From Armatimonadota bacterium (GTDB taxonomy: Bacteria; Bacteroidota; Ignavibacteria; OLB7): 55,310 nt of DNA. A model generated the notes under the pieces. The model ran no database searches, was not told the origin of the DNA, and saw only the letters and a program-made list of their open reading frames with translations. A program made the translations under genes and the position numbers. This document shows positions 1-55,310 of the stretch, piece by piece. The stretch's first letter is position 1, and every line of letters starts with the position of its first letter. The stretch lies in contig JADZEY010000091.1 of assembly GCA_020850315.1 (NCBI GenBank), positions 1 through 55,310 of the forward strand, written 5' to 3'.

Positions 1-2
1 AA

Positions 3-95
3 TTCCGGGAAGCGATACTGAATTTCTTCAAGAACATCGGGAACTACCGGGCAGAGTTAGAAAGTCTTCTAACCCTGAATTTCCACATACCCTAA
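3..95 (+). CDS. IS630-type transposase, C-terminal end (partial)
   Basis: The window opens inside a reading frame that runs 30 codons to a TAA at 93-95. The peptide begins FREAILNFFKNIGNYRAELE and ends LLTLNFHIP. This pattern, an aromatic-rich helix followed by a short LLT-NF tail, is what I know from the C-termini of IS630/Tc1-mariner DDE transposases. The catalytic part would lie left of the window. No terminal inverted repeat can be confirmed in the 63 bases before the next gene. Family assignment rests on the tail only. It fits the AT-rich, acquired look of the next 2.7 kb. Confidence 0.55.
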   Translation, partial: FREAILNFFKNIGNYRAELESLLTLNFHIP

Positions 96-158
96 TCCTT
101 GCATTCCAATCTGGTTTCAGTATAGAACAAACAAATCATACTCTTAAAGGAGCAGATC

Positions 159-782
159 ATGAAACAAGATAGAACGGTAGCAATAGTGGGACTGTGGCGC
201 AGGGAGTGTAGTAAAACGCTAAGCAAGTTGTGCATAGTTGGTATGGGCATCATGGCGATGGTGCTTCTATCGGCTGGCTCATTGCAGGCGCAGTGTCCGA
301 CAGGTTTTTTGGGACCTTTTACAACCACGATGACCGTACCCAGTTGTCCTGGGGTTGCAATTCAGGTTAAGTACTGTATCCCTGGGCCTACGATTTTTCC
401 ATCAAATCAATACCATATTCTACAGGTGACAATACCGACAGGTTCGGGGTGCACCTTAACTGGACAAAGGATGAGGGAAATCGCGAAAGTACTAATCACC
501 CAAAACCCAATTGGATTAACCTGCAAAAATTGCCCTGAAATTATTACTTCATTTCAGGTAAGTTGGGGAACATGCTGGACAGGGATTAATGGCCAGTGGG
601 ATCCTTGTCCTGCGGGAGCTAACCAAGGATGCGCAGACCTTTTTCAAATTTGCTGCCGGTGCGACGGCACTCTTACTCCGTTTTATCAAGGGACAGCAAC
701 CTCTGATCAGTGTGAGTACCAAACTGGCTGTACAACAATGTGTCCTGGGGTAGGGCCTGTTGAACCTGTTGTATGTCCCTAA
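159..782 (+). CDS. Secreted cysteine-rich protein, unknown function
   Basis: This 207-residue protein matches no family I recognise. Residues about 23-45 form a signal peptide: basic residues, then a hydrophobic stretch, ending SLQAQ before the mature chain. The mature part of about 160 residues holds 16 cysteines, including CKNC, CC and closely spaced pairs, so it is probably a disulfide-rich extracytoplasmic protein. It has no sorting domain at its C-terminus, which ends in VVCP. The start is supported by an AAAGGAG ribosome site 8 nt upstream. It lies between a transposase tail and an AT-rich Ycf48-like gene, and a strong hairpin follows it, so it is probably transcribed alone. Its base composition is lower in GC than the genes after 3 kb. 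Confidence 0.7.
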   Translation: MKQDRTVAIVGLWRRECSKTLSKLCIVGMGIMAMVLLSAGSLQAQCPTGFLGPFTTTMTVPSCPGVAIQVKYCIPGPTIFPSNQYHILQVTIPTGSGCTLTGQRMREIAKVLITQNPIGLTCKNCPEIITSFQVSWGTCWTGINGQWDPCPAGANQGCADLFQICCRCDGTLTPFYQGTATSDQCEYQTGCTTMCPGVGPVEPVVCP

Positions 783-804
783 ATCTTCATAGAAAAATAA
801 TGAC

Positions 805-849
805 ATACCCTCTGCCTATTACAATAAAAAGTAATAGGCAGAGGGGTAT
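805..849 (+). terminator. Strong hairpin, probable terminator
   Basis: An 18-bp stem (805-822 with 831-849, one bulged G) closes an A-rich 8-nt loop just after the cysteine-rich gene. The T tract on the plus strand is weak (TATTTGT). The bases before the left arm are A-rich and would give a T-run on the minus strand, so it may stop transcription in both directions. Confidence 0.65.
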
Positions 850-923
850 TTGTAAAAAAATGGCATCACAATCTAAGTAAATTAAAATTAGAAATAAACA
901 AATCATAGATACCTCAACCTATT

Positions 924-3248
924 ATGAAACCACAATTTCAGCATCTATTGTCATATTTCTGGTTGTTGTTGTTTCTAATTATTGAAACAACAGTAACTTT
1001 AGCACAGTCCCATTGGCAGCGTATTGGTACACACCAAAGGGCTGTAAAATGGTTATCGAACTCTACAGTGATTTCTGTAGGCTGGCATGGTGTGATTATG
1101 AAATCAATTGATGCTGGAGAAACATGGAGGTATATAGAAAGCGGGATCACTGATCACTTGCTTGGCCTTTATTTTATTGATTCGTTGCATGGTTTTGCAT
1201 CATCTATTTCTGGAACAATCTTGCAAACAACAGATGGTGGAGAGAAATGGCAACCACAAAACGCACCAAAACAGAATATCCTTACTCGAATTGCCTTTGC
1301 AACTTCTCAGCAGGGATTTATCCTTGCCGATAGCGGGCGCGTACTTCGTACTAATGATGGGGGAAATACTTGGAGTGTAGTACAGATTTATCAAGAGTCT
1401 TCGCAACCATTAGTTGATATCGCATTTTCAGATAGCCTGCATGGGGTTATCGTTGGTGGCAAGCAAAATAATGGATATGTATTGCGGACAACAGATGGTG
1501 GAGACACATGGGAGCGATTAGGAGTTGATTCTTTGCCCCGCTATACAGGCGTAAGTTGCAAAGGGAATACGTGTGTTGTTGTTGGGTATCGGGTTGGCCC
1601 ATCGCGCGCAGGAGTTGTCCTTATTAGTAATGATAAGTTTGCAAGTTGGCGATTAGCTGATACCACCGGATTAAATCATTATCCTAACACTGTTGAAGTA
1701 ATAGATTCACAACGGATTATAGCCATGGGACAATTACCACGATTTACCGACACTCTTGGCGTACTTGCTGTATTAACAGAAGATGGCGGAAAAACATGGA
1801 AAGGAATTAAATCAGGGATACGAACAGAAGTATACGAGTTTAGCGATATTGCTATAAATGCAAATAATAATTTGATAGGGATTGGCCAAAATAGTTGTAT
1901 AGTTATAAGTAAAGATAATGGAAAAACATGGCGTGAATTATTATATCTGAAATTATGGCAATTAGAGATTCCTCCTGATGATAATCTTCAATACTCCGAT
2001 GGGTATTTTTTTAATGATAGAACAGGAATTGTTGTTGGGGGGAGTGTTTCTGGAGTTGTTTTACGGACAACAGATGGCGGTTTATCATGGACATCAATTG
2101 AGGCTCCTCGGAGATTAAAGCAGTTATATGTAGAGGATAAGATAGGCACTATCCTTGCATTACCATGGAATGGAATTTATAACAGCGGTTTTCTTCTTCG
2201 TGGTAAAGATCAAGGAAGCAAATGGAGCTTAGTTGAATCTTCATTTAATGGGTTACAGTACAGTTATGCTTCGGGAATGCAGTTCTTAAATTCACAGACA
2301 GGTGTTTTAGCTACTGACAGTATGATTTTCACAACAACCGATGGAGGTAGAAGTTGGGTAAATAGCATCCAGTCACCAGCAGAGCAAACTCTTATTACTA
2401 GTTTTCATTTTTTAGATCATACGCAAGGTTGGATAGGACTTCTATCCTTACCTAAAGAAGTGTATGATGGTGATACTGTATTTGCTTCACGATTATATCG
2501 AACAATAGATGGCGGTAGATCGTGGCAAATGAAAAAAGAGATATTTAATAAAAAATTTTCATTTTGGCTCACAAGCATTGCCTGTCAAGATGAAAACAGA
2601 TGTTGGATAAGCTATGGTTTAGGAGATAGAAGCGCATATCCACCAAAGATGGGAGGAATTTATTATACAGCAGATGGCGGAAATAATTGGGATTCTGTTG
2701 AAGTGGATGGTTCTGTTGAGAAAATTCAATTTTTCAGTGATTCTGTTGGCTACATTTTTGGGGGCAACGCATTGCTGATGAAGACCACTAATGCAGGAAA
2801 GACATGGGAACGAGAATATGTATGGCCACCACAAGCAAGCGATAGCAGTGTGGTGTTTCGGGGTGGAGTATTAACACCAAGCGCCCGAACAATGATTGTA
2901 TATGGACACGGTGTACTGGTTCGTGGCGAGTTTGCTACGCCAGTAACCTCAGTACCAAACGAACGTGAGCACAATGGGGGGAATAGTATGGAAGTGCGAA
3001 TAGTGCCAACAATTTCCACAAACGATCGGCGGCGGGTGGAAGTGCCGGGGAATATCGTCATTCGGAGCATAATTCTTCGTGATATCCTTGGCCGAATGGT
3101 ACGAGCAATCCCTGTAGAGAATGTGGGGTGGTCAGAAGAATATCAAACAGTGGAGTTGAGCGTGGCGGATGTTGCTGCGGGGGTGTACGAGGTCGTCGTC
3201 AGCGGCGATAACACTCAGAGTGTTGGGAGGTTGGTAGTGGTTAAATAG
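924..3248 (+). CDS. Ycf48/BNR-repeat protein with T9SS sorting domain
   Basis: This 774-residue protein starts with a signal peptide (residues 1-28, ending TLAQS). The body carries many copies of a BNR/Ycf48-like motif of the form TTDGGxTW, for example near residues 103, 143, 192, 290, 384, 473 and 530. These are typical of beta-propeller proteins exported by Bacteroidota. The last 95 residues resemble a degenerate type A T9SS sorting domain: ILRDILGRMV, then AAGVYEVVV, ending in VGRLVVVK. The likely location is the cell surface or outside the cell. Base composition is odd: 1861-1920 has 15 G+C of 60, while 3001-3060, in the sorting domain, has 33 of 60. That suggests an acquired propeller joined to a resident sorting domain. 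No specific substrate can be named. Confidence 0.8.
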   Translation: MKPQFQHLLSYFWLLLFLIIETTVTLAQSHWQRIGTHQRAVKWLSNSTVISVGWHGVIMKSIDAGETWRYIESGITDHLLGLYFIDSLHGFASSISGTILQTTDGGEKWQPQNAPKQNILTRIAFATSQQGFILADSGRVLRTNDGGNTWSVVQIYQESSQPLVDIAFSDSLHGVIVGGKQNNGYVLRTTDGGDTWERLGVDSLPRYTGVSCKGNTCVVVGYRVGPSRAGVVLISNDKFASWRLADTTGLNHYPNTVEVIDSQRIIAMGQLPRFTDTLGVLAVLTEDGGKTWKGIKSGIRTEVYEFSDIAINANNNLIGIGQNSCIVISKDNGKTWRELLYLKLWQLEIPPDDNLQYSDGYFFNDRTGIVVGGSVSGVVLRTTDGGLSWTSIEAPRRLKQLYVEDKIGTILALPWNGIYNSGFLLRGKDQGSKWSLVESSFNGLQYSYASGMQFLNSQTGVLATDSMIFTTTDGGRSWVNSIQSPAEQTLITSFHFLDHTQGWIGLLSLPKEVYDGDTVFASRLYRTIDGGRSWQMKKEIFNKKFSFWLTSIACQDENRCWISYGLGDRSAYPPKMGGIYYTADGGNNWDSVEVDGSVEKIQFFSDSVGYIFGGNALLMKTTNAGKTWEREYVWPPQASDSSVVFRGGVLTPSARTMIVYGHGVLVRGEFATPVTSVPNEREHNGGNSMEVRIVPTISTNDRRRVEVPGNIVIRSIILRDILGRMVRAIPVENVGWSEEYQTVELSVADVAAGVYEVVVSGDNTQSVGRLVVVK

Positions 3249-3300
3249 AAGCCGTGGCCTGTCTGAATGAGAGTACGAGCCAGTGTCGTTATTGCTGAGA

Positions 3301-4221
3301 ATGAGACCGTTGTACACCATGCGAATACTTCCAATCTGCTGGCATATCATTGCAGTAGCAGCACAGTATGAAGTATTGTGGTTGCTGTGCAGAGGTGTGC
3401 TACTGGCTCAGTTGCCTGTGCCTGTTCTGTCGTCTGCTGTGATCCTGCCATCAGGCACCAACCTCAACTGCTCAATCGTCCAATCCTCCTCATGGAACAC
3501 CACACAGGGGGATGAACTTCTGCTGTCGGCGCGGTTTGCAACCCGCAGCAAGTACCAGTGGGTTGTTCAGCCGTTTCAACTTCGCGGCAACCTCACCATC
3601 ACCCTCGGCGGCAGCTACCGCGATGACTCCATCCCACAAAACGCTTTCCGCCTTGCCGAGAACGAAGCCTTTGCCGAAGGAGTGCTAACCCTCCCACTCG
3701 GCTGGCGGGTTGATCCGTATTTCAGTGCCAACGCCCGCACACCAATCACAGAATCCTTTGCGGTTGCCGGGCCGCTGCGAACCCGCACCGCCAAACTCTG
3801 GGACCCGGTGACTTCGCAACAAGCACTTGGCTGCACCTACTTTCTTGGAGATCACACTGCCGGATGGAGTACCCGATTGGGTTTGACGCTGCAACAGATC
3901 CGCGCCCGCCACCACACCCAACAAACCAACGACGCACGAACGCCGGAAGTGGAAGCGTACCGGGCGCAATCGGGGGTGGAGTGGGTGAACGAGATGAACG
4001 CACAGTTGGATTCTTCGATCAGCTACACGGGGCGGTTTGGGATGTTGGGAACGTTCGATGAATTGGGTGTGTGGACGGTGCGTTCGGAGAACGAGCTACG
4101 GATGAAAGTGTGGAAGTCGTTGGGAATCACGTGGAATTTCACGGTGGTGCATGACGTAAAGCAGTCGCTACGAACGCAGATTCGCCAATCGCTGATGGTG
4201 GGAATTGTGCAGGATATTTGA
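3301..4221 (+). CDS. DUF3078-like outer-membrane protein
   Basis: The protein has about 306 residues from the ATG at 3301. ATG 3319 and GTG 3283 are alternatives, and all give a hydrophobic export signal ending near VLLAQ. The rest alternates short polar and aromatic segments as in beta-barrel or beta-rich outer-membrane proteins. The segment around PYFSANARTPITESF followed by KLWDPVTSQQALGCTY matches my memory of DUF3078 proteins of Bacteroidota. No enzymatic motif is visible. It lies 52 nt after the Ycf48-like gene but has host-like GC content, so a shared operon is doubtful. The C-terminus (SLMVGIVQDI) is short and has no sorting domain. Confidence 0.6.
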   Translation: MRPLYTMRILPICWHIIAVAAQYEVLWLLCRGVLLAQLPVPVLSSAVILPSGTNLNCSIVQSSSWNTTQGDELLLSARFATRSKYQWVVQPFQLRGNLTITLGGSYRDDSIPQNAFRLAENEAFAEGVLTLPLGWRVDPYFSANARTPITESFAVAGPLRTRTAKLWDPVTSQQALGCTYFLGDHTAGWSTRLGLTLQQIRARHHTQQTNDARTPEVEAYRAQSGVEWVNEMNAQLDSSISYTGRFGMLGTFDELGVWTVRSENELRMKVWKSLGITWNFTVVHDVKQSLRTQIRQSLMVGIVQDI

Positions 4222-4230
4222 GAAGCCACC

Positions 4231-4262
4231 GGAATGTCGAATGCCAAATGTCGAATGCCGAA
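4231..4262. repeat. Heptamer repeat, GAATGYC type
   Basis: Four to five 7-nt units of the form GAATGTC/GAATGCC/AAATGTC stand in tandem. The same motif, read on the other strand as GRCATTC, forms the larger arrays at 6805-6867 and 6922-6965. Confidence 0.75.
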
Positions 4263-4385
4263 TTGAAGAGTGAGGAATGGGAAGCTGGGAATACTGGAAC
4301 CTCTTCCGAACGTCGGCCTCCGCTCATGCTGAAGCCCCGTCGAAGTATGAAGCGGAGCCACCGAACCGAGCCGCCTTTGCTGCCA

Positions 4386-4497
4386 GCCCTCACCCCCCGC
4401 CCTCTCCCAAGCGTGTGAAAGTTCTGGTTGCCTCACATTTGGTGGGTGGGAGAGGGAGCCAAAGCCGAGAAGGAACGGAAGAGGGGGGTTGTGAGGT
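4386..4497. repeat. Palindromic dispersed GC-rich element
   Basis: A left arm rich in CCCTCACCCCCCGCCCTCTCC is mirrored by a right arm with GGGAGAGGG and, further on, GGGGGGTTGTGAGG. The arms flank about 30 nt. Elements of this make-up recur between genes in many bacterial genomes. Only one clear copy is seen here, plus a GGGGTGAGGGGTGAGAGG fragment after ptsI at 54729. Confidence 0.5.
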
Positions 4498-4549
4498 GGC
4501 TCGCAAGCTCCGCGCTGAAGCACAATGCAAAACAGAAGCCACCAGCGAT

Positions 4550-4580
4550 CTACTGACCACTGACTACTGACCACTGACTA
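4550..4580 (-). repeat. TAGTCAG/TGGTCAG heptamer array ending dedA
   Basis: Read on the minus strand, the array begins with the TAG stop codon of dedA and continues as four perfect-length heptamers, TAGTCAG TGGTCAG TAGTCAG TGGTCAG, then TAG. The stop codon is therefore the first three bases of the array. Confidence 0.85.
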
Positions 4581-5219
4581 TGAAGAAATTGATGCTGGCG
4601 GTTGCTTATCCTCCTTCCGCTTTTGCAGAACTTTCCGCACCACCACAAACAGGACGATAGCCGCCAGCAGTATCGTCACCACAATGCCGTAGCGACGTAG
4701 GATTTCCTCACCATACTGCCAGTTGCTTCCCAGAAATGATCCCAGCCAAATCACCCCAACGTTCCATGCCAGTGCCGAGATTGCGCAAAGGATTGTGGTG
4801 CGCAGCGGTTGCAGCTGTGCAATCCCAGCAAAGAAGCTAATCACCGCTCGTGTCCCCGCCAGAAAACGGTTGGCGATAATCACCCAGTAGCCATACTTGG
4901 CAAACCACGTCTCCACTTTTTTCAGCGACTCGGGGGTGAGGAACGGAAGTTTCCCCCACTCCATCAGCCGGCGGCCATAGGTTCGCCCCAAGTAGAATGC
5001 GGCGATAAACCCCATCACGCTTCCTGCGGTTGCCACGGCGACCGCAGGAAGAAAATCAATGGTTCCGAAGCCGATCAGCGTGGCGATAAACAGCATCAGC
5101 AGATCGCTGGGTGAGGGGGGGAAGACGTTCTCGATGAAGCAGACAAGCCAAAGCGCGGCATAGACCCCAATCGGGGGAAGCCCTTGTAGCGAGTGGAGAA
5201 TTGCTTCAATATCAATCAT
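4578..5219 (-). CDS. DedA-family inner-membrane protein
   Basis: A 213-residue integral membrane protein of the DedA/SNARE-associated (DUF374-independent) superfamily, whose members act in lipid transport and envelope homeostasis. Visible family marks are ENVFPPSPSDLLML near residue 30, GSVMGFIAAFYLGRTYGRR near 65, and ANRFLAGTRAVISFFAG near 115. Four to five hydrophobic segments follow the usual DedA pattern, and a basic tail (RKVLQKRKEDK) ends the protein. I chose the ATG at 5219 (MIDIEAIL) because family members begin just before the first amphipathic helix; the open frame extends upstream to 5372 without conserved sequence. It is downstream of rpmB on the same strand but separated by a terminator, so it probably has its own promoter. 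Its stop codon lies in a heptamer repeat. Confidence 0.88.
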   Translation of the reverse strand: MIDIEAILHSLQGLPPIGVYAALWLVCFIENVFPPSPSDLLMLFIATLIGFGTIDFLPAVAVATAGSVMGFIAAFYLGRTYGRRLMEWGKLPFLTPESLKKVETWFAKYGYWVIIANRFLAGTRAVISFFAGIAQLQPLRTTILCAISALAWNVGVIWLGSFLGSNWQYGEEILRRYGIVVTILLAAIVLFVVVRKVLQKRKEDKQPPASISS

Positions 5220-5321
5220 GGTGCTGCCGGATGCCGGTGAAAAAATTCGGTGGAAGGTTGATGGAAGGTTGATGGTTCCCCGCTGCTTCGCTGGCCAACG
5301 CCCGCAAGTTACAGATGCCGC

Positions 5322-5368
5322 AAAACAAAACGCCCGGCTGTGCGCTTGTTTGCGCAAAACCGGGCGTT
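5322..5368 (-). terminator. Rho-independent terminator of rpmB
   Basis: AACGCCCGG (5329-5337) pairs with CCGGGCGTT (5360-5368), and an inner TGCGC/GCGCA stem adds to it. On the minus strand the second arm runs into TTTTGTTTTG. It lies 40 nt after the rpmB stop. Confidence 0.85.
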
Positions 5369-5408
5369 GCATTGCTATCCAAAATTGCCAGCGGGAAAAG
5401 GATGGGAA

Positions 5409-5642
5409 TTACTTCCCAGTCTTCTGCTTCAGTTCGGCCATCATTGCACGGTAGCCTTTTTTGTCAAGGGTCTTCAGTGCTTTGGCGGTGGCCTTCACCG
5501 TTATCCATTTTTTCTCATCGTCCAGCCAAATCCGCTTGGTTTGCAGGTTCGGCATAAAACGGCGGTTGCTCACGTTGTGCGCGTGCGAGATGCTTTTGCC
5601 GTAGCTTGGCCCCAGGCCAGTTAGTTCACAGCGACGTGCCAT
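5409..5642 (-). CDS. rpmB: 50S ribosomal protein L28
   Basis: This 77-residue basic protein is a structural part of the large ribosomal subunit. It begins MARRCELTG, continues with GKSISHAHNVSNRRFMPNLQ and contains TKRIWL followed by VKATAKALKTLDKKG, all typical of L28. The length is normal for the family. The start is fixed by an AAAGGAG ribosome site 9 nt upstream. A longer open frame (to 6140) on this strand is antisense to tsaC and not real. The gene stands alone, divergent from tsaC, and ends in a clear rho-independent terminator. Only one Cys (C5) is present near the N-terminus, so no zinc-binding four-cysteine set is seen. Confidence 0.96.
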   Translation of the reverse strand: MARRCELTGLGPSYGKSISHAHNVSNRRFMPNLQTKRIWLDDEKKWITVKATAKALKTLDKKGYRAMMAELKQKTGK

Positions 5643-5817
5643 TGCTGGTGTCTCCTTTTCAGGTTCGTTGAATGTATGTTGTTGCTCTATCAGCCGTTGG
5701 AAATATTCCGATGAAGGGGGTACTCCAAAGAAATGAGCCACAAACATAGGGCTGGCAAGGGTCGCCGCAAAGTAAAAAGTCTTACAAACCAAGCCTTCGG
5801 TGCTATTTCTTCCCAAC

Positions 5818-6777
5818 ATGAAAACCTCTTTGCTTGATGCCGCTGCCGAAGCAACCGCAATCGCCGAAGCTGCGCGGCTGCTTCGTGCTGGCCAAGTGGT
5901 TGCCTTCCCAACCGAAACGGTGTATGGCCTGGGGGCCGATGCCTTCAGCCCGGATGCCGTGGCCCAGGTGTTTCTTGCCAAAGGCCGCCCTTCCGATAAC
6001 CCGTTGATTGTGCATCTGGCCACGCCAGCCGAGTTCGAACGCTGTGCATTCCTTTCCCCTCGCGCCGAACGGTTGATTGAGAAACTCATGCCTGGCCCGC
6101 TAACGCTGGTTCTTCCCACCCGGCCCGAAATCCCCGCCATTGTTCGCGCTGGGTTGCCAACGGTGGCCGTGCGGATGCCGGATCATCCGGTGGCCAACCA
6201 GTTGCTGCGGGAATCGGGGCCGCTGGTGGCTCCGTCGGCCAACACTTCGGGCCGGCCCAGCCCCACAACCGCACGGCACGTTTTGGATGATCTTTCTGGA
6301 CGGATTGCAGCGGTGTTGGACGGCGGTCCCTGCCGTCTTGGAATTGAGTCCACGGTGATTGACCTGAGTGGTGATGTTCCGGTGCTGCTGCGCGCCGGGG
6401 CGATTTCCCCCGAAGCCGTTGCCGAGTTGCTGGGGGAACGGGTGGTGAAGTCATCCGCCCATGCCGAAACGCCCCGCTCGCCCGGGATGAAATACCGGCA
6501 CTACGCCCCCAACATCCCGATCCAGTTGGTGGTTGGCCAGGTCCCGCTGCTTGTGGCCGACGGCACACGCCGGTTGCTGCTCACTACCGCCAGCCCTGGT
6601 CGCTCAAGCAAAGAACTGCGTGTGGAGCCGTTGATGGAATCAACATTCTACCAACTGCTCCGCCAAGCTGAAGAGGAAGCGATTGATGAAATCATCATTC
6701 ACCTCACCAGCGTCTCGGCAATCTCGGCTGGCCTGCTGGATCGGGTGATGAAGGCAGCGGGGGAGAATGGGCAGTAG
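5818..6777 (+). CDS. Threonylcarbamoyl-AMP synthase (TsaC/Sua5, long form)
   Basis: The enzyme makes threonylcarbamoyl-adenylate from threonine, bicarbonate and ATP for the t6A modification of ANN-decoding tRNAs in the cytoplasm. At 319 residues it has the YrdC domain and the extra C-terminal Sua5 domain. Conserved pieces are FPTETVYGLGADAF (about residues 32-45), KGRPSDNPLIVHL (60-72), PGPLTLVLP (92-100), VAVRMPDHP and VAPSANTSGRPSPT (139-152). The linker SPGMKYRHYAP (about 221-231), typical of Sua5, is present. I use the ATG at 5818; a TTG 18 nt earlier is less likely. It is divergent from rpmB. The stop codon TAG is the start of a heptamer repeat. Confidence 0.93.
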   Translation: MKTSLLDAAAEATAIAEAARLLRAGQVVAFPTETVYGLGADAFSPDAVAQVFLAKGRPSDNPLIVHLATPAEFERCAFLSPRAERLIEKLMPGPLTLVLPTRPEIPAIVRAGLPTVAVRMPDHPVANQLLRESGPLVAPSANTSGRPSPTTARHVLDDLSGRIAAVLDGGPCRLGIESTVIDLSGDVPVLLRAGAISPEAVAELLGERVVKSSAHAETPRSPGMKYRHYAPNIPIQLVVGQVPLLVADGTRRLLLTTASPGRSSKELRVEPLMESTFYQLLRQAEEEAIDEIIIHLTSVSAISAGLLDRVMKAAGENGQ

Positions 6778-6965
6778 TCAGTAGTCAGTTGCAAGAGCCA
6801 AGTTGGCATTCTTCATTTGGCATTCGACATTCGGCATTTGGGATTCGGCATTTGGGATTCGGCATTTCCCTCACTGATGGATTGTCGTCCGTGGTTAGTG
6901 GTCAGTTGCAAGAGCCAAGTTGGCATTTTTCATTTGGCATTCGACATTCGACATTCGGCATTCCA
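6775..6965. repeat. Compound heptamer arrays with a 50-bp direct duplication
   Basis: The stretch begins at the TAG stop of tsaC with two TAGTCAG units. At 6805-6867 stand nine tandem units of consensus GGCATTY, and at 6922-6965 about six more. A 50-bp block at 6784-6833 is repeated at 6901-6950 with a single C/T difference, 117 bp apart, so the whole unit has been duplicated in tandem. Confidence 0.85.
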
Positions 6966-6980
6966 ACATTCCAACGGTTG

Positions 6981-6988
6981 TATCTTTG
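6981..6988 (+). promoter_or_regulatory. Bacteroidetes-type -7 box, TATCTTTG
   Basis: TATCTTTG matches the TANNTTTG consensus. Transcription would start near 6995, just before the in-frame ATG at 6998 and 27 nt before the ATG at 7022. No good TTTG box is found 19 nt upstream, where the heptamer array lies. Confidence 0.5.
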
Positions 6989-7021
6989 CCACCCTTCATG
7001 TTCTCTCTTAACAACAACGCC

Positions 7022-8938
7022 ATGAACTCTTTTGCTGCCCATCATGCTGTCGCTTCTGTTTGCCGGATTGCCTTGCCAGTTGCTGTTTTGGCATTGGCGG
7101 CTTGGCTTCCGGTGTTGGGGCAACCACGCACCGAACGGAAGCAGTTCGATGACCTGTACACCGATGTCACCCGCGCTGGCGGAAGCGATTCGGCGCGGCT
7201 GCATCGCTTGTTCGAAACCGACTGGACCCGGACGATGTTCAACTTCCCCGAATGGGCCACCGATGTCGGCTTCCCCGGGATGGATGACCGCTGGACCGAT
7301 AACTCCATTGGCGCAATCGAGCAGCGCAAACGGGAAGTCGAGCTTCCGTTGCGGGCGTTGGAAGCGATCAACCGCAACGCACTGAACCCGCAAGATCAAC
7401 TCAGCTACGACCTCTTCCGCTACAACCTTCTGAGCGAGCAGCAAGGGAATGCTTTCCCCGGCGAACTGATGCCGATTACCCAACTGAGCGGTATCCACCA
7501 GGAAGCACCGCAGATGCTATCCGATATGCCAACCGGCCAGCCGTATCAAGTGGAGGCGATTCTTGCACGGCTGAAAGCTCTTCCGGTAGCCGTTGACCAA
7601 GCCATTGAGTTGATGAAGATTGGGCTGGAAAAGGGGATCACCCCGCCAAAAATCACCCTGCGCGACATCCCCGAACAGGTCAGCAATCTGATCCCCGATA
7701 ACCCATTGCAAAGCCCGCTGCTGGAAGCCTTTGTCACGCTGCCGCCAACAATCCCAGCCGACCAAGCCGCAGCGTTCCGGAAGCAGGCGGCAACCATCTA
7801 CCAAGATGATGTTGTGCCAGCATTCCGCAGGCTGTGGGATTTTTTGACGAACAAGTATATCCCCAACGCCCGAACCACAATCGGCATGAACAGCTTGCCG
7901 AACGGGGCCGCATGGTACGCCCTCCGTGCGCGCCAGGAAACCACCACCACCATGACCCCCCAGCAGATCCACGAGCTTGGATTGCGCGAGGTGAAACGAA
8001 TCCGTAGCGAGATGGAGAAGCTGATAAGTGAAGTGAAGTTCAGTGGTGGGTTCCAGGAATTTATCCGCTTTTTGCGAAGCGACCCGCGATTTTTTTACAC
8101 CGATTCCGCCGCCCTTCTGCAAGGCTACCGCGACATTGCCAAGCGGGCCGATCCCGAGCTAATTCGGTTGTTTGGGCGGCTTCCCCGATTGCCCTACGGG
8201 GTGACGGCGATTCCTTCCTACGCCGCCAAATCGCAAACCACCGCCTACTACAATCCAGGGTCCTTGAAGGCAGGCCGCCCGGGCTATTTCTACGCCAACA
8301 CCTACAACCTTGCCGCCCGCCTCAAATGGGAAATGGAGGCTCTGACGTTGCACGAAGCCGTCCCCGGCCACCACTTGCAGATTGCGATTGCGCAGGAGTT
8401 GGAAGGATTGCCGGAGTTCCGCCGCGAAGGGCAGTACACCGCCTACGTGGAAGGGTGGGGGCTGTATGCCGAAAGCTTGGGCTACGAAATGGGTTTCTAC
8501 CAAGACCCCTACTCACGGTTCGGGCAGTTGATGTACGAGATGTGGCGGGCAATCCGGTTAGTGGTGGATACTGGTATCCACTCCATGGGCTGGACACGTG
8601 AGCAGGCGATAGCCTATTTTATGGAGAACAGCGGCAAATCTGAGCATGATATCACCGTCGAAGTGGATCGCTACATCGTTTGGCCTGGCCAAGCGTTGAC
8701 CTACAAAGTTGGCCAGCTGAAAATCGCTGAACTGCGTGCCAATGCCCAGCGTGAGCTTGGCCCACAGTTCAACATCCGCGCTTTCCACGATTACCTGCTG
8801 GGGGCCGGCGCGCTCCCGCTGGACCTTCTGGAAACGCGGATGCAGCAGTGGGTTGCTTCAGCAAAAACCGGAAGGGGAACCACCGATGCCGTGCAATCTG
8901 CGCCGGTGCAGCTTACCCCGATGCCGATGGATAGATAA
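7022..8938 (+). CDS. Secreted DUF885-family protein, putative metallopeptidase
   Basis: A 638-residue protein of the DUF885 family, thought to be zinc peptidases, though few members have been tested. The key motif LHEAVPGHH is at about residues 442-450 and is followed by a long helical region. YYNPGS and RPGYFYANTYN occur just before it, as in the family. The N-terminus is a signal peptide (to about residue 33, WLPVLGQ), placing the protein in the periplasm or outside the cell. ATG 6998 is a possible earlier start. An open frame continues upstream through the repeats but is not coding. It has no T9SS sorting domain. Expression is probably from the TATCTTTG box upstream. Confidence 0.87.
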   Translation: MNSFAAHHAVASVCRIALPVAVLALAAWLPVLGQPRTERKQFDDLYTDVTRAGGSDSARLHRLFETDWTRTMFNFPEWATDVGFPGMDDRWTDNSIGAIEQRKREVELPLRALEAINRNALNPQDQLSYDLFRYNLLSEQQGNAFPGELMPITQLSGIHQEAPQMLSDMPTGQPYQVEAILARLKALPVAVDQAIELMKIGLEKGITPPKITLRDIPEQVSNLIPDNPLQSPLLEAFVTLPPTIPADQAAAFRKQAATIYQDDVVPAFRRLWDFLTNKYIPNARTTIGMNSLPNGAAWYALRARQETTTTMTPQQIHELGLREVKRIRSEMEKLISEVKFSGGFQEFIRFLRSDPRFFYTDSAALLQGYRDIAKRADPELIRLFGRLPRLPYGVTAIPSYAAKSQTTAYYNPGSLKAGRPGYFYANTYNLAARLKWEMEALTLHEAVPGHHLQIAIAQELEGLPEFRREGQYTAYVEGWGLYAESLGYEMGFYQDPYSRFGQLMYEMWRAIRLVVDTGIHSMGWTREQAIAYFMENSGKSEHDITVEVDRYIVWPGQALTYKVGQLKIAELRANAQRELGPQFNIRAFHDYLLGAGALPLDLLETRMQQWVASAKTGRGTTDAVQSAPVQLTPMPMDR

Positions 8939-9093
8939 GAGGGAAGCAGGGCCACACCCTTCGGTGCTGATCCCTCTCTTTCTCTCCCAGCGAACGAATA
9001 GAGTGTGGAAGCAGAAGCACCACCGGTTTGGGAGTGCGCGGGAGGTGAGGGGGAAGTCAGCGAACCAATAAACTCAACAAACAACTCCAGTTA

Positions 9094-11115
9094 GTGAAAC
9101 CTTGTTCCCGATACCGCTTGTTTGCAACTGCCGCGCTGCTTGTCGCGCTGCAATCGCAAGCCTTGCCGCAAGGGGGGGGGACACAGCAGGCAACACTTGA
9201 TCCTTCGGCCAAGTTCTTTCAGTCGTTCGGGTTGTTTGGTGCTATTGGGCCAGCGTGGCACAACGGGCGATTGGCAATCCCCGATTACGCCGACTGCGCC
9301 CAGTTCAGCAGCGGCAACGGTGCGGTGATTGCCGCTGGCGGATTGATAGAGTTCCAGCCTGCCGAGTGGTCGCCATTGCTTCAGTTGCGAATTGGCGTTT
9401 CCCCTTTTTCAGGGACTTTCACGCACACCTTCGATGCCGGCCCAATCCGCGCCGCCGATGGCCAACTGACCCGCGCAATTATTGATAACGTTCTGGAGGC
9501 TACCCGCCTGGATGGAGTGATGGATCTCTCCATCGTTTCCCCGCTGGTTGGCCGGTTGCGTGGCCGCGCCGGGCTGGGATTGCAAGTTGCGCTCAGCCAA
9601 GAATACCGCTACAGCCAACGTGCCGTAACTCCGCCAAATCTGCTTCTGGCCGGGCGGCGCCAGCAACCAATTCAGCAGGGGGAGATATTCTCGGCATCGG
9701 GGTTTACCGCACGGTTGTCGGGCGGGGTTGGATACGGGTTCCCGATTGGAGAGAACTCATGGCTGGAGCCGGAACTCTCCATCAGCTACTCACTCACCTC
9801 GTTGGCGCAGGGGAACGATTGGCGCAGCGTTCAGTTTGTTGTTGGCGGCGCGCTCCGTTTTGGGTTCCCTGCCAACGCGCCACCGCCGCCGCCCGACACG
9901 CCCAGGGTTCCACCGCCACCACCACCGCCGCCGCCGCCAGCGTTGGCCGCAGCAATCCGCACCAACCCGGATACTGTTCGGGTAAGGATCGAGGAGCAAG
10001 ACTCCATCGAAACATTGCCGTTGCTGAATCAGATTTTTTTTACCGAAGGAAGCAGCCAAATTCCGGAGCGATACCGCCAGTTGGAGCCGCAGGAGGTGGA
10101 AGGTTTTGGGAACACACAGTTAGTTGGCTCGGCACTGGACGTGTACTATCAATTGCTGAATATCATCGGCATGAGGATGCGGCGCGCCCCCGATGCAATC
10201 CTAACAATCACCGGCCACCGCAGCGGGGGGGAAACCCAGCCACGGCTTGGGCGGCAGCGTGCCGAAAGTGTGAAGCAATATCTGGTGGAAGTCTGGCGGG
10301 TTCCATCGCGGCGGATCCAAGTGGTTGGCGGTGGGATGCCCGCCAACCCCGCAAGCGAAGCAATGCCGGAAGGGGCCGAAGAAAATGCCCGCGTGGAGAT
10401 TGCCAGCAGCGACCTGAATATCATCGGTCCGGTAATCCGGCGGCATATCCAACGCACGGCCACGCCGCCATCAATCACCTTCTATCCCAGCGTGGTGGCC
10501 GAAGGGGGATTGGCCCAATGGAGCCTTGACGTGCTGGAGCAATCAAGCCATTGGAAATCCTTTGCTGGCGGCCAGCAGCAACTGCCCGACTCTATCGTCT
10601 GGGAGTGGCGCAACGACCGTGGTGAGCTTCCATCGCTGCCAATGCAACTTCAGTACGCGCTTCGTGTTACCGACAGCACCGGGGCCAACGCCGCAACCCC
10701 GTTGCGCCAGATTGACGTTACCTACAACGCCCTGCGCGACACCCCGCAGGATGACACGGCCATTGAAAACTACTCACTCCTGCTGTTCAACTTCGATAGC
10801 CCAACAATCAGCCGCAGCGACATGGCGTTGCTGAAAGCGATTATTGCCCAAACTCAGGATAGGGCAATCGTTCGGCTGGTTGGCTACACCGATTCGTTGG
10901 GTGAGGACAACCACAACCGCCAGCTTGCAATCCAGCGGGCCAACGAGGTCGCCAAAATCTTCCGCTCGCTTGCTCCACAAGGGATAAGCGTGATGGTTGA
11001 CGAATCGGCCTGCGGCGAGCGGGAACGCTTCCCCTACAACACCCCCGAAGGCCGCTCGCACTGCCGAACGGTGATGATCGAAATCCGAACCCCAACCAAC
11101 AAGAACGACTCATGA
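9094..11115 (+). CDS. OmpA-family protein with beta-barrel, Pro-linker and two OmpA-like domains
   Basis: This 673-residue envelope protein starts at GTG 9094 with a signal peptide (to about residue 26, QALPQ). Residues about 30-255 look like an outer-membrane beta-barrel. A proline-rich linker (about 262-285) follows. The first OmpA-like domain (about 315-430) contains ILTITGHRSGG and RLGRQRAESVKQYL. The second (about 580-668) has LFNFDSP, VRLVGYTDSLGEDNHNRQLA and ends near MIEIRTP. OmpA domains bind peptidoglycan, and the NxxLAxxRA-like element is kept in the second (NRQLAIQRANEV). Two such domains in one chain are unusual. It overlaps the next gene by 4 nt (ATGA), so the two are surely cotranscribed and translationally coupled. 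The barrel assignment is by pattern only. Confidence 0.8.
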   Translation: MKPCSRYRLFATAALLVALQSQALPQGGGTQQATLDPSAKFFQSFGLFGAIGPAWHNGRLAIPDYADCAQFSSGNGAVIAAGGLIEFQPAEWSPLLQLRIGVSPFSGTFTHTFDAGPIRAADGQLTRAIIDNVLEATRLDGVMDLSIVSPLVGRLRGRAGLGLQVALSQEYRYSQRAVTPPNLLLAGRRQQPIQQGEIFSASGFTARLSGGVGYGFPIGENSWLEPELSISYSLTSLAQGNDWRSVQFVVGGALRFGFPANAPPPPPDTPRVPPPPPPPPPPALAAAIRTNPDTVRVRIEEQDSIETLPLLNQIFFTEGSSQIPERYRQLEPQEVEGFGNTQLVGSALDVYYQLLNIIGMRMRRAPDAILTITGHRSGGETQPRLGRQRAESVKQYLVEVWRVPSRRIQVVGGGMPANPASEAMPEGAEENARVEIASSDLNIIGPVIRRHIQRTATPPSITFYPSVVAEGGLAQWSLDVLEQSSHWKSFAGGQQQLPDSIVWEWRNDRGELPSLPMQLQYALRVTDSTGANAATPLRQIDVTYNALRDTPQDDTAIENYSLLLFNFDSPTISRSDMALLKAIIAQTQDRAIVRLVGYTDSLGEDNHNRQLAIQRANEVAKIFRSLAPQGISVMVDESACGERERFPYNTPEGRSHCRTVMIEIRTPTNKNDS

Positions 11116-14100
11116 CCCTTCCGAACCATCTTCGCCATGTTCTTGCATGGAGGCTGTTGCTTCTGTGCGTGGTGACGTATGGTTCCCTGGCCCAGGGGGG
11201 GGGGCAGAAACCGGAGCGCGGCGGTGCGGCGCACATTGACGGAGCGCAAGCCACGATTTCCATGCCGTTTGTTGCCAACCGTGGGCAGTGGGATGCTGCG
11301 GTGCGGTTCTTGCTGGATCGCCCGGGCCAACGGGTCTGGTTTGCCAACCGCGAAGTGGTGTATGATTTGGCCAACCAGCAGGGCAATCGCCACATCCTTC
11401 GCCAGCGGTTTGTTGGCGCGGCCAGCGTTGCTTCCGGCAAAAAGAAGCTCCCCAGCAGCTGGAATTTTTTCACCGAAGCAACGCCACACACCGGCATCCC
11501 TGCCTTTGCCGAACTCCACTACTCCGCCATTGCCCCCGGGATCACCGGACGGTTCTATCAGACCCAGCAAGGTGAGTTGAAATATGATCTGATCGCCGCC
11601 CCCGGATCAGCACCAAAAAACCTCCGCTATCTGTACGAAGGTGCCGACTCACTCAGCATTGCCGCCGATGGCACGCTGGTGGTGGAAACCTCCGTTGGCC
11701 AACTGCGCGAAGCCCCTCCGGTGTGTTGGCAAGTGGAACCGAACGGTGCGCGCCGATATGTTGCAGCAAGGTTCATTTTGGAAGGGGAGATGGTCGGGTT
11801 TCAGTTTGGCGAGTACGACCATAGGATGAAGTTCATCATTGATCCATCGGTGAAGTTTAGCAGCTACATCGGCGGCGCTGGGGCCGAGCAAGGGCGGGGC
11901 GTTGCGGTGGATACGTTCGGGAATATCGTGGTGGTGGGAAGCACACGCTCGCAAGATTTCCCCACCACTGCCGGGGCAATCCGCCGAACCATCAGCGACC
12001 CGGTGACGCTGGCCCAGGATATTTTTGTTGCCAAGCTGGACCCTACCGGGAGCACCTTGATTTACGGAACCTACATCGGCGGGCGTGGCGACGACGAACC
12101 CACCACCGTTCGGCTGACACGCCGTGGCGATGTTGTGGTGGGGGGCGTTACCACCTCGGATAATTTCTTCACCCCGGGCGCGCTGCAAACCGTGCGTGCC
12201 GGCGGTCCCGATGGCTTCATCCTCTCGCTTGCACCACGCGGCAATGTTCTCAATTTCATCACCTACGTGGGGGGGAAGTTGCGCGATCGAATCGAGGATA
12301 TCCGGCTGGATGCGGCTGGCAATATCCATTTTGCTGGCTGGACTTCTTCCGACGATTTCCCCGTGACGTTTGGCAGTCTATCCACCACGCAGCAGGGGGG
12401 GGAAGATGTGGTTGTGGGGAAGATGAGCGCGAACGGTTCATCGCTGATGTACAGCAGCTACGTGGGGGGAATCGGCGATGAGCGTGCTGCCGGAATTGTG
12501 GCGGAGCCTGGCGGAGCCGTTTGGGTTACTGGCTGGACTGCTTCTGGCGACTTCCCAACATCGCCCAATGCCGTTGCCCAAGCCCTGGCCGGCGGCCACG
12601 ATGCGTTCCTGGTGCGGATTGATTTTACCGGAACCAAACTGCTGTACGGAACCTTCGTTGGTGGAAGCGCGCAAGACCACGCAACGGCGATTGCCCTTGA
12701 TAGCCTGTTTACTCCGTACATCGTAGGGGTGACGGTCTCCGGCGATTTCCCAACAACAATTCCAACCCCTTCCGGCGCGTGGTTTGTTACCCGGTTGGAT
12801 ACGCTGACGGGGAAAATTGCCTGGAGCCGCTACCTGGGCCCGAACGACGCGGGCGTTCCGGCAACAATCCAAGTGGATGCCGGGCGGAATGTCTTCCTTG
12901 CCGGAACCACCGATAACCTTCCGGCAAACCCTTTCCCAGTCTCGGCGGACGCGCCAACGCAGCGGTCGCGCGGGGGGATGGAGATTGCCCTGGTGCAGCT
13001 TAGTCCTGATGGAAGCACAATCCGCCACGCTGTTGTTACTGGTGGGTCGGGGGATGATTTCCCCGCACACGTTAGCCACCTGAACCGCCAGGGCGATTTG
13101 CTGATAAGCGGAACCACGCAATCGGCAAACTTCCCCGTTACCCGCTTTGCGTTGGATCGCACGTTGAACGATGGCGCAAGCCCAGCAACCGATGCGTTCC
13201 TGCTTCGCTACGGGTTTGAACGCCGTCCGCATGCCATTGCGCAGTTCCCCCGCTGGCTGGATACGCTCCGCTGCGAAACCGTGCGGCTGGACACGTTCCA
13301 CATCTACAACGCCGGTGAATCTGATCTGGTGCTTGACCGGAACATCTTCAAAATCAGCAGCGAACCGAACCCAACGTTCTCGGTGGTGCGGATCGGAAAC
13401 TTCCCGCCATCGGGGGTGGTTCGCAATCCCCCCGATACCATCAGGCCGAAGGATTCGCTTCGGTACATCGTGCAGTTCCAATCGGCCTCGCAGCAGAACA
13501 CGTTTAACGACACTCTGCTGGTCTTCACCAACGATTCGGTGCAGGGGAATCCGCTGCGGATTCCGTTCACCGCCGTTCGCTCGGCACCGGGGGTAACGGC
13601 TCTGCCGTCTGCGATTGCTTTCCGCACCGTGCTCCCCTGCCGTGCTGGTGGGATTGATACAGCCCTCACGATTGCCAACAGCGGCAGCGGTGGCTTGCGA
13701 ATCACCGCGATTGACCTTCTTGCTGGAACCCATTTCACACTGCTGAACAAGCCAACGTTCCCCAAGCCGTTGAAAGAGCTGGAGCAGTTGCTGCCAGCTT
13801 TACGAGTGCGATTCAACCCCACAGCCAGCGGCGTTTTCCGCGACACGTTGGTGATCCGGTTGGCCGAATGCGGTGGCGTGCTGCGGGTTCCGATCGAGGG
13901 GGTTGCCGATACCGTGCAGCTGCGCCCGATTCCGGCGGCGCTCTCCTTCCCAACTATCAGTTTTTGCGGAAGCCAGTCCGATACAACCCTCACTCTGTTC
14001 AACGATGGGACTGCCCCCATCTCTATTGCTTCGGCATCGGCATTGGCTGAGTTCCAACTGCTGAACCCTCCGCCATTCGTGATCCCTCCTGGTGGAAATT

Positions 14101-16187
14101 TTACTCTCCGTCTCCGATTCCGCCCCGGCCCGGGGATCAACGATGTAACCGAAATACTGCAACTGCGTGGCGGCCCTTGTGCTGTTTCGGCAACGGTTGA
14201 GCTTCGGGGGAAACGGCTTGGGCGTGGCGGGTTGCGTCCCCCTGCCGATACGATTCGGATCCCAACGTTCGCCGCGTGTGCTGGCGATACGATCCTGCGC
14301 GACACCACAATTCTGCTGGAAAGCCTTGCTGCGGGGGGGCTGATTGCTGCAACGCCCACGCTGAACAACCCGCAATTCAGTGTGGTTGATCCGGCAAACT
14401 TTCCGGTTTCCGTTCCATCGGGGGGGAATCTTCCGTTGCTGATTCGCTACCGCTCGGTTGCTTCCGGCAGCGATGCGCTGAACCTCTTGATCCCGTTCGA
14501 TGCCGATGGCTGTGCCGACACGCTTCGCTTGGTGGTGCTTGCCCAGCGTGTGGATCTGCAGCTGACCGCTGCCCCGGCCCAAGTGGATGTGGGATCGTTG
14601 CTGCAATGCACGTCCTTCACCGACACCACAATCACCCTTACCAACAATTCCGTTGGGGTGGTGCGGGTGGATTCGCTGGCGGCGACGCTGGGGCTGGCGC
14701 ATCTGCGGCCCCAGCTTCCATTTGATATTCCAGCCGGGGGGGCGCGGCAAGTCACGATTCGGTTTACGCCGCAGAAAGCGGGGTTGAACGTTGATAGCAT
14801 CCGCTACGTTGTGGACGGATGCAGCACGCCGATTGTGGTGGAAGTCCGTGGCGTAAAAACGGGGTTCATCTTGTCGTTCGCGCAAAGCAGCGTCGCGCTT
14901 CCGCCGATGCTTCGTTGCGCAATCCCCGGCACCTTCACGCTGGCCGCAATCGTGCGGAACCGTGGCAACAGCCCAACGCCAGCGCGTGTCGTCTCGGTTG
15001 TTCGGGTCTCTGGCGATTCGGGGTTTGTGGCGGATCCGGCAAGCATCGGCGCGGCGGTTGCTTCCGGCGACTCCATCACGCTACCGATTCAGTTCACCCC
15101 CACTGCCGTTGGCGATGCCGCCGCACGGTTTGCAGTGGTGCTGGAACCCTGCAACGACACGCTTCTACTGGATGTGTCGGCGCTGGTGATCCCACCAACG
15201 ATTGCTGCGTCGGGGGGGGATTTTGGCGCGGTGCCGGTTCGCACCGCCGCACGCACCACGCTTACGCTAACCAACACTACGCAACTTCCGCTGCAACTCG
15301 ATTCGTTGGGGGGGCTTCCGGTTGCCTTCCGGGTGGTGTCGTCCCAGCCACCGCTGCCGCAACTGTTGCAGCCGGGGGATTCGGTGGTGATGGAGTTGGA
15401 GTTTGCCCCCACCGCGCCGGGAAGCTACCAAATCACACCGCTGGCAATGTTCAGCATCCCTTGCCGCGACTCCATTCCGGTGGGGCTGGTGGGGATTGGG
15501 GTGGAATCGGGGATGGATGTTCAGTTCTGCATTGCTGGCCGCACGAGGGCGATTGCGGGGGATACGATTGAGGTAGCGATGCAGGCCACGCAAGCCCTCC
15601 AGTTCCCTTCCCCCGCCGACCTTGAATGGCAGGTGCGCTACCCCGTAGCGATGCTTCAGTTTCTTGAGGTGATGCCATCCGGCGTGCAAGCAACCCCCGA
15701 TGGAAATGGCCGCTTGACACTGAGGTTGCAAGGGGGGAGCGCAATCTCTACTCAGCCTGCGCGCCTCCGATTTTTAGCACTCACCGGCGGCAATGGTGAT
15801 GCAGTGGTGAAGCTGGATTCGGCGGGGAGCAACGCCACGTTCTTGCTCCCAACGGTGTGCGCCGATTCAGCATTGATCCAGATTGGAAGCCGTTGCGTGC
15901 TGACCAGCATTGGGCTGGGCAAATACCGGAATGATTTGCAAGACCCCACGCCCAACCCCGCCAACGGGACGGTGACGATAGCCTTCCAGCAGCTTGAGGA
16001 TGCCCGTACCACAATCAGTCTGTTCGATGCCAATGGCCGCCAGCTGCTGCGGCCACTGGATGAAGAGCTTCGTGGCGGCAGCTACAGCCTTCTGCTCGAT
16101 CTCTCCGATCTTCCCGATGGAACCTACTTCTACACGCTGACCGCAGGCCAGTACCAAGCAACAAAGCGGATGGTGGTGAGGAAGTAG
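11112..16187 (+). CDS. Giant SBBP-repeat T9SS cargo protein
   Basis: A 1691-residue secreted protein. After a signal peptide (to about residue 27) comes a domain with FVANRGQWDAAVRF (DUF7948-like, about 50-240). Then seven or so SBBP repeats, about 55 residues each, follow (about 245-690), with cores such as YIGGRGDD and VVGSTRSQDFPTT. Next is a long array of HYDIN/choice-of-anchor-D-like immunoglobulin folds, each about 100 residues with a shared cysteine pair (about 700-1470). A cohesin-like domain (about 1490-1610) and a type A T9SS sorting domain (PTPNPANGTVTIAF, ending RMVVRK) close it. The product should be a large surface or released filament-like protein. It is translationally coupled to the OmpA-family gene, which may anchor it or help its export; that link is inference. 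Confidence 0.87.
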   Translation: MTLPNHLRHVLAWRLLLLCVVTYGSLAQGGGQKPERGGAAHIDGAQATISMPFVANRGQWDAAVRFLLDRPGQRVWFANREVVYDLANQQGNRHILRQRFVGAASVASGKKKLPSSWNFFTEATPHTGIPAFAELHYSAIAPGITGRFYQTQQGELKYDLIAAPGSAPKNLRYLYEGADSLSIAADGTLVVETSVGQLREAPPVCWQVEPNGARRYVAARFILEGEMVGFQFGEYDHRMKFIIDPSVKFSSYIGGAGAEQGRGVAVDTFGNIVVVGSTRSQDFPTTAGAIRRTISDPVTLAQDIFVAKLDPTGSTLIYGTYIGGRGDDEPTTVRLTRRGDVVVGGVTTSDNFFTPGALQTVRAGGPDGFILSLAPRGNVLNFITYVGGKLRDRIEDIRLDAAGNIHFAGWTSSDDFPVTFGSLSTTQQGGEDVVVGKMSANGSSLMYSSYVGGIGDERAAGIVAEPGGAVWVTGWTASGDFPTSPNAVAQALAGGHDAFLVRIDFTGTKLLYGTFVGGSAQDHATAIALDSLFTPYIVGVTVSGDFPTTIPTPSGAWFVTRLDTLTGKIAWSRYLGPNDAGVPATIQVDAGRNVFLAGTTDNLPANPFPVSADAPTQRSRGGMEIALVQLSPDGSTIRHAVVTGGSGDDFPAHVSHLNRQGDLLISGTTQSANFPVTRFALDRTLNDGASPATDAFLLRYGFERRPHAIAQFPRWLDTLRCETVRLDTFHIYNAGESDLVLDRNIFKISSEPNPTFSVVRIGNFPPSGVVRNPPDTIRPKDSLRYIVQFQSASQQNTFNDTLLVFTNDSVQGNPLRIPFTAVRSAPGVTALPSAIAFRTVLPCRAGGIDTALTIANSGSGGLRITAIDLLAGTHFTLLNKPTFPKPLKELEQLLPALRVRFNPTASGVFRDTLVIRLAECGGVLRVPIEGVADTVQLRPIPAALSFPTISFCGSQSDTTLTLFNDGTAPISIASASALAEFQLLNPPPFVIPPGGNFTLRLRFRPGPGINDVTEILQLRGGPCAVSATVELRGKRLGRGGLRPPADTIRIPTFAACAGDTILRDTTILLESLAAGGLIAATPTLNNPQFSVVDPANFPVSVPSGGNLPLLIRYRSVASGSDALNLLIPFDADGCADTLRLVVLAQRVDLQLTAAPAQVDVGSLLQCTSFTDTTITLTNNSVGVVRVDSLAATLGLAHLRPQLPFDIPAGGARQVTIRFTPQKAGLNVDSIRYVVDGCSTPIVVEVRGVKTGFILSFAQSSVALPPMLRCAIPGTFTLAAIVRNRGNSPTPARVVSVVRVSGDSGFVADPASIGAAVASGDSITLPIQFTPTAVGDAAARFAVVLEPCNDTLLLDVSALVIPPTIAASGGDFGAVPVRTAARTTLTLTNTTQLPLQLDSLGGLPVAFRVVSSQPPLPQLLQPGDSVVMELEFAPTAPGSYQITPLAMFSIPCRDSIPVGLVGIGVESGMDVQFCIAGRTRAIAGDTIEVAMQATQALQFPSPADLEWQVRYPVAMLQFLEVMPSGVQATPDGNGRLTLRLQGGSAISTQPARLRFLALTGGNGDAVVKLDSAGSNATFLLPTVCADSALIQIGSRCVLTSIGLGKYRNDLQDPTPNPANGTVTIAFQQLEDARTTISLFDANGRQLLRPLDEELRGGSYSLLLDLSDLPDGTYFYTLTAGQYQATKRMVVRK

Positions 16188-16198
16188 TGGCGCTCACC

Positions 16199-16756
16199 TC
16201 AACCACGTTTCCATTTTATCCCGCATCCAATCACCGGTTTCTGGACCCCCGCAACTGGGCGGCCTTCAAGCACTGCATCCAGCGCGTTCCGCAGATCGTG
16301 GCCGGTGACGGGGATATCGGTGCGTGGGCGGGAATCATCCATTTGGCCGTGGTAGGCCAGCGTTAGGTTGGCATCAAAAACAAAAAACTCCGGGGTGCAG
16401 GCGGCTCCGTAAGCGCGTGCAACCTGCTGGGTTTCGTCAAACAGATAGGGGAACGGGTAGCCAATTTCGGCAGCAATCCGCTTCATGTTGTCGGGGGAGT
16501 CATCGGGGTAATTTTGGATATCGTTGGAGTTGATTGCGAAAAATGCAGCCCCGCGCCCGATATACTCCGCGGCCAGCGTGGCAATCTGGTGCTGGATGTG
16601 AACAACGTAGGGGCAATGATTGCAGAGAAACATCACCACAGTTGCAGCTGCCGGGCGGCCCGACCGCAGCGACATTACTTCCCCCGAAACGGTATCGGGA
16701 AGGGTGAAATCAGGGGCAGCGGTTCCAATCGGCATGATGGTTGATTGAGTTGGCAT
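16199..16756 (-). CDS. Thioredoxin-fold protein, AhpC/TSA-like
   Basis: This 185-residue soluble protein belongs to the thioredoxin-like families with a redox-active CxxC: residues near 45 read FLCNHCPYVVH. The N-terminal GTAAPDFTLPDTVSGE is the usual start of AhpC/TSA and ResA-like folds. CTPEFFVFD with its cis-Pro region lies near residue 119. No signal peptide is seen, so it acts in the cytoplasm, as in the broad family of small proteins annotated as thioredoxin or peroxiredoxin-like. Physiological partner is unknown. It is convergent with the giant SBBP gene, with 11 nt between the stops. Confidence 0.88.
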   Translation of the reverse strand: MPTQSTIMPIGTAAPDFTLPDTVSGEVMSLRSGRPAAATVVMFLCNHCPYVVHIQHQIATLAAEYIGRGAAFFAINSNDIQNYPDDSPDNMKRIAAEIGYPFPYLFDETQQVARAYGAACTPEFFVFDANLTLAYHGQMDDSRPRTDIPVTGHDLRNALDAVLEGRPVAGVQKPVIGCGIKWKRG

Positions 16757-16814
16757 AGGTTGATGTTGATAGTTCTTTCGGCGAGTAGTGGTTGGCTGAT
16801 GCCAGCATTGTCGG

Positions 16815-16930
16815 CTCTCTCTCTCTCTCTCTTCTCCCTACCTCTGTGCCCTCTGTGTCTCTGTGGTTCATTCAAGAGAGGGAAACCACAGAGGCACAGA
16901 AAACACAGAGGGGAAGAAAGAGAGGGGAAC
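16815..16930. repeat. Imperfect palindrome of the CCACAGAGGCACAGA type
   Basis: A left arm ending ACCTCTGTGCCCTCTGTGTC and CTGTGGTT is mirrored by AACCACAGAGGCACAGA and AACACAGAGG. It is set in CT-rich and GA-rich flanks that also pair. The loop is about 14 nt. Such CTGTGTCTCTGTGG palindromes are dispersed between genes in many unrelated bacteria. No gene is visible between 16757 and 16989. Confidence 0.7.
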
Positions 16931-16989
16931 CGCTCTCTTTCTCAGCGAACCCGATGATGATCTTTTTTCAACGATGGAGTTCTATCGGC

Positions 16990-19455
16990 TTATTTCAGGA
17001 TGATTTTTTCGGGATGCACTGCCCCGGCAACCCGTAGCAGCAACACGTAATTTCCTGGCGGCTGGTTGGCCACCCCAAACTCATGCACCCCCATTCCCAG
17101 TTCCCCCGAATGCAGCGTGGCAACACGTTCCCCCACAATGTTGAATAACCCAAGATCAACCGCACATTCTTTGTCAAGCTCCACCCGAATGGTGGTTTGG
17201 CCAGCGGGAGAGGTAAGCACGCTTACTTGGCTGGCGCGATTGGCTGGCTCGGTAATTCCCGACGGCAAGGGGGGCGGTGCGGGGGGGATAAATCCCTGGG
17301 CGCGAATTGCGCCGCGACCGTAGGTGCCAGCAAGCAGAGTGCGGGTTTTCTGGTCGAACGAAAAATCCCAGACTTCCACATTGGGGAAGTTCGGCATGGC
17401 GTACCAGTGCAGGCCGTTATCGCGGGTGAAAAATAGACCGAAGGAGGTTCCGGCGTACAGCGTCCCTGCGCTGTCGGGATCGGCCAGCAGGCGGTTGACT
17501 CCACCACGTGGCAGCCCTTCGGAACGGACAGTCCAGGTTGCGCCGCTGTTGGTGGTTAGCATCACCCCTTTGTTTTGCCAGCCGCCATCGCCGCCAACCC
17601 AAACGGTGGCGGGGTTTTCCGGCAGTGCCACAATGCCCCGTATCCGCCCGATTGCCCCAAACGATGGAGTGATATCAACCGTGGCTGCGCTATCTTTCCC
17701 TTCGGCCACGCGGTACAGTTTTCCAGCGTTTGTTCCAAGATAGACCTTCGGTTGGCTCTCCTTCGTCACCTCAATCGTGGTGATAACGTCATACTGGTTG
17801 GCGGCAAATTCGCGGCTTGCCACGGCGCGCCAATTCTCGGCACGGTCATCGGTGCGGTACAGTTTGTTCGAGCCGATGTAGAGGGTTTTGGGATCGTTCG
17901 GCGAGATAGTGATTGCTTGGCCGTACCAGTCGGCGCGGTCGGGGTCGGTGAAGCCGGTATAGAAACCATCGTTGCTGGTGTCGGTTGGCAGCCCGTTCAT
18001 TTTTTTTGCGGACCACCAGTTAAATCCGTCGTCGGCGCGGTGCAGGTTGTGGTACACATATTCGTGGTAGAAATAGCCGGGCTGCTCGTAGTCGTAAATT
18101 GTGCAGAAGCCATCGCCTCCAACAATTTTCCACTTGTACTCGTTGCCGCTGAACTTATCGTAGCCGTTGTCTTGGCAGCCAACAATCACCGTGTCGGTTC
18201 GGTCGGGGTGGATTGCGCAGTTGTAGATCTGCAGCGTCACCAAGTCGTTATCCAGCATCGTCCAGCGAAGGCGGTTGTCGCTGTATTCGGAGGTTCGATA
18301 GATGCCACCATCGTTTCCAGCAATGAAGGTCCCTTCAAGGTGTGGCGGGAACAAAAAAGCGTGCTGATCTACGTGAAGATCATCGTTGACGGTATCCCCA
18401 CCTTGCCAGGTCAGCCCGCCATTGGTAGTGCGGTAGAGTGAGGTTCCCCCGGCAATCAGAATATCGGGGTTTATCGGGGAAATCTCGAACACATCGTAGC
18501 CACGGTGGTAGCCGTCGCGGTAGGGCTGTCCGGGGAGCGTGTCCCACGTGGCCCCTGCGTTCAGCGATGTATAGAACGTCCCTTTTCCGCCGTTGGTGCA
18601 GCAGTAGGCAACCGTGGGGTCCGATGGCGCAATCCGCACATTCACCCGCTCCCAATATCCAACCGAACGCTCCAGCACCGCTTCCCAGTTCTCGCCGCCA
18701 TCGGTTGTGCGGTAGATTCTTCCTTTCCCCTCCAAATTGTTGTAGCCGTACAGGATGTTGTTGGGGTTTGATTGGTCAATGCTTAGGCTGGTTGCGCGCC
18801 CGCCTTTGCGCACCACCGTCCATGTAGCCCCGGCATCGGACGATTTGGCCACCCCACCTTCGGCGGCAAGCCAAACGGTTGTTGGGGTGATTGGATCGAA
18901 CTTGAGGTCGTACACAAAACTGATGTCGGGGATGGTGATAACGCTCCAACTGGTTCCGGCATCGTTGGTGCGGTAGAGCATCCCCTCGTGGGTTCCGGCA
19001 AGCAGCAATGCGTCGTCGTGAGGAGACATTGCCAGCGTGGACATCCGAAGCGACGGAAGGGTGTCGGTAAGCGGAACCCAGGTTTGGCCGGAGTTGCTGG
19101 AACGCCAGACACCGCCCCCATCGGCGGCACTGTACCACAGCGCGGTATCCTTGCGGGCAACCGCCAATCCCTTCATCCTGCCAGCTTGGTTTCGCGGGCC
19201 GATGAACTCCCATGCGGGCGCGGCGGCAAGGGTTGCGCCCGGTTTTTGCCTCATCCGTGCGCGTGCGGTTTGCCATGCTGCATGGATTGTTGCACCGTTC
19301 ATCCCCGCCTCGCGTAGCCGCTCCTGATATTCTCGCGCAGCTTTTTGCCCACCTTCGTACTCTTCCAAATCGTATGTTGGGCCGGCCATTTCTTGGGCGC
19401 GTAGCGGCAGCGCGGCGGCGGCCAGCACCAGTAGTGTGTAGAACGTGAGTTTCAT
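16990..19455 (-). CDS. BNR/sortilin-like propeller protein with T9SS sorting domain
   Basis: The protein has 821 residues from ATG 19455. A signal peptide (MKLTFYTLL to about residue 22) precedes a charged helical segment rich in Glu and Arg, then a long series of BNR/Ycf48-type repeats, as in VPS10/sortilin-type propellers and secreted glycoside hydrolase-like proteins: SSNSGQTWVPL, TNDAGTSWSV, TTDGGENWEAV, TTNGGLTWQGG and others. The C-terminal 85 residues form a type A T9SS sorting domain: VLTSPAGQTTIRVELD, GLFNIVGERVATL, ending HPEKIILK. It is probably a surface-exposed protein; its ligand is unknown. Upstream, TAACTTCG resembles the local -7 box. An open frame runs farther upstream to 19602 but lacks a signal. 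It is the GC-rich counterpart of the propeller gene at 924. Confidence 0.87.
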   Translation of the reverse strand: MKLTFYTLLVLAAAALPLRAQEMAGPTYDLEEYEGGQKAAREYQERLREAGMNGATIHAAWQTARARMRQKPGATLAAAPAWEFIGPRNQAGRMKGLAVARKDTALWYSAADGGGVWRSSNSGQTWVPLTDTLPSLRMSTLAMSPHDDALLLAGTHEGMLYRTNDAGTSWSVITIPDISFVYDLKFDPITPTTVWLAAEGGVAKSSDAGATWTVVRKGGRATSLSIDQSNPNNILYGYNNLEGKGRIYRTTDGGENWEAVLERSVGYWERVNVRIAPSDPTVAYCCTNGGKGTFYTSLNAGATWDTLPGQPYRDGYHRGYDVFEISPINPDILIAGGTSLYRTTNGGLTWQGGDTVNDDLHVDQHAFLFPPHLEGTFIAGNDGGIYRTSEYSDNRLRWTMLDNDLVTLQIYNCAIHPDRTDTVIVGCQDNGYDKFSGNEYKWKIVGGDGFCTIYDYEQPGYFYHEYVYHNLHRADDGFNWWSAKKMNGLPTDTSNDGFYTGFTDPDRADWYGQAITISPNDPKTLYIGSNKLYRTDDRAENWRAVASREFAANQYDVITTIEVTKESQPKVYLGTNAGKLYRVAEGKDSAATVDITPSFGAIGRIRGIVALPENPATVWVGGDGGWQNKGVMLTTNSGATWTVRSEGLPRGGVNRLLADPDSAGTLYAGTSFGLFFTRDNGLHWYAMPNFPNVEVWDFSFDQKTRTLLAGTYGRGAIRAQGFIPPAPPPLPSGITEPANRASQVSVLTSPAGQTTIRVELDKECAVDLGLFNIVGERVATLHSGELGMGVHEFGVANQPPGNYVLLLRVAGAVHPEKIILK

Positions 19456-19689
19456 GAAAGAGAGTTCGGTGACGTAGCTATCGGTTGTTGAATAGGGGGG
19501 CGAAGTTAGGGAAAGGAAGGGGAACACCGAGCGTTTGCAGGCGTGTTGGGCTGCCGCCAAGCTTGGCTTGGAACCGAAGAGGAAAACACCCCTGCGCGCC
19601 AATTATATGCTTCGCTGGGGGGAACCGAGGAGGCGATGATCTCCATCACCTTTCAGCTATCCTGAGACCAATCACATCTGGTCTGGTGT

Positions 19690-20958
19690 TTACTCACTTT
19701 TCCGAATCACCACCACGGTGATGTCGTCGTGCTGCTCGGCACCGGAAACAAAATCGTGAAGATCATTCAGCAGCTGGCTACGGATGTTGGCTGCGCTTGC
19801 CAATGTTTGGCTTGCTTGCCGCAGCGTAGTTTGCAGCCGTTGTTCGCCGAATTGTTCGCCGTTGGTGTTCTCGGCTTCGGTAAATCCGTCGGAGGTTATC
19901 AAGGCAACGTCACCCGGGTTCATGGTGAAAAGCACTGGTTGCAGCGAGCTTCCCAACGCAGCACCATGTGCCAGCCCTAACGCCATTCCTGGGGGGCGAA
20001 GTTCTTCCACCGTTCCGGTGGCATTGCGGAACAACAGCAAGGGATTATGCCCGGCCCGGAAGAATGTGCAGTTGTCGTCGAAGTCAATGTTTAGCAGTGC
20101 GGCGGTGATGAAATTGCGGCGGTGCAATCGCACCCGTAGCGTGTCGTTCAGCCCAACAAACAAGTCGGCAGGATTGCTGACGTGGATGGAGAGTGCTTGG
20201 GTCATCCCTTGGAATTTTGCCATCACCAACGCTGCGGGAATTCCCTTGCCAGCGGCATCGGCCACGATAATCCCTTTGCTCCCGTTTGCGAACGAAAGGA
20301 AGTCGTAATAATCGCCGCCAATCTCCACCGCCGGAACCATTGTTGCGCCGATGTCGAATCCAAAAATGCGTGCGTCGTCATCGGGAAGAAGGCTTAGCTG
20401 CACGCTTCGCGCAGCTTGGAATTCGTTGGTGAGCAACTCTTCTTGATCGGCCAATCCTTCCTGTTTGGCCGAGCGGACGAAGGCGATCACCAACCCGATA
20501 GCAACCGCTACAACGCTATTCCCCATAAAAAGCGGTACCACAGCTGCCGCCGACAAACCTGCTGCTAACGGGTCTATCACCACATAGCCAAATTGCTGAA
20601 TCAGCAGTGCCAACCCGATGCCAACTCCGGACCCCACAAGCCCGCTTGCCAGCCACACCAGCGGGATCACGAACAGCCGCAGCCCCGCAGAAATTGTGGT
20701 GCGGAACCGCCCCACATACAGCGTGGCAAGGTGGGCAATCGTGGTGATGGGGATAGAGAAGATGATGACAATCACCGCCACTTTTCGCACAATGGATAAC
20801 TCAGGAATGGCCCCGCCATTCACCAGGTTCATCAGCAAAAAAAACGCCATGAAGCCGCTGGGAATCAGCAGAAGCAATTTCCAAAGTGGGACATCGCTGG
20901 ACCGCTCGTCCGAGCGGCGCAACAGCGAGCGGCGGCGGGTTGGTTGTTGGTGTGTCAT
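19690..20958 (-). CDS. Membrane-bound SpoIIE/PP2C serine phosphatase
   Basis: A 422-residue protein with an N-terminal membrane region of about five hydrophobic segments (residues 25-165) followed by a short helical linker (EELLTNEFQAARSVQLSLLP) and a SpoIIE/RsbU-type PP2C phosphatase domain (about 190-420). The metal-binding marks are kept: GGDYYDF near 213, ADAAGKGIPAAL near 231, and SDGFTEAEN and EQHDDITVVVI near the C-terminus. Such proteins dephosphorylate anti-anti-sigma factors in partner-switching systems. No antisigma or STAS gene lies in the window, so its partner is unknown. It follows the Fic gene by 93 nt on the same strand and may be read with it. Confidence 0.92.
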   Translation of the reverse strand: MTHQQPTRRRSLLRRSDERSSDVPLWKLLLLIPSGFMAFFLLMNLVNGGAIPELSIVRKVAVIVIIFSIPITTIAHLATLYVGRFRTTISAGLRLFVIPLVWLASGLVGSGVGIGLALLIQQFGYVVIDPLAAGLSAAAVVPLFMGNSVVAVAIGLVIAFVRSAKQEGLADQEELLTNEFQAARSVQLSLLPDDDARIFGFDIGATMVPAVEIGGDYYDFLSFANGSKGIIVADAAGKGIPAALVMAKFQGMTQALSIHVSNPADLFVGLNDTLRVRLHRRNFITAALLNIDFDDNCTFFRAGHNPLLLFRNATGTVEELRPPGMALGLAHGAALGSSLQPVLFTMNPGDVALITSDGFTEAENTNGEQFGEQRLQTTLRQASQTLASAANIRSQLLNDLHDFVSGAEQHDDITVVVIRKSE

Positions 20959-21051
20959 TCAGAAAGAAGGGGCGCAAGTTCGGGGGAAAGTAGAGGGAAG
21001 TTGCAAGGGGTGTGCAACCGCAATGTTCATCACGGGAGGCGAACGGTTGGC

Positions 21052-22494
21052 TTAGTATCCTCTTGTTCTCAAATTCTGCTCGGCCTGCTGGCGTAACTCT
21101 GTTAGCCGACGGGTGATAACGCGCCGCGCCGCCATTTCGGCACGCAGTTGCACAACCGCTGATGCTTGCGGAACAAGCTCTGCCATTCGTGCTTCAAAGA
21201 TGAGCTGATTATGCTCGTCGCGAACAATAAGGTCGTCTTCAGTGTCGCAGTTTTTTGGCACTTCCACAAACATGGTGTAGCGGATATCAGCTTTTGCTGG
21301 GGCGTACGTGCTGGCGTGAAGAACCAGCTGGCGCCCGCCGCTGGTAACTGGCAGCCGAAGGTGTTCGTTGGATGGTTCATACTGGCCATATCGCTCAACC
21401 TGTGCACCAATCTGGATCTGTTGCGGGCGATTGAATTCCGCTGCGGTTTTGTTCAATGCTTGTGCAAGTAACTTCATCAACGAATATGCCGCACCATCCA
21501 CTTCAGCGTGAGTGAATCCCCCTTGTGTGTGAAACAGAGAATAGATCCGCTGGGCCGATTCTTCAATCACTCCCTGCTCAAGCTCTTTCATGCTCTCCTC
21601 AACCAGCTGCATCGAATCCAAGGTGCGCTCAAGAATGAACTGTGCGAACGGGGTGGCTTCCCCTTGATCGGCAGCGCGTAAGGCCTGCAGATATGCTGCG
21701 CGGTGTTCGGAAAGAATCAGCACCGGAACCCGCGCAGCGCGGTAGGTGAAGACCGAAGCCAACGCCCGGGCAACACGCCCGTTGCCATCGGCAAAGGGGT
21801 GGATGCAGACAAACGCATAGTGGGCGTAGGCCGCCTGCAACGCAGGGTGTGCATCTAAAAACTCTGGCGACTCAAGCTGTTGGCAAAGCTGTCTCACCTC
21901 GGCAGCGACCATATCCACTGGCGCGTATGAGTGAACCGTATCCGTTGGCGTAATCACATGGTTCGGAAGGCTTTTGTACTGGCCGCCAACAATTGCGTGT
22001 TCCTGCCAGCCAACTTCTGTGAGCACTTTGTAGGTCGCTTGTGCGGCTGTCAACTGTGCATGAAGTTCCCGGATCCACGCTGGCACAATCGGTTCTTTTT
22101 TGGTGACGAAGTCCAGCAGATAATCATAGACCTCAATCTGTGTTTCGATCATCTGGCGAGCTTCTGCACCTTTCTGGTTCAGCGCATCTTCCCACATCGC
22201 CGTTTGCATTGCCACGGTGAAAGTGAACCCACGATCAACATCGTACAAGCCCTCCAGCGCGCCGGTATCAATGGCAGCAGCGCGGCGGACGGAGTGATAT
22301 GCACGCTGCAATGCTTCTGTGGAGGTACTCTGAAGGCTCTCAAGCCGCGCCATGTAGCGATCCCACCGTGCCGAGCGGATAGGCTCAACTCCCCATTCAG
22401 CAAAGCGTGGAATGGGCCTGTAGTTAGCATCTGCTTGGCGTAGATCAATCAATCTATGCTGGGCGTTCTGCTGGTTGTTGGTGGGATCGCTCAT
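21052..22494 (-). CDS. Fic-family protein with N-terminal inhibitory motif
   Basis: The 480-residue protein carries the Fic active-site motif HPFADGNGRVARAL at about residues 232-245, complete with catalytic His, Asp/Asn-Gly and Arg, which supports AMP or another nucleotide transfer to a target protein hydroxyl. TGALEG at about 77-82 fits the (S/T)xxxE(G/N) helix that blocks the active site in self-inhibited (class II) Fic proteins. The C-terminal 200 residues have no clear domain. No signal peptide or antitoxin gene is seen. It starts 27 nt after the proS stop and is probably in that operon. Whether it modifies a translation factor is unknown. Confidence 0.9.
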   Translation of the reverse strand: MSDPTNNQQNAQHRLIDLRQADANYRPIPRFAEWGVEPIRSARWDRYMARLESLQSTSTEALQRAYHSVRRAAAIDTGALEGLYDVDRGFTFTVAMQTAMWEDALNQKGAEARQMIETQIEVYDYLLDFVTKKEPIVPAWIRELHAQLTAAQATYKVLTEVGWQEHAIVGGQYKSLPNHVITPTDTVHSYAPVDMVAAEVRQLCQQLESPEFLDAHPALQAAYAHYAFVCIHPFADGNGRVARALASVFTYRAARVPVLILSEHRAAYLQALRAADQGEATPFAQFILERTLDSMQLVEESMKELEQGVIEESAQRIYSLFHTQGGFTHAEVDGAAYSLMKLLAQALNKTAAEFNRPQQIQIGAQVERYGQYEPSNEHLRLPVTSGGRQLVLHASTYAPAKADIRYTMFVEVPKNCDTEDDLIVRDEHNQLIFEARMAELVPQASAVVQLRAEMAARRVITRRLTELRQQAEQNLRTRGY

Positions 22495-22521
22495 TGCTTG
22501 GAATCCTTGAATAAAAAGCCG

Positions 22522-23964
22522 TTAGTACGCTTTTGCGAACACTGCTACTTCCGTGGCTTCGGCTCCCGTCAGGAAACAGCGGCCTGTTCCGCCGGGTTGG
22601 GATAGTGGGAAGCAGCGGAGCGTTGCGCCGGTTTCATCTTTCAGCTTCCGCTCGTCGGTTCCGGTTCCGGCCCACCATGCGCGCGCCCATTGGCCGTTGG
22701 CGATAACCTGGGCGAATTGCTCACGATCTTCCACATCAACGATGTTGGAATCGCGGAACTGAATTGCGCGTTGCAGCAGCGATTGCTGAATATCAGCCAG
22801 CCATTCGGTTGCCACCCGCCCAACGTCATCGGCGGGGATTCCGAACTGCTTTCCTTCCTTTCCCGGGCGGTCGCGGCGGGCAAACACCACGGCTTGTTTC
22901 TCCACATCTTTCGGTCCAATCTCAATCCGCAGCGGAACGCCACGCATCTCGTACTCGTTGAATTTCCAACCAGCGGTTTCTTGTTCGCTAAGGTCTGCTT
23001 TTGCGCGAACGCCGGCGGCGATCAATGCCTGCTCCACGCGCAGAACCATCTCCTTCACTGCTGCTTTCTCGGTATCATTTTTCCAGATGGGGACGATGAT
23101 TGCCTGCACTGGTGCAAGCCGTGGCGGAAGCACAAGGCCCTTGTCGTCGCCGTGGGTCATAATCACCCCGCCAACCATGCGGGTGCTTACCCCCCACGAG
23201 GTCTGCCACGGGTGTTCCAGCGTTCCATCCTGCGTCAGAAATCGGGTGCCGAAGGCTTTGGAGAAGTTTTGGCCAAGGTTGTGGCTGGTTCCGGCTTGCA
23301 ACGCTTTTCCATCCCCCATCATCGCCTCGATGGTGTAGGTGCGGGTCGCCCCGGCAAACTTTTCGTTGTCCGATTTTCGCCCCTGGATCACTGGGATTGC
23401 TGCCTCGTTGTACACAAAATCAACGTACACATCCAGCATCCGCAGCGTTTCCTCTTCGGCTTCTTCGGGTGTGGCGTGTGCGGTGTGGCCTTCCTGCCAC
23501 AAGAATTCAGTGGTGCGTAAAAACGGGCGCGGGCGAAGTTCCCACCGAACCACGTTGGCCCACTGGTTAATCAGCAACGGCAGGTCGCGGTATGATTTCA
23601 CCCACTTCTCAAACATGAAGTTGATGATCGTCTCGCTGGTTGGCCGCACCACCAATGGCTCCTCTAACTCCTTCCCGCCGGCGTGTGTCACCAGGGCAAG
23701 CTCGGGGGAAAATCCCTCAACGTGTTCCGCTTCCTTTTGGATGAAGGAGTAGGGGATGAACATGGGGAAGTATGCGTTCTGGTGGCCGGTGGCTTTGAAC
23801 CTGCGGTCAAGCTGGTCGCGGATATTTTCCCACAATGCGTAGCCGTAGGGCTTGATGACCATGGTTCCTTTCACTGGGCCGTAATCAACAAGCTCTGCGC
23901 GTTGAATCACCTCGATGTACCATGCCGCATAATCTTGGCTGCGCGGCGTCACCGCTTCGGACAT
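22522..23964 (-). CDS. proS: Prolyl-tRNA synthetase, archaeal/eukaryotic type (ProS type 3)
   Basis: This 480-residue class II enzyme charges tRNA-Pro. Motif 2 lies at about residues 138-162 (VRWELRPRPFLRTTEFLWQ then EGHTAH), motif 3 near 262-285 (GGVIMTHGDDKGLVLPPRLA), and the anticodon-binding domain follows (EIGPKDVEK near 372). It ends in KAY like other short ProS proteins and lacks the editing insertion of bacterial type 1 enzymes. The length is normal. ATG 23964 is the first methionine and agrees with the family start. A TATATTTG box lies 79 nt upstream. The Fic gene follows by 27 nt. Confidence 0.96.
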   Translation of the reverse strand: MSEAVTPRSQDYAAWYIEVIQRAELVDYGPVKGTMVIKPYGYALWENIRDQLDRRFKATGHQNAYFPMFIPYSFIQKEAEHVEGFSPELALVTHAGGKELEEPLVVRPTSETIINFMFEKWVKSYRDLPLLINQWANVVRWELRPRPFLRTTEFLWQEGHTAHATPEEAEEETLRMLDVYVDFVYNEAAIPVIQGRKSDNEKFAGATRTYTIEAMMGDGKALQAGTSHNLGQNFSKAFGTRFLTQDGTLEHPWQTSWGVSTRMVGGVIMTHGDDKGLVLPPRLAPVQAIIVPIWKNDTEKAAVKEMVLRVEQALIAAGVRAKADLSEQETAGWKFNEYEMRGVPLRIEIGPKDVEKQAVVFARRDRPGKEGKQFGIPADDVGRVATEWLADIQQSLLQRAIQFRDSNIVDVEDREQFAQVIANGQWARAWWAGTGTDERKLKDETGATLRCFPLSQPGGTGRCFLTGAEATEVAVFAKAY

Positions 23965-24042
23965 TCGGAAACTCCAATTAGATGGTTAGTGGATTGGTGG
24001 ATAGCTGCACCAACAAGAACAACATGGCCGGCTATCTGCGGC

Positions 24043-24050
24043 CAAATATA
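24043..24050 (-). promoter_or_regulatory. TATATTTG -7 box upstream of proS
   Basis: On the minus strand TATATTTG matches the Bacteroidetes -7 box, 79 nt before the proS start. No TTTG-like box is found at the 19-nt distance, so support is partial. Confidence 0.45.
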
Positions 24051-24098
24051 ACAGGAAGGGAGCGTGGGGGGTTACACAAGACGTTTCCGAGCACCGCC

Positions 24099-27000
24099 TT
24101 ACTCCGCCATCATGGCTTGCAGTCGTAGCCGGGCGGCTTCGGTTCGCTTCCCTTGTTGCGATAAGGCATCGTTCAGCAACTCCATCACCTCCTCATCTTC
24201 CGGCATCATCATGTGGGCGCGGCGCAGAAGTTCTTCGGCACTGGCGGGGTCATCCTCGCGCAGCAATCCCGAAGCCACGCGGATGGTTGTGGCCCGTAGC
24301 AGATGCTCGAAATCTTCGCGTGCGGCCTCGAACAATTCTTCGTACAAGGTTGGGAAGGGGACTTCGCCACGCGCTATCTCCAAGGCTTGCATCGTTGCCG
24401 GAAAGGCACGCCGCAGCGCGCCATCGCGCAGGGCACGCGCTGCCTCGCGAAGTAGGCTGTGTGCGGTAAGTAAGTCCACCTGAACAGCGTCAAGATTGAG
24501 CGCTGGCGTTTCCCCTTCGGTGCGGATCACCTGCGGCCCCAGCAGGTCACGCAGCCGGAACACCGCGGCGTTCATCGTCTTGCGGGCGTGCTCGGGGTCC
24601 AGCTCGCCGCCGGCAGCAAGGTGGCGGAACTCGCGCGGTTCCAGCGGTTGCTTCTGTAATTGATCGGCAACCATCAGCCCCAACACCGCCCGCAATCGCC
24701 CGCCACGAATCGGTATCACCACCCCATCGGGAAGCACTGCCTCCACGGTCCCAATCATTGTCAGCAAGATTTTTTTGGAACTCTGCTCCCCTTCGGTTGG
24801 GTGGCGTTTTGCAGCGATGTGGGCGATTCGGTCACGCCAGCTTTTCATCTCCTTTTTGTTGCAGTAGCCTTCCCCAAAGCGATCCAGAAAGGGGAGCATG
24901 AACGCCCACAACTCATGCCGGCTAAGCCACTCCATCACGTTGCTGAATAACACCGTTGCCGCGCCGTGCAATCGTTTCTGCAGAGGTTCCGGCAACTGGC
25001 CGATAAGCTGGAACGCCAGCCGCAGAAACAGCAGATCCGTTAGCCGAAGCGACGGTAGCTCGAACTGAGTCAACACCTTAGCCACGTCCGCATTCTGGAG
25101 AGATTCTGGATTCCGACGCAGTTCAATCAATCGCGAAATGTCGGCAGGGAGGCTCTCTTTCTGGCGGATGTTCTGTAAAATCTGATCGTACTCTTCGCTG
25201 GTTTCGGCGGCCAACGCGGCAACGTCGTCGAACAGCTGTTCGCGGTTCACTGTGCGCCGTGCAATGCAGTCGTGCAGGGCTGCATCGTCGCCAAGCTGGA
25301 CGTACATCTGCGGCAGCAGCAGCCCAACAAATCGCCGGAATCCCTGGCGAATGGAGTCGGGCGTTTCGGCGATTAAGCGATCCACCTCGGCCTCAATCGC
25401 GCTGGGGCGCATCCCAAACCCTGCGTGCAACTGCAGACGTTTCAGCCGTTGGGAGTAGAAGTTGGTGAGTATCCCGTGGGATTTCAGCAGGGGAAGCAGC
25501 CGCTCCAGAAGCTGCAATGTGCGGTCGGCTTGGCCGGTGTTGTGGTAGAAGGAGGCAATCCGCGAAAGGGTGTGCGGATCGGAGGCCTGGGGGGAAGCCA
25601 GCAACTGTTGGCACAGCGTGCGCCGTTTGGCCAGCTCCGATTCGTTGGCAAACGTGTCCAGCAGGAATGGGGCTATCTCGCGCCAGCAGGCTTCCTTGAG
25701 TTGGTCGCCAAGTTCTTCGGATTCCAGCAACGCCTCCATCTCCTGCTCCACTGCGCGGATGATAACGTGGTTCAGCGCTGAGGCCTGCGCCAGCTGGCGC
25801 AGGAAGTTGATCCAGTCGTCGCTGTGGCGCAGTGTGGGGTAGCGTTCCACAATCCGTTTTCCTTCCTCCCATCGGTCGTGGCGTTGCACGTAGTGGCGCA
25901 TTGCGCTAATGGAATGGCTGGCGGCCAGTGCGTTCAGGCGATGCCGGGCAATGGCCTCGGATTGTATCTCTGTGGTCAGCTGAAGGTATCGCTCAACATC
26001 CCGCTCGAATTGGTCGGTGTAAAGCTCAATCCGGCGGATGCGTAGGTCAGTTGCGATACGCAGAAGCTCGTTTTCCTGCTGTTGGCTGGCGTTCCATTGG
26101 CTTGCAAACGCCTGCGAAACCGCCGTGCCACACCCCAGCAACGTGCGGCCACCGGTTTCCAGTAAGGCAGCGCTCATCCCCCTTGTTCGATCCAGAATCG
26201 TAGCAACGCCGTTGCTTGCTTCTTGGGCTGTGATGGAGGCTGTGCTGGATAGTTGGCCAGCGATTGGAGTAAGCAGAAGGAATGGCTGGAAAGAGTAGAG
26301 GGGGAGCGGAAGAGTGCAAAGATTCCAGAGGAGTTCGGGCTGCGGTGGGGCGGTGGTTTCGGCTAACTCAATCAGCCGCCGGTGAAGCAGTGTGTGGGTG
26401 AACGCAAGCGGCGGCTGGCGGCTGCCGCTGTTTCTGTGAAGTGGCGTTGACCCCGTGGCAGCGTGGCCAAGTATCCCACGGTATCGCAATGCCCGCAATG
26501 CTTCGGCGGCGTTTTCCCCCAGCACAACGCTTGCTCCTTCTGCCGAAAACAGCTCGCCAAGAAGTGCAAGCTGTGTGGCGTTTGCAAGCTCTTCTGGTGA
26601 TAAATGCGCTGTCATCCCATCGGCCAGCAACGCCACGCTGCGGCGGAACGATTGCAGCAGATCCGTAGCCGAGAGCGTCAGGTAGGGGGGGCTTCCGGCA
26701 TCGGCGGATGATTGGCGCAGCGCGCCAGCAAGCGCGCCCCGAAGTGCCGAGCGAATGGCCAGCGGATTCCCTGATGTTGCCCTTTGCAGCCCCCCAATCG
26801 AAGGCATCGCCACCTGCTGCCGGAACAACGTTTGCCATATCTGTTCCACGGCTGTGTCATCAAGCCCATGCAGGATTATTTCATCGCTTAGCCAGCGTTC
26901 TATCACCCCGCGTGCGCCCATATCCACCGGACGGGCGGCGCAAAGAATGGAGATCGTTTCGTCGGCAAGGGCTTCTATCAGCTGCGCAAATTCGGCAAGT

Positions 27001-27476
27001 GAGCTTCCCGCCAGAAGGTGAATATCTTCCACCGCAAACATCACCGGGCGCAGCCGCGAAAGCCGCCGCAAGGCATCGGCAACCGAGGCAAGGGTCGGCT
27101 CTGGGGCGGCACGAAGCATTGCGGAAGTGGCGGGGTCAGCAGCAAGCGAACGGGAGAGAAGTGAGAGAAGGGAGGAGGTGGATTCGGGATAGATTTTGAC
27201 GTGAGCAACAATTCCGCCGCGTGCGGTTATCAGTGGCCTTGCTTCCTCAAGTAATCGGCTTTTCCCTTGTCCTGCTTCGCCAACCAGCAACGCAACGCGC
27301 ATCCCATCGGCCTGTGCGGTCCCCTCCCAGAATCGCGTGATCGTTTCAATCTCCGCATCGTGCCCCACAAACGGCAGCACCCCACGATTGAGGAAGGGGA
27401 GGAGTGAGTCGGAGCCGAATGATTCGGTGGGAGGCATCAGTTGGCAGGTGAGATAAACGTTGATGGAATTGAACAC
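24099..27476 (-). CDS. AAA-type STAND ATPase with C-terminal SARP/BTAD-like module
   Basis: A regulator of about 1125 residues. Near residue 66 the Walker A motif GEAGQGKS stands, with a Walker B-like MFAVEDIHLL near 150, followed by a MalT/AfsR-like NTPase arm. Residues about 480-870 are helical and look like TPR-type repeats. The last 260 residues resemble a SARP unit: an OmpR-like winged helix (LRAVLGLMVADQLQ to VQVDLLTAH) and a BTAD helical domain (about 1020-1120). In typical AfsR-type proteins that unit is N-terminal, so the order is reversed here. Start is GTG 27476 or ATG 27437. It begins 17 nt after the surface-protein gene, so the two form an operon. It is probably cytoplasmic; the inducer is unknown. 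Confidence 0.82.
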   Translation of the reverse strand: MFNSINVYLTCQLMPPTESFGSDSLLPFLNRGVLPFVGHDAEIETITRFWEGTAQADGMRVALLVGEAGQGKSRLLEEARPLITARGGIVAHVKIYPESTSSLLSLLSRSLAADPATSAMLRAAPEPTLASVADALRRLSRLRPVMFAVEDIHLLAGSSLAEFAQLIEALADETISILCAARPVDMGARGVIERWLSDEIILHGLDDTAVEQIWQTLFRQQVAMPSIGGLQRATSGNPLAIRSALRGALAGALRQSSADAGSPPYLTLSATDLLQSFRRSVALLADGMTAHLSPEELANATQLALLGELFSAEGASVVLGENAAEALRALRYRGILGHAATGSTPLHRNSGSRQPPLAFTHTLLHRRLIELAETTAPPQPELLWNLCTLPLPLYSFQPFLLLTPIAGQLSSTASITAQEASNGVATILDRTRGMSAALLETGGRTLLGCGTAVSQAFASQWNASQQQENELLRIATDLRIRRIELYTDQFERDVERYLQLTTEIQSEAIARHRLNALAASHSISAMRHYVQRHDRWEEGKRIVERYPTLRHSDDWINFLRQLAQASALNHVIIRAVEQEMEALLESEELGDQLKEACWREIAPFLLDTFANESELAKRRTLCQQLLASPQASDPHTLSRIASFYHNTGQADRTLQLLERLLPLLKSHGILTNFYSQRLKRLQLHAGFGMRPSAIEAEVDRLIAETPDSIRQGFRRFVGLLLPQMYVQLGDDAALHDCIARRTVNREQLFDDVAALAAETSEEYDQILQNIRQKESLPADISRLIELRRNPESLQNADVAKVLTQFELPSLRLTDLLFLRLAFQLIGQLPEPLQKRLHGAATVLFSNVMEWLSRHELWAFMLPFLDRFGEGYCNKKEMKSWRDRIAHIAAKRHPTEGEQSSKKILLTMIGTVEAVLPDGVVIPIRGGRLRAVLGLMVADQLQKQPLEPREFRHLAAGGELDPEHARKTMNAAVFRLRDLLGPQVIRTEGETPALNLDAVQVDLLTAHSLLREAARALRDGALRRAFPATMQALEIARGEVPFPTLYEELFEAAREDFEHLLRATTIRVASGLLREDDPASAEELLRRAHMMMPEDEEVMELLNDALSQQGKRTEAARLRLQAMMAE

Positions 27477-27493
27477 TCACCTTGTTCAGTGAG

Positions 27494-30400
27494 TTACTTC
27501 ACCAGCAGCATCATCTGGACTTTGCTCCAGTGGCCGCTGGCCAGGCGGTAGTAGTACAGCCCGCTGGGGAATCCGGTGGCATCCCATGTTACTTGGTACT
27601 TCCCGGGTTGCAGGTGTTGGTTCACCAGTGTTGCCACCAGTCTTCCGTTTGCGTCGTGGATTGTTACTTCGGTTGGCCCGTCCAAGCCAAGCGAGAAGGG
27701 GATATCCGTTGTTGGATTGAACGGGTTGGGGCGGTTTTGATCCAGGGCGTAGTCATCAACGCCAACGGTAATCAGCCGCAAGTTCAGCCCGCAGACCGAA
27801 TCGAGTTTCACGAATCCGGGTGAGGTTATCACCCGCGTGCAGCCGGCCCCCACAAGCTCAACCGTGAAGGGGAGTTCGCTGGAAGCAGGATAGCCCAAGA
27901 ATGTTTGGAACCGAAGTTTCAGCAGTGTGCCCGCGCCGCCGCGAAGCGTTTCGCCGGGCGGAGCCACCAGCCGCACCCGATAACTCCCTTCCGCCGTGTC
28001 CAGCGGGATTGCCAGCCACGTATCTAACAACGTTCCGGCCAACAGTGTGTTGGCAAGGCCAACCCCTCCGTTGGCAAGTTGCAGCATTGCTGGCTGGAAG
28101 CTCAGCGTGATGATAATCTCGCGAACGCCCGCATCATCCAACGACTCATTCAACTGGATTGGCACATCAATTCGGGTTCCGGGGTATGCTCGGAAATGCC
28201 GCCCAATCTCGGCATGAACAATCGCTGGGGCCGGATTGATCGTGACGGTGATGGTGTCCTTCCCCCAACAGCCGTTCGGGCCGTAGCCGGTGACGGTGTA
28301 GGTGGTGGTGCGGGTTGGCTTGGCCAGCGGGTTTGCGCAATCGGTGCAGCTTAACCCTTCGGCGGGTTCCCACTGGTAGCGGCTGGCCCCGGATGGCTCC
28401 AGCCGGATGCTGTCCCCTTCGCAGATAGTGATTGCCCGGCCAGCATCAACATCGGGGCGCGGGCTTGTGGAGATTGTGACGGTCCCGACACCCGGGCATC
28501 CTGCGCCGTCGGTCACTTGCACGGTGTAGGTGGTGGTGGTGTCGGGCGTTGCGATTGGCTGGCGGCAGTCGGTGCAGCTTAGCCCGGCGGCGGGGCTCCA
28601 GCGATACGCCTTCCCTTCGGTTGTCGTCAGTTGCACAGGGGTTCCTGGGCAAACGGTGGTGTCGGGTTCAGCGGTGATGCTTGGCGCGGGAAGCACCGTC
28701 ACGTTCACTTGGTCGGTATCGCTGCACCCCTGGGCGTTGGTGACGATAAGCTGGTAGGTGGTGGATGCCGACGGAGTTGCTACTGGTTGGGCGCAATCGG
28801 TGCAGCTTAGCCCGGCGGCGGGGCTCCACTGATACGTTCCATTTCCCGAACCTTCCAGCACCACACTGGTTGCGGGGCAGGTGGTTTGGTCCGGCCCGGC
28901 GGCCGCCACCGGGGTTGGATCCACTTTCACGGTGATGTTATCGTTTGCACGGCAGCCAAACTGGTTGACTGCGGTCAGCGTGTAGGTGGTGGTTTTGGCT
29001 GGGCGCGCAATCGGGTTGGGGCAGTCGGCACAGCTTAACCCTTCGGCAGGGCTCCACTGGAACGACACGCCGCCAGTAACGTTCAGTTGAATTGCTCCCC
29101 CTTCGCAAATCCCAACTTCTCGCGTTCCGCTGCCAACATCAATTGCCGGAAGTGGGTTCACGGTGATTTGGACTCGCGCCGTGTCGGTCCCTTTGGGGCT
29201 GGATGCCACAAGCATTGCCTGATACGTTCCCGGGGTAGCATACTGGACGTTCTGCGGATGCCGCTCGTAGGAAACCGCTGGCTCGCCACCGGGGAAAAAC
29301 CATTCCCACGCCGTTGGATTCTCGAACGAAAGATCGGTGAAGCTAACCGACTCACCCGCGCAAATTGCCTGGCGGCTTGGCTGGAATCGGGCTACTGGCG
29401 GGACAAGTTGGGGGTCAATCCCGGCGGGGTCGGTTAGCAACACATTGGGCAACCCCAGGTAGCTTCCGCGCCGGATGTTGCTGGAGACGGCAAGCATCAC
29501 ACCGTTGGCTTGGTAGTTGCACCCCAGCCCCCCAGCGTTGGGTGAGTGGATCACGCCAAGCCAGACGCTGTTCCCTTGTGCCACGTAGATTTTTCGGTCG
29601 GGGCCAATCTGCAAATCGCCTAACTCGTTCGGCGCAAAGTCAGCAATTTTAATCCGTGAAGAAACGATCAGCAGCGGTGAGTTTGTGCTGATCTCATACT
29701 GGTGAATCGCACTCCCCAGACGATTTGCGCGGCTGACGTAGAGTTTGGTGTTATCGGGGGAGAAGCAGATGCCGTACTCTAACCCCTCAGTAGGCAGTTG
29801 GATTGGGTTGCTGACTTGTCCGGTGTGGTTGTTGAAGTCAAGCAGTTCGGCCACCCCTTCGTACCAGATTGCCAGCGCCAGTTTTTTCCCGTTCGGGGAA
29901 ATTTTCATCACCCCGATGTTGTTGAACGGATCGCCAGCGTGGGGGTAGCCAGTGGTGGAGATCACCGGAGTGGGATTAACGCCCGCCGGGGTGACCAGGA
30001 AGGAGCGAAAATTCTGATTCCCAAACTCATGGGTCACCACCCAGAAATCGCGGCCATTGGCGTGGCGTGTGAAGGTCAATTTTTCGGTGGCCTTCGGCAT
30101 GATGTTCACGTTCTTCACCACAACATCACCCAAGCCGTTATCGGCGCGCATATCCACGATGGAGTAGCTGATGCCAGTGGTGGGGTGCGATCCGTCCCAG
30201 TAGTCGCCGCAGTCGGCAGTGAAGATGTAGTAGCGGTTGGTGTCGCGCGGGAAGGGGACGATAATTGCCGATTGGGTGCTGGTCCAGTTCGGTGCCGAAG
30301 ATTTCAGTTTCCAGCCGTTTGGCATTGGGCGGTGCAGGGCATTCCAGACGGTGTCGCCACTGGTGTAGAACAGCAGTTTACCAGTGCGCGGGTGGGCGAT

Positions 30401-30601
30401 GCTGGCGCAGCCTTCCAGCTGCCGCATCATCCCGTTGCCAAGCGCGACCGGGAGGCCAGTGTTGAAATCAACCCCGGCATATTCGCCGAAGTACCAGATA
30501 TTCCACTCCCGCTGCGCACGCGCTGGCGAAACCGCCAGCAGTAGCAGCAATGGCAGAAGGTACAAACGGCGTTGTAGCAAGTACCGAGCAGGTTCAATCA
30601 T
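27494..30601 (-). CDS. PKD and CxxC-repeat surface protein with T9SS sorting domain
   Basis: The protein has 1035 residues from ATG 30601 (an earlier ATG at 30631 is possible). A signal peptide (to about residue 33) leads into a propeller-like region (about 35-390) as in gliding-motility-related and PKD proteins. A PKD domain with TAWEWFFPGGEP stands near 435. Four tandem repeats of about 80 residues follow, each with W-x-P-A-x-GLSCxDC and TTTYTxT and a GC at the end, so cysteine pairs are probable. A cohesin-like fold (about 800-930) and a T9SS sorting domain (RPNPFNPTTDIPF, ending QMMLLVK) close the chain. It should be a long surface protein, perhaps an adhesin. It sits 5' of the SARP-ATPase gene in an operon; a functional link is inferred. 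Confidence 0.86.
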   Translation of the reverse strand: MIEPARYLLQRRLYLLPLLLLLAVSPARAQREWNIWYFGEYAGVDFNTGLPVALGNGMMRQLEGCASIAHPRTGKLLFYTSGDTVWNALHRPMPNGWKLKSSAPNWTSTQSAIIVPFPRDTNRYYIFTADCGDYWDGSHPTTGISYSIVDMRADNGLGDVVVKNVNIMPKATEKLTFTRHANGRDFWVVTHEFGNQNFRSFLVTPAGVNPTPVISTTGYPHAGDPFNNIGVMKISPNGKKLALAIWYEGVAELLDFNNHTGQVSNPIQLPTEGLEYGICFSPDNTKLYVSRANRLGSAIHQYEISTNSPLLIVSSRIKIADFAPNELGDLQIGPDRKIYVAQGNSVWLGVIHSPNAGGLGCNYQANGVMLAVSSNIRRGSYLGLPNVLLTDPAGIDPQLVPPVARFQPSRQAICAGESVSFTDLSFENPTAWEWFFPGGEPAVSYERHPQNVQYATPGTYQAMLVASSPKGTDTARVQITVNPLPAIDVGSGTREVGICEGGAIQLNVTGGVSFQWSPAEGLSCADCPNPIARPAKTTTYTLTAVNQFGCRANDNITVKVDPTPVAAAGPDQTTCPATSVVLEGSGNGTYQWSPAAGLSCTDCAQPVATPSASTTYQLIVTNAQGCSDTDQVNVTVLPAPSITAEPDTTVCPGTPVQLTTTEGKAYRWSPAAGLSCTDCRQPIATPDTTTTYTVQVTDGAGCPGVGTVTISTSPRPDVDAGRAITICEGDSIRLEPSGASRYQWEPAEGLSCTDCANPLAKPTRTTTYTVTGYGPNGCWGKDTITVTINPAPAIVHAEIGRHFRAYPGTRIDVPIQLNESLDDAGVREIIITLSFQPAMLQLANGGVGLANTLLAGTLLDTWLAIPLDTAEGSYRVRLVAPPGETLRGGAGTLLKLRFQTFLGYPASSELPFTVELVGAGCTRVITSPGFVKLDSVCGLNLRLITVGVDDYALDQNRPNPFNPTTDIPFSLGLDGPTEVTIHDANGRLVATLVNQHLQPGKYQVTWDATGFPSGLYYYRLASGHWSKVQMMLLVK

Positions 30602-30926
30602 ACGCACATGGTTAGCACAAAGGCTGGGCATCGTAGCAAACGGACGGCGCGCCCACCGAACGGAGCGCAGAGTAGTTGTGGAAAACGGCTTGATAATGTG
30701 TCAGCAGAAAATCCGACGCAATGTTAAGAAGAAAAGCCGACCCAAAAAACCGTTACATGGACGTGATGGCAGTATTGTACCGCCAACCAAGCATCGGTTA
30801 CGCCGGGTGCTTTCCCGCGTTAAGCGCACCAGTGGCAACTTTTCGGCAAAATTTTTCAAAGTTTATCTCTTCAAAAAAAATGCTTGTGCGGGGTGATTGC
30901 GGGGCTATATTTGCAGCCCATTTGAT
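30602..30926. other. Divergent intergenic region between surface-protein gene and tRNA
   Basis: No gene is supported here. The right end holds the tRNA promoter (30883-30913), and the left end must hold the promoter for the minus-strand operon, where CAGCCTTTG is the only near match to the -7 box. A-rich runs stand at 30871-30880. Short open frames are weak. Confidence 0.6.
30883..30913 (+). promoter_or_regulatory. Promoter of tRNA-Asn: CTTG-N19-TATATTTG
   Basis: CTTG at 30883-30886, exactly 19 nt, then TATATTTG at 30906-30913. This is a close fit to the TTTG-N19-TANNTTTG promoter of Bacteroidota. The mature tRNA starts 13 nt downstream. Confidence 0.8.
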
Positions 30927-31000
30927 TCCTGAGTAGCTCAGTTGGTTAGAGCATCTGACTGTTAATCAGAGGGTCGTAGGTTCAAGTCCTACCTCAGGAG
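30927..31000 (+). tRNA. tRNA-Asn (GTT)
   Basis: The 74-nt cloverleaf has acceptor arms TCCTGAG and CTCAGGA, a D arm with GCTCAGTTGGTTAGAGC, the anticodon loop CTGTTAA with anticodon GTT, and a T arm with GGTTCAAGTCC. The discriminator base is G, and CCA is not encoded. The promoter and the terminator are both visible, so it is transcribed as a single tRNA unit. GTT decodes AAY codons. No intron is present. Confidence 0.97.
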
Positions 31001-31005
31001 CGCGC

Positions 31006-31037
31006 AAAGCCGGCTGCCACACGCAGTCGGCTTTTTT
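31006..31037 (+). terminator. Rho-independent terminator after tRNA-Asn
   Basis: AAAGCCGGCTG pairs with CAGTCGGCTTT (one G-U wobble), with a 7-nt loop, then a run of T at 31032-31037. Confidence 0.9.
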
Positions 31038-31145
31038 CGTTTGGTGAAGCCGCCCGCTGGCCTTTCTTCCGAACCCACGTTTTGTGGTAGCTTGCGTGCC
31101 GCATCAACGATAGCATCACAGCACCGAATCCCAAGCAGCGAAGCC

Positions 31146-32642
31146 ATGACCGACACAGCCACCATTGAGCTGACACCAGAACTGATTGCCCGCTACGAGC
31201 CGGTGATCGGCCTAGAAATTCACGCCCAGCTTCTTACCAACACCAAAGCCTTCAGCCGTGCTGCAACCGAGGCCGGCCCCTGGCCCAACACCAACACCGA
31301 CCCCGTGGTGCTTGGCCACCCGGGAACGCTGCCGGTGCTGAACCGCCGCGTGGTGGAGTTCGCGATTCGGATGGGGCTGGCCACCAACTCCCAGATACGC
31401 CGCCGCTGCGGGTTTGCCCGCAAAAACTACTTCTACCCCGACCTCCCCAAAGGCTACCAAATTTCCCAATCCGACGAACCGATCTGCTACGAAGGCTGGA
31501 TTGAAATTGAGCTGGACGGCGGCGAAACCAAGCGGATCGGCATCACCCGAATCCACATGGAAGAAGATGCTGGGAAATCTATCCACGACCTGGACATCAC
31601 CAACACCCTGGTTGACCTGAACCGCGCCGGAACACCGCTGATCGAGATCGTCTCCGAGCCAGACATCCGCTCGGCCAGCGAAGCCTACAGCTACCTGATG
31701 CAGATGAAAAGCATCCTCACCTACTTGGAAATTTGCTCCGGCAACATGGAGGAGGGCGCGCTCCGTTGCGATGCCAATATCAGCGTGCGGCGGCGCGGTG
31801 CCGAAGCCTTCGGGGTGAAGACCGAGGTGAAAAACCTGAACTCCTTCCGCAATGTGGAGAAGGCGATTGAGTACGAGATTCTGCGGCAGATTGCGGCGAT
31901 AGAGTCGGGGGAAACAATCACCCAGGAAACCCGGCTGTGGGATGCCGGAGCACGCAGCACCCGCGCCATGCGAAGCAAGGAGTTCGCCCACGATTACCGC
32001 TACTTCCCGGAACCGGACCTTGTCCCGCTGGTGATTGCCGATGCGATGATCGAGGAGATTCGGGCCGGGTTGCCCGAGCTTGCGATTGCCCGCAAACAAC
32101 GGTTCACGACCCAGTACGGGTTGCCCCTGTACGATGCAGCAATCCTGACGGAAACCCGCGACTTAGGGGACTACTTCGAGCGCGTTTGCGGGGCCATCAA
32201 GCAGCAATCGCCCGAACGTTTCAAGATTGCCAGCAACATCATGATGACCGAAGTGCTGCGGGTGTTGGCCGAGCAGAAAGTGGAGATTGCTGGGTTCGGC
32301 ATCCCCCCCGAACGGCTGGCGGAGTTGGCCGAATTATTCGCCGACGACGTGGTAAGCTCCAAGAACGTGAAAGACATTTTTGCCGAGATGTTGACATCGC
32401 CAAAATCGGCAAAGGAGATCAGCGAGGAGAAGGGGTTTGTGCAGGTAAGCGACACCGCATTTCTGGAAGAAGCCGTGGCACAAGTGATTGCCGCAAACCC
32501 GGGCCAAGCGGAAGCCTACCGCGGCGGAAAGGGGAACCTGTTCGGATACTTCGTTGGCGAAACCATGAAGCTGACCAAAGGGAAAGCCAACCCGAAAATG
32601 GTCTCGCAGTTGCTGAAGCAGCGGCTGGAGCAAGCCAACTAA
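31146..32642 (+). CDS. gatB: Asp-tRNA(Asn)/Glu-tRNA(Gln) amidotransferase subunit B
   Basis: This 498-residue protein is the kinase and tRNA-binding subunit of GatCAB, which turns Glu-tRNA(Gln) or Asp-tRNA(Asn) into the amide form. YEPVIGLEIHAQLLTNTKAF near residue 18, the YFYPDLPKGYQISQ segment near 94, HMEEDAGKS near 136, and YRYFPEPDL near 287 match the family. The C-terminal GatB/Yqey domain ends in KGKANPKMVSQLLKQRLEQA. Start ATG 31146 fits family N-termini; the frame extends upstream but without conserved residues. gatA and gatC are not in the window. The tRNA-Asn gene stands just upstream, but a terminator separates them. Confidence 0.96.
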   Translation: MTDTATIELTPELIARYEPVIGLEIHAQLLTNTKAFSRAATEAGPWPNTNTDPVVLGHPGTLPVLNRRVVEFAIRMGLATNSQIRRRCGFARKNYFYPDLPKGYQISQSDEPICYEGWIEIELDGGETKRIGITRIHMEEDAGKSIHDLDITNTLVDLNRAGTPLIEIVSEPDIRSASEAYSYLMQMKSILTYLEICSGNMEEGALRCDANISVRRRGAEAFGVKTEVKNLNSFRNVEKAIEYEILRQIAAIESGETITQETRLWDAGARSTRAMRSKEFAHDYRYFPEPDLVPLVIADAMIEEIRAGLPELAIARKQRFTTQYGLPLYDAAILTETRDLGDYFERVCGAIKQQSPERFKIASNIMMTEVLRVLAEQKVEIAGFGIPPERLAELAELFADDVVSSKNVKDIFAEMLTSPKSAKEISEEKGFVQVSDTAFLEEAVAQVIAANPGQAEAYRGGKGNLFGYFVGETMKLTKGKANPKMVSQLLKQRLEQAN

Positions 32643-32713
32643 ACCTGCACCAATGGGAAGGTACTGAAGCCCTGCACTTGCTTACGGAACCATCTCTATC
32701 CAATCAACAAACG

Positions 32714-33385
32714 ATGAATCGGCTGCTCCTTTTTTGCTTGGCTTGCTTGTTCGCGTTGGGGGTAGCCTCCTGCGTGGATGAATCCCCCAACCCCGTGGTG
32801 TTCGACCAGGTGTTGCAGTCAACCACGCTCCGCAATCGGCTGCTTACGCCCATCATCATCTTCCGCAACAGCACGCCGATAGACACACTGGAGGCCCGCA
32901 CCGACCGCAGTTATCCGTTGGGGGAAAAAGGGGTGTTCCGCCATGCGTGGCGGATACTGGCCCCGCGCGGAATTGACGGCAAGCCGGCAGGGATTGAACC
33001 CACCGGCGAGCTTGGAATCCAGTACGCCATCAACGCCGAATACACCATCGCGAACGACGACGCGCCGGGCGGCACAATCTTCACCCCGCGCCTTGCCAAC
33101 CTCACGGGGTTCGATCTGAACTTGACGGCGAACTACCAACAAAGCGATGAGTTCCGCAGCACACTGATCGTTCCCCGCAACCAAAACCTTTCGCTGACCC
33201 ACTCGCCATATTTCTACTGGCACAGCAACTCCAACATTGTGGTGGATGAGATCGGTGGGCCAGGGGTCTATTACTTCGAGCGGGACACCACAGGCAACAA
33301 CGGAAGTTCACGGTATTTACAGATAGACGACTCCACCACTACCTACGAAGGAGCCGGCGTGACAATGCCGCTGGTGGCGTTTTAA
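32714..33385 (+). CDS. Lipoprotein, unknown function
   Basis: A 223-residue protein with a lipoprotein signal: MNRLLLFCLACLFALGVASC, cysteine 20 being the lipid-bearing residue. The mature chain starts VDESPNP and has no domain I recognise; it looks beta-rich, with repeated polar beta-strand-like segments and no further cysteines. It follows gatB by 71 nt on the same strand and may be read with it, while the next gene follows in 26 nt. ATG 32714 is used because it gives the signal; a long open frame runs upstream through gatB antiphase and is a shadow. Confidence 0.75.
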   Translation: MNRLLLFCLACLFALGVASCVDESPNPVVFDQVLQSTTLRNRLLTPIIIFRNSTPIDTLEARTDRSYPLGEKGVFRHAWRILAPRGIDGKPAGIEPTGELGIQYAINAEYTIANDDAPGGTIFTPRLANLTGFDLNLTANYQQSDEFRSTLIVPRNQNLSLTHSPYFYWHSNSNIVVDEIGGPGVYYFERDTTGNNGSSRYLQIDDSTTTYEGAGVTMPLVAF

Positions 33386-33411
33386 CCATTAATGGTGTAG
33401 GAGAGGCAAGA

Positions 33412-34230
33412 ATGCAAACAGGAAGACTGGTTTGGGTCGGTTGGGTAGTGCTTATGCTAATGGTCGTTCCTTGCCATAACATTATCTCTCAAGAAGCTGG
33501 TGATGCAGCAAAAACTGATACCACTGCCGCCACCGACCCAGTGATTGGGCTACGTGGTGGGATGCTGTTGGGAACATATCCATCGGGAACATTCCCCAAT
33601 GTGAGTATGGTAGAAACAGGGGAGCAAACGGGAGAAATTCCAAGCTCTCATGTTGATCGAGAAGGAGGGCGTGGTTACTATGTAGGTATTGCGGCAGTGA
33701 TCCCATTTCACCCACGGTTTGGCCTTGCCGCTGATGTTGGGATCAATTCTTATTCGCTCAAGTTTCGTGCTAACACTGTGGACCCAAGCTGGCCTGCTAA
33801 TTCTCCAAACGTAGCACATCCCGCTGTTCTCTACAGAGTGGCAATGGCAGAGTTAGGAATGGGTGTGCAGTGGAATGTTTGGTTGAGAACAGACCCACTC
33901 GTAAAGTCGTGGATATTTGCTGGCTACCTAAAAGCTGGTGGGATAATAGGGGTAAGCACCATCTCCACAAATCTGATCGTAACCACTACCGATAGCATTG
34001 GAAAAGAAACAGAACATCAGGGAAAATTTCAGAGCGATGTACAGCTGCAAACGCCGTTCTATCTCAATCTCAGTGGTGGAGTTCGGACAGTGGTGTTCGC
34101 GCCGTGGCTTGAGTTGCAAGCTGAAGTTTCTGCCCGGTTAGCAGTGAACAGCGTATCTGATACCACTGCGCCAAACGATTATTCGGCCTCTCAGGTAATC
34201 ATGCAATTGGGGCTTGGGTATCGCTTCTAA
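33412..34230 (+). CDS. Outer-membrane beta-barrel-type protein, first paralog
   Basis: This 272-residue protein starts MQTGRLVWVG with a signal peptide to about residue 27 (IISQ). The mature chain has the alternating pattern of a small porin-like barrel and ends in QLGLGYRF, whose terminal Phe is typical of barrels inserted by BamA. It is a paralog of the next gene: both have a GG-VLL-like strand, a GxFP segment, a TGE/TGD motif, PF-----G-DVG and the same C-terminal pattern. The ribosome site is GGAGAGG. It is somewhat less GC-rich than its paralog. The ligand is unknown. Confidence 0.75.
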   Translation: MQTGRLVWVGWVVLMLMVVPCHNIISQEAGDAAKTDTTAATDPVIGLRGGMLLGTYPSGTFPNVSMVETGEQTGEIPSSHVDREGGRGYYVGIAAVIPFHPRFGLAADVGINSYSLKFRANTVDPSWPANSPNVAHPAVLYRVAMAELGMGVQWNVWLRTDPLVKSWIFAGYLKAGGIIGVSTISTNLIVTTTDSIGKETEHQGKFQSDVQLQTPFYLNLSGGVRTVVFAPWLELQAEVSARLAVNSVSDTTAPNDYSASQVIMQLGLGYRF

Positions 34231-34273
34231 CTGTGGAATAGAGTGCACTACATATTGAAGACAACTGAAGACA

Positions 34274-35062
34274 ATGCAAACCACACAAGCAATCGTTGCC
34301 CTACTGGTAGGGCTATTCCTTACTTCATTGAGCCTGTGTGCACAGGATATGGATCCATTGCCCGGACCTGATGTTGTTGCAAGCAAAATTGGCGTAGTGG
34401 TTGCCGCAAAAGGTGGCGTTGTGCTGAGTTCGCCACGCGGCGCATTCCCCAGCATTATTGTTGGCGAAGGGGGGGAAGGGACCGGTGATTTCGCCAGCAG
34501 CAACGCACGCAGTGCCACGGGCTACCGGTGGGGCGTAGCGTTTCTGATCCCCTTCAACACCAAACTTGGACTAAGCGTTGATGTTGGTTCGATGCAGCAC
34601 TTGGTGGAGTATCAGGCGACGGCAGCTACCCCGGGGCTTCAGTACCACGCGCAAACAGCACAGCTTGGGTTCGGGCTGCAAGGGAACCTCTATTTCAACG
34701 AAAAAACCTTCTACAGTTCCTTCTCGAAAGGGGGGGAAGGCTTGCGTGCAATCTACCTTGATGGCGGCTTGGATATTGGGCTTGGAACAATGGCCAACCG
34801 GGTGGAAGTAACCCGCACCGACAGCACCGGCCAGCCAGTGGTAAGCGTGGGAAGTTTTGAGAACAACGAGCCGCTGCGGATCCCCGTTGCGTTGCGTTTG
34901 GCCGCTGGGCTGCGGTTCGCATTCTCTCCGCACATGGAACTGCAAGCCGAAGCCGGCTACGCCCTTGCGTTGAACAACGTCTTCAGCAGCACAGTGTTGG
35001 CCAACAACAATTTCTCGGTAGATCACCTGTTGGTGCAGCTGGGGGTGGGGTATCGGTGGTGA
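34274..35062 (+). CDS. Outer-membrane beta-barrel-type protein, second paralog
   Basis: The 262-residue protein has a signal peptide (to about residue 23, SLCAQ) and a barrel-like body ending QLGVGYRW, an aromatic C-terminus as in BamA clients. It is alignable along its length with the gene 43 nt upstream, for example PRGAFPSIIVGEGGEGTGD against the matching PSGTFPNVSMVETGEQTGE, so the two are a tandem duplication. The stop codon TGA starts a long heptamer array. No function is known; both may be structural or transport proteins of the outer membrane. Confidence 0.75.
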   Translation: MQTTQAIVALLVGLFLTSLSLCAQDMDPLPGPDVVASKIGVVVAAKGGVVLSSPRGAFPSIIVGEGGEGTGDFASSNARSATGYRWGVAFLIPFNTKLGLSVDVGSMQHLVEYQATAATPGLQYHAQTAQLGFGLQGNLYFNEKTFYSSFSKGGEGLRAIYLDGGLDIGLGTMANRVEVTRTDSTGQPVVSVGSFENNEPLRIPVALRLAAGLRFAFSPHMELQAEAGYALALNNVFSSTVLANNNFSVDHLLVQLGVGYRW

Positions 35063-35208
35063 AGGATGAAGGATGAAGGATGAAGGATGAAGGATGAAGA
35101 GTGAAGAGTGAAGAGTGAAGAGTGAAAATGACCACTGACCCACTGACTACTGACCACTGACTACTGACCACTGACTACTGACCACTGACCACTGACCACT
35201 GACCGTGG
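35060..35208 (+). repeat. Compound heptamer array starting at a stop codon
   Basis: From the TGA stop of the second barrel gene run five TGAAGGA units, four TGAAGAG units, a short break, then about ten TGACYAC units (TGACCAC/TGACTAC). Every unit is 7 nt long and begins with TGA. A short spacer leads to the speA promoter. Confidence 0.9.
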
Positions 35209-35255
35209 AATGATGAATGACAGAACCACCGCCCCCCTCAATATCCCTTCTTCAC

Positions 35256-35286
35256 ATTGGCCATTCTCACCAATCTTTTACTTTTG
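35256..35286 (+). promoter_or_regulatory. Promoter of speA: ATTG-N19-TACTTTTG
   Basis: ATTG at 35256-35259, 19 nt, then TACTTTTG at 35279-35286, matching the same architecture as the tRNA-Asn promoter. Transcription would start near 35293, about 70 nt before the ATG. Confidence 0.7.
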
Positions 35287-35361
35287 CCACCGTCATCGGA
35301 TGCGCCTTCGGGCCACCAACTTCTTACTCACTTTTTTTAAGGCTGGACAGAACAGAAACGG

Positions 35362-37392
35362 ATGAAGGAACAGACCTTTTTGGAGGCTACCGCCACCATT
35401 CCCGACACCCCCGACGAGCCTGGGGGGCAATGGTCGCTGGAAGACTCAGCACTCCTCTACAACATTGACAAGTGGGGATATCCCTACTACCGCATCAACA
35501 AACGGGGCCACGTTGCGGTCCGCCCTGTCTATGGCGAGAGCACCGAGATTGACATCCACGAAGTCGTCAAAGAAATTCGGCGCCGGGGGGTACAGCTTCC
35601 GGTGCTGATTCGTTTCCACGACCTGCTGCGCCGCCGCGTTATCGAACTGAACGAAAGTTTCCGCAAGGCCATTGATGAGTTCGATTATGAGAACGCCTAT
35701 CAGGGTGTCTATCCCATCAAGGTCAACCAACTCCATGAAGTGGTGCTGGAGATTATGGAGGCCGGGGCCGAGTACAATTTCGGCCTAGAGTGTGGGTCCA
35801 AAGCCGAGTTGTTTGCCGCGCTGGCACACCTTGAGCGGGACAACATGCTGCTGATCTGCAACGGCTACAAGGATGCCACCATGTTGCGCGCAATCCTGAT
35901 GGGGCAGCAGCTTGGGAAAAATATCCTGCCGATCATCGAGAAGTACCGTGAGTTCGAGGAATTGATTGCCGAATCCGACACGATGGGAATCGCTACGCAG
36001 TTCGGCGTGCGCGTCCGGATTGCCACCAGTGGGACAGGGCGTTGGGCCGAATCGGGGGGCGATGTCTCGAAGTTCGGCGTTTCCATCCCGGATTTGCTCC
36101 GCTTAATCAACATCCTTCGCGACCGTGGCCAGACCGATGCCTTCAAGCTGGTGCATTTCCACATCGGCTCGCAGATCCAAGACATCATCTCGTTAAAATC
36201 GGCGGTGAAGGAGATCACCCGCGTCTATGCCAAGCTGGTGAAGATGGGGCTGGGGGTGAAGTACATTGATGTTGGCGGCGGCTTGGGGGTGAACTACGAT
36301 TCGACGGAAGCGGGGCTTGAGCAAAGCATCAACTACACCTTGCAGGAGTATGTGAACGGTGTGGTTTATACCATCAAGGAGATTTGCGACATTGAAGGCG
36401 TTCCGCATCCAATCATCATCAGCGAAAGCGGGCGCGCACTGACGGCGCACCACTCGATGCTGGTGGTGGGGGTGCTAAGTGCCACCCACAAAAACGTTGC
36501 CGACACCATCCCCGATGTCACCGACCAGGACCAACCAGTGGTGCGCGAGCTGTACGACAGCTACGGGATGCTTTCCGACAAACAGACCCGCAAAACCGGA
36601 AAAGGGCAGCGGAAAGCACGGTTCCTGGAGATTTATCACGATGCCATTGAGAAGCGCCGCGAGGCCGATCTGCTGTTTTCGCTTGGCTACCTTTCGCTGG
36701 AGGACAAGGGGAAAACCGAGCAGTTGTTCTGGGCCATCATGCAGCATCTGAACCGGGCGATGAAGAAGATGGATCCGGAAGAATCATTGCCATCGGATTT
36801 GTACCAAGTGGAGGGGATGTTGGTGGATCAGTATCTGTGCGATTTCTCGGTGTTCCAAAGCATCATGGATCACTGGGCCATTGACCAGTTGTTCCCCATC
36901 ATGCCGATTCACCGATTGAAGGAGGAGCCAACGCGGCGCGGCACACTGGTTGACATCACCTGCGACAGCGACGGCAAGGTGGATCAGTTCATCAGCGACG
37001 ATGGTGAGGAGGCATCGCTGCCGCTTCATCCGTTGGATGGTTCCCCGTACTACTTGGGGGTGTTCCTGACCGGGGCGTACCAAGATATCTTGGGGGATAT
37101 GCACAACCTGTTCGGGCGGGTGAACGAGGTTCACGTCTATGCCGATGAAGACGAGCCGAAAGATTTCTACATCGAGAAAATTGTGCCGGGGACCACAGTG
37201 GTGGAAGCGTTGAAGTTAGTGCAATACTTCCCCAGCGATTTGAAGACCCGGATGGAGGCGATTATCCGCGAGAAGGTGCGCAGCAAGCAGCTACGCCCCC
37301 CGCAAGGTGTCAGCTTCGCCGAAGCCTACGCCAAAGGCTTGGAAGAATACACCTACTACAACTACTGGGATTCGCATCCAGAAAAAGAGTGA
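35362..37392 (+). CDS. speA: Biosynthetic arginine decarboxylase
   Basis: A 676-residue PLP enzyme that makes agmatine from arginine, the first step of the agmatine route to putrescine and spermidine. It is of the alanine-racemase-fold, long SpeA type. The PLP lysine is in GVYPIKVNQ at about residue 120; HFHIGSQ and VGGGLGVNY follow near 260-315, and ESGRALTAHHSMLV near 355-370. YDSYGM and the C-terminal domain with DSDGKVDQFI are typical. The length is near that of the family (about 630-660). Start ATG 35362 fits, since RINKRGH appears 45 residues later. A strong promoter and a perfect terminator frame it, so it is monocistronic. No speB or agmatinase lies nearby. Confidence 0.96.
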   Translation: MKEQTFLEATATIPDTPDEPGGQWSLEDSALLYNIDKWGYPYYRINKRGHVAVRPVYGESTEIDIHEVVKEIRRRGVQLPVLIRFHDLLRRRVIELNESFRKAIDEFDYENAYQGVYPIKVNQLHEVVLEIMEAGAEYNFGLECGSKAELFAALAHLERDNMLLICNGYKDATMLRAILMGQQLGKNILPIIEKYREFEELIAESDTMGIATQFGVRVRIATSGTGRWAESGGDVSKFGVSIPDLLRLINILRDRGQTDAFKLVHFHIGSQIQDIISLKSAVKEITRVYAKLVKMGLGVKYIDVGGGLGVNYDSTEAGLEQSINYTLQEYVNGVVYTIKEICDIEGVPHPIIISESGRALTAHHSMLVVGVLSATHKNVADTIPDVTDQDQPVVRELYDSYGMLSDKQTRKTGKGQRKARFLEIYHDAIEKRREADLLFSLGYLSLEDKGKTEQLFWAIMQHLNRAMKKMDPEESLPSDLYQVEGMLVDQYLCDFSVFQSIMDHWAIDQLFPIMPIHRLKEEPTRRGTLVDITCDSDGKVDQFISDDGEEASLPLHPLDGSPYYLGVFLTGAYQDILGDMHNLFGRVNEVHVYADEDEPKDFYIEKIVPGTTVVEALKLVQYFPSDLKTRMEAIIREKVRSKQLRPPQGVSFAEAYAKGLEEYTYYNYWDSHPEKE

Positions 37393-37412
37393 GGAGAGAA
37401 GAAAAAATCATC

Positions 37413-37444
37413 AAGGGCTTCAACGGTTGCGTTGAAGCCCTTTT
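37413..37444 (+). terminator. Rho-independent terminator of speA
   Basis: A perfect 13-bp stem, AAGGGCTTCAACG with CGTTGAAGCCCTT, closes a GTTG tetraloop and is followed by TTCTGTTG. It is preceded by A-rich sequence on the 5' side. Confidence 0.9.
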
Positions 37445-37816
37445 CTGTTGTGTTGATAGTAATTCAGGCGTGGAGTAGAATGGGGTACAGCCAAGCCACT
37501 GCTCTTCTGCTTATGCAGGGTTTGTTGCAGTATCCAACGATGTACCAGCCCGGCCGATGCTGAACCCGACCGTTGCACCCCACACAATCAATCCGCAGCG
37601 TATCGGTGTTGTTCCGCCAGGAAGAATTGCTCCGATACCACACATTCGGCGAATCAGGGTGCTGGATTGTGAGGACTGGAGGAAGCATGATGAAGAGGGT
37701 TGCGGTATCCCCCGTTGGCAGGTTTTGGCTTGGTGTTAGCAATGCCACGCGCGCAGCGCAGTGCGAACTGTAGAACGATGTGCCATGCCCGATTGAACGT
37801 TACCAGCAGCAAGGCG
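37445..37816. other. Stretch with no gene I can support
   Basis: A 94-codon open frame on the minus strand (37464-37748) and shorter ones on plus occur here, but none has a ribosome site, a domain or codon use like its neighbours. The base composition is less GC-rich than the flanking genes. The minus frame has four cysteines near its C-terminus and could be a relic, which I cannot show. Confidence 0.5.
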
Positions 37817-39040
37817 TTACGGCAACGTCCCAATGTTGGAGTCCGTTTCATCCTCTGTTTCCCCGATAATTCCCTTCTTCTTTCTGCTCCCTTCGTACAA
37901 CTCATATTCTAACAATCGGCAGTCAATGGTGGTGTTGTACATCGGGATGCGGCGGCTGGCCCGCAGCCCAATCCGCTTGGCAAGGTCAGGGTTTCCGGTG
38001 AAGACATAGCCACGATACCCCATGCAACGTTGCTTGAAGAAATCACCAATTTCCCGATAGGTCTCTTGCAGCTCCTGCTCTTCCCCCAACCGCTCGCCAT
38101 ACTCTGGATTCAGCACCAGAACACCGCCGTCGCCCGGCACCGGTGTTTGGCGGAAATCGCAGACTTGGAACTCAATCAGATGATCCACCCCAGCGGTGGC
38201 CGCATTTTTCTGGGCAGCTTCGATTGCTTGCGGTGAGATGTCGGTGGCGATAATTTTTCCGGGGAATGTTTTGCGTGCTGCGCGTTTGGCTTCGGCACGC
38301 ATGATTTTCCATGCTTCAGCTTCTTCATCAGTGCAACACAGGTGCATAAAACTGAAGTTGCTCCGGAGCAACCCGGGGGCTTTGCCAAGCGCGATCAGCG
38401 CGGCCTCGATTGCCAGTGTTCCGCTGCCGCACATCGGGTTGATGAAGTTCCCTTCACCGTTCCATCCGGTTGCCATCACCACTGCGGCGGCCAGCGATTC
38501 CTGCATTGGTGCACGCCACGGAATCCGGCGGTAGCCGCGCCTGATTAACGGCTGGCCGCTGGTGTCCAGATAGACCGAGCAGGCATCCCCCTGCCAATGC
38601 AGAAAGATCACCGCTTGGTTAGTGTCGGGGCCGGAATCGGGGCGGCGGCCACACAGGCGGTGCAGCCGGTCGCAAAGCGCGTCCTTCAGCCGAACGTTCG
38701 CAAACTGGCTATTGCGGATGGTGGCGTTCTCCACCGCCGAAACAACACTGACGTAGCCATCAACATCAATCCATTCCTCCCAGGGTAGCTGCACGGCGTT
38801 GTGGTACAGGTCATCGGCGTTTTCCGCAGCGAACGACTTCAGCAGATACAGCACCCGGTGCCCCGTGCGAATCCACAAGTTCAGCCGCATGGCATCGGTG
38901 ATTTCCCCTTCGGTCAGCACCCCCGTCACTTGCTCGGCCAGCACCGGATAGCCCAACGCAGCGACCTCCTTCGCAAGGAAGGAGGTCAGCCGTTTGGGCG
39001 CGGTAATCAGGATTGGGTTCACGTGGTGTGGCCTACTCAA
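37817..39040 (-). CDS. THUMP-domain RNA methyltransferase (RlmL-like)
   Basis: The 407-residue protein starts with a ferredoxin-like and THUMP region (residues about 1-170) that binds RNA, then a SAM-dependent methyltransferase domain with the UPF0020 signature. FINPMCGSGTLAIEAAL, the SAM-binding loop, stands near residue 222-238. Related proteins make m2G in 23S rRNA (RlmL) or tRNA. The catalytic motif usually read as NPPY is NPEYGERLG here (near 332-340), so the second Pro is a Glu. The protein lacks the fused RlmK half of the E. coli enzyme. It overlaps ppiB by 8 nt and is cotranscribed with it. Confidence 0.88.
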   Translation of the reverse strand: MSRPHHVNPILITAPKRLTSFLAKEVAALGYPVLAEQVTGVLTEGEITDAMRLNLWIRTGHRVLYLLKSFAAENADDLYHNAVQLPWEEWIDVDGYVSVVSAVENATIRNSQFANVRLKDALCDRLHRLCGRRPDSGPDTNQAVIFLHWQGDACSVYLDTSGQPLIRRGYRRIPWRAPMQESLAAAVVMATGWNGEGNFINPMCGSGTLAIEAALIALGKAPGLLRSNFSFMHLCCTDEEAEAWKIMRAEAKRAARKTFPGKIIATDISPQAIEAAQKNAATAGVDHLIEFQVCDFRQTPVPGDGGVLVLNPEYGERLGEEQELQETYREIGDFFKQRCMGYRGYVFTGNPDLAKRIGLRASRRIPMYNTTIDCRLLEYELYEGSRKKKGIIGETEDETDSNIGTLP

Positions 39041-39530
39041 TAGTCACTTTGTTCATCACTACTGCGGCAACGGGGCGGTCGCTGTAATCGGTTTTGGTGG
39101 CTGCGATAGCGTCCACCACATCAAGGCCATCGGTGACGCGGCCAAAAATTGCGTAGTTGGGGGGCAACGGATAATCAACGTGCATGATGAAGAACTGCGA
39201 GCCGTTGGTGTTTGGGCCGGCATTGGCCATTGCCACGGTCCCCTTGCGGTAGCCAATCTGATAGACCTCGGAACTGCCGTCAATCTCATCATCGAATCGC
39301 CCGCCCCATGCCGATTCTCCGCCGCGCCCCGTTCCGGTTGGGTCCCCACCTTGGATCATAAATCCGGAGATGACGCGGTGGAAGATTACCCCGTCGTAGT
39401 AGCCGCGTCCGGCAAGGGTTGCAAAATTTTCGGTGGTTTTTGGGGCATCCTGCTCCAGCAGTTCAAAGCGGATGGTGCCCAGTGTGGTCTCGATAACCGC
39501 TGTGCGGTTGGTGTTGGTTGTCTCTGCCAT
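39033..39530 (-). CDS. Cyclophilin-type peptidyl-prolyl isomerase
   Basis: A 165-residue enzyme that isomerises Xaa-Pro bonds. FHRVISGFMIQGGDPTGTG at about residues 51-69, GSQFFIMH near 110-117 and the FGRVTDGLDVVDAI segment are the cyclophilin core. No signal peptide is present, so it should be cytoplasmic. Its last codons overlap the start of the RNA methyltransferase gene by 8 nt, which points to an operon. An FKBP-type isomerase lies next upstream on the same strand, 107 nt away. Confidence 0.95.
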   Translation of the reverse strand: MAETTNTNRTAVIETTLGTIRFELLEQDAPKTTENFATLAGRGYYDGVIFHRVISGFMIQGGDPTGTGRGGESAWGGRFDDEIDGSSEVYQIGYRKGTVAMANAGPNTNGSQFFIMHVDYPLPPNYAIFGRVTDGLDVVDAIAATKTDYSDRPVAAVVMNKVTIE

Positions 39531-39637
39531 AATGTTGTTCAGTTAAAATTGGGGATCAAACATCGGGAAAATGTTCCGTGTGGAATGTATCAAAGCGGGG
39601 GAGTGAGGGATGCTGTTGTTTCTGGCGATGCGGCTTG

Positions 39638-40240
39638 TTATTTCGCTTCCAACATTTTCACATCAAACACCAGGGTTGCGTTTGGCGGAATGGTGGGGCG
39701 CATCCCTTGCGGGCCGTAGCCCAGATTTGCCGGGATAATCAAACGGCGCATCCCGCCAACGCGCATGTTGGTGGTTAGCCCTTCGTCCCATCCCTGAATC
39801 ACTTGCCCAACCCCAACGGTTAGGTCTAGAGGTTGGAACGGGTAGCCGCCACGGTCGAAGCTGTTGTCCTGGCCAATGGAGCGGATGGAGGTGTCGAACA
39901 GTTTGCCAGTAAGCAAGTATCCTGCATAATCCACTTTCACTTTCATCCCTTTTTTCACTTCGGCTCCGGTCCCTATCTGATACTCGACATATTTCAGCCC
40001 GCTGATTGTCACTACGGTGTCGGCATCTGCTGGAACGGTGGGGAAGTATGGCTGAGGGTCGCCGCTTGGCAGCGTCTGCGCCGTTTGTGGCGGAGTGGTT
40101 GATGCTGGTGATTGGCTTTGGGCTTCCGCACTGTGGCGTTCCGATTGGGCAACGCTGCTGGTGGATTTGCAGGCGGCTATCAGTGGCAGAAGGGCAATAA
40201 TCCATGCGGCACGAAACATGGAGGTGTGGAAGATCATCAT
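39638..40240 (-). CDS. FKBP-type peptidyl-prolyl isomerase lipoprotein
   Basis: About 200 residues. The N-terminus, from ATG 40240 or 40219, is a lipoprotein signal with lipobox LIAAC. A Ser/Thr/Pro/Gln-rich linker of about 60 residues leads to an FKBP domain: KVDYAGYLLTGKLFDTS (near 105), FPLTVG-like PLDLTVGVGQVIQGWDEGL, RRLIIPANLGYGPQGM, and the final PNATLVFDVKMLEAK. It is an outer-membrane or periplasmic chaperone with prolyl isomerase activity. It follows the divergent sigma-factor gene and precedes ppiB. Its own promoter must be in the 188-nt gap. Confidence 0.9.
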   Translation of the reverse strand: MMIFHTSMFRAAWIIALLPLIAACKSTSSVAQSERHSAEAQSQSPASTTPPQTAQTLPSGDPQPYFPTVPADADTVVTISGLKYVEYQIGTGAEVKKGMKVKVDYAGYLLTGKLFDTSIRSIGQDNSFDRGGYPFQPLDLTVGVGQVIQGWDEGLTTNMRVGGMRRLIIPANLGYGPQGMRPTIPPNATLVFDVKMLEAK

Positions 40241-40391
40241 AAAGATTGCGGTTTGCTGTTGTGTTGTTGAACGCTTCGATGCAAGCAACGGCTGGTTCTG
40301 TGCGTGTGAGAATCGGGGCAAAAAAAGCATTGCCAACAAATCTGCAAAGCCTATTCTTTGGCAATGTTTAGGTTGATACGAGTTTGGATTG

Positions 40392-40422
40392 TTCGCCAAA
40401 TTGCCGGAAAACGCTAACTTCG
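40392..40422 (+). promoter_or_regulatory. Candidate promoter TTCG-N19-TAACTTCG
   Basis: TTCG at 40392-40395, 19 nt, then TAACTTCG at 40415-40422. The spacing matches that of the tRNA and speA promoters, though both boxes have C for T. If used, the start point is at or just after the ATG at 40428. Confidence 0.4.
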
Positions 40423-40427
40423 GCCCG

Positions 40428-41063
40428 ATGCCTTCGCAACCGAAAACACCAACCACCGATGAACGCCGGCTGCGCAGCCGCCAAGAAGATTACGACTTGG
40501 TGGAGCGCGCACTGGCCGGCGACCAAGCCGCCTACACCCGACTGCGCAACAAGTATTGGCGGTCGCTTCACGCCATGCTTAGCCGGATGATTCGCGACCA
40601 GTACGATGCCGATGATTTAACCCAAGAAGCTTTCATCAAAGCATTCCACTCGCTGGCCAGCTTCAATCCGGAGTATGCTTTCAGCACGTGGCTGTACAAA
40701 ATTGCCAGCAACAACTGCATTGATTACTTGCGGAAACGTCGGCTGAAAACCATCTCCATGGATGCCCCAGTGCAAACCAACGATGGAGAGATGCAGATGG
40801 AGTTTGCCGATCCCAACGCGCTGATTCCCGACGCGCCGATCACCGCCGCCGAGCGTACCGCAATCCTGCAGGAAGCCATCAAGAATTTGCCGGAAAAGTA
40901 CCGCATCGTTATCGAGATGCGCCACACCTACGAGCTTGAGTATGCCGACATCGCCCAGAAATTGGACCTGCCTCTTGGCACCGTGAAAGCTCACTTATTC
41001 CGCGCCCGCGCCCTTCTGCTGAAACGGCTGAAAGGGAAGATTGAGCACTTTGAAGAAGAGTAG
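40428..41063 (+). CDS. RNA polymerase sigma factor, ECF/RpoE type
   Basis: This 211-residue protein has sigma regions 2 and 4. Region 2 includes DADDLTQEAFIKAFHSL, then FSTWLYKIASNNCIDYLRKR (about residues 65-105). Region 4 is near 145-200 (LPEKYRIVIEMRH, YADIAQKLDLPLGTVKAHL). Such short sigma factors direct a regulon, often envelope stress. No anti-sigma gene stands downstream; the next gene is DUF1800 on the same strand after a probable terminator. I use ATG 40428; the open frame reaches 40389 without family sequence. The TAACTTCG box stands only 6 nt before this ATG, so the message may be leaderless. Confidence 0.93.
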   Translation: MPSQPKTPTTDERRLRSRQEDYDLVERALAGDQAAYTRLRNKYWRSLHAMLSRMIRDQYDADDLTQEAFIKAFHSLASFNPEYAFSTWLYKIASNNCIDYLRKRRLKTISMDAPVQTNDGEMQMEFADPNALIPDAPITAAERTAILQEAIKNLPEKYRIVIEMRHTYELEYADIAQKLDLPLGTVKAHLFRARALLLKRLKGKIEHFEEE

Positions 41064-41168
41064 AAGCTGAAGGGAAGTAGGAATCGGGCTGCAAATGGTG
41101 CATGAAAAAATGTACCGCCAGCACCGATTCTGGCCGCTGAGCTTCCCCCTGCCTTGATTGTTTTTTTT
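41063..41168 (+). terminator. Structured 3' region with T8 tract
   Basis: GAAGCT (41063-41068) can pair with AGCTTC (41140-41145), and inside it GAATCGG (41081-41087) with CCGATTC (41124-41130). A run of eight T stands at 41161-41168, 15 nt after the outer stem. It could end the sigma-factor transcript. Confidence 0.4.
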
Positions 41169-41312
41169 CACCACTGTAACCGGGTTATCTGCAAGGTGTT
41201 CAGGCCAGCGCATCTGTGTTGGCTGCGGCATCAGCTTCCCCCATTCCTACCTTCCACCTCTGCCGGCAGCATTTCCCTGTTCAACTCTTTTTTCACAGCA
41301 AAGGTACACCGT

Positions 41313-42986
41313 ATGAACCGCCGCACTTTTCTTGCAGGGGTTTCGCCGGGGAAGCTGGCTTCCCTGTTGCACCGTTCTTCTGCCGGCAACGCTACCGGGC
41401 AGAGCTATCGTGTGAGTTCTGGCCTTGAGCCGTACACCGGGGCGTGGGGTTATCAGCAATCGGCTCACCTGCTGCGCCGCGCAATGTTCGGCGTGCGGAA
41501 GCAGGAGCTTGACACTGTGCAGGGGATGACCCTATCCGCAGTTGTGGATCTGCTGCTTCAGCCCGGCCCCACGCCACCACCGCCCCCCGATTACAACGAT
41601 GCCAACGGCTCCACCGCGTGGTCAACCGCCGCCTACAACTCCTCGCGCGATAACGCTTTCCTGGCCTTCACCCTTTCGTGGTGGAGCGGCTTGATGCTGA
41701 GCCAGGAGATTTCGCTACGGGAAAAGATGACCCTGTTCTGGCACAACCATTTCGTCTCCAGCTGGGTATCGGTGAAGGATTCCCGCTACATGTACCGCCA
41801 GAACGCGCTGTTCCGCCAGCACGCGCTTGGCAACTTCAAGGAACTTGCCAAGCAGGTAACGCTAGACCCCGCAATGCTCCGGTACCTGAACGGCAACACC
41901 AACAAAAAAGGGACCCCGAACGAGAATTATGCGCGCGAACTTCAGGAGCTTTTCACGATTGGAAAAGGGCCGGAGATTGCGCCGGGGAACTACACCAACT
42001 ACACCGAAGACGACATCAAAGCCGCCGCGCGGGTGCTGACCGGATACAGCGATGACACCGGGGCAATCACCCACAAGTTCACCGCTGCGAACCACGATAG
42101 CGGCAACAAAACGTTCTCGGCCAACTACGGTGGGAAGGTGATTACCGGACGGAACAACGCAAGCGGTGCAATGGCCGAGCTGGATGAGCTGCTGGAGATG
42201 ATCTTCGGCCAAGATGCCACCGCACTCTACATCTGCCGGAAGCTCTACCGTTGGTTTGTCTATTACCAGATTGATGCCGCTACCGAGCAGAACATGATCG
42301 TCCCAATGGCGCAGCTTCTCCGGAGCAACAACTTTGATGTTGCCCCGGTGCTGCGGGCGTTGTTCAGCAGTGCGCATTTCTACGACCCGGCCAACATTGG
42401 CTGCATGATTAAGAACCCGGTGGACCTTGTGATCGGCACGCTGCGGCTGTTCACTTTCCCCGATCTGAACCCCGATAAACTCAATCTCAAATACTTCGGC
42501 TTGCGGACGTTGCGGCGCACAATGGCGGCAATGCAGGCGGATCTGATGGGCCACCCGAACGTTGCTGGCTGGCCGGCCTACTGGCAGGAACCGGTCTATC
42601 ACCGTGCATGGATCAACGCCGACACCCTGCAGAAACGGGTGAAGTTCACCAACGACCTTGCCACCGACGGCTACAAGCTGGACGAAGGCTACGCAACCTT
42701 GCTGATTGACCCGATGGAGCTTGCCAGCTTCATCAGCGACCCTTCCGATGTGAGCAAGCTGATTGATGAAACCGCCGCACTGTTGTTCCCCAACCCAATC
42801 ACCCAACGCCAGCATGACCAGATAAAAGCTGTTCTGCTGCCGGGCCTGCCCGATTACGAGTGGACGGTGGAGTGGGAGGAGTACCAGAATGAGCCGACCA
42901 ACGAATCGAAGAAAAAAGCCGTGGCCGGGAAGTTGTCGGCAATGCTGAAGTACATGCTGGCAATGGCCGAATATCAGCTATCGTAA
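41313..42986 (+). CDS. DUF1800-domain protein
   Basis: The 557-residue protein belongs to DUF1800, a family almost always found beside DUF1501 in bacteria. It begins MNRRTFLAGVSPGKL, with twin Arg as in Tat signals, though the hydrophobic part is weak. Characteristic segments are HLLRRAMFGVRKQEL near residue 50, LREKMTLFWHNHFVSS near 135, NENYARELQELFTIGKG near 205, and FIVYY-like YRWFVYYQID near 315. The role is not established; members are secreted and may act with the DUF1501 partner. It is 41 nt before the DUF1501 gene, so one operon. An open frame upstream of ATG 41313 is not conserved. Confidence 0.9.
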   Translation: MNRRTFLAGVSPGKLASLLHRSSAGNATGQSYRVSSGLEPYTGAWGYQQSAHLLRRAMFGVRKQELDTVQGMTLSAVVDLLLQPGPTPPPPPDYNDANGSTAWSTAAYNSSRDNAFLAFTLSWWSGLMLSQEISLREKMTLFWHNHFVSSWVSVKDSRYMYRQNALFRQHALGNFKELAKQVTLDPAMLRYLNGNTNKKGTPNENYARELQELFTIGKGPEIAPGNYTNYTEDDIKAAARVLTGYSDDTGAITHKFTAANHDSGNKTFSANYGGKVITGRNNASGAMAELDELLEMIFGQDATALYICRKLYRWFVYYQIDAATEQNMIVPMAQLLRSNNFDVAPVLRALFSSAHFYDPANIGCMIKNPVDLVIGTLRLFTFPDLNPDKLNLKYFGLRTLRRTMAAMQADLMGHPNVAGWPAYWQEPVYHRAWINADTLQKRVKFTNDLATDGYKLDEGYATLLIDPMELASFISDPSDVSKLIDETAALLFPNPITQRQHDQIKAVLLPGLPDYEWTVEWEEYQNEPTNESKKKAVAGKLSAMLKYMLAMAEYQLS

Positions 42987-43027
42987 TCACCGGGAACGTT
43001 CACATCAATAGTAGAAAAGGGATCACA

Positions 43028-44611
43028 ATGAAACGTAGAGATTTCCTGAAGCGGACGGCCCCGGCGGCACTGCTGCCGTTCACGATTGGGGGCTTTGGGG
43101 TGAGGGCCTACGCCCGCACGCCACTGCTGGACGCACTGACAGCATCGGCGGTTGACACCGACCGGGTGCTGGTACTGGTGCAAATGAACGGCGGAAACGA
43201 CGGGCTGAACACGGTTATTCCGTTGGATCAATACAGCAGCTACAACGCTGCACGCACCAACATCGCAATCGCCGAAAATCAGATACTGAAGCTGACCAAC
43301 GCCACCGGCATCCACCCGCAAATGACCGGCATCAAAACGATGTACGATGAGCAGAAGGTGCGCGTGGTGCAAAGCGTTGGATATCCGAACCCCGACTTCT
43401 CCCACTTCCGCAGCACCGACATCTGGCTGACCGCCAGCGACTACGACCAGTATATCAGCACCGGATGGCTGGGGCGGTATCTGCAGGAGGAGTTCCCCGG
43501 CTTCCCAGCGGGTTATCCGAACGCCCAAATGCCCGATCCGTTGGCGATCCAAATTGGCTCAACAATCAGCACTGCGCTGGAGACGGACGTTGCCAACATG
43601 GGGATGGCCTTCAGCGACCCAACCTCCTTCTACAACATCGTCAATGGAACCGGCAACGACCCCGCGCCCGACACCAACGCTGGCAACGAGCTTGACTACA
43701 TCCGCCAAGTTGGCCAGCAGATCCAGCTGTTCGCCACGCCGGTGCGGAACGCTGCGAACAAGGCGGCCAACAAGTCCAAACTCTATCCGGCAGCGCGCCA
43801 AAACGTGCTGGCCGACCAGCTTGCAATCGTTGCAAAGCTGATTTCCGGTGGGCTGAAAACCCGCATCTACATTGTGAACATCGGCGGGTTCGACACGCAC
43901 GCAAACCAGAACAGCGGCGGCAACGGAACCCCGGTTCCGCACGGCACGCTGCTGGGCCAAGTGTCGGTTGCAATCCAAGCATTCCAGGATGACTTGCGGC
44001 TGTTGGGATTGGAGGATCGTGTGGTGGGGATGACCTTCAGCGAGTTCGGGCGGCGGATAAAATCAAACAGCAGTGCCGGGACCGACCACGGCGCGGCGGC
44101 TCCGCTGGTGGTGTTCGGCACCAACGTGATTCCGGGAATTTTGGGGGCCAACCCAATCATCCCCGCCAACCCCACACCGAACGACAATCTGCCGATGCAG
44201 TTCGATTTCCGCGCCGTCTATGCCTCGTTGCTGAAGGATTGGTTTGGCACGCCCGACAGCGAGCTGCAGAAGGTGCTGTTCCGCAACTTCCCGATCCTGC
44301 CAATCATCAAAGGGACCAGCAGCGGTGTGGAGTCCGAGCGGGGGGAGAGTGCTGTAATTACGCTTGGCGCGGCGTATCCAAACCCTGTGCGATCCACAAC
44401 GCGGATTCCGTTCAGCATCGGCGGCGGGCATACCGAGCTTTCGATCTTCGACAGCGAAGGCCGCCGCGTTGCCACGCTGATTGACCGCACGCTCCCGGCC
44501 GGAACCCACGAGGCCACATTCGACGCAACCGAGCTTCCGCCGGGAAGCTACTACTGCCGATTGCAGAGCGGAGCGGTGAGCAGAATGGGGCAGGTGGTGG
44601 TGGTTCGGTGA
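43028..44611 (+). CDS. DUF1501 protein with Tat-like signal and T9SS sorting domain
   Basis: A 527-residue protein. Its N-terminus (MKRRDFLKRTAPAALL to RAYA) is a Tat-type signal with RRDFLK. The DUF1501 core has QMNGGNDGLNTVIP near 55, NPDFSHFRSTDIW near 125, GGFDTHANQN near 285, and FSEFGRRIKSN with GTDHGAAAPLVVFG near 340-360, as in alkaline-phosphatase-like sulfatases. The C-terminal 90 residues form a T9SS sorting domain (YPNPVRSTTRIPF, ending MGQVVVVR). A Tat route followed by T9SS export would be unusual. An AAAAGGGA ribosome site precedes the ATG. The stop codon TGA starts a heptamer array. Confidence 0.9.
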   Translation: MKRRDFLKRTAPAALLPFTIGGFGVRAYARTPLLDALTASAVDTDRVLVLVQMNGGNDGLNTVIPLDQYSSYNAARTNIAIAENQILKLTNATGIHPQMTGIKTMYDEQKVRVVQSVGYPNPDFSHFRSTDIWLTASDYDQYISTGWLGRYLQEEFPGFPAGYPNAQMPDPLAIQIGSTISTALETDVANMGMAFSDPTSFYNIVNGTGNDPAPDTNAGNELDYIRQVGQQIQLFATPVRNAANKAANKSKLYPAARQNVLADQLAIVAKLISGGLKTRIYIVNIGGFDTHANQNSGGNGTPVPHGTLLGQVSVAIQAFQDDLRLLGLEDRVVGMTFSEFGRRIKSNSSAGTDHGAAAPLVVFGTNVIPGILGANPIIPANPTPNDNLPMQFDFRAVYASLLKDWFGTPDSELQKVLFRNFPILPIIKGTSSGVESERGESAVITLGAAYPNPVRSTTRIPFSIGGGHTELSIFDSEGRRVATLIDRTLPAGTHEATFDATELPPGSYYCRLQSGAVSRMGQVVVVR

Positions 44612-44677
44612 AGAGTGAAGAGTGAAAGGTGAAGAGTGAAAGGTGAAGAGTGAAGAGTGAAGAGTGAAGAGTGAAAG
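44608..44677 (+). repeat. Ten-unit GTGAAGA/GTGAAAG heptamer array
   Basis: Ten tandem units, each 7 nt, run from 44608 to 44677 with no interruption. The TGA stop of the DUF1501 gene (44609-44611) lies inside the first unit. The same unit is seen after the second barrel gene at 35095-35122. Confidence 0.92.
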
Positions 44678-44738
44678 GACAGAGGGCTGCACGACGTTGG
44701 TTGTGCGGCCCTCCCCGTTGTTGAGCGCGGTGGGGTGG

Positions 44739-47024
44739 TTATTCAGTAGGGAGCGAAATCGTTGGTGTACCGGCTGGCTTCAGGTTGCGCGGGGCACGCA
44801 TGATAAGCCACAGAATGGGGATCACCCCCCCCAGGGTGAACAAGGCTCCGCCGATAATCCGTAGCCACGTAAAGGTTTGAAAGGTTGTTCCATCAACGAA
44901 CTCGGCACTGCGGGCGTACCAGAACCCACGCTCGACGATGGTCAGGAACTGATAGAGTCCCACCGGGAACAGGTCAAGGATCACCATCAGCAGCAGCCCG
45001 ATATTGATTGACCAAAACGCTGTACGGGTAAGCCGTGGATTCCAGGCATGATCCTTCATCACCAACCGGCTGCAGAAAAGCACCGCTGCAAGTGCCAGAT
45101 TGCCATAGACCCCCATCAACGCCGCGTGCCCGTGGTTCACCGTCAGGTAGCTTCCGTGCTCGTAGTAGTTGGCGATTGGAAGGTTGATGATAAACCCCAG
45201 CACCCCTGCTCCAAAGAAATTCCAGAAGTTCACGCCAACCAGGAACAGGAAAACATCGGGAAATCCAAACGCGGCTTTCGGCTGCGGCGACTCCGATGCA
45301 AGCGTTGATGGCAACCGGGAGAACCGCCACGCTTCCAACGTTAGCAGCACCAGGGGAATCACCTGAAGTGTGGAGAAAACGCTTCCTAATGCCATTGTTC
45401 CAACAGGCTTTGCATTCCAGTAAAAATTGTGCGAGATGCCAAGCAAGCCGGACCCCAAGAAGAGGAGCGTTGCAATGTAGATCACCCGAATAGCAGCTTG
45501 CTTGCTGACTAACCCCATCAGCACCATAAAGGACCCAATCAGCACAGTGGTGAAGACCTCGAAAAACGCCTCGGCCCACATATGAATAACACACCACCGC
45601 CAAAAATCGGCGATCACAAAATTGGTTTCCGGCTGCGTGATGAACCCGGAAACCAGTAAAATCATGATGCTTCCGGTGGCATACACCATCCAGTTTGGCA
45701 GCCCCCAGGGTTGCCCTTTCACAAACGCAGGCTTTAAGCCGCGATAGATAGTAATAGACCAGAGCAACAGCACCACTGCCAGCAATATCTGCCATGTCTT
45801 CCCAAGCTCCACATACTCCCATCCTTGATGCCCAAACCAGTACCAGGCATCGGCCAGCAGGCCATGTGGCCCCATAAAAATCCCCACCATCATTCCGGCC
45901 ACCATCAGCAGGGTGATGATGAAGATGCTACGAATCAACCCCCGTTGCCCAGGTGGTTGCTGCGGGGCGATAATCGGCAACACAAACAGCGAGCCACCAA
46001 TCCAGCAGGCACTTATCCAAAGCAGCGACAACTGCACGTGCCAACTTCTGGTGACAACCAACGGCAACAACGTGGAGATGTCGTAGCCGAAAAAGTGCAC
46101 GAACCCAACAAAATCATGGACTGTTAAAATGCCAGCAAGCACCTGCAACCCAAACAGCAGCATGGCAACATACAGGAAGGCAAACGCCGAACGCTGCATT
46201 GGATGAGGGACGTAGCCGGCAACATCCAGTACGGAAAGGAATGGGCGCGCACGCGAGGTGTATGTGTGGCTTGTGAGCTTGTCCAGCGAGCCATGGAAGT
46301 AGAGCACCAACCCCAACCCAATGATGAGCCCAAAGGATCCAATGATGCTCCATAACACTACCGGCGCGGTGGGGGTGTTCCCAACCTCAGGGTCGTAGGG
46401 CCAGTTGTGGGTGTAGCTGAAGGTCTCCCCGGGGCGTTCGGCACCGCACACCCATGCCCCCCAGAAAAAGAAGGAGGCAAGGGAGCGAATTTCTGCTGGG
46501 TTGGTGACGGTGCGGGTTGCTGGCAGTTGGGCTACGTAGTGTTCAGCAAGCCGCTTGGCCGCATAGGCTTGCGCTGGAGTGATCTGTATTCGCTGGGTCT
46601 GCGGGTTGTAGCCGTTCTGCTTAATCTCCTGCTGGACTTGCTTCTCAATTCCAAGCCGCAGCATTGCTTGCTCTTGTGCTGGGGCTTGTGCGGCTTGCTG
46701 CTGGTAAAACTCGCGCATGAAGGTCGCGGTTAGGTGCAACGCCTCGGCAGTATAATCGGGGCCGCGGTTTGCGCCATCGCCGAACATACTTCCGTAATCC
46801 ATCAGCCCATACTTCTGGAAGACAAGTTGCCCTGCGGTAATATCCTTTGCTTCGATAACCACCGCCCCATCTGCCGTCGTAAAATCCACAATCGGCGGGG
46901 CTTCGGTGTAGGTGTGGATGCCAATCATCATCACCCCAGCAATGCTGATGGTGAAAATTATCAGCAGCGGCAGCCACCAGTTCCGTGGCTCCATCAGGTA
47001 GGAGGTAAAACGAAATGATCCCAT
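44739..47024 (-). CDS. norZ: Nitric oxide reductase, quinol-dependent (qNor)
   Basis: The 761-residue membrane enzyme reduces NO to N2O with quinol electrons. It begins with an N-terminal helix (residues 17-36) and a periplasmic domain (about 40-210) fused to the NorB core, the arrangement of qNor. About thirteen further membrane helices follow. Heme and iron ligands are visible: RSWHVQLSLLW (near 333), the HMWAEAFFEVFTT segment (near 485), and VNHGHAALMGVYGN near 632. No norC or cytochrome c subunit gene lies nearby, in keeping with qNor. No other denitrification gene is in the window, so the role may be NO detoxification. A CRP/FNR-like site stands 65-78 nt upstream. Confidence 0.95.
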   Translation of the reverse strand: MGSFRFTSYLMEPRNWWLPLLIIFTISIAGVMMIGIHTYTEAPPIVDFTTADGAVVIEAKDITAGQLVFQKYGLMDYGSMFGDGANRGPDYTAEALHLTATFMREFYQQQAAQAPAQEQAMLRLGIEKQVQQEIKQNGYNPQTQRIQITPAQAYAAKRLAEHYVAQLPATRTVTNPAEIRSLASFFFWGAWVCGAERPGETFSYTHNWPYDPEVGNTPTAPVVLWSIIGSFGLIIGLGLVLYFHGSLDKLTSHTYTSRARPFLSVLDVAGYVPHPMQRSAFAFLYVAMLLFGLQVLAGILTVHDFVGFVHFFGYDISTLLPLVVTRSWHVQLSLLWISACWIGGSLFVLPIIAPQQPPGQRGLIRSIFIITLLMVAGMMVGIFMGPHGLLADAWYWFGHQGWEYVELGKTWQILLAVVLLLWSITIYRGLKPAFVKGQPWGLPNWMVYATGSIMILLVSGFITQPETNFVIADFWRWCVIHMWAEAFFEVFTTVLIGSFMVLMGLVSKQAAIRVIYIATLLFLGSGLLGISHNFYWNAKPVGTMALGSVFSTLQVIPLVLLTLEAWRFSRLPSTLASESPQPKAAFGFPDVFLFLVGVNFWNFFGAGVLGFIINLPIANYYEHGSYLTVNHGHAALMGVYGNLALAAVLFCSRLVMKDHAWNPRLTRTAFWSINIGLLLMVILDLFPVGLYQFLTIVERGFWYARSAEFVDGTTFQTFTWLRIIGGALFTLGGVIPILWLIMRAPRNLKPAGTPTISLPTE

Positions 47025-47088
47025 GGCAGATTCGTGAAGATGAGGTTGTGCTCGGTCACAAACTATCCACTATCAATCGGCGATGGTG

Positions 47089-47102
47089 ATGACATAGATC
47101 AT
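47089..47102 (-). promoter_or_regulatory. CRP/FNR-family-like palindrome upstream of qNor
   Basis: ATGACATAGATCAT has the TGA-N6-TCA core of FNR/DNR/NnrR sites (consensus TTGAT-N4-ATCAA), 65-78 nt before the qNor ATG. Match is incomplete. Confidence 0.35.
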
Positions 47103-47150
47103 ATCTTCCCCCTCTTCTTTTTTCATCGTGGGAGAAAAAAAACTCCCCCC

Positions 47151-47213
47151 AAAAACAACCAAGGCGTGGTACCCGGAAGCAACACTGCACCCCGTGCGAA
47201 CCACGCCTTGTTG
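47151..47213 (-). terminator. Terminator of the aldolase gene
   Basis: AAGGCGTGGT (47161-47170) pairs with ACCACGCCTT (47200-47209), extended by CAAC/GTTG. On the minus strand the second arm is followed by GGTTGTTTTTGG. It lies 18 nt after the aldolase stop. Confidence 0.75.
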
Positions 47214-47230
47214 AAGTTTTTTCAGCTCCG

Positions 47231-48289
47231 CTACGCCACCGTCACCGCTGGCTCCAGATAGACATCTTGGATTGCGTGAAGCAGTGCGGCCCCTTCGGCC
47301 ATTGGGCGCTGGAAGGCTTTGCGCCCGCTGATAAGCCCGTGCCCGCCGGCGCGTTTGTTGATGACGGCGGTCTTCACCGCTTCGGCCATGTCGCTATCGC
47401 CGCTGCTGGCTCCGCCGGAGTTAATCAGCCCCACCCGCCCCATGTAGCAGTTGGCCACTTGGTAGCGGCACAGGTCAATCGGGTGGTCGCTGGTAAGCTG
47501 GTCATAGACCTTCTTGTGGGTTTTGCCAAACTTCAGCGCGTTGTAGCCGCCGTTGTTTTCGGGCAGTTTCTGCTTGATGATGTCGGCCTGAATCGTCACC
47601 CCCAAGTGGTTGGCTTGCCCGGTTAGATCCGCCGAGACGTGATAGTCCTTGTCATCCTTCACCGCGAACGCGCTGTTCCGCAGGTAGCACCACAGGATGG
47701 TGGCCATCCCGAACTCATGAGCCAGGGCGAACGCCTCGGCGATCTCCTGAATCTGGCGCGAGGCTTCCGGCGAACCGAAGTAGATGGTGGCCCCCACCGC
47801 CGCCGCCCCCATATCGTAGGCTTGCTGGATAGTGCCGAACAATATCTGGTCGTGCTTGTTGGGGTAGGTGAGCAGTTCGTTGTGGTTGATCTTGACGATG
47901 AACGGGATTTTGTGGGCGTATTTCCGGGCCACCATTCCCAGCACGCCGTAGGTGCTGGCCACGGCGTTGCAGCCCCCTTCAATCGCCAGCTTCACAATGT
48001 TTTCGGGATCGAAGTAGATGGGGTTTGGCGCGAACGACGCGCCCGCCGAATGCTCAATCCCCTGATCCACAGGAAGGATGGAAAGGTAGCCGGTGCGGTG
48101 CAGCCGTCCGGTGGCGTACATCCACGCAAGGTTGTGCAGCACGCGGTTGTTCCGGTCGGATTGGATGAACATATCATCCACAAATGCTGGGCTGGTCAGG
48201 TGCAGCGATTCTTTGGGGATGGTGGTGCTGGTGTGGTTCAGCAGGTAGTCGGCCTCGGCCCCAAGCAGTTCTTGGATTCGTTCGATCAT
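47231..48289 (-). CDS. fbaB: Class I fructose-bisphosphate aldolase, DhnA/FbaB type
   Basis: The 352-residue enzyme cleaves fructose 1,6-bisphosphate by a Schiff base. It belongs to the DhnA-type class I aldolases: [15 protein letters not shown] near residue 70, [15 protein letters not shown] near 100, [12 protein letters not shown] near 127, [11 protein letters not shown] near 160, and [14 protein letters not shown] near 300. The Schiff-base lysine is expected in [12 protein letters not shown] near 250. The length is normal for the DhnA type. ATG 48289 is chosen since an AGGG site precedes it; the open frame extends upstream through the promoter. A TATCTTTG box is 55 nt upstream. No class II enzyme is in the window. 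Confidence 0.94.
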
Positions 48290-48343
48290 GGATGGACCCT
48301 GATTGTGAGATTGATGAAAGGTTGGATCTATGCAGCAGTGGCG

Positions 48344-48351
48344 CAAAGATA
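48344..48351 (-). promoter_or_regulatory. TATCTTTG -7 box of the aldolase gene
   Basis: On the minus strand TATCTTTG matches TANNTTTG exactly, 55 nt before the aldolase start. A -33 box at 19 nt is not evident. Confidence 0.5.
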
Positions 48352-48553
48352 GGGGTTGCCCGACAATGGAGGTTCTTTCCAACTTCTAACGCTTCTGTTG
48401 TTGGTTAGTGGGACTGGCCGTTGTAGCTTCGCAGCCGAAAAACGCTTGGGTATCCAAGCCGACAAATAACTATCCAACCAAACAACGCCGATAACAGCCA
48501 ACCAGTAGTTGTTGTGGCCGAAATTGATCTGCCGTTAATCGCTAATCGTCTCC

Positions 48554-49006
48554 ATGCTACGTGATACATTGCTTGCCCTGTCAATCACCGCTTGTGCGGT
48601 GGCCCTGGTTTCTGGCTGCGAATCGAACCCAACGCCGCCAACGCCAATAGATAGCACAACGCTCTTCCAAAATGTCCCCCCTGGTTCCAGCAAGTACCTG
48701 GTGCGGGTGGTGGAGCTGAACATCAACCCTAAAGTCAAAGATTCCACGGAGTTTTTTGTGCTGAAAAATTTTGGCAGCACAACCATTCGGCTGGATAAAT
48801 GGCGGTTGGTCAGTGCCGATAACCAGTACACCCTGAAGTTGGATGAAGCCCCAATCCTTGCGGGGAAACTCTATCGGCAGATCAGCCTGTTCACCGATAA
48901 ACCGAAAGAAACCGGCGACACGCTGTGGCTACTGGATGAGGTCAACGACACCATCCAGAAGGTGATCTACGGCGCGCTTCCCAAAGGGGAGCCGTACCGG
49001 TTGTGA
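48554..49006 (+). CDS. Lipoprotein with lamin-tail-like domain
   Basis: This 150-residue protein has a lipoprotein signal: LALSITACAVALVSGC, Cys 22 being lipidated. The mature part contains EFFVLKNFGSTTIRLDKWRL followed by a beta-rich segment, which resembles the lamin-tail domain (LTD) found in many bacterial surface proteins. Function is unknown. It is alone between the divergent aldolase gene and a convergent DUF3160 gene, and a large hairpin follows it. Confidence 0.75.
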   Translation: MLRDTLLALSITACAVALVSGCESNPTPPTPIDSTTLFQNVPPGSSKYLVRVVELNINPKVKDSTEFFVLKNFGSTTIRLDKWRLVSADNQYTLKLDEAPILAGKLYRQISLFTDKPKETGDTLWLLDEVNDTIQKVIYGALPKGEPYRL

Positions 49007-49065
49007 GAAAGGAGGGGGGGATGGAAGGATAGAGTGAGGTTGCACGAAGACAATCCAGAAACAGC

Positions 49066-49111
49066 GCACGCGCAGAAAGCTCCGTAGCCAACGGAATCTT
49101 TCTGCGCGTGC
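49066..49111. terminator. Large hairpin between convergent genes
   Basis: A perfect 14-bp stem, GCACGCGCAGAAAG with CTTTCTGCGCGTGC, encloses a second stem TCCGT/ACGGA. No long T-run follows on either strand. It may act as a bidirectional terminator. Confidence 0.55.
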
Positions 49112-49169
49112 TTGTTCAGTGGAGAAGAGAATATCTGCTTAGCGCGTTGCTGAAAACGCCCAACATCCG

Positions 49170-51563
49170 TTACCGCGTCACCATAAACCGCCCGGAAGCG
49201 ATTGTGCGGCTGTCGGTATCTATCACCCGGATAAAGTAGCTGCCGTTGTTGATGTTTTCCAGCGGGATCATATCAAACCGCTGGCCGTTATCAATGCTGA
49301 CCGGCGAAGAGCGGTAGATCACCTGCCCGTTCCCATTCACCACTGCCAGTGATACTTCAGCCCCGTTCATGCGTGGTGCTTGGATTGTGAACCAGAGCGC
49401 GCCGTCACCCCGCCGCACCACATTCGACTCCAACTCAAGCTGGGCGGTGGGGGCGGTGCTGCGGCGTTCGGCAAGGCTTGGCTGGTAGGCAGCCGTTACG
49501 CTGCGTAGCGTGGCGCGCACGGGCCGGAACGTTGCGGCATCTTGCGCTGTGTTTACGTCTGGTGAAATCAGCCCGCTGGTCCATGCGGGTGCTTGCGGGC
49601 CGCGCTGGTTTCCAACGATTGTTCCCGTCCATTCTTGGGCCGGTGTGGTGGTCTCGTAGTAGCTGTAGATTGCTCCACGCGCCAACGTCAATGGTTGCTG
49701 GCCGTTGCTGCTGGGGAGTATCACGTAGATTGCCAGCGGGTGGCCGTTTGCAATCCGCAGGTTTTTGGCATTGACGGCTCCGGCGGCAATCATCATCCCT
49801 TTGGGGGATAGCGTTGGGTCGCTGGCGGTCTCGTATGCCGCAATTTTTCCGGGCATTGCGGCAATCAACTCTTGCTGTTCCGTCGTCAGTGGTTGGCCTG
49901 CCAATGTCAGCGATGCAATGTTCATCAGCCCTGCCGCGCTGTTTTCAATGTCGCGCAATTTGCCTGTAAGGTCTTGGCCAATCAGGTCGCCAAAGCGTCC
50001 GTCGGCAACGCCGTTGCGCAGATACTGAGCCATGGATGCAATGCGCCCCCACGTGCGTGGCCGAAGCTCCACATAGCCTTCTGCAGTTCTGGTTGCTGTG
50101 CCCGTTGCGGTTGCGGTTTGGCGCGGTGCGATTGCTGTTGTTGCGCTTGGCAGCACCGAAGATGGATGTTGAAAATCGCCCCACGCTCCCAGCGCACCCA
50201 GGTTCAGCCGTGCGCGGTAGGCATCGCTTCGCATGAAGCGGGGGAAGCCTTCGCCAAGTTCTTCGGTATCAACATAGGATTGAAGAGTATAAAGGGTGAT
50301 CCAATCAATATCTTGGGCCCAGTGCTCGGCAGGGCGATGGCGGAAGGCTTCACTAACGCTGCTTCCGTCGTTTCCTGATAGCCCTGCAATCAGTGCGGTT
50401 CCAAGCCGGCCCACTTCCCCTTGCGCCAGCAGTGTACGGTTCACCGATGCTGGGCGTGGAAGAAACACCAACTGGTAGTTGCGGCCCCGGATTTCGGCGG
50501 GGGCTTGCTCGGAAAAGTATTCAGCAAACTGCTGGATTTCGGCGTTGCTCCCGGCCCCTGCCGAAGCAAACCCGTAGGTTCCGTAGAACCCACGCAGCGC
50601 GCCGCCCAGCATCGCTGGTGATACATCCTGGTCGCTGCGTCCGTGGAAAAATGCCAGTAGATCGGAAAGATCGTGGAAGCTGAGTCCAAGGCTATTTCCG
50701 TCGGTGGTTTCTATTGTTCGTGCAAGTATCATTGCCATCCGAATCGTGGTGGGGTCGGCATCGGGCGCGATAGCAAATCCAACACTGTTCAGCCATGCCA
50801 ACGCCCGGTGTAGCCGGGAAGATGCTTCATCAAACCCTTGCTCCGAGGCCAGCGCAAACGTTGCCGGGTTCATCTGCGCCCCAATCACAATCGGCGATTC
50901 GATGGTGTTGGTTCCGTGCTCAATCTGCTCCACCTGTTTTTTTACTACCGTGGCCACGCGCGGGTCGGGGGCAACCTCGGGGTCTATCAGTTGGATTGCG
51001 GTTTGCGTCCATGCCAGCAATCGTAGGTTTGCTTCGTAGGCTGGTGTTCCGCTGCTGCTGCGGTCAAGCTGGATGGAGATGGCCGCCGCCAATCGTTCCA
51101 TTGTGCCACGTAGTGCGGGCGTTATCTGGTCACGCTCGATGCGGCGTTCGGCCTCCATCATGGTGCTGCGTAGCCCATGCAACACTGCATCGGTGGTGAT
51201 AAAAGGGGGAAGGTCGTTGTTCTCGGGGAAGTATGCTTCGGCAAATGTTCCCATTGCTTCGGGGCGCACCAGAATGTTGTTGCGGCGTAGCATTGCGCGC
51301 TCGGCTTGGGTGAAGTGCTGGCTCCATTCCAACTGGTCGGGCGTTTGAACATTGGTAAATTCGCCAGCAATGGCGGGTTCGTTTCGCCCAAGCTCGGCAC
51401 GGAAAGTGGGAAGATTGTAGGGTGAGTAGATACCAAAGGCTGTGGTAATCGGCGCGGCTATCGTCTCGGCAGTGGCTGGCTGCTGGGCCAATAGCGTGGT
51501 GGAATCGGTGATGCTGATGGAGCCGGCAAGGATTGCAACGGCCCAAACGTGCTTCGTGTTCAT
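49170..51563 (-). CDS. DUF3160 protein with T9SS sorting domain
   Basis: A 797-residue secreted protein. The signal peptide ends near residue 27 (LLAQQ). The body is DUF3160: ERAMLRRNNILVRPEAMGTF and ENNDLPPFITTDAVLHGL near residues 85-130, DLLAFFHGRSDQD near 310, and YTLQSYVDTEELGEGFPRFM near 430. Family role is not established. The last 85 residues form a sorting domain (LELESNVVRRGDGALWF, ending ASGRFMVTR). An AGGAGA ribosome site supports ATG 51563. It is divergent from the next lipoprotein gene. Confidence 0.88.
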   Translation of the reverse strand: MNTKHVWAVAILAGSISITDSTTLLAQQPATAETIAAPITTAFGIYSPYNLPTFRAELGRNEPAIAGEFTNVQTPDQLEWSQHFTQAERAMLRRNNILVRPEAMGTFAEAYFPENNDLPPFITTDAVLHGLRSTMMEAERRIERDQITPALRGTMERLAAAISIQLDRSSSGTPAYEANLRLLAWTQTAIQLIDPEVAPDPRVATVVKKQVEQIEHGTNTIESPIVIGAQMNPATFALASEQGFDEASSRLHRALAWLNSVGFAIAPDADPTTIRMAMILARTIETTDGNSLGLSFHDLSDLLAFFHGRSDQDVSPAMLGGALRGFYGTYGFASAGAGSNAEIQQFAEYFSEQAPAEIRGRNYQLVFLPRPASVNRTLLAQGEVGRLGTALIAGLSGNDGSSVSEAFRHRPAEHWAQDIDWITLYTLQSYVDTEELGEGFPRFMRSDAYRARLNLGALGAWGDFQHPSSVLPSATTAIAPRQTATATGTATRTAEGYVELRPRTWGRIASMAQYLRNGVADGRFGDLIGQDLTGKLRDIENSAAGLMNIASLTLAGQPLTTEQQELIAAMPGKIAAYETASDPTLSPKGMMIAAGAVNAKNLRIANGHPLAIYVILPSSNGQQPLTLARGAIYSYYETTTPAQEWTGTIVGNQRGPQAPAWTSGLISPDVNTAQDAATFRPVRATLRSVTAAYQPSLAERRSTAPTAQLELESNVVRRGDGALWFTIQAPRMNGAEVSLAVVNGNGQVIYRSSPVSIDNGQRFDMIPLENINNGSYFIRVIDTDSRTIASGRFMVTR

Positions 51564-51890
51564 CGTCTCTTTCTCCTACTTGAACTGATAATCCGACGTG
51601 TACGGCGAAGCAGTGTTGGCGCGATAGGCTCTGATCCGTTAGGTTGATTAGTAGTTGCTGCCAGTGTGGCTGAACTGATCTACGAATCAACTCCCTCAAG
51701 AATTGTGCCACCGACTGCTGTTCTGCCGTGCGCTTCTCCGTTAGGTAGAACGCGGCGCAAGCAGACAGCAGCACGGGGGAAAAGTGAAATAGGAACATGG
51801 CGGCGTTTCAGAATTGCACAACATCAGCAAGCCGGAAGCAGAAACGAAGAGATGTCGTAACGCTTGCCCCCCTTGCGCGAAAAGAACCAG
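51564..51890. other. Divergent intergenic region, no gene seen
   Basis: Divergent starts of the DUF3160 gene and of a lipoprotein gene are separated by this stretch. No RNA gene or clear promoter box stands out. Open frames on both strands extend from the neighbours but lack conserved sequence. Confidence 0.5.
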
Positions 51891-52487
51891 ATGAATCTAC
51901 ATAACCGATACTCCATGTTCGTTGCGGGGCTGCTGCTGGTAGCGGTTGCTGCTGCGTGCAATCAACCAAGCAACGATCCCGGCGGAAGAGAGTCGGGTCA
52001 TTCCCCGGGCACCGCTACCGAAATTGAAGCGGATGAAATTGTGGAAATGTTGACCGAGGGGGCAAAGCTCTACTGGGGCATTAACGCGCTTCGCACCTCC
52101 GAAACCACAACGCTGAACGGAACGCGGATGGTGGGGCTTGATCCGGCGGCACTGCCGTCGCTGGAAGCCTTTCGCCAACGGTTTGCGGGGCTGTTCACCG
52201 AACACGCAGTCGGCTTGCTGATTGCTGATCTGGGGGTGAAAGAATCTGGAGGGAAATTGTGGATACCCGCTGCCGACCCCGACGATATCAGCGTCTATGA
52301 AGATGCCGATGTCACGCAGTCGGTTCCCAACGGCGATACAGTGATGGTAACGGTTGACGTGCCACTGGGAGATTCAGGGCAAAGCGACCTGCGCGGCGTT
52401 CGGCTGGTGCGCAAAGCCGGCGATTGGCGGATTGACAACAACCCATTTAGCGATGTGGAAGAGGAGGGGGAGAGCGAGGGGAGCTAA
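51891..52487 (+). CDS. Lipoprotein, unknown function
   Basis: This 198-residue protein has a lipoprotein signal with lipobox VAAAC at Cys 23. A short Gly/Ser/Asn-rich linker follows, then an alpha/beta domain containing EIVEMLTEGAKLYWGINALR and, near the end, VRLVRKAGDWRIDNNPF, the kind of strand pair seen in NTF2-like or DUF4878-type folds. The family cannot be fixed by eye. It ends in an acidic tail (DVEEEGESEGS). ATG 51891 is used because it gives the signal. It is convergent with the zinc-ribbon gene. Confidence 0.7.
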   Translation: MNLHNRYSMFVAGLLLVAVAAACNQPSNDPGGRESGHSPGTATEIEADEIVEMLTEGAKLYWGINALRTSETTTLNGTRMVGLDPAALPSLEAFRQRFAGLFTEHAVGLLIADLGVKESGGKLWIPAADPDDISVYEDADVTQSVPNGDTVMVTVDVPLGDSGQSDLRGVRLVRKAGDWRIDNNPFSDVEEEGESEGS

Positions 52488-52523
52488 TCCGCATGGCGTA
52501 CTCACCCATCCCCCTTGTCAGCC

Positions 52524-52754
52524 TCACTTTTTCTCAGGAATCACCGGAAGCTCGGCTCCGCAACAGGTGCAGAAAAAGGCAACCGGATGGCGCACCGCAG
52601 CACCACAGGTCGGACAGCGATTGCCCATTGCCGCACCGCAGCAAGCACAGAAACCATCGTCATCGTAACCAAAAGCATTGCAGCTTGGGCAGCGAACTGC
52701 CTGGGACAGTTGTGAGTGTTGGCGCGAAGGGTTCACGGTCTGTTCGATAAGCAT
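52524..52754 (-). CDS. Small double zinc-ribbon protein
   Basis: A 76-residue protein holding four CxxC pairs: RCPSCNAFG, FCACCGAAM, RCPTCGAAV and FCTCCGAEL. They give two tandem zinc ribbons of the DZANK/zinc-ribbon type. The first 20 residues are polar and lack a membrane segment. It may bind nucleic acid or protein; no target is known. ATG 52754 is chosen over 52784 because the upstream residues are hydrophobic and unlike the family. It is divergent from ptsI. Confidence 0.75.
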   Translation of the reverse strand: MLIEQTVNPSRQHSQLSQAVRCPSCNAFGYDDDGFCACCGAAMGNRCPTCGAAVRHPVAFFCTCCGAELPVIPEKK

Positions 52755-52932
52755 GAAGCAGGAAATGATTGAGTCTGCAAACAATCTACCCCCCAGCGAT
52801 TACATTTTTTGCGGCTGACGATGACACTACCGCATCACCCACCGCTGTTTGCCACCATCTTCCCCCAAAAAACTTCTTCTGCTGCCGTGCTACTGCTTTG
52901 TGGTTCCCCCGTTCGGCAGTAGTTTCCTTCCC

Positions 52933-54729
52933 GTGCAATCCAATAGCGACCAAATCACTCACCGCTCAACCACGTATTCCAGCGCAGTTGGCAACGACGC
53001 GCCCGTTGTGTTCGATGGCATTCCTGCATCGCCAGGCATTGCCATGGGGGTTGTTCATCTGCTCTCATCGGCGGTCAACTCTGCAGTAGAGGAGCAGAGG
53101 ATTCAGGAATTTGAGATTGAGATTGAGATTGCACGATTCCAGGCGGCGGTGCAGGCTGCCGACGACACGTTATCCCAGATTGAAGCAATGGCGCGCGAGC
53201 AGGTTCACGACCGCGCCGAAATCTTCGAAGGGCTGCGGATGATGCTGCATGACCCCGCGCTGCATGATTCGATTTGCGGTTGCATTCGCTTGCGGCGGAT
53301 GCCGGCACTGGGGGCTATTCGGGGGGAGATGGCCGCGCTTGCTGCACAATTTTCCGCAAGCCCGAACCTCACCATCCGCTCCCGTGCTGAGGATATTCAC
53401 TCCTTGCAAGAACATCTGATAGCTGCGTTGCGGAATGCGCCAACGGCACATCCGCTGCACAACGGCGCGGTGCTTGCTGTGGAAACCCTATCCCCCGGTG
53501 ATACCGTGCTTCATGCCCGTGGCGGGGTTAGCGGGTTTGTGTTGGAAGCGGGGGGGATTAACTCCCATGCGGCAATCCTTGCGCGGGCGTTCGAGCTTCC
53601 GATGGTGGTGGGGGTCCGCGATCTGTTTACCCGGCTTCAGCCTGGATGCCGAGTGATTGTGGATGGATACGTGGGCCGAGTGATTATCAACCCGGATCAA
53701 ACCGCACTTCAGCACTATCAACTCCGGAAGGAATCTCTAGAATCACAACGGCAACGCTACCGCCAGATACGGGACCTTCCCGCCGAAACCCGCGATGCCG
53801 AACGGGTAATCCTGACCGCAAACCTAGACCTGATGGAAGAGGTGGAAGGGGCATTAGAAAATGGTGCGGAAGAAATTGGACTGATGCGAACCGAATATCT
53901 GGCAATGCACCGCGTGGCCGAGATCAGCGTGGAAGAGCAAACCCACGCCTACCGCAAAATTGCCGAGCGTGCCTACCCGATGACCGTCAACTTCCGCCTG
54001 TTCGACATCGGCAGCGATAAACTTCTGGGCAACGCCTGGAGCAGCGATAGCTCACCATTGGGAATGCGTGGAATGCGATTGCTGATGGCACATCAGGAGA
54101 TACTGCACCGCCAGCTGGAATCGCTGCTGCGCGCAAGTGAGATGAAGAACATCAGAGTGATGCTGCCGATGGTGGGAAGCATCGAAGATATCCGGGGGGT
54201 GAAGCGGATGATTGCTGAAATCAAGCAGCAACTGCTTGCCAAACGGGTTCCGTTTGATGACTACTTGCCGGTGGGGGCAATGATTGAAACACCCGCCGCC
54301 GCCTTGATTGCCGAAACACTTGCCAGCGAATGCGCTTTTCTGAGCATCGGAACCAACGACCTTGCCCAGTACACCGTTGCGGTTGACCGCGCCAACGAAT
54401 CGGTGGCCGCTTGGTACGACGAGTTCCACCCGGCGGTGCTGCAGTTGATCCGCACCAGCATCCTTGCCGCGCATCGGGTTGGGGTGCCAATCACACTCTG
54501 CGGCGAGATGGCTGGGTTGCCCCTTGCCACCGGATTGTTGGTTGGGCTTGGGTTGCGCCGTTTTTCCGTTGCGCCGCCACAGCTTGGGCCGCTGAAAATG
54601 CGGATCCGCTCCCTTTCCGCTGCCGAATCACGCGCGTGGGCCCGCGCCGCGCTTCGTATGCCAGGCCCCGGCGAAGTTCGCGCCTACCTTCGCTCCTGCA
54701 TGGACGGGGGGGATTCGGAAGTGAATTAG
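52933..54729 (+). CDS. ptsI: Phosphoenolpyruvate-protein phosphotransferase (PTS enzyme I)
   Basis: Enzyme I takes phosphate from PEP and passes it to HPr. GGINSHAAILARAFELP contains the phosphorylated His, at residue 212 from GTG 52933. The PEP-binding barrel has LMRTEYL near 325, GMRGMRLLM near 405, PMVGSIEDI near 440, and SIGTNDLAQYTVAVDRAN near 500 and CGEMAG near 545. From GTG 53008 the protein would have 573 residues and the His at 187, like the E. coli enzyme (575, His189), so that start is equally good; TTG 52849 is possible. No HPr, EIIA or sugar permease gene is nearby. Confidence 0.93.
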   Translation: MQSNSDQITHRSTTYSSAVGNDAPVVFDGIPASPGIAMGVVHLLSSAVNSAVEEQRIQEFEIEIEIARFQAAVQAADDTLSQIEAMAREQVHDRAEIFEGLRMMLHDPALHDSICGCIRLRRMPALGAIRGEMAALAAQFSASPNLTIRSRAEDIHSLQEHLIAALRNAPTAHPLHNGAVLAVETLSPGDTVLHARGGVSGFVLEAGGINSHAAILARAFELPMVVGVRDLFTRLQPGCRVIVDGYVGRVIINPDQTALQHYQLRKESLESQRQRYRQIRDLPAETRDAERVILTANLDLMEEVEGALENGAEEIGLMRTEYLAMHRVAEISVEEQTHAYRKIAERAYPMTVNFRLFDIGSDKLLGNAWSSDSSPLGMRGMRLLMAHQEILHRQLESLLRASEMKNIRVMLPMVGSIEDIRGVKRMIAEIKQQLLAKRVPFDDYLPVGAMIETPAAALIAETLASECAFLSIGTNDLAQYTVAVDRANESVAAWYDEFHPAVLQLIRTSILAAHRVGVPITLCGEMAGLPLATGLLVGLGLRRFSVAPPQLGPLKMRIRSLSAAESRAWARAALRMPGPGEVRAYLRSCMDGGDSEVN

Positions 54730-54781
54730 GGGTGAGGGGTGAGAGGAGTCCTACGGATAATCTGAACAAACAAGCAGACTA

Positions 54782-54820
54782 AACGCACTGCGGTTTATCT
54801 GAGATAAATGCAATGCGTTA
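54782..54820. repeat. Inverted repeat after ptsI
   Basis: AACGCACTGCGGTTTATCT (54782-54800) and AGATAAATGCAATGCGTT (54802-54819) are inverted copies with three differences, with one base between them. There is no T-run. It may be a terminator, an operator, or a boundary of the AT-rich insert that follows. Confidence 0.55.
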
Positions 54821-54839
54821 ATGCAGGTGGTGGCGGTAA

Positions 54840-54908
54840 TTATCCGACGACAGTGCTTCATTGAAAGAAGAGCAAAAACAGATGACAATTCTAACTGCAT
54901 TTGAGTGA
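54840..54908 (+). pseudogene. Remnant of an upstream reading frame, overlapping the endonuclease start
   Basis: A 22-codon frame (LSDDSASLKEEQKQMTILTA then FE) follows a TAA at 54837 and ends in TGA at 54906-54908, overlapping the next ATG as TGATG. Coupling of this kind is seen between restriction and modification genes. The piece is too short to name and has no start codon before the ATG at 54882. It could be the tail of a lost gene, or chance. Confidence 0.3.
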
Positions 54909-55310
54909 TGAATTTGAAAGATAAAAGCCAATACAAATCTGACTTTAAAAAAGAGCTTGACAAGTTTGCTGACAAGCTTGAAAAATACGTTTCTACCGAT
55001 AATGGCGATTGGGCTGTAAAGGGGTTTATTGACGTTTATAAGAATATCTACACGATTTCCTCCGACACTAAAATCGTTTCAAAAATCCTTGAAATACACA
55101 TCTTCCCACAGATATTGCAATTTGCGGAAAGTATTGGCTATAACATCATTCTTGCTGAGAAGCAAAATTGGTATCCTGATCTGACTTTTGTTAAAAAAGG
55201 CAATGAAGAAGTAAAATTTGCTCTCGACATTAAAACCACTTTCAGAAGAAATGATAAAACGGCAGGCTTTACGCTCGGTAGCCACGGTGGCTATTTCAAA
55301 GAGAGAGATA
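54908..55310 (+). CDS. EcoRV-family type II restriction endonuclease (5' part)
   Basis: The frame runs off the window's right edge after 134 codons. It begins MNLKDKSQYKSDFKKELDKF. Residues about 52-61 (ISSDTKIVSK) and 84-110 read like EcoRV: SDTKVLS, then HYPDFTL and IAIDIKTT there, against WYPDLTF and FALDIKTTF here. The PD...DIK catalytic residues are present (Asp near 94, Asp and Lys near 108-110). FTLGSHGGYF follows, like FTLGGYTSF in EcoRV. EcoRV cuts GATATC; this enzyme's site cannot be told by eye. The gene is AT-rich (55021-55080 has 22 G+C of 60; inside ptsI 54601-54660 has 43 of 60). A partner methyltransferase should lie nearby, probably downstream. Confidence 0.85.
   Translation, partial: MNLKDKSQYKSDFKKELDKFADKLEKYVSTDNGDWAVKGFIDVYKNIYTISSDTKIVSKILEIHIFPQILQFAESIGYNIILAEKQNWYPDLTFVKKGNEEVKFALDIKTTFRRNDKTAGFTLGSHGGYFKERD

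What the first reader, a model, noticed from the sequence alone, without database searches (positions are those of the whole stretch)
54908..55310. EcoRV-like restriction endonuclease at the right edge
The start of this truncated gene aligns by eye with EcoRV over the region that holds the catalytic PD...D-x-K residues: WYPDLTF, then FALDIKTTF, then FTLGSHGGYF. The SDTK element upstream is also kept. EcoRV relatives are rare, and one in a Bacteroidota/Chlorobiota-type genome would widen the family. The window contains no methyltransferase, so the modification partner must be outside it or be missing.
Basis: partly seen in the sequence, partly recalled or inferred. Interest (0 to 1): 0.72.

Follow-up and report, generated by a model that had tools for sequence, protein, structure and literature searches.

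The report
EcoRV-type restriction-modification system, split across contigs
The window ends inside a gene for a DNA-cutting enzyme closely related to the laboratory enzyme EcoRV; the rest of the gene and its protective methylase lie on the next contig, so this is an ordinary bacterial anti-phage system, but its relatives turn out to be common and in some bacteria travel as mobile gene cassettes.

Summary
The frame from 54908 is the first 134 residues of an EcoRV-family endonuclease (Pfam PF09233, E 6.5e-50). The window is a whole contig (C91) that ends inside the gene. Contig C97 begins with the missing half; with a 3-bp overlap the two read in frame as a 305-residue protein that keeps the EcoRV catalytic residues and GSGNT recognition loop. 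The 'missing' methylase follows at once: a Dam-class N6-adenine methyltransferase, 55% identical to M.EcoRV. The pair sits in a ~2.9-kb, 37% G+C insertion in a 56% G+C genome; a congeneric genome has the two flanking genes side by side without it. Most likely a working GATATC restriction-modification system.

'Rare' is wrong: one scan found 157 relatives, mostly in Bacteroidota, up to 96% identical across classes. New member of a known kind.

The surprise lies in the relatives. In several, the pair is one integron-type gene cassette bounded by attC-like sites; in one closed Bacteroidota chromosome it belongs to a ~507-kb array of at least 335 sites, in a phylum where complete integrons were hardly known in the literature I could read. 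The window's own copy shares the cassette leader but has no attC and stands alone.

The parts
54908..55310 (+). 5' part (134 codons) of the EcoRV-family endonuclease gene; continues on contig C97:3-518 (L085) to a 305-residue protein. Catalytic residues E62, D91, D107, K109 (EcoRV E45, D74, D90, K92).
54828..54907 (+). Leader shared with the same gene pair in L005, L007, L008 and L009 (72-78% identity against about 50% outside it). Its 5' edge is the point where cassettes begin in those loci (GTTGGCGG; here GGTGGCGG).
54896..54903 (+). TGCATTTG, a one-mismatch form of the Bacteroidota -7 promoter element TANNTTTG, 4 nt before the ATG; exact in 51 of 79 homologous loci within 30 nt of the start (about 0.03 expected per locus).
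   Evidence: the consensus itself is from general knowledge
54735..55310 (.). Left part of a ~2.9-kb low-G+C insertion (39% here, 37% on C97, host 56%); it continues to about C97:2330. Absent between the same two flanking genes in congeneric genome G004.
52849..54729 (+). Left flanking host gene: PEP-utilising enzyme (PTS enzyme I-like).

Best explanation
A Type IIP restriction-modification system of the EcoRV family, acquired horizontally. The endonuclease (305 aa, cut by the contig end) and a Dam-class N6-adenine methyltransferase (307 aa) form a two-gene operon, endonuclease first, overlapping by 4 bp (ATGA), read from a promoter just before the start codon. The methyltransferase modifies an adenine of GATATC in host DNA; the endonuclease, as a dimer with a PD...DxK site, cuts unmodified GATATC in incoming DNA to blunt ends. 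Shown: gene identity, continuity of the two contigs, intact catalytic and recognition residues, partner gene, insertion at an occupied/empty site. Inferred: GATATC specificity, activity, dimer, blunt cut, promoter use, defence role.
For: PF09233 on both halves; junction C91/C97 in frame with a 3-bp overlap and matching the uninterrupted gene of L007; the order C91-C97 is independently confirmed because in G004 the left flank gene (C27:14959-16782) and the right flank gene of C97 (C27:16986-18065) are neighbours. E45/D74/D90/K92, Q69, N70 and the R-loop GSGNT of EcoRV are conserved. Structure model of the 94% identical L006 protein: all 39 PDB matches with E<1e-3 are EcoRV. Methyltransferase PF02086, TIGR00571, 55% identical to M.EcoRV. 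The pair is kept in 76 of 80 relatives; the other four break at or near a contig end.
Against: The gene is joined from two contigs by a 3-bp overlap, so a frameshift in unassembled bases cannot be excluded. GATATC is not avoided in the window (14 sites, 5.8 expected), which is compatible with protection by methylation but gives no support. The structure model has low confidence (mean pLDDT 61). No methylation data.
Confidence: 0.92

Rival explanations
1. A decayed remnant: the endonuclease is a pseudogene and only the methyltransferase still works as an orphan regulator.
For: The contig break lies inside the endonuclease gene, so its integrity is not seen on one contig; the insertion lacks the attC end seen in relatives.
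Against: Both halves are open, catalytic and recognition residues are intact, and the join is in frame with 94% identity to intact relatives.
Confidence: 0.06
2. An EcoRV-fold enzyme that has changed specificity (not GATATC).
For: Only 33% identity to EcoRV, a 17-residue N-terminal extension and a ~22-residue insert before the recognition domain.
Against: The R-loop GSGNT(A/T)NIGS and Q69/N70 are unchanged; the methyltransferase is 55% identical to M.EcoRV; some close relatives pair the same endonuclease type with a methyltransferase 60-64% identical to M.EcoRV.
Confidence: 0.08
3. A three-gene system in which ORF X (C97:1442-2089, weak PD-(D/E)XK match) is a functional third component.
For: X follows the methyltransferase after 3 nt in the same direction; weak PDDEXK_9 match, E 0.018.
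Against: X occurs in none of the 80 homologous loci; homology to relatives stops at C97:1430, just before X.
Confidence: 0.07

Closest known systems
EcoRV / M.EcoRV of E. coli plasmid pLG13 (NC_005019)
   Same: Same endonuclease family, catalytic and recognition residues; N6-adenine methyltransferase of the same kind, 55% identical.
   Different: 33% identical endonuclease; EcoRV has a helix-turn-helix regulator gene and a divergent methyltransferase gene, here no such regulator and a co-directional operon with the endonuclease first; N-terminal extension and internal insert.
EcoRV-family pair of Rhodothermus marinus plasmid pRMAR01 (NC_013502)
   Same: Same gene order, endonuclease then Dam-family methyltransferase overlapping by 4 bp; 51% identical endonuclease, annotated 'EcoRV family'.
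   Different: Lacks the ~22-residue insert; plasmid-borne.
Integron gene cassettes (Vibrio-type sedentary chromosomal integrons)
   Same: In relatives such as L045 the pair lies between attC-like sites whose cassette start is the reverse complement of the cassette's own end.
   Different: Not true of the window's own copy; the recombinase beside the L045 array falls below the integron-integrase cut-off and matches it in two pieces with a gap.

Membership tests
EcoRV family endonuclease (PF09233) | Profile match over the curated cut-off | tested here: met
   170 and 162 bits for the two halves, cut-off 25
EcoRV family endonuclease (PF09233) | Catalytic PD...DxK plus E45 | tested here: met
   E62, D91, D107, K109 aligned with E45, D74, D90, K92
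EcoRV family endonuclease (PF09233) | Recognition R-loop G182-T186 and Q69/N70 | tested here: met
   GSGNT and QN conserved
EcoRV family endonuclease (PF09233) | EcoRV fold | tested here: met
   Model of the 94% identical L006 protein; every PDB match with E<1e-3 is EcoRV; model confidence is low
Type II restriction-modification system | Cognate methyltransferase next to the endonuclease | tested here: met
   C97:515-1438, TIGR00571 and 55% to M.EcoRV
Type II restriction-modification system | Cuts unmethylated GATATC, methylated GATATC protected | not testable with these tools
   needs protein or methylation-aware reads
Integron gene cassette (own copy) | attC site at the 3' end | tested here: not met
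   No credible R1 match at the locus with filters off; none in the whole genome at E<=1
Integron gene cassette (relatives L005, L013, L018, L045) | attC-type site after the gene pair, and cassette start/end complementarity | tested here: met
   L006, L024, L051 and L055 also have a strong site just after the pair
Integron (L045 array) | Canonical IntI integrase | tested here: inconclusive
   Adjacent 371-aa recombinase: TIGR02249 178 bits, cut-off 265; NF040815 'tyrosine recombinase/integron integrase' 211, cut-off 220

The most novel reading that the evidence does not exclude
EcoRV-type systems spread through the Bacteroidota and neighbouring phyla as integron-type gene cassettes, drawn from very large arrays (CP058707.1: about 507 kb, at least 335 attC sites) that are served by an integrase outside the canonical IntI group. 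The window's copy descends from such a cassette that landed outside an array and lost its attC end.
Probability: 0.5. Interest if true: 0.7.

Novelty: new member of a known kind. Interest (0 to 1): 0.33.

Why it matters
For the finding itself: it closes the 'missing methylase' question and shows that EcoRV is not an isolated enterobacterial enzyme but one outlier of a family well represented in the Bacteroidota. The wider point is the vehicle: the same gene pair is an attC-bounded cassette in several Bacteroidota, which offers a simple route for its near-identity across classes and points to very large cassette arrays in a phylum where IntegronFinder 2.0 knew a single complete integron outside Chlorobi and Ignavibacteriae (PMC9024848).

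Tried and rejected
A third component X: not conserved in any relative, so left out of the system. An attC at the own locus (the hairpin at 54781-54819 looked suggestive): no model support, filters off. A first attC scan with strict scoring found almost nothing; it was replaced by a looser scan with reversed-sequence controls and then by a covariance model. TIGR02249 as a marker of integron integrases: nothing over the cut-off in 8 genomes, and it rings weakly in all 14 control genomes. Avoidance of GATATC: not seen. Rfam gave no match to the attC-like sites. A structure job on the joined window protein was not tried because the joined letters are not on one source; the 94% identical L006 protein was used instead.

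Full report
Observation. The frame beginning at 54908 encodes 134 residues and leaves the window open. It matches Pfam Endonuc-EcoRV at E 6.5e-50 over profile positions 1-110, and solved EcoRV chains at about 1e-14. The window is an entire contig, G000:C91:1-55310, so the gene is cut by the assembly and not by biology.

The rest of the gene. A search of the same genome with PF09233 found profile positions 113-244 at the start of contig C97. C91 ends ...GAGAGATA and C97 begins ATAAAGATAAAAAT; with the shared ATA they give one 305-codon frame with the same order of residues as the uninterrupted gene of Flavobacterium cyanobacteriorum (L007; 93% identity). The contig order is confirmed independently: in G004, a genome of the same genus, the left flank gene (PEP-utilising enzyme, 90% identical) and the right flank gene of C97 (88% identical) lie about 200 bp apart with nothing between them. 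The insertion is therefore about 2.9 kb (54735 to about C97:2330), of 37-39% G+C in a 56% G+C genome. G004 carries its own copy of the pair elsewhere, 85% identical in DNA.

The system. The endonuclease overlaps by ATGA with a 307-aa methyltransferase: MethyltransfD12, Dam family TIGR00571, PADLOC Type II methyltransferase, and 55% identical to M.EcoRV over 285 residues. The EcoRV residues E45, D74, D90, K92, Q69, N70 and the recognition loop GSGNT are all present (catalytic triad of EcoRV as in PMC4081073; the roles of the other residues are from general knowledge). AlphaFold on the 94% identical L006 protein gave a low-confidence model (pLDDT 61), yet all 39 PDB matches with E below 0.001 are EcoRV entries. 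Differences from EcoRV are a 17-residue N-terminal extension, an insert of about 22 residues, no regulator gene, and endonuclease-first gene order. Just upstream of the ATG, 51 of 79 relatives have an exact TANNTTTG, the Bacteroidota -7 promoter element, with about 0.03 expected per locus; the window has TGCATTTG.

Distribution. One scan of GTDB species genomes confirmed 157 relatives; the best 80 are 70-96% identical over the window's part, and 76 of the 80 have the methyltransferase next door. They come from Bacteroidota, Chlorobiota, Ignavibacteriota, Fidelibacterota, Desulfobulbaceae and Acidobacteriota, and the tree mixes classes (a quick tree with few strongly supported branches). In one clade (L044, L056, L062, L070, L071, L076, L078, L079) the endonuclease is 71-74% identical to the window's, but the methyltransferase is only 47-51% identical to it and 60-64% identical to M.EcoRV, which suggests that partners have been exchanged.

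The vehicle in relatives. Downstream of the pair several relatives have an imperfect palindrome with AAC...GTT ends. In L045 (CP058707.1) the palindromes repeat along the contig in one orientation, and in 13 of 15 consecutive intervals the 8 bases at the cassette start are the reverse complement of those at its own end (1.4 by permutation): the mark of an integron cassette, whose attC is split between its two ends. The EcoRV pair is one such cassette, of 2,061 bp. A 26-sequence alignment supports an attC-type hairpin: 83% of cells paired, 99 both-side changes against 36 in shuffles and at most 41 when slid. A covariance model finds strong sites just after the pair in L005, L006, L013, L018, L024, L045, L051 and L055 (the model was built in part from the sites of L005, L013, L018 and L045, so L006, L024, L051 and L055 are the independent ones). 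In CP058707.1 it finds 352 sites (E<=0.001) in the 620 kb searched. An independent palindrome scan finds 335 sites on one strand against 46 on the other, between 3,475,745 and 3,982,375, and 280 of 334 consecutive intervals are complementary (13.3 by permutation). A 371-aa tyrosine recombinase lies about 3 kb beyond the array. The genome paper (PMC7966762) does not mention integrons, and IntegronFinder 2.0 (PMC9024848) reports complete integrons in this group only for Chlorobi, Ignavibacteriae and Salinibacter ruber; a 2021 review lists Bacteroidota among phyla with integrons without detail (PMC8618304). CP058707.1 is a long-read metagenome assembly, so the exact size of a repetitive array should be checked.

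The window's own copy. It shares the 80-bp cassette leader with L005, L007, L008 and L009, and the similarity starts at the cassette boundary. It has no attC, and a search of its genome with the array's recombinase returned only matches lacking its N-terminal domain. Descent from a cassette is an inference; the present copy is a stand-alone insertion, with an unrelated ORF X where the attC would be.

Verdict. An ordinary restriction-modification system by itself; the cassette context of its relatives is the part worth following.

Noticed in passing
CP058707.1 (L045; L132-L158), about 3,475,745-3,982,375: A ~507-kb one-orientation array of at least 335 attC-like sites (352 by covariance model) in a closed Bacteroidota chromosome, with cassette start/end complementarity in 280 of 334 intervals. 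Its source paper does not mention integrons.
   Followed up: partly
L158:5783-6898 (-); related ORFs in L108, L109, L110, L111: A family of 352-376-aa tyrosine recombinases with an N-terminal domain of about 85 residues (motif KWS....WYL), below the integron-integrase cut-off, next to the array in CP058707.1; in L108 a cassette-leader motif lies just beyond the recombinase gene. Candidate integrase of these arrays.
   Followed up: partly
L044, L056, L062, L070, L071, L076, L078, L079: EcoRV-type endonucleases like the window's, paired with a methyltransferase much closer to M.EcoRV: partner exchange within one restriction-modification family.
   Followed up: partly
L085 (C97):1442-2089: ORF X, 215 aa, weak PD-(D/E)XK match, found only in this copy; nearest relative on a Sphingobium plasmid (38.6% identity), very few in the phylum.
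   Followed up: partly
window, whole: GATATC is over-represented (14 sites, 5.8 expected by dinucleotide shuffling), not avoided.
   Followed up: no
76 of 80 homologous loci: The endonuclease gene precedes the methyltransferase, and no controller gene was seen in the own locus; how a new host is protected before the endonuclease appears is unexplained.
   Followed up: no
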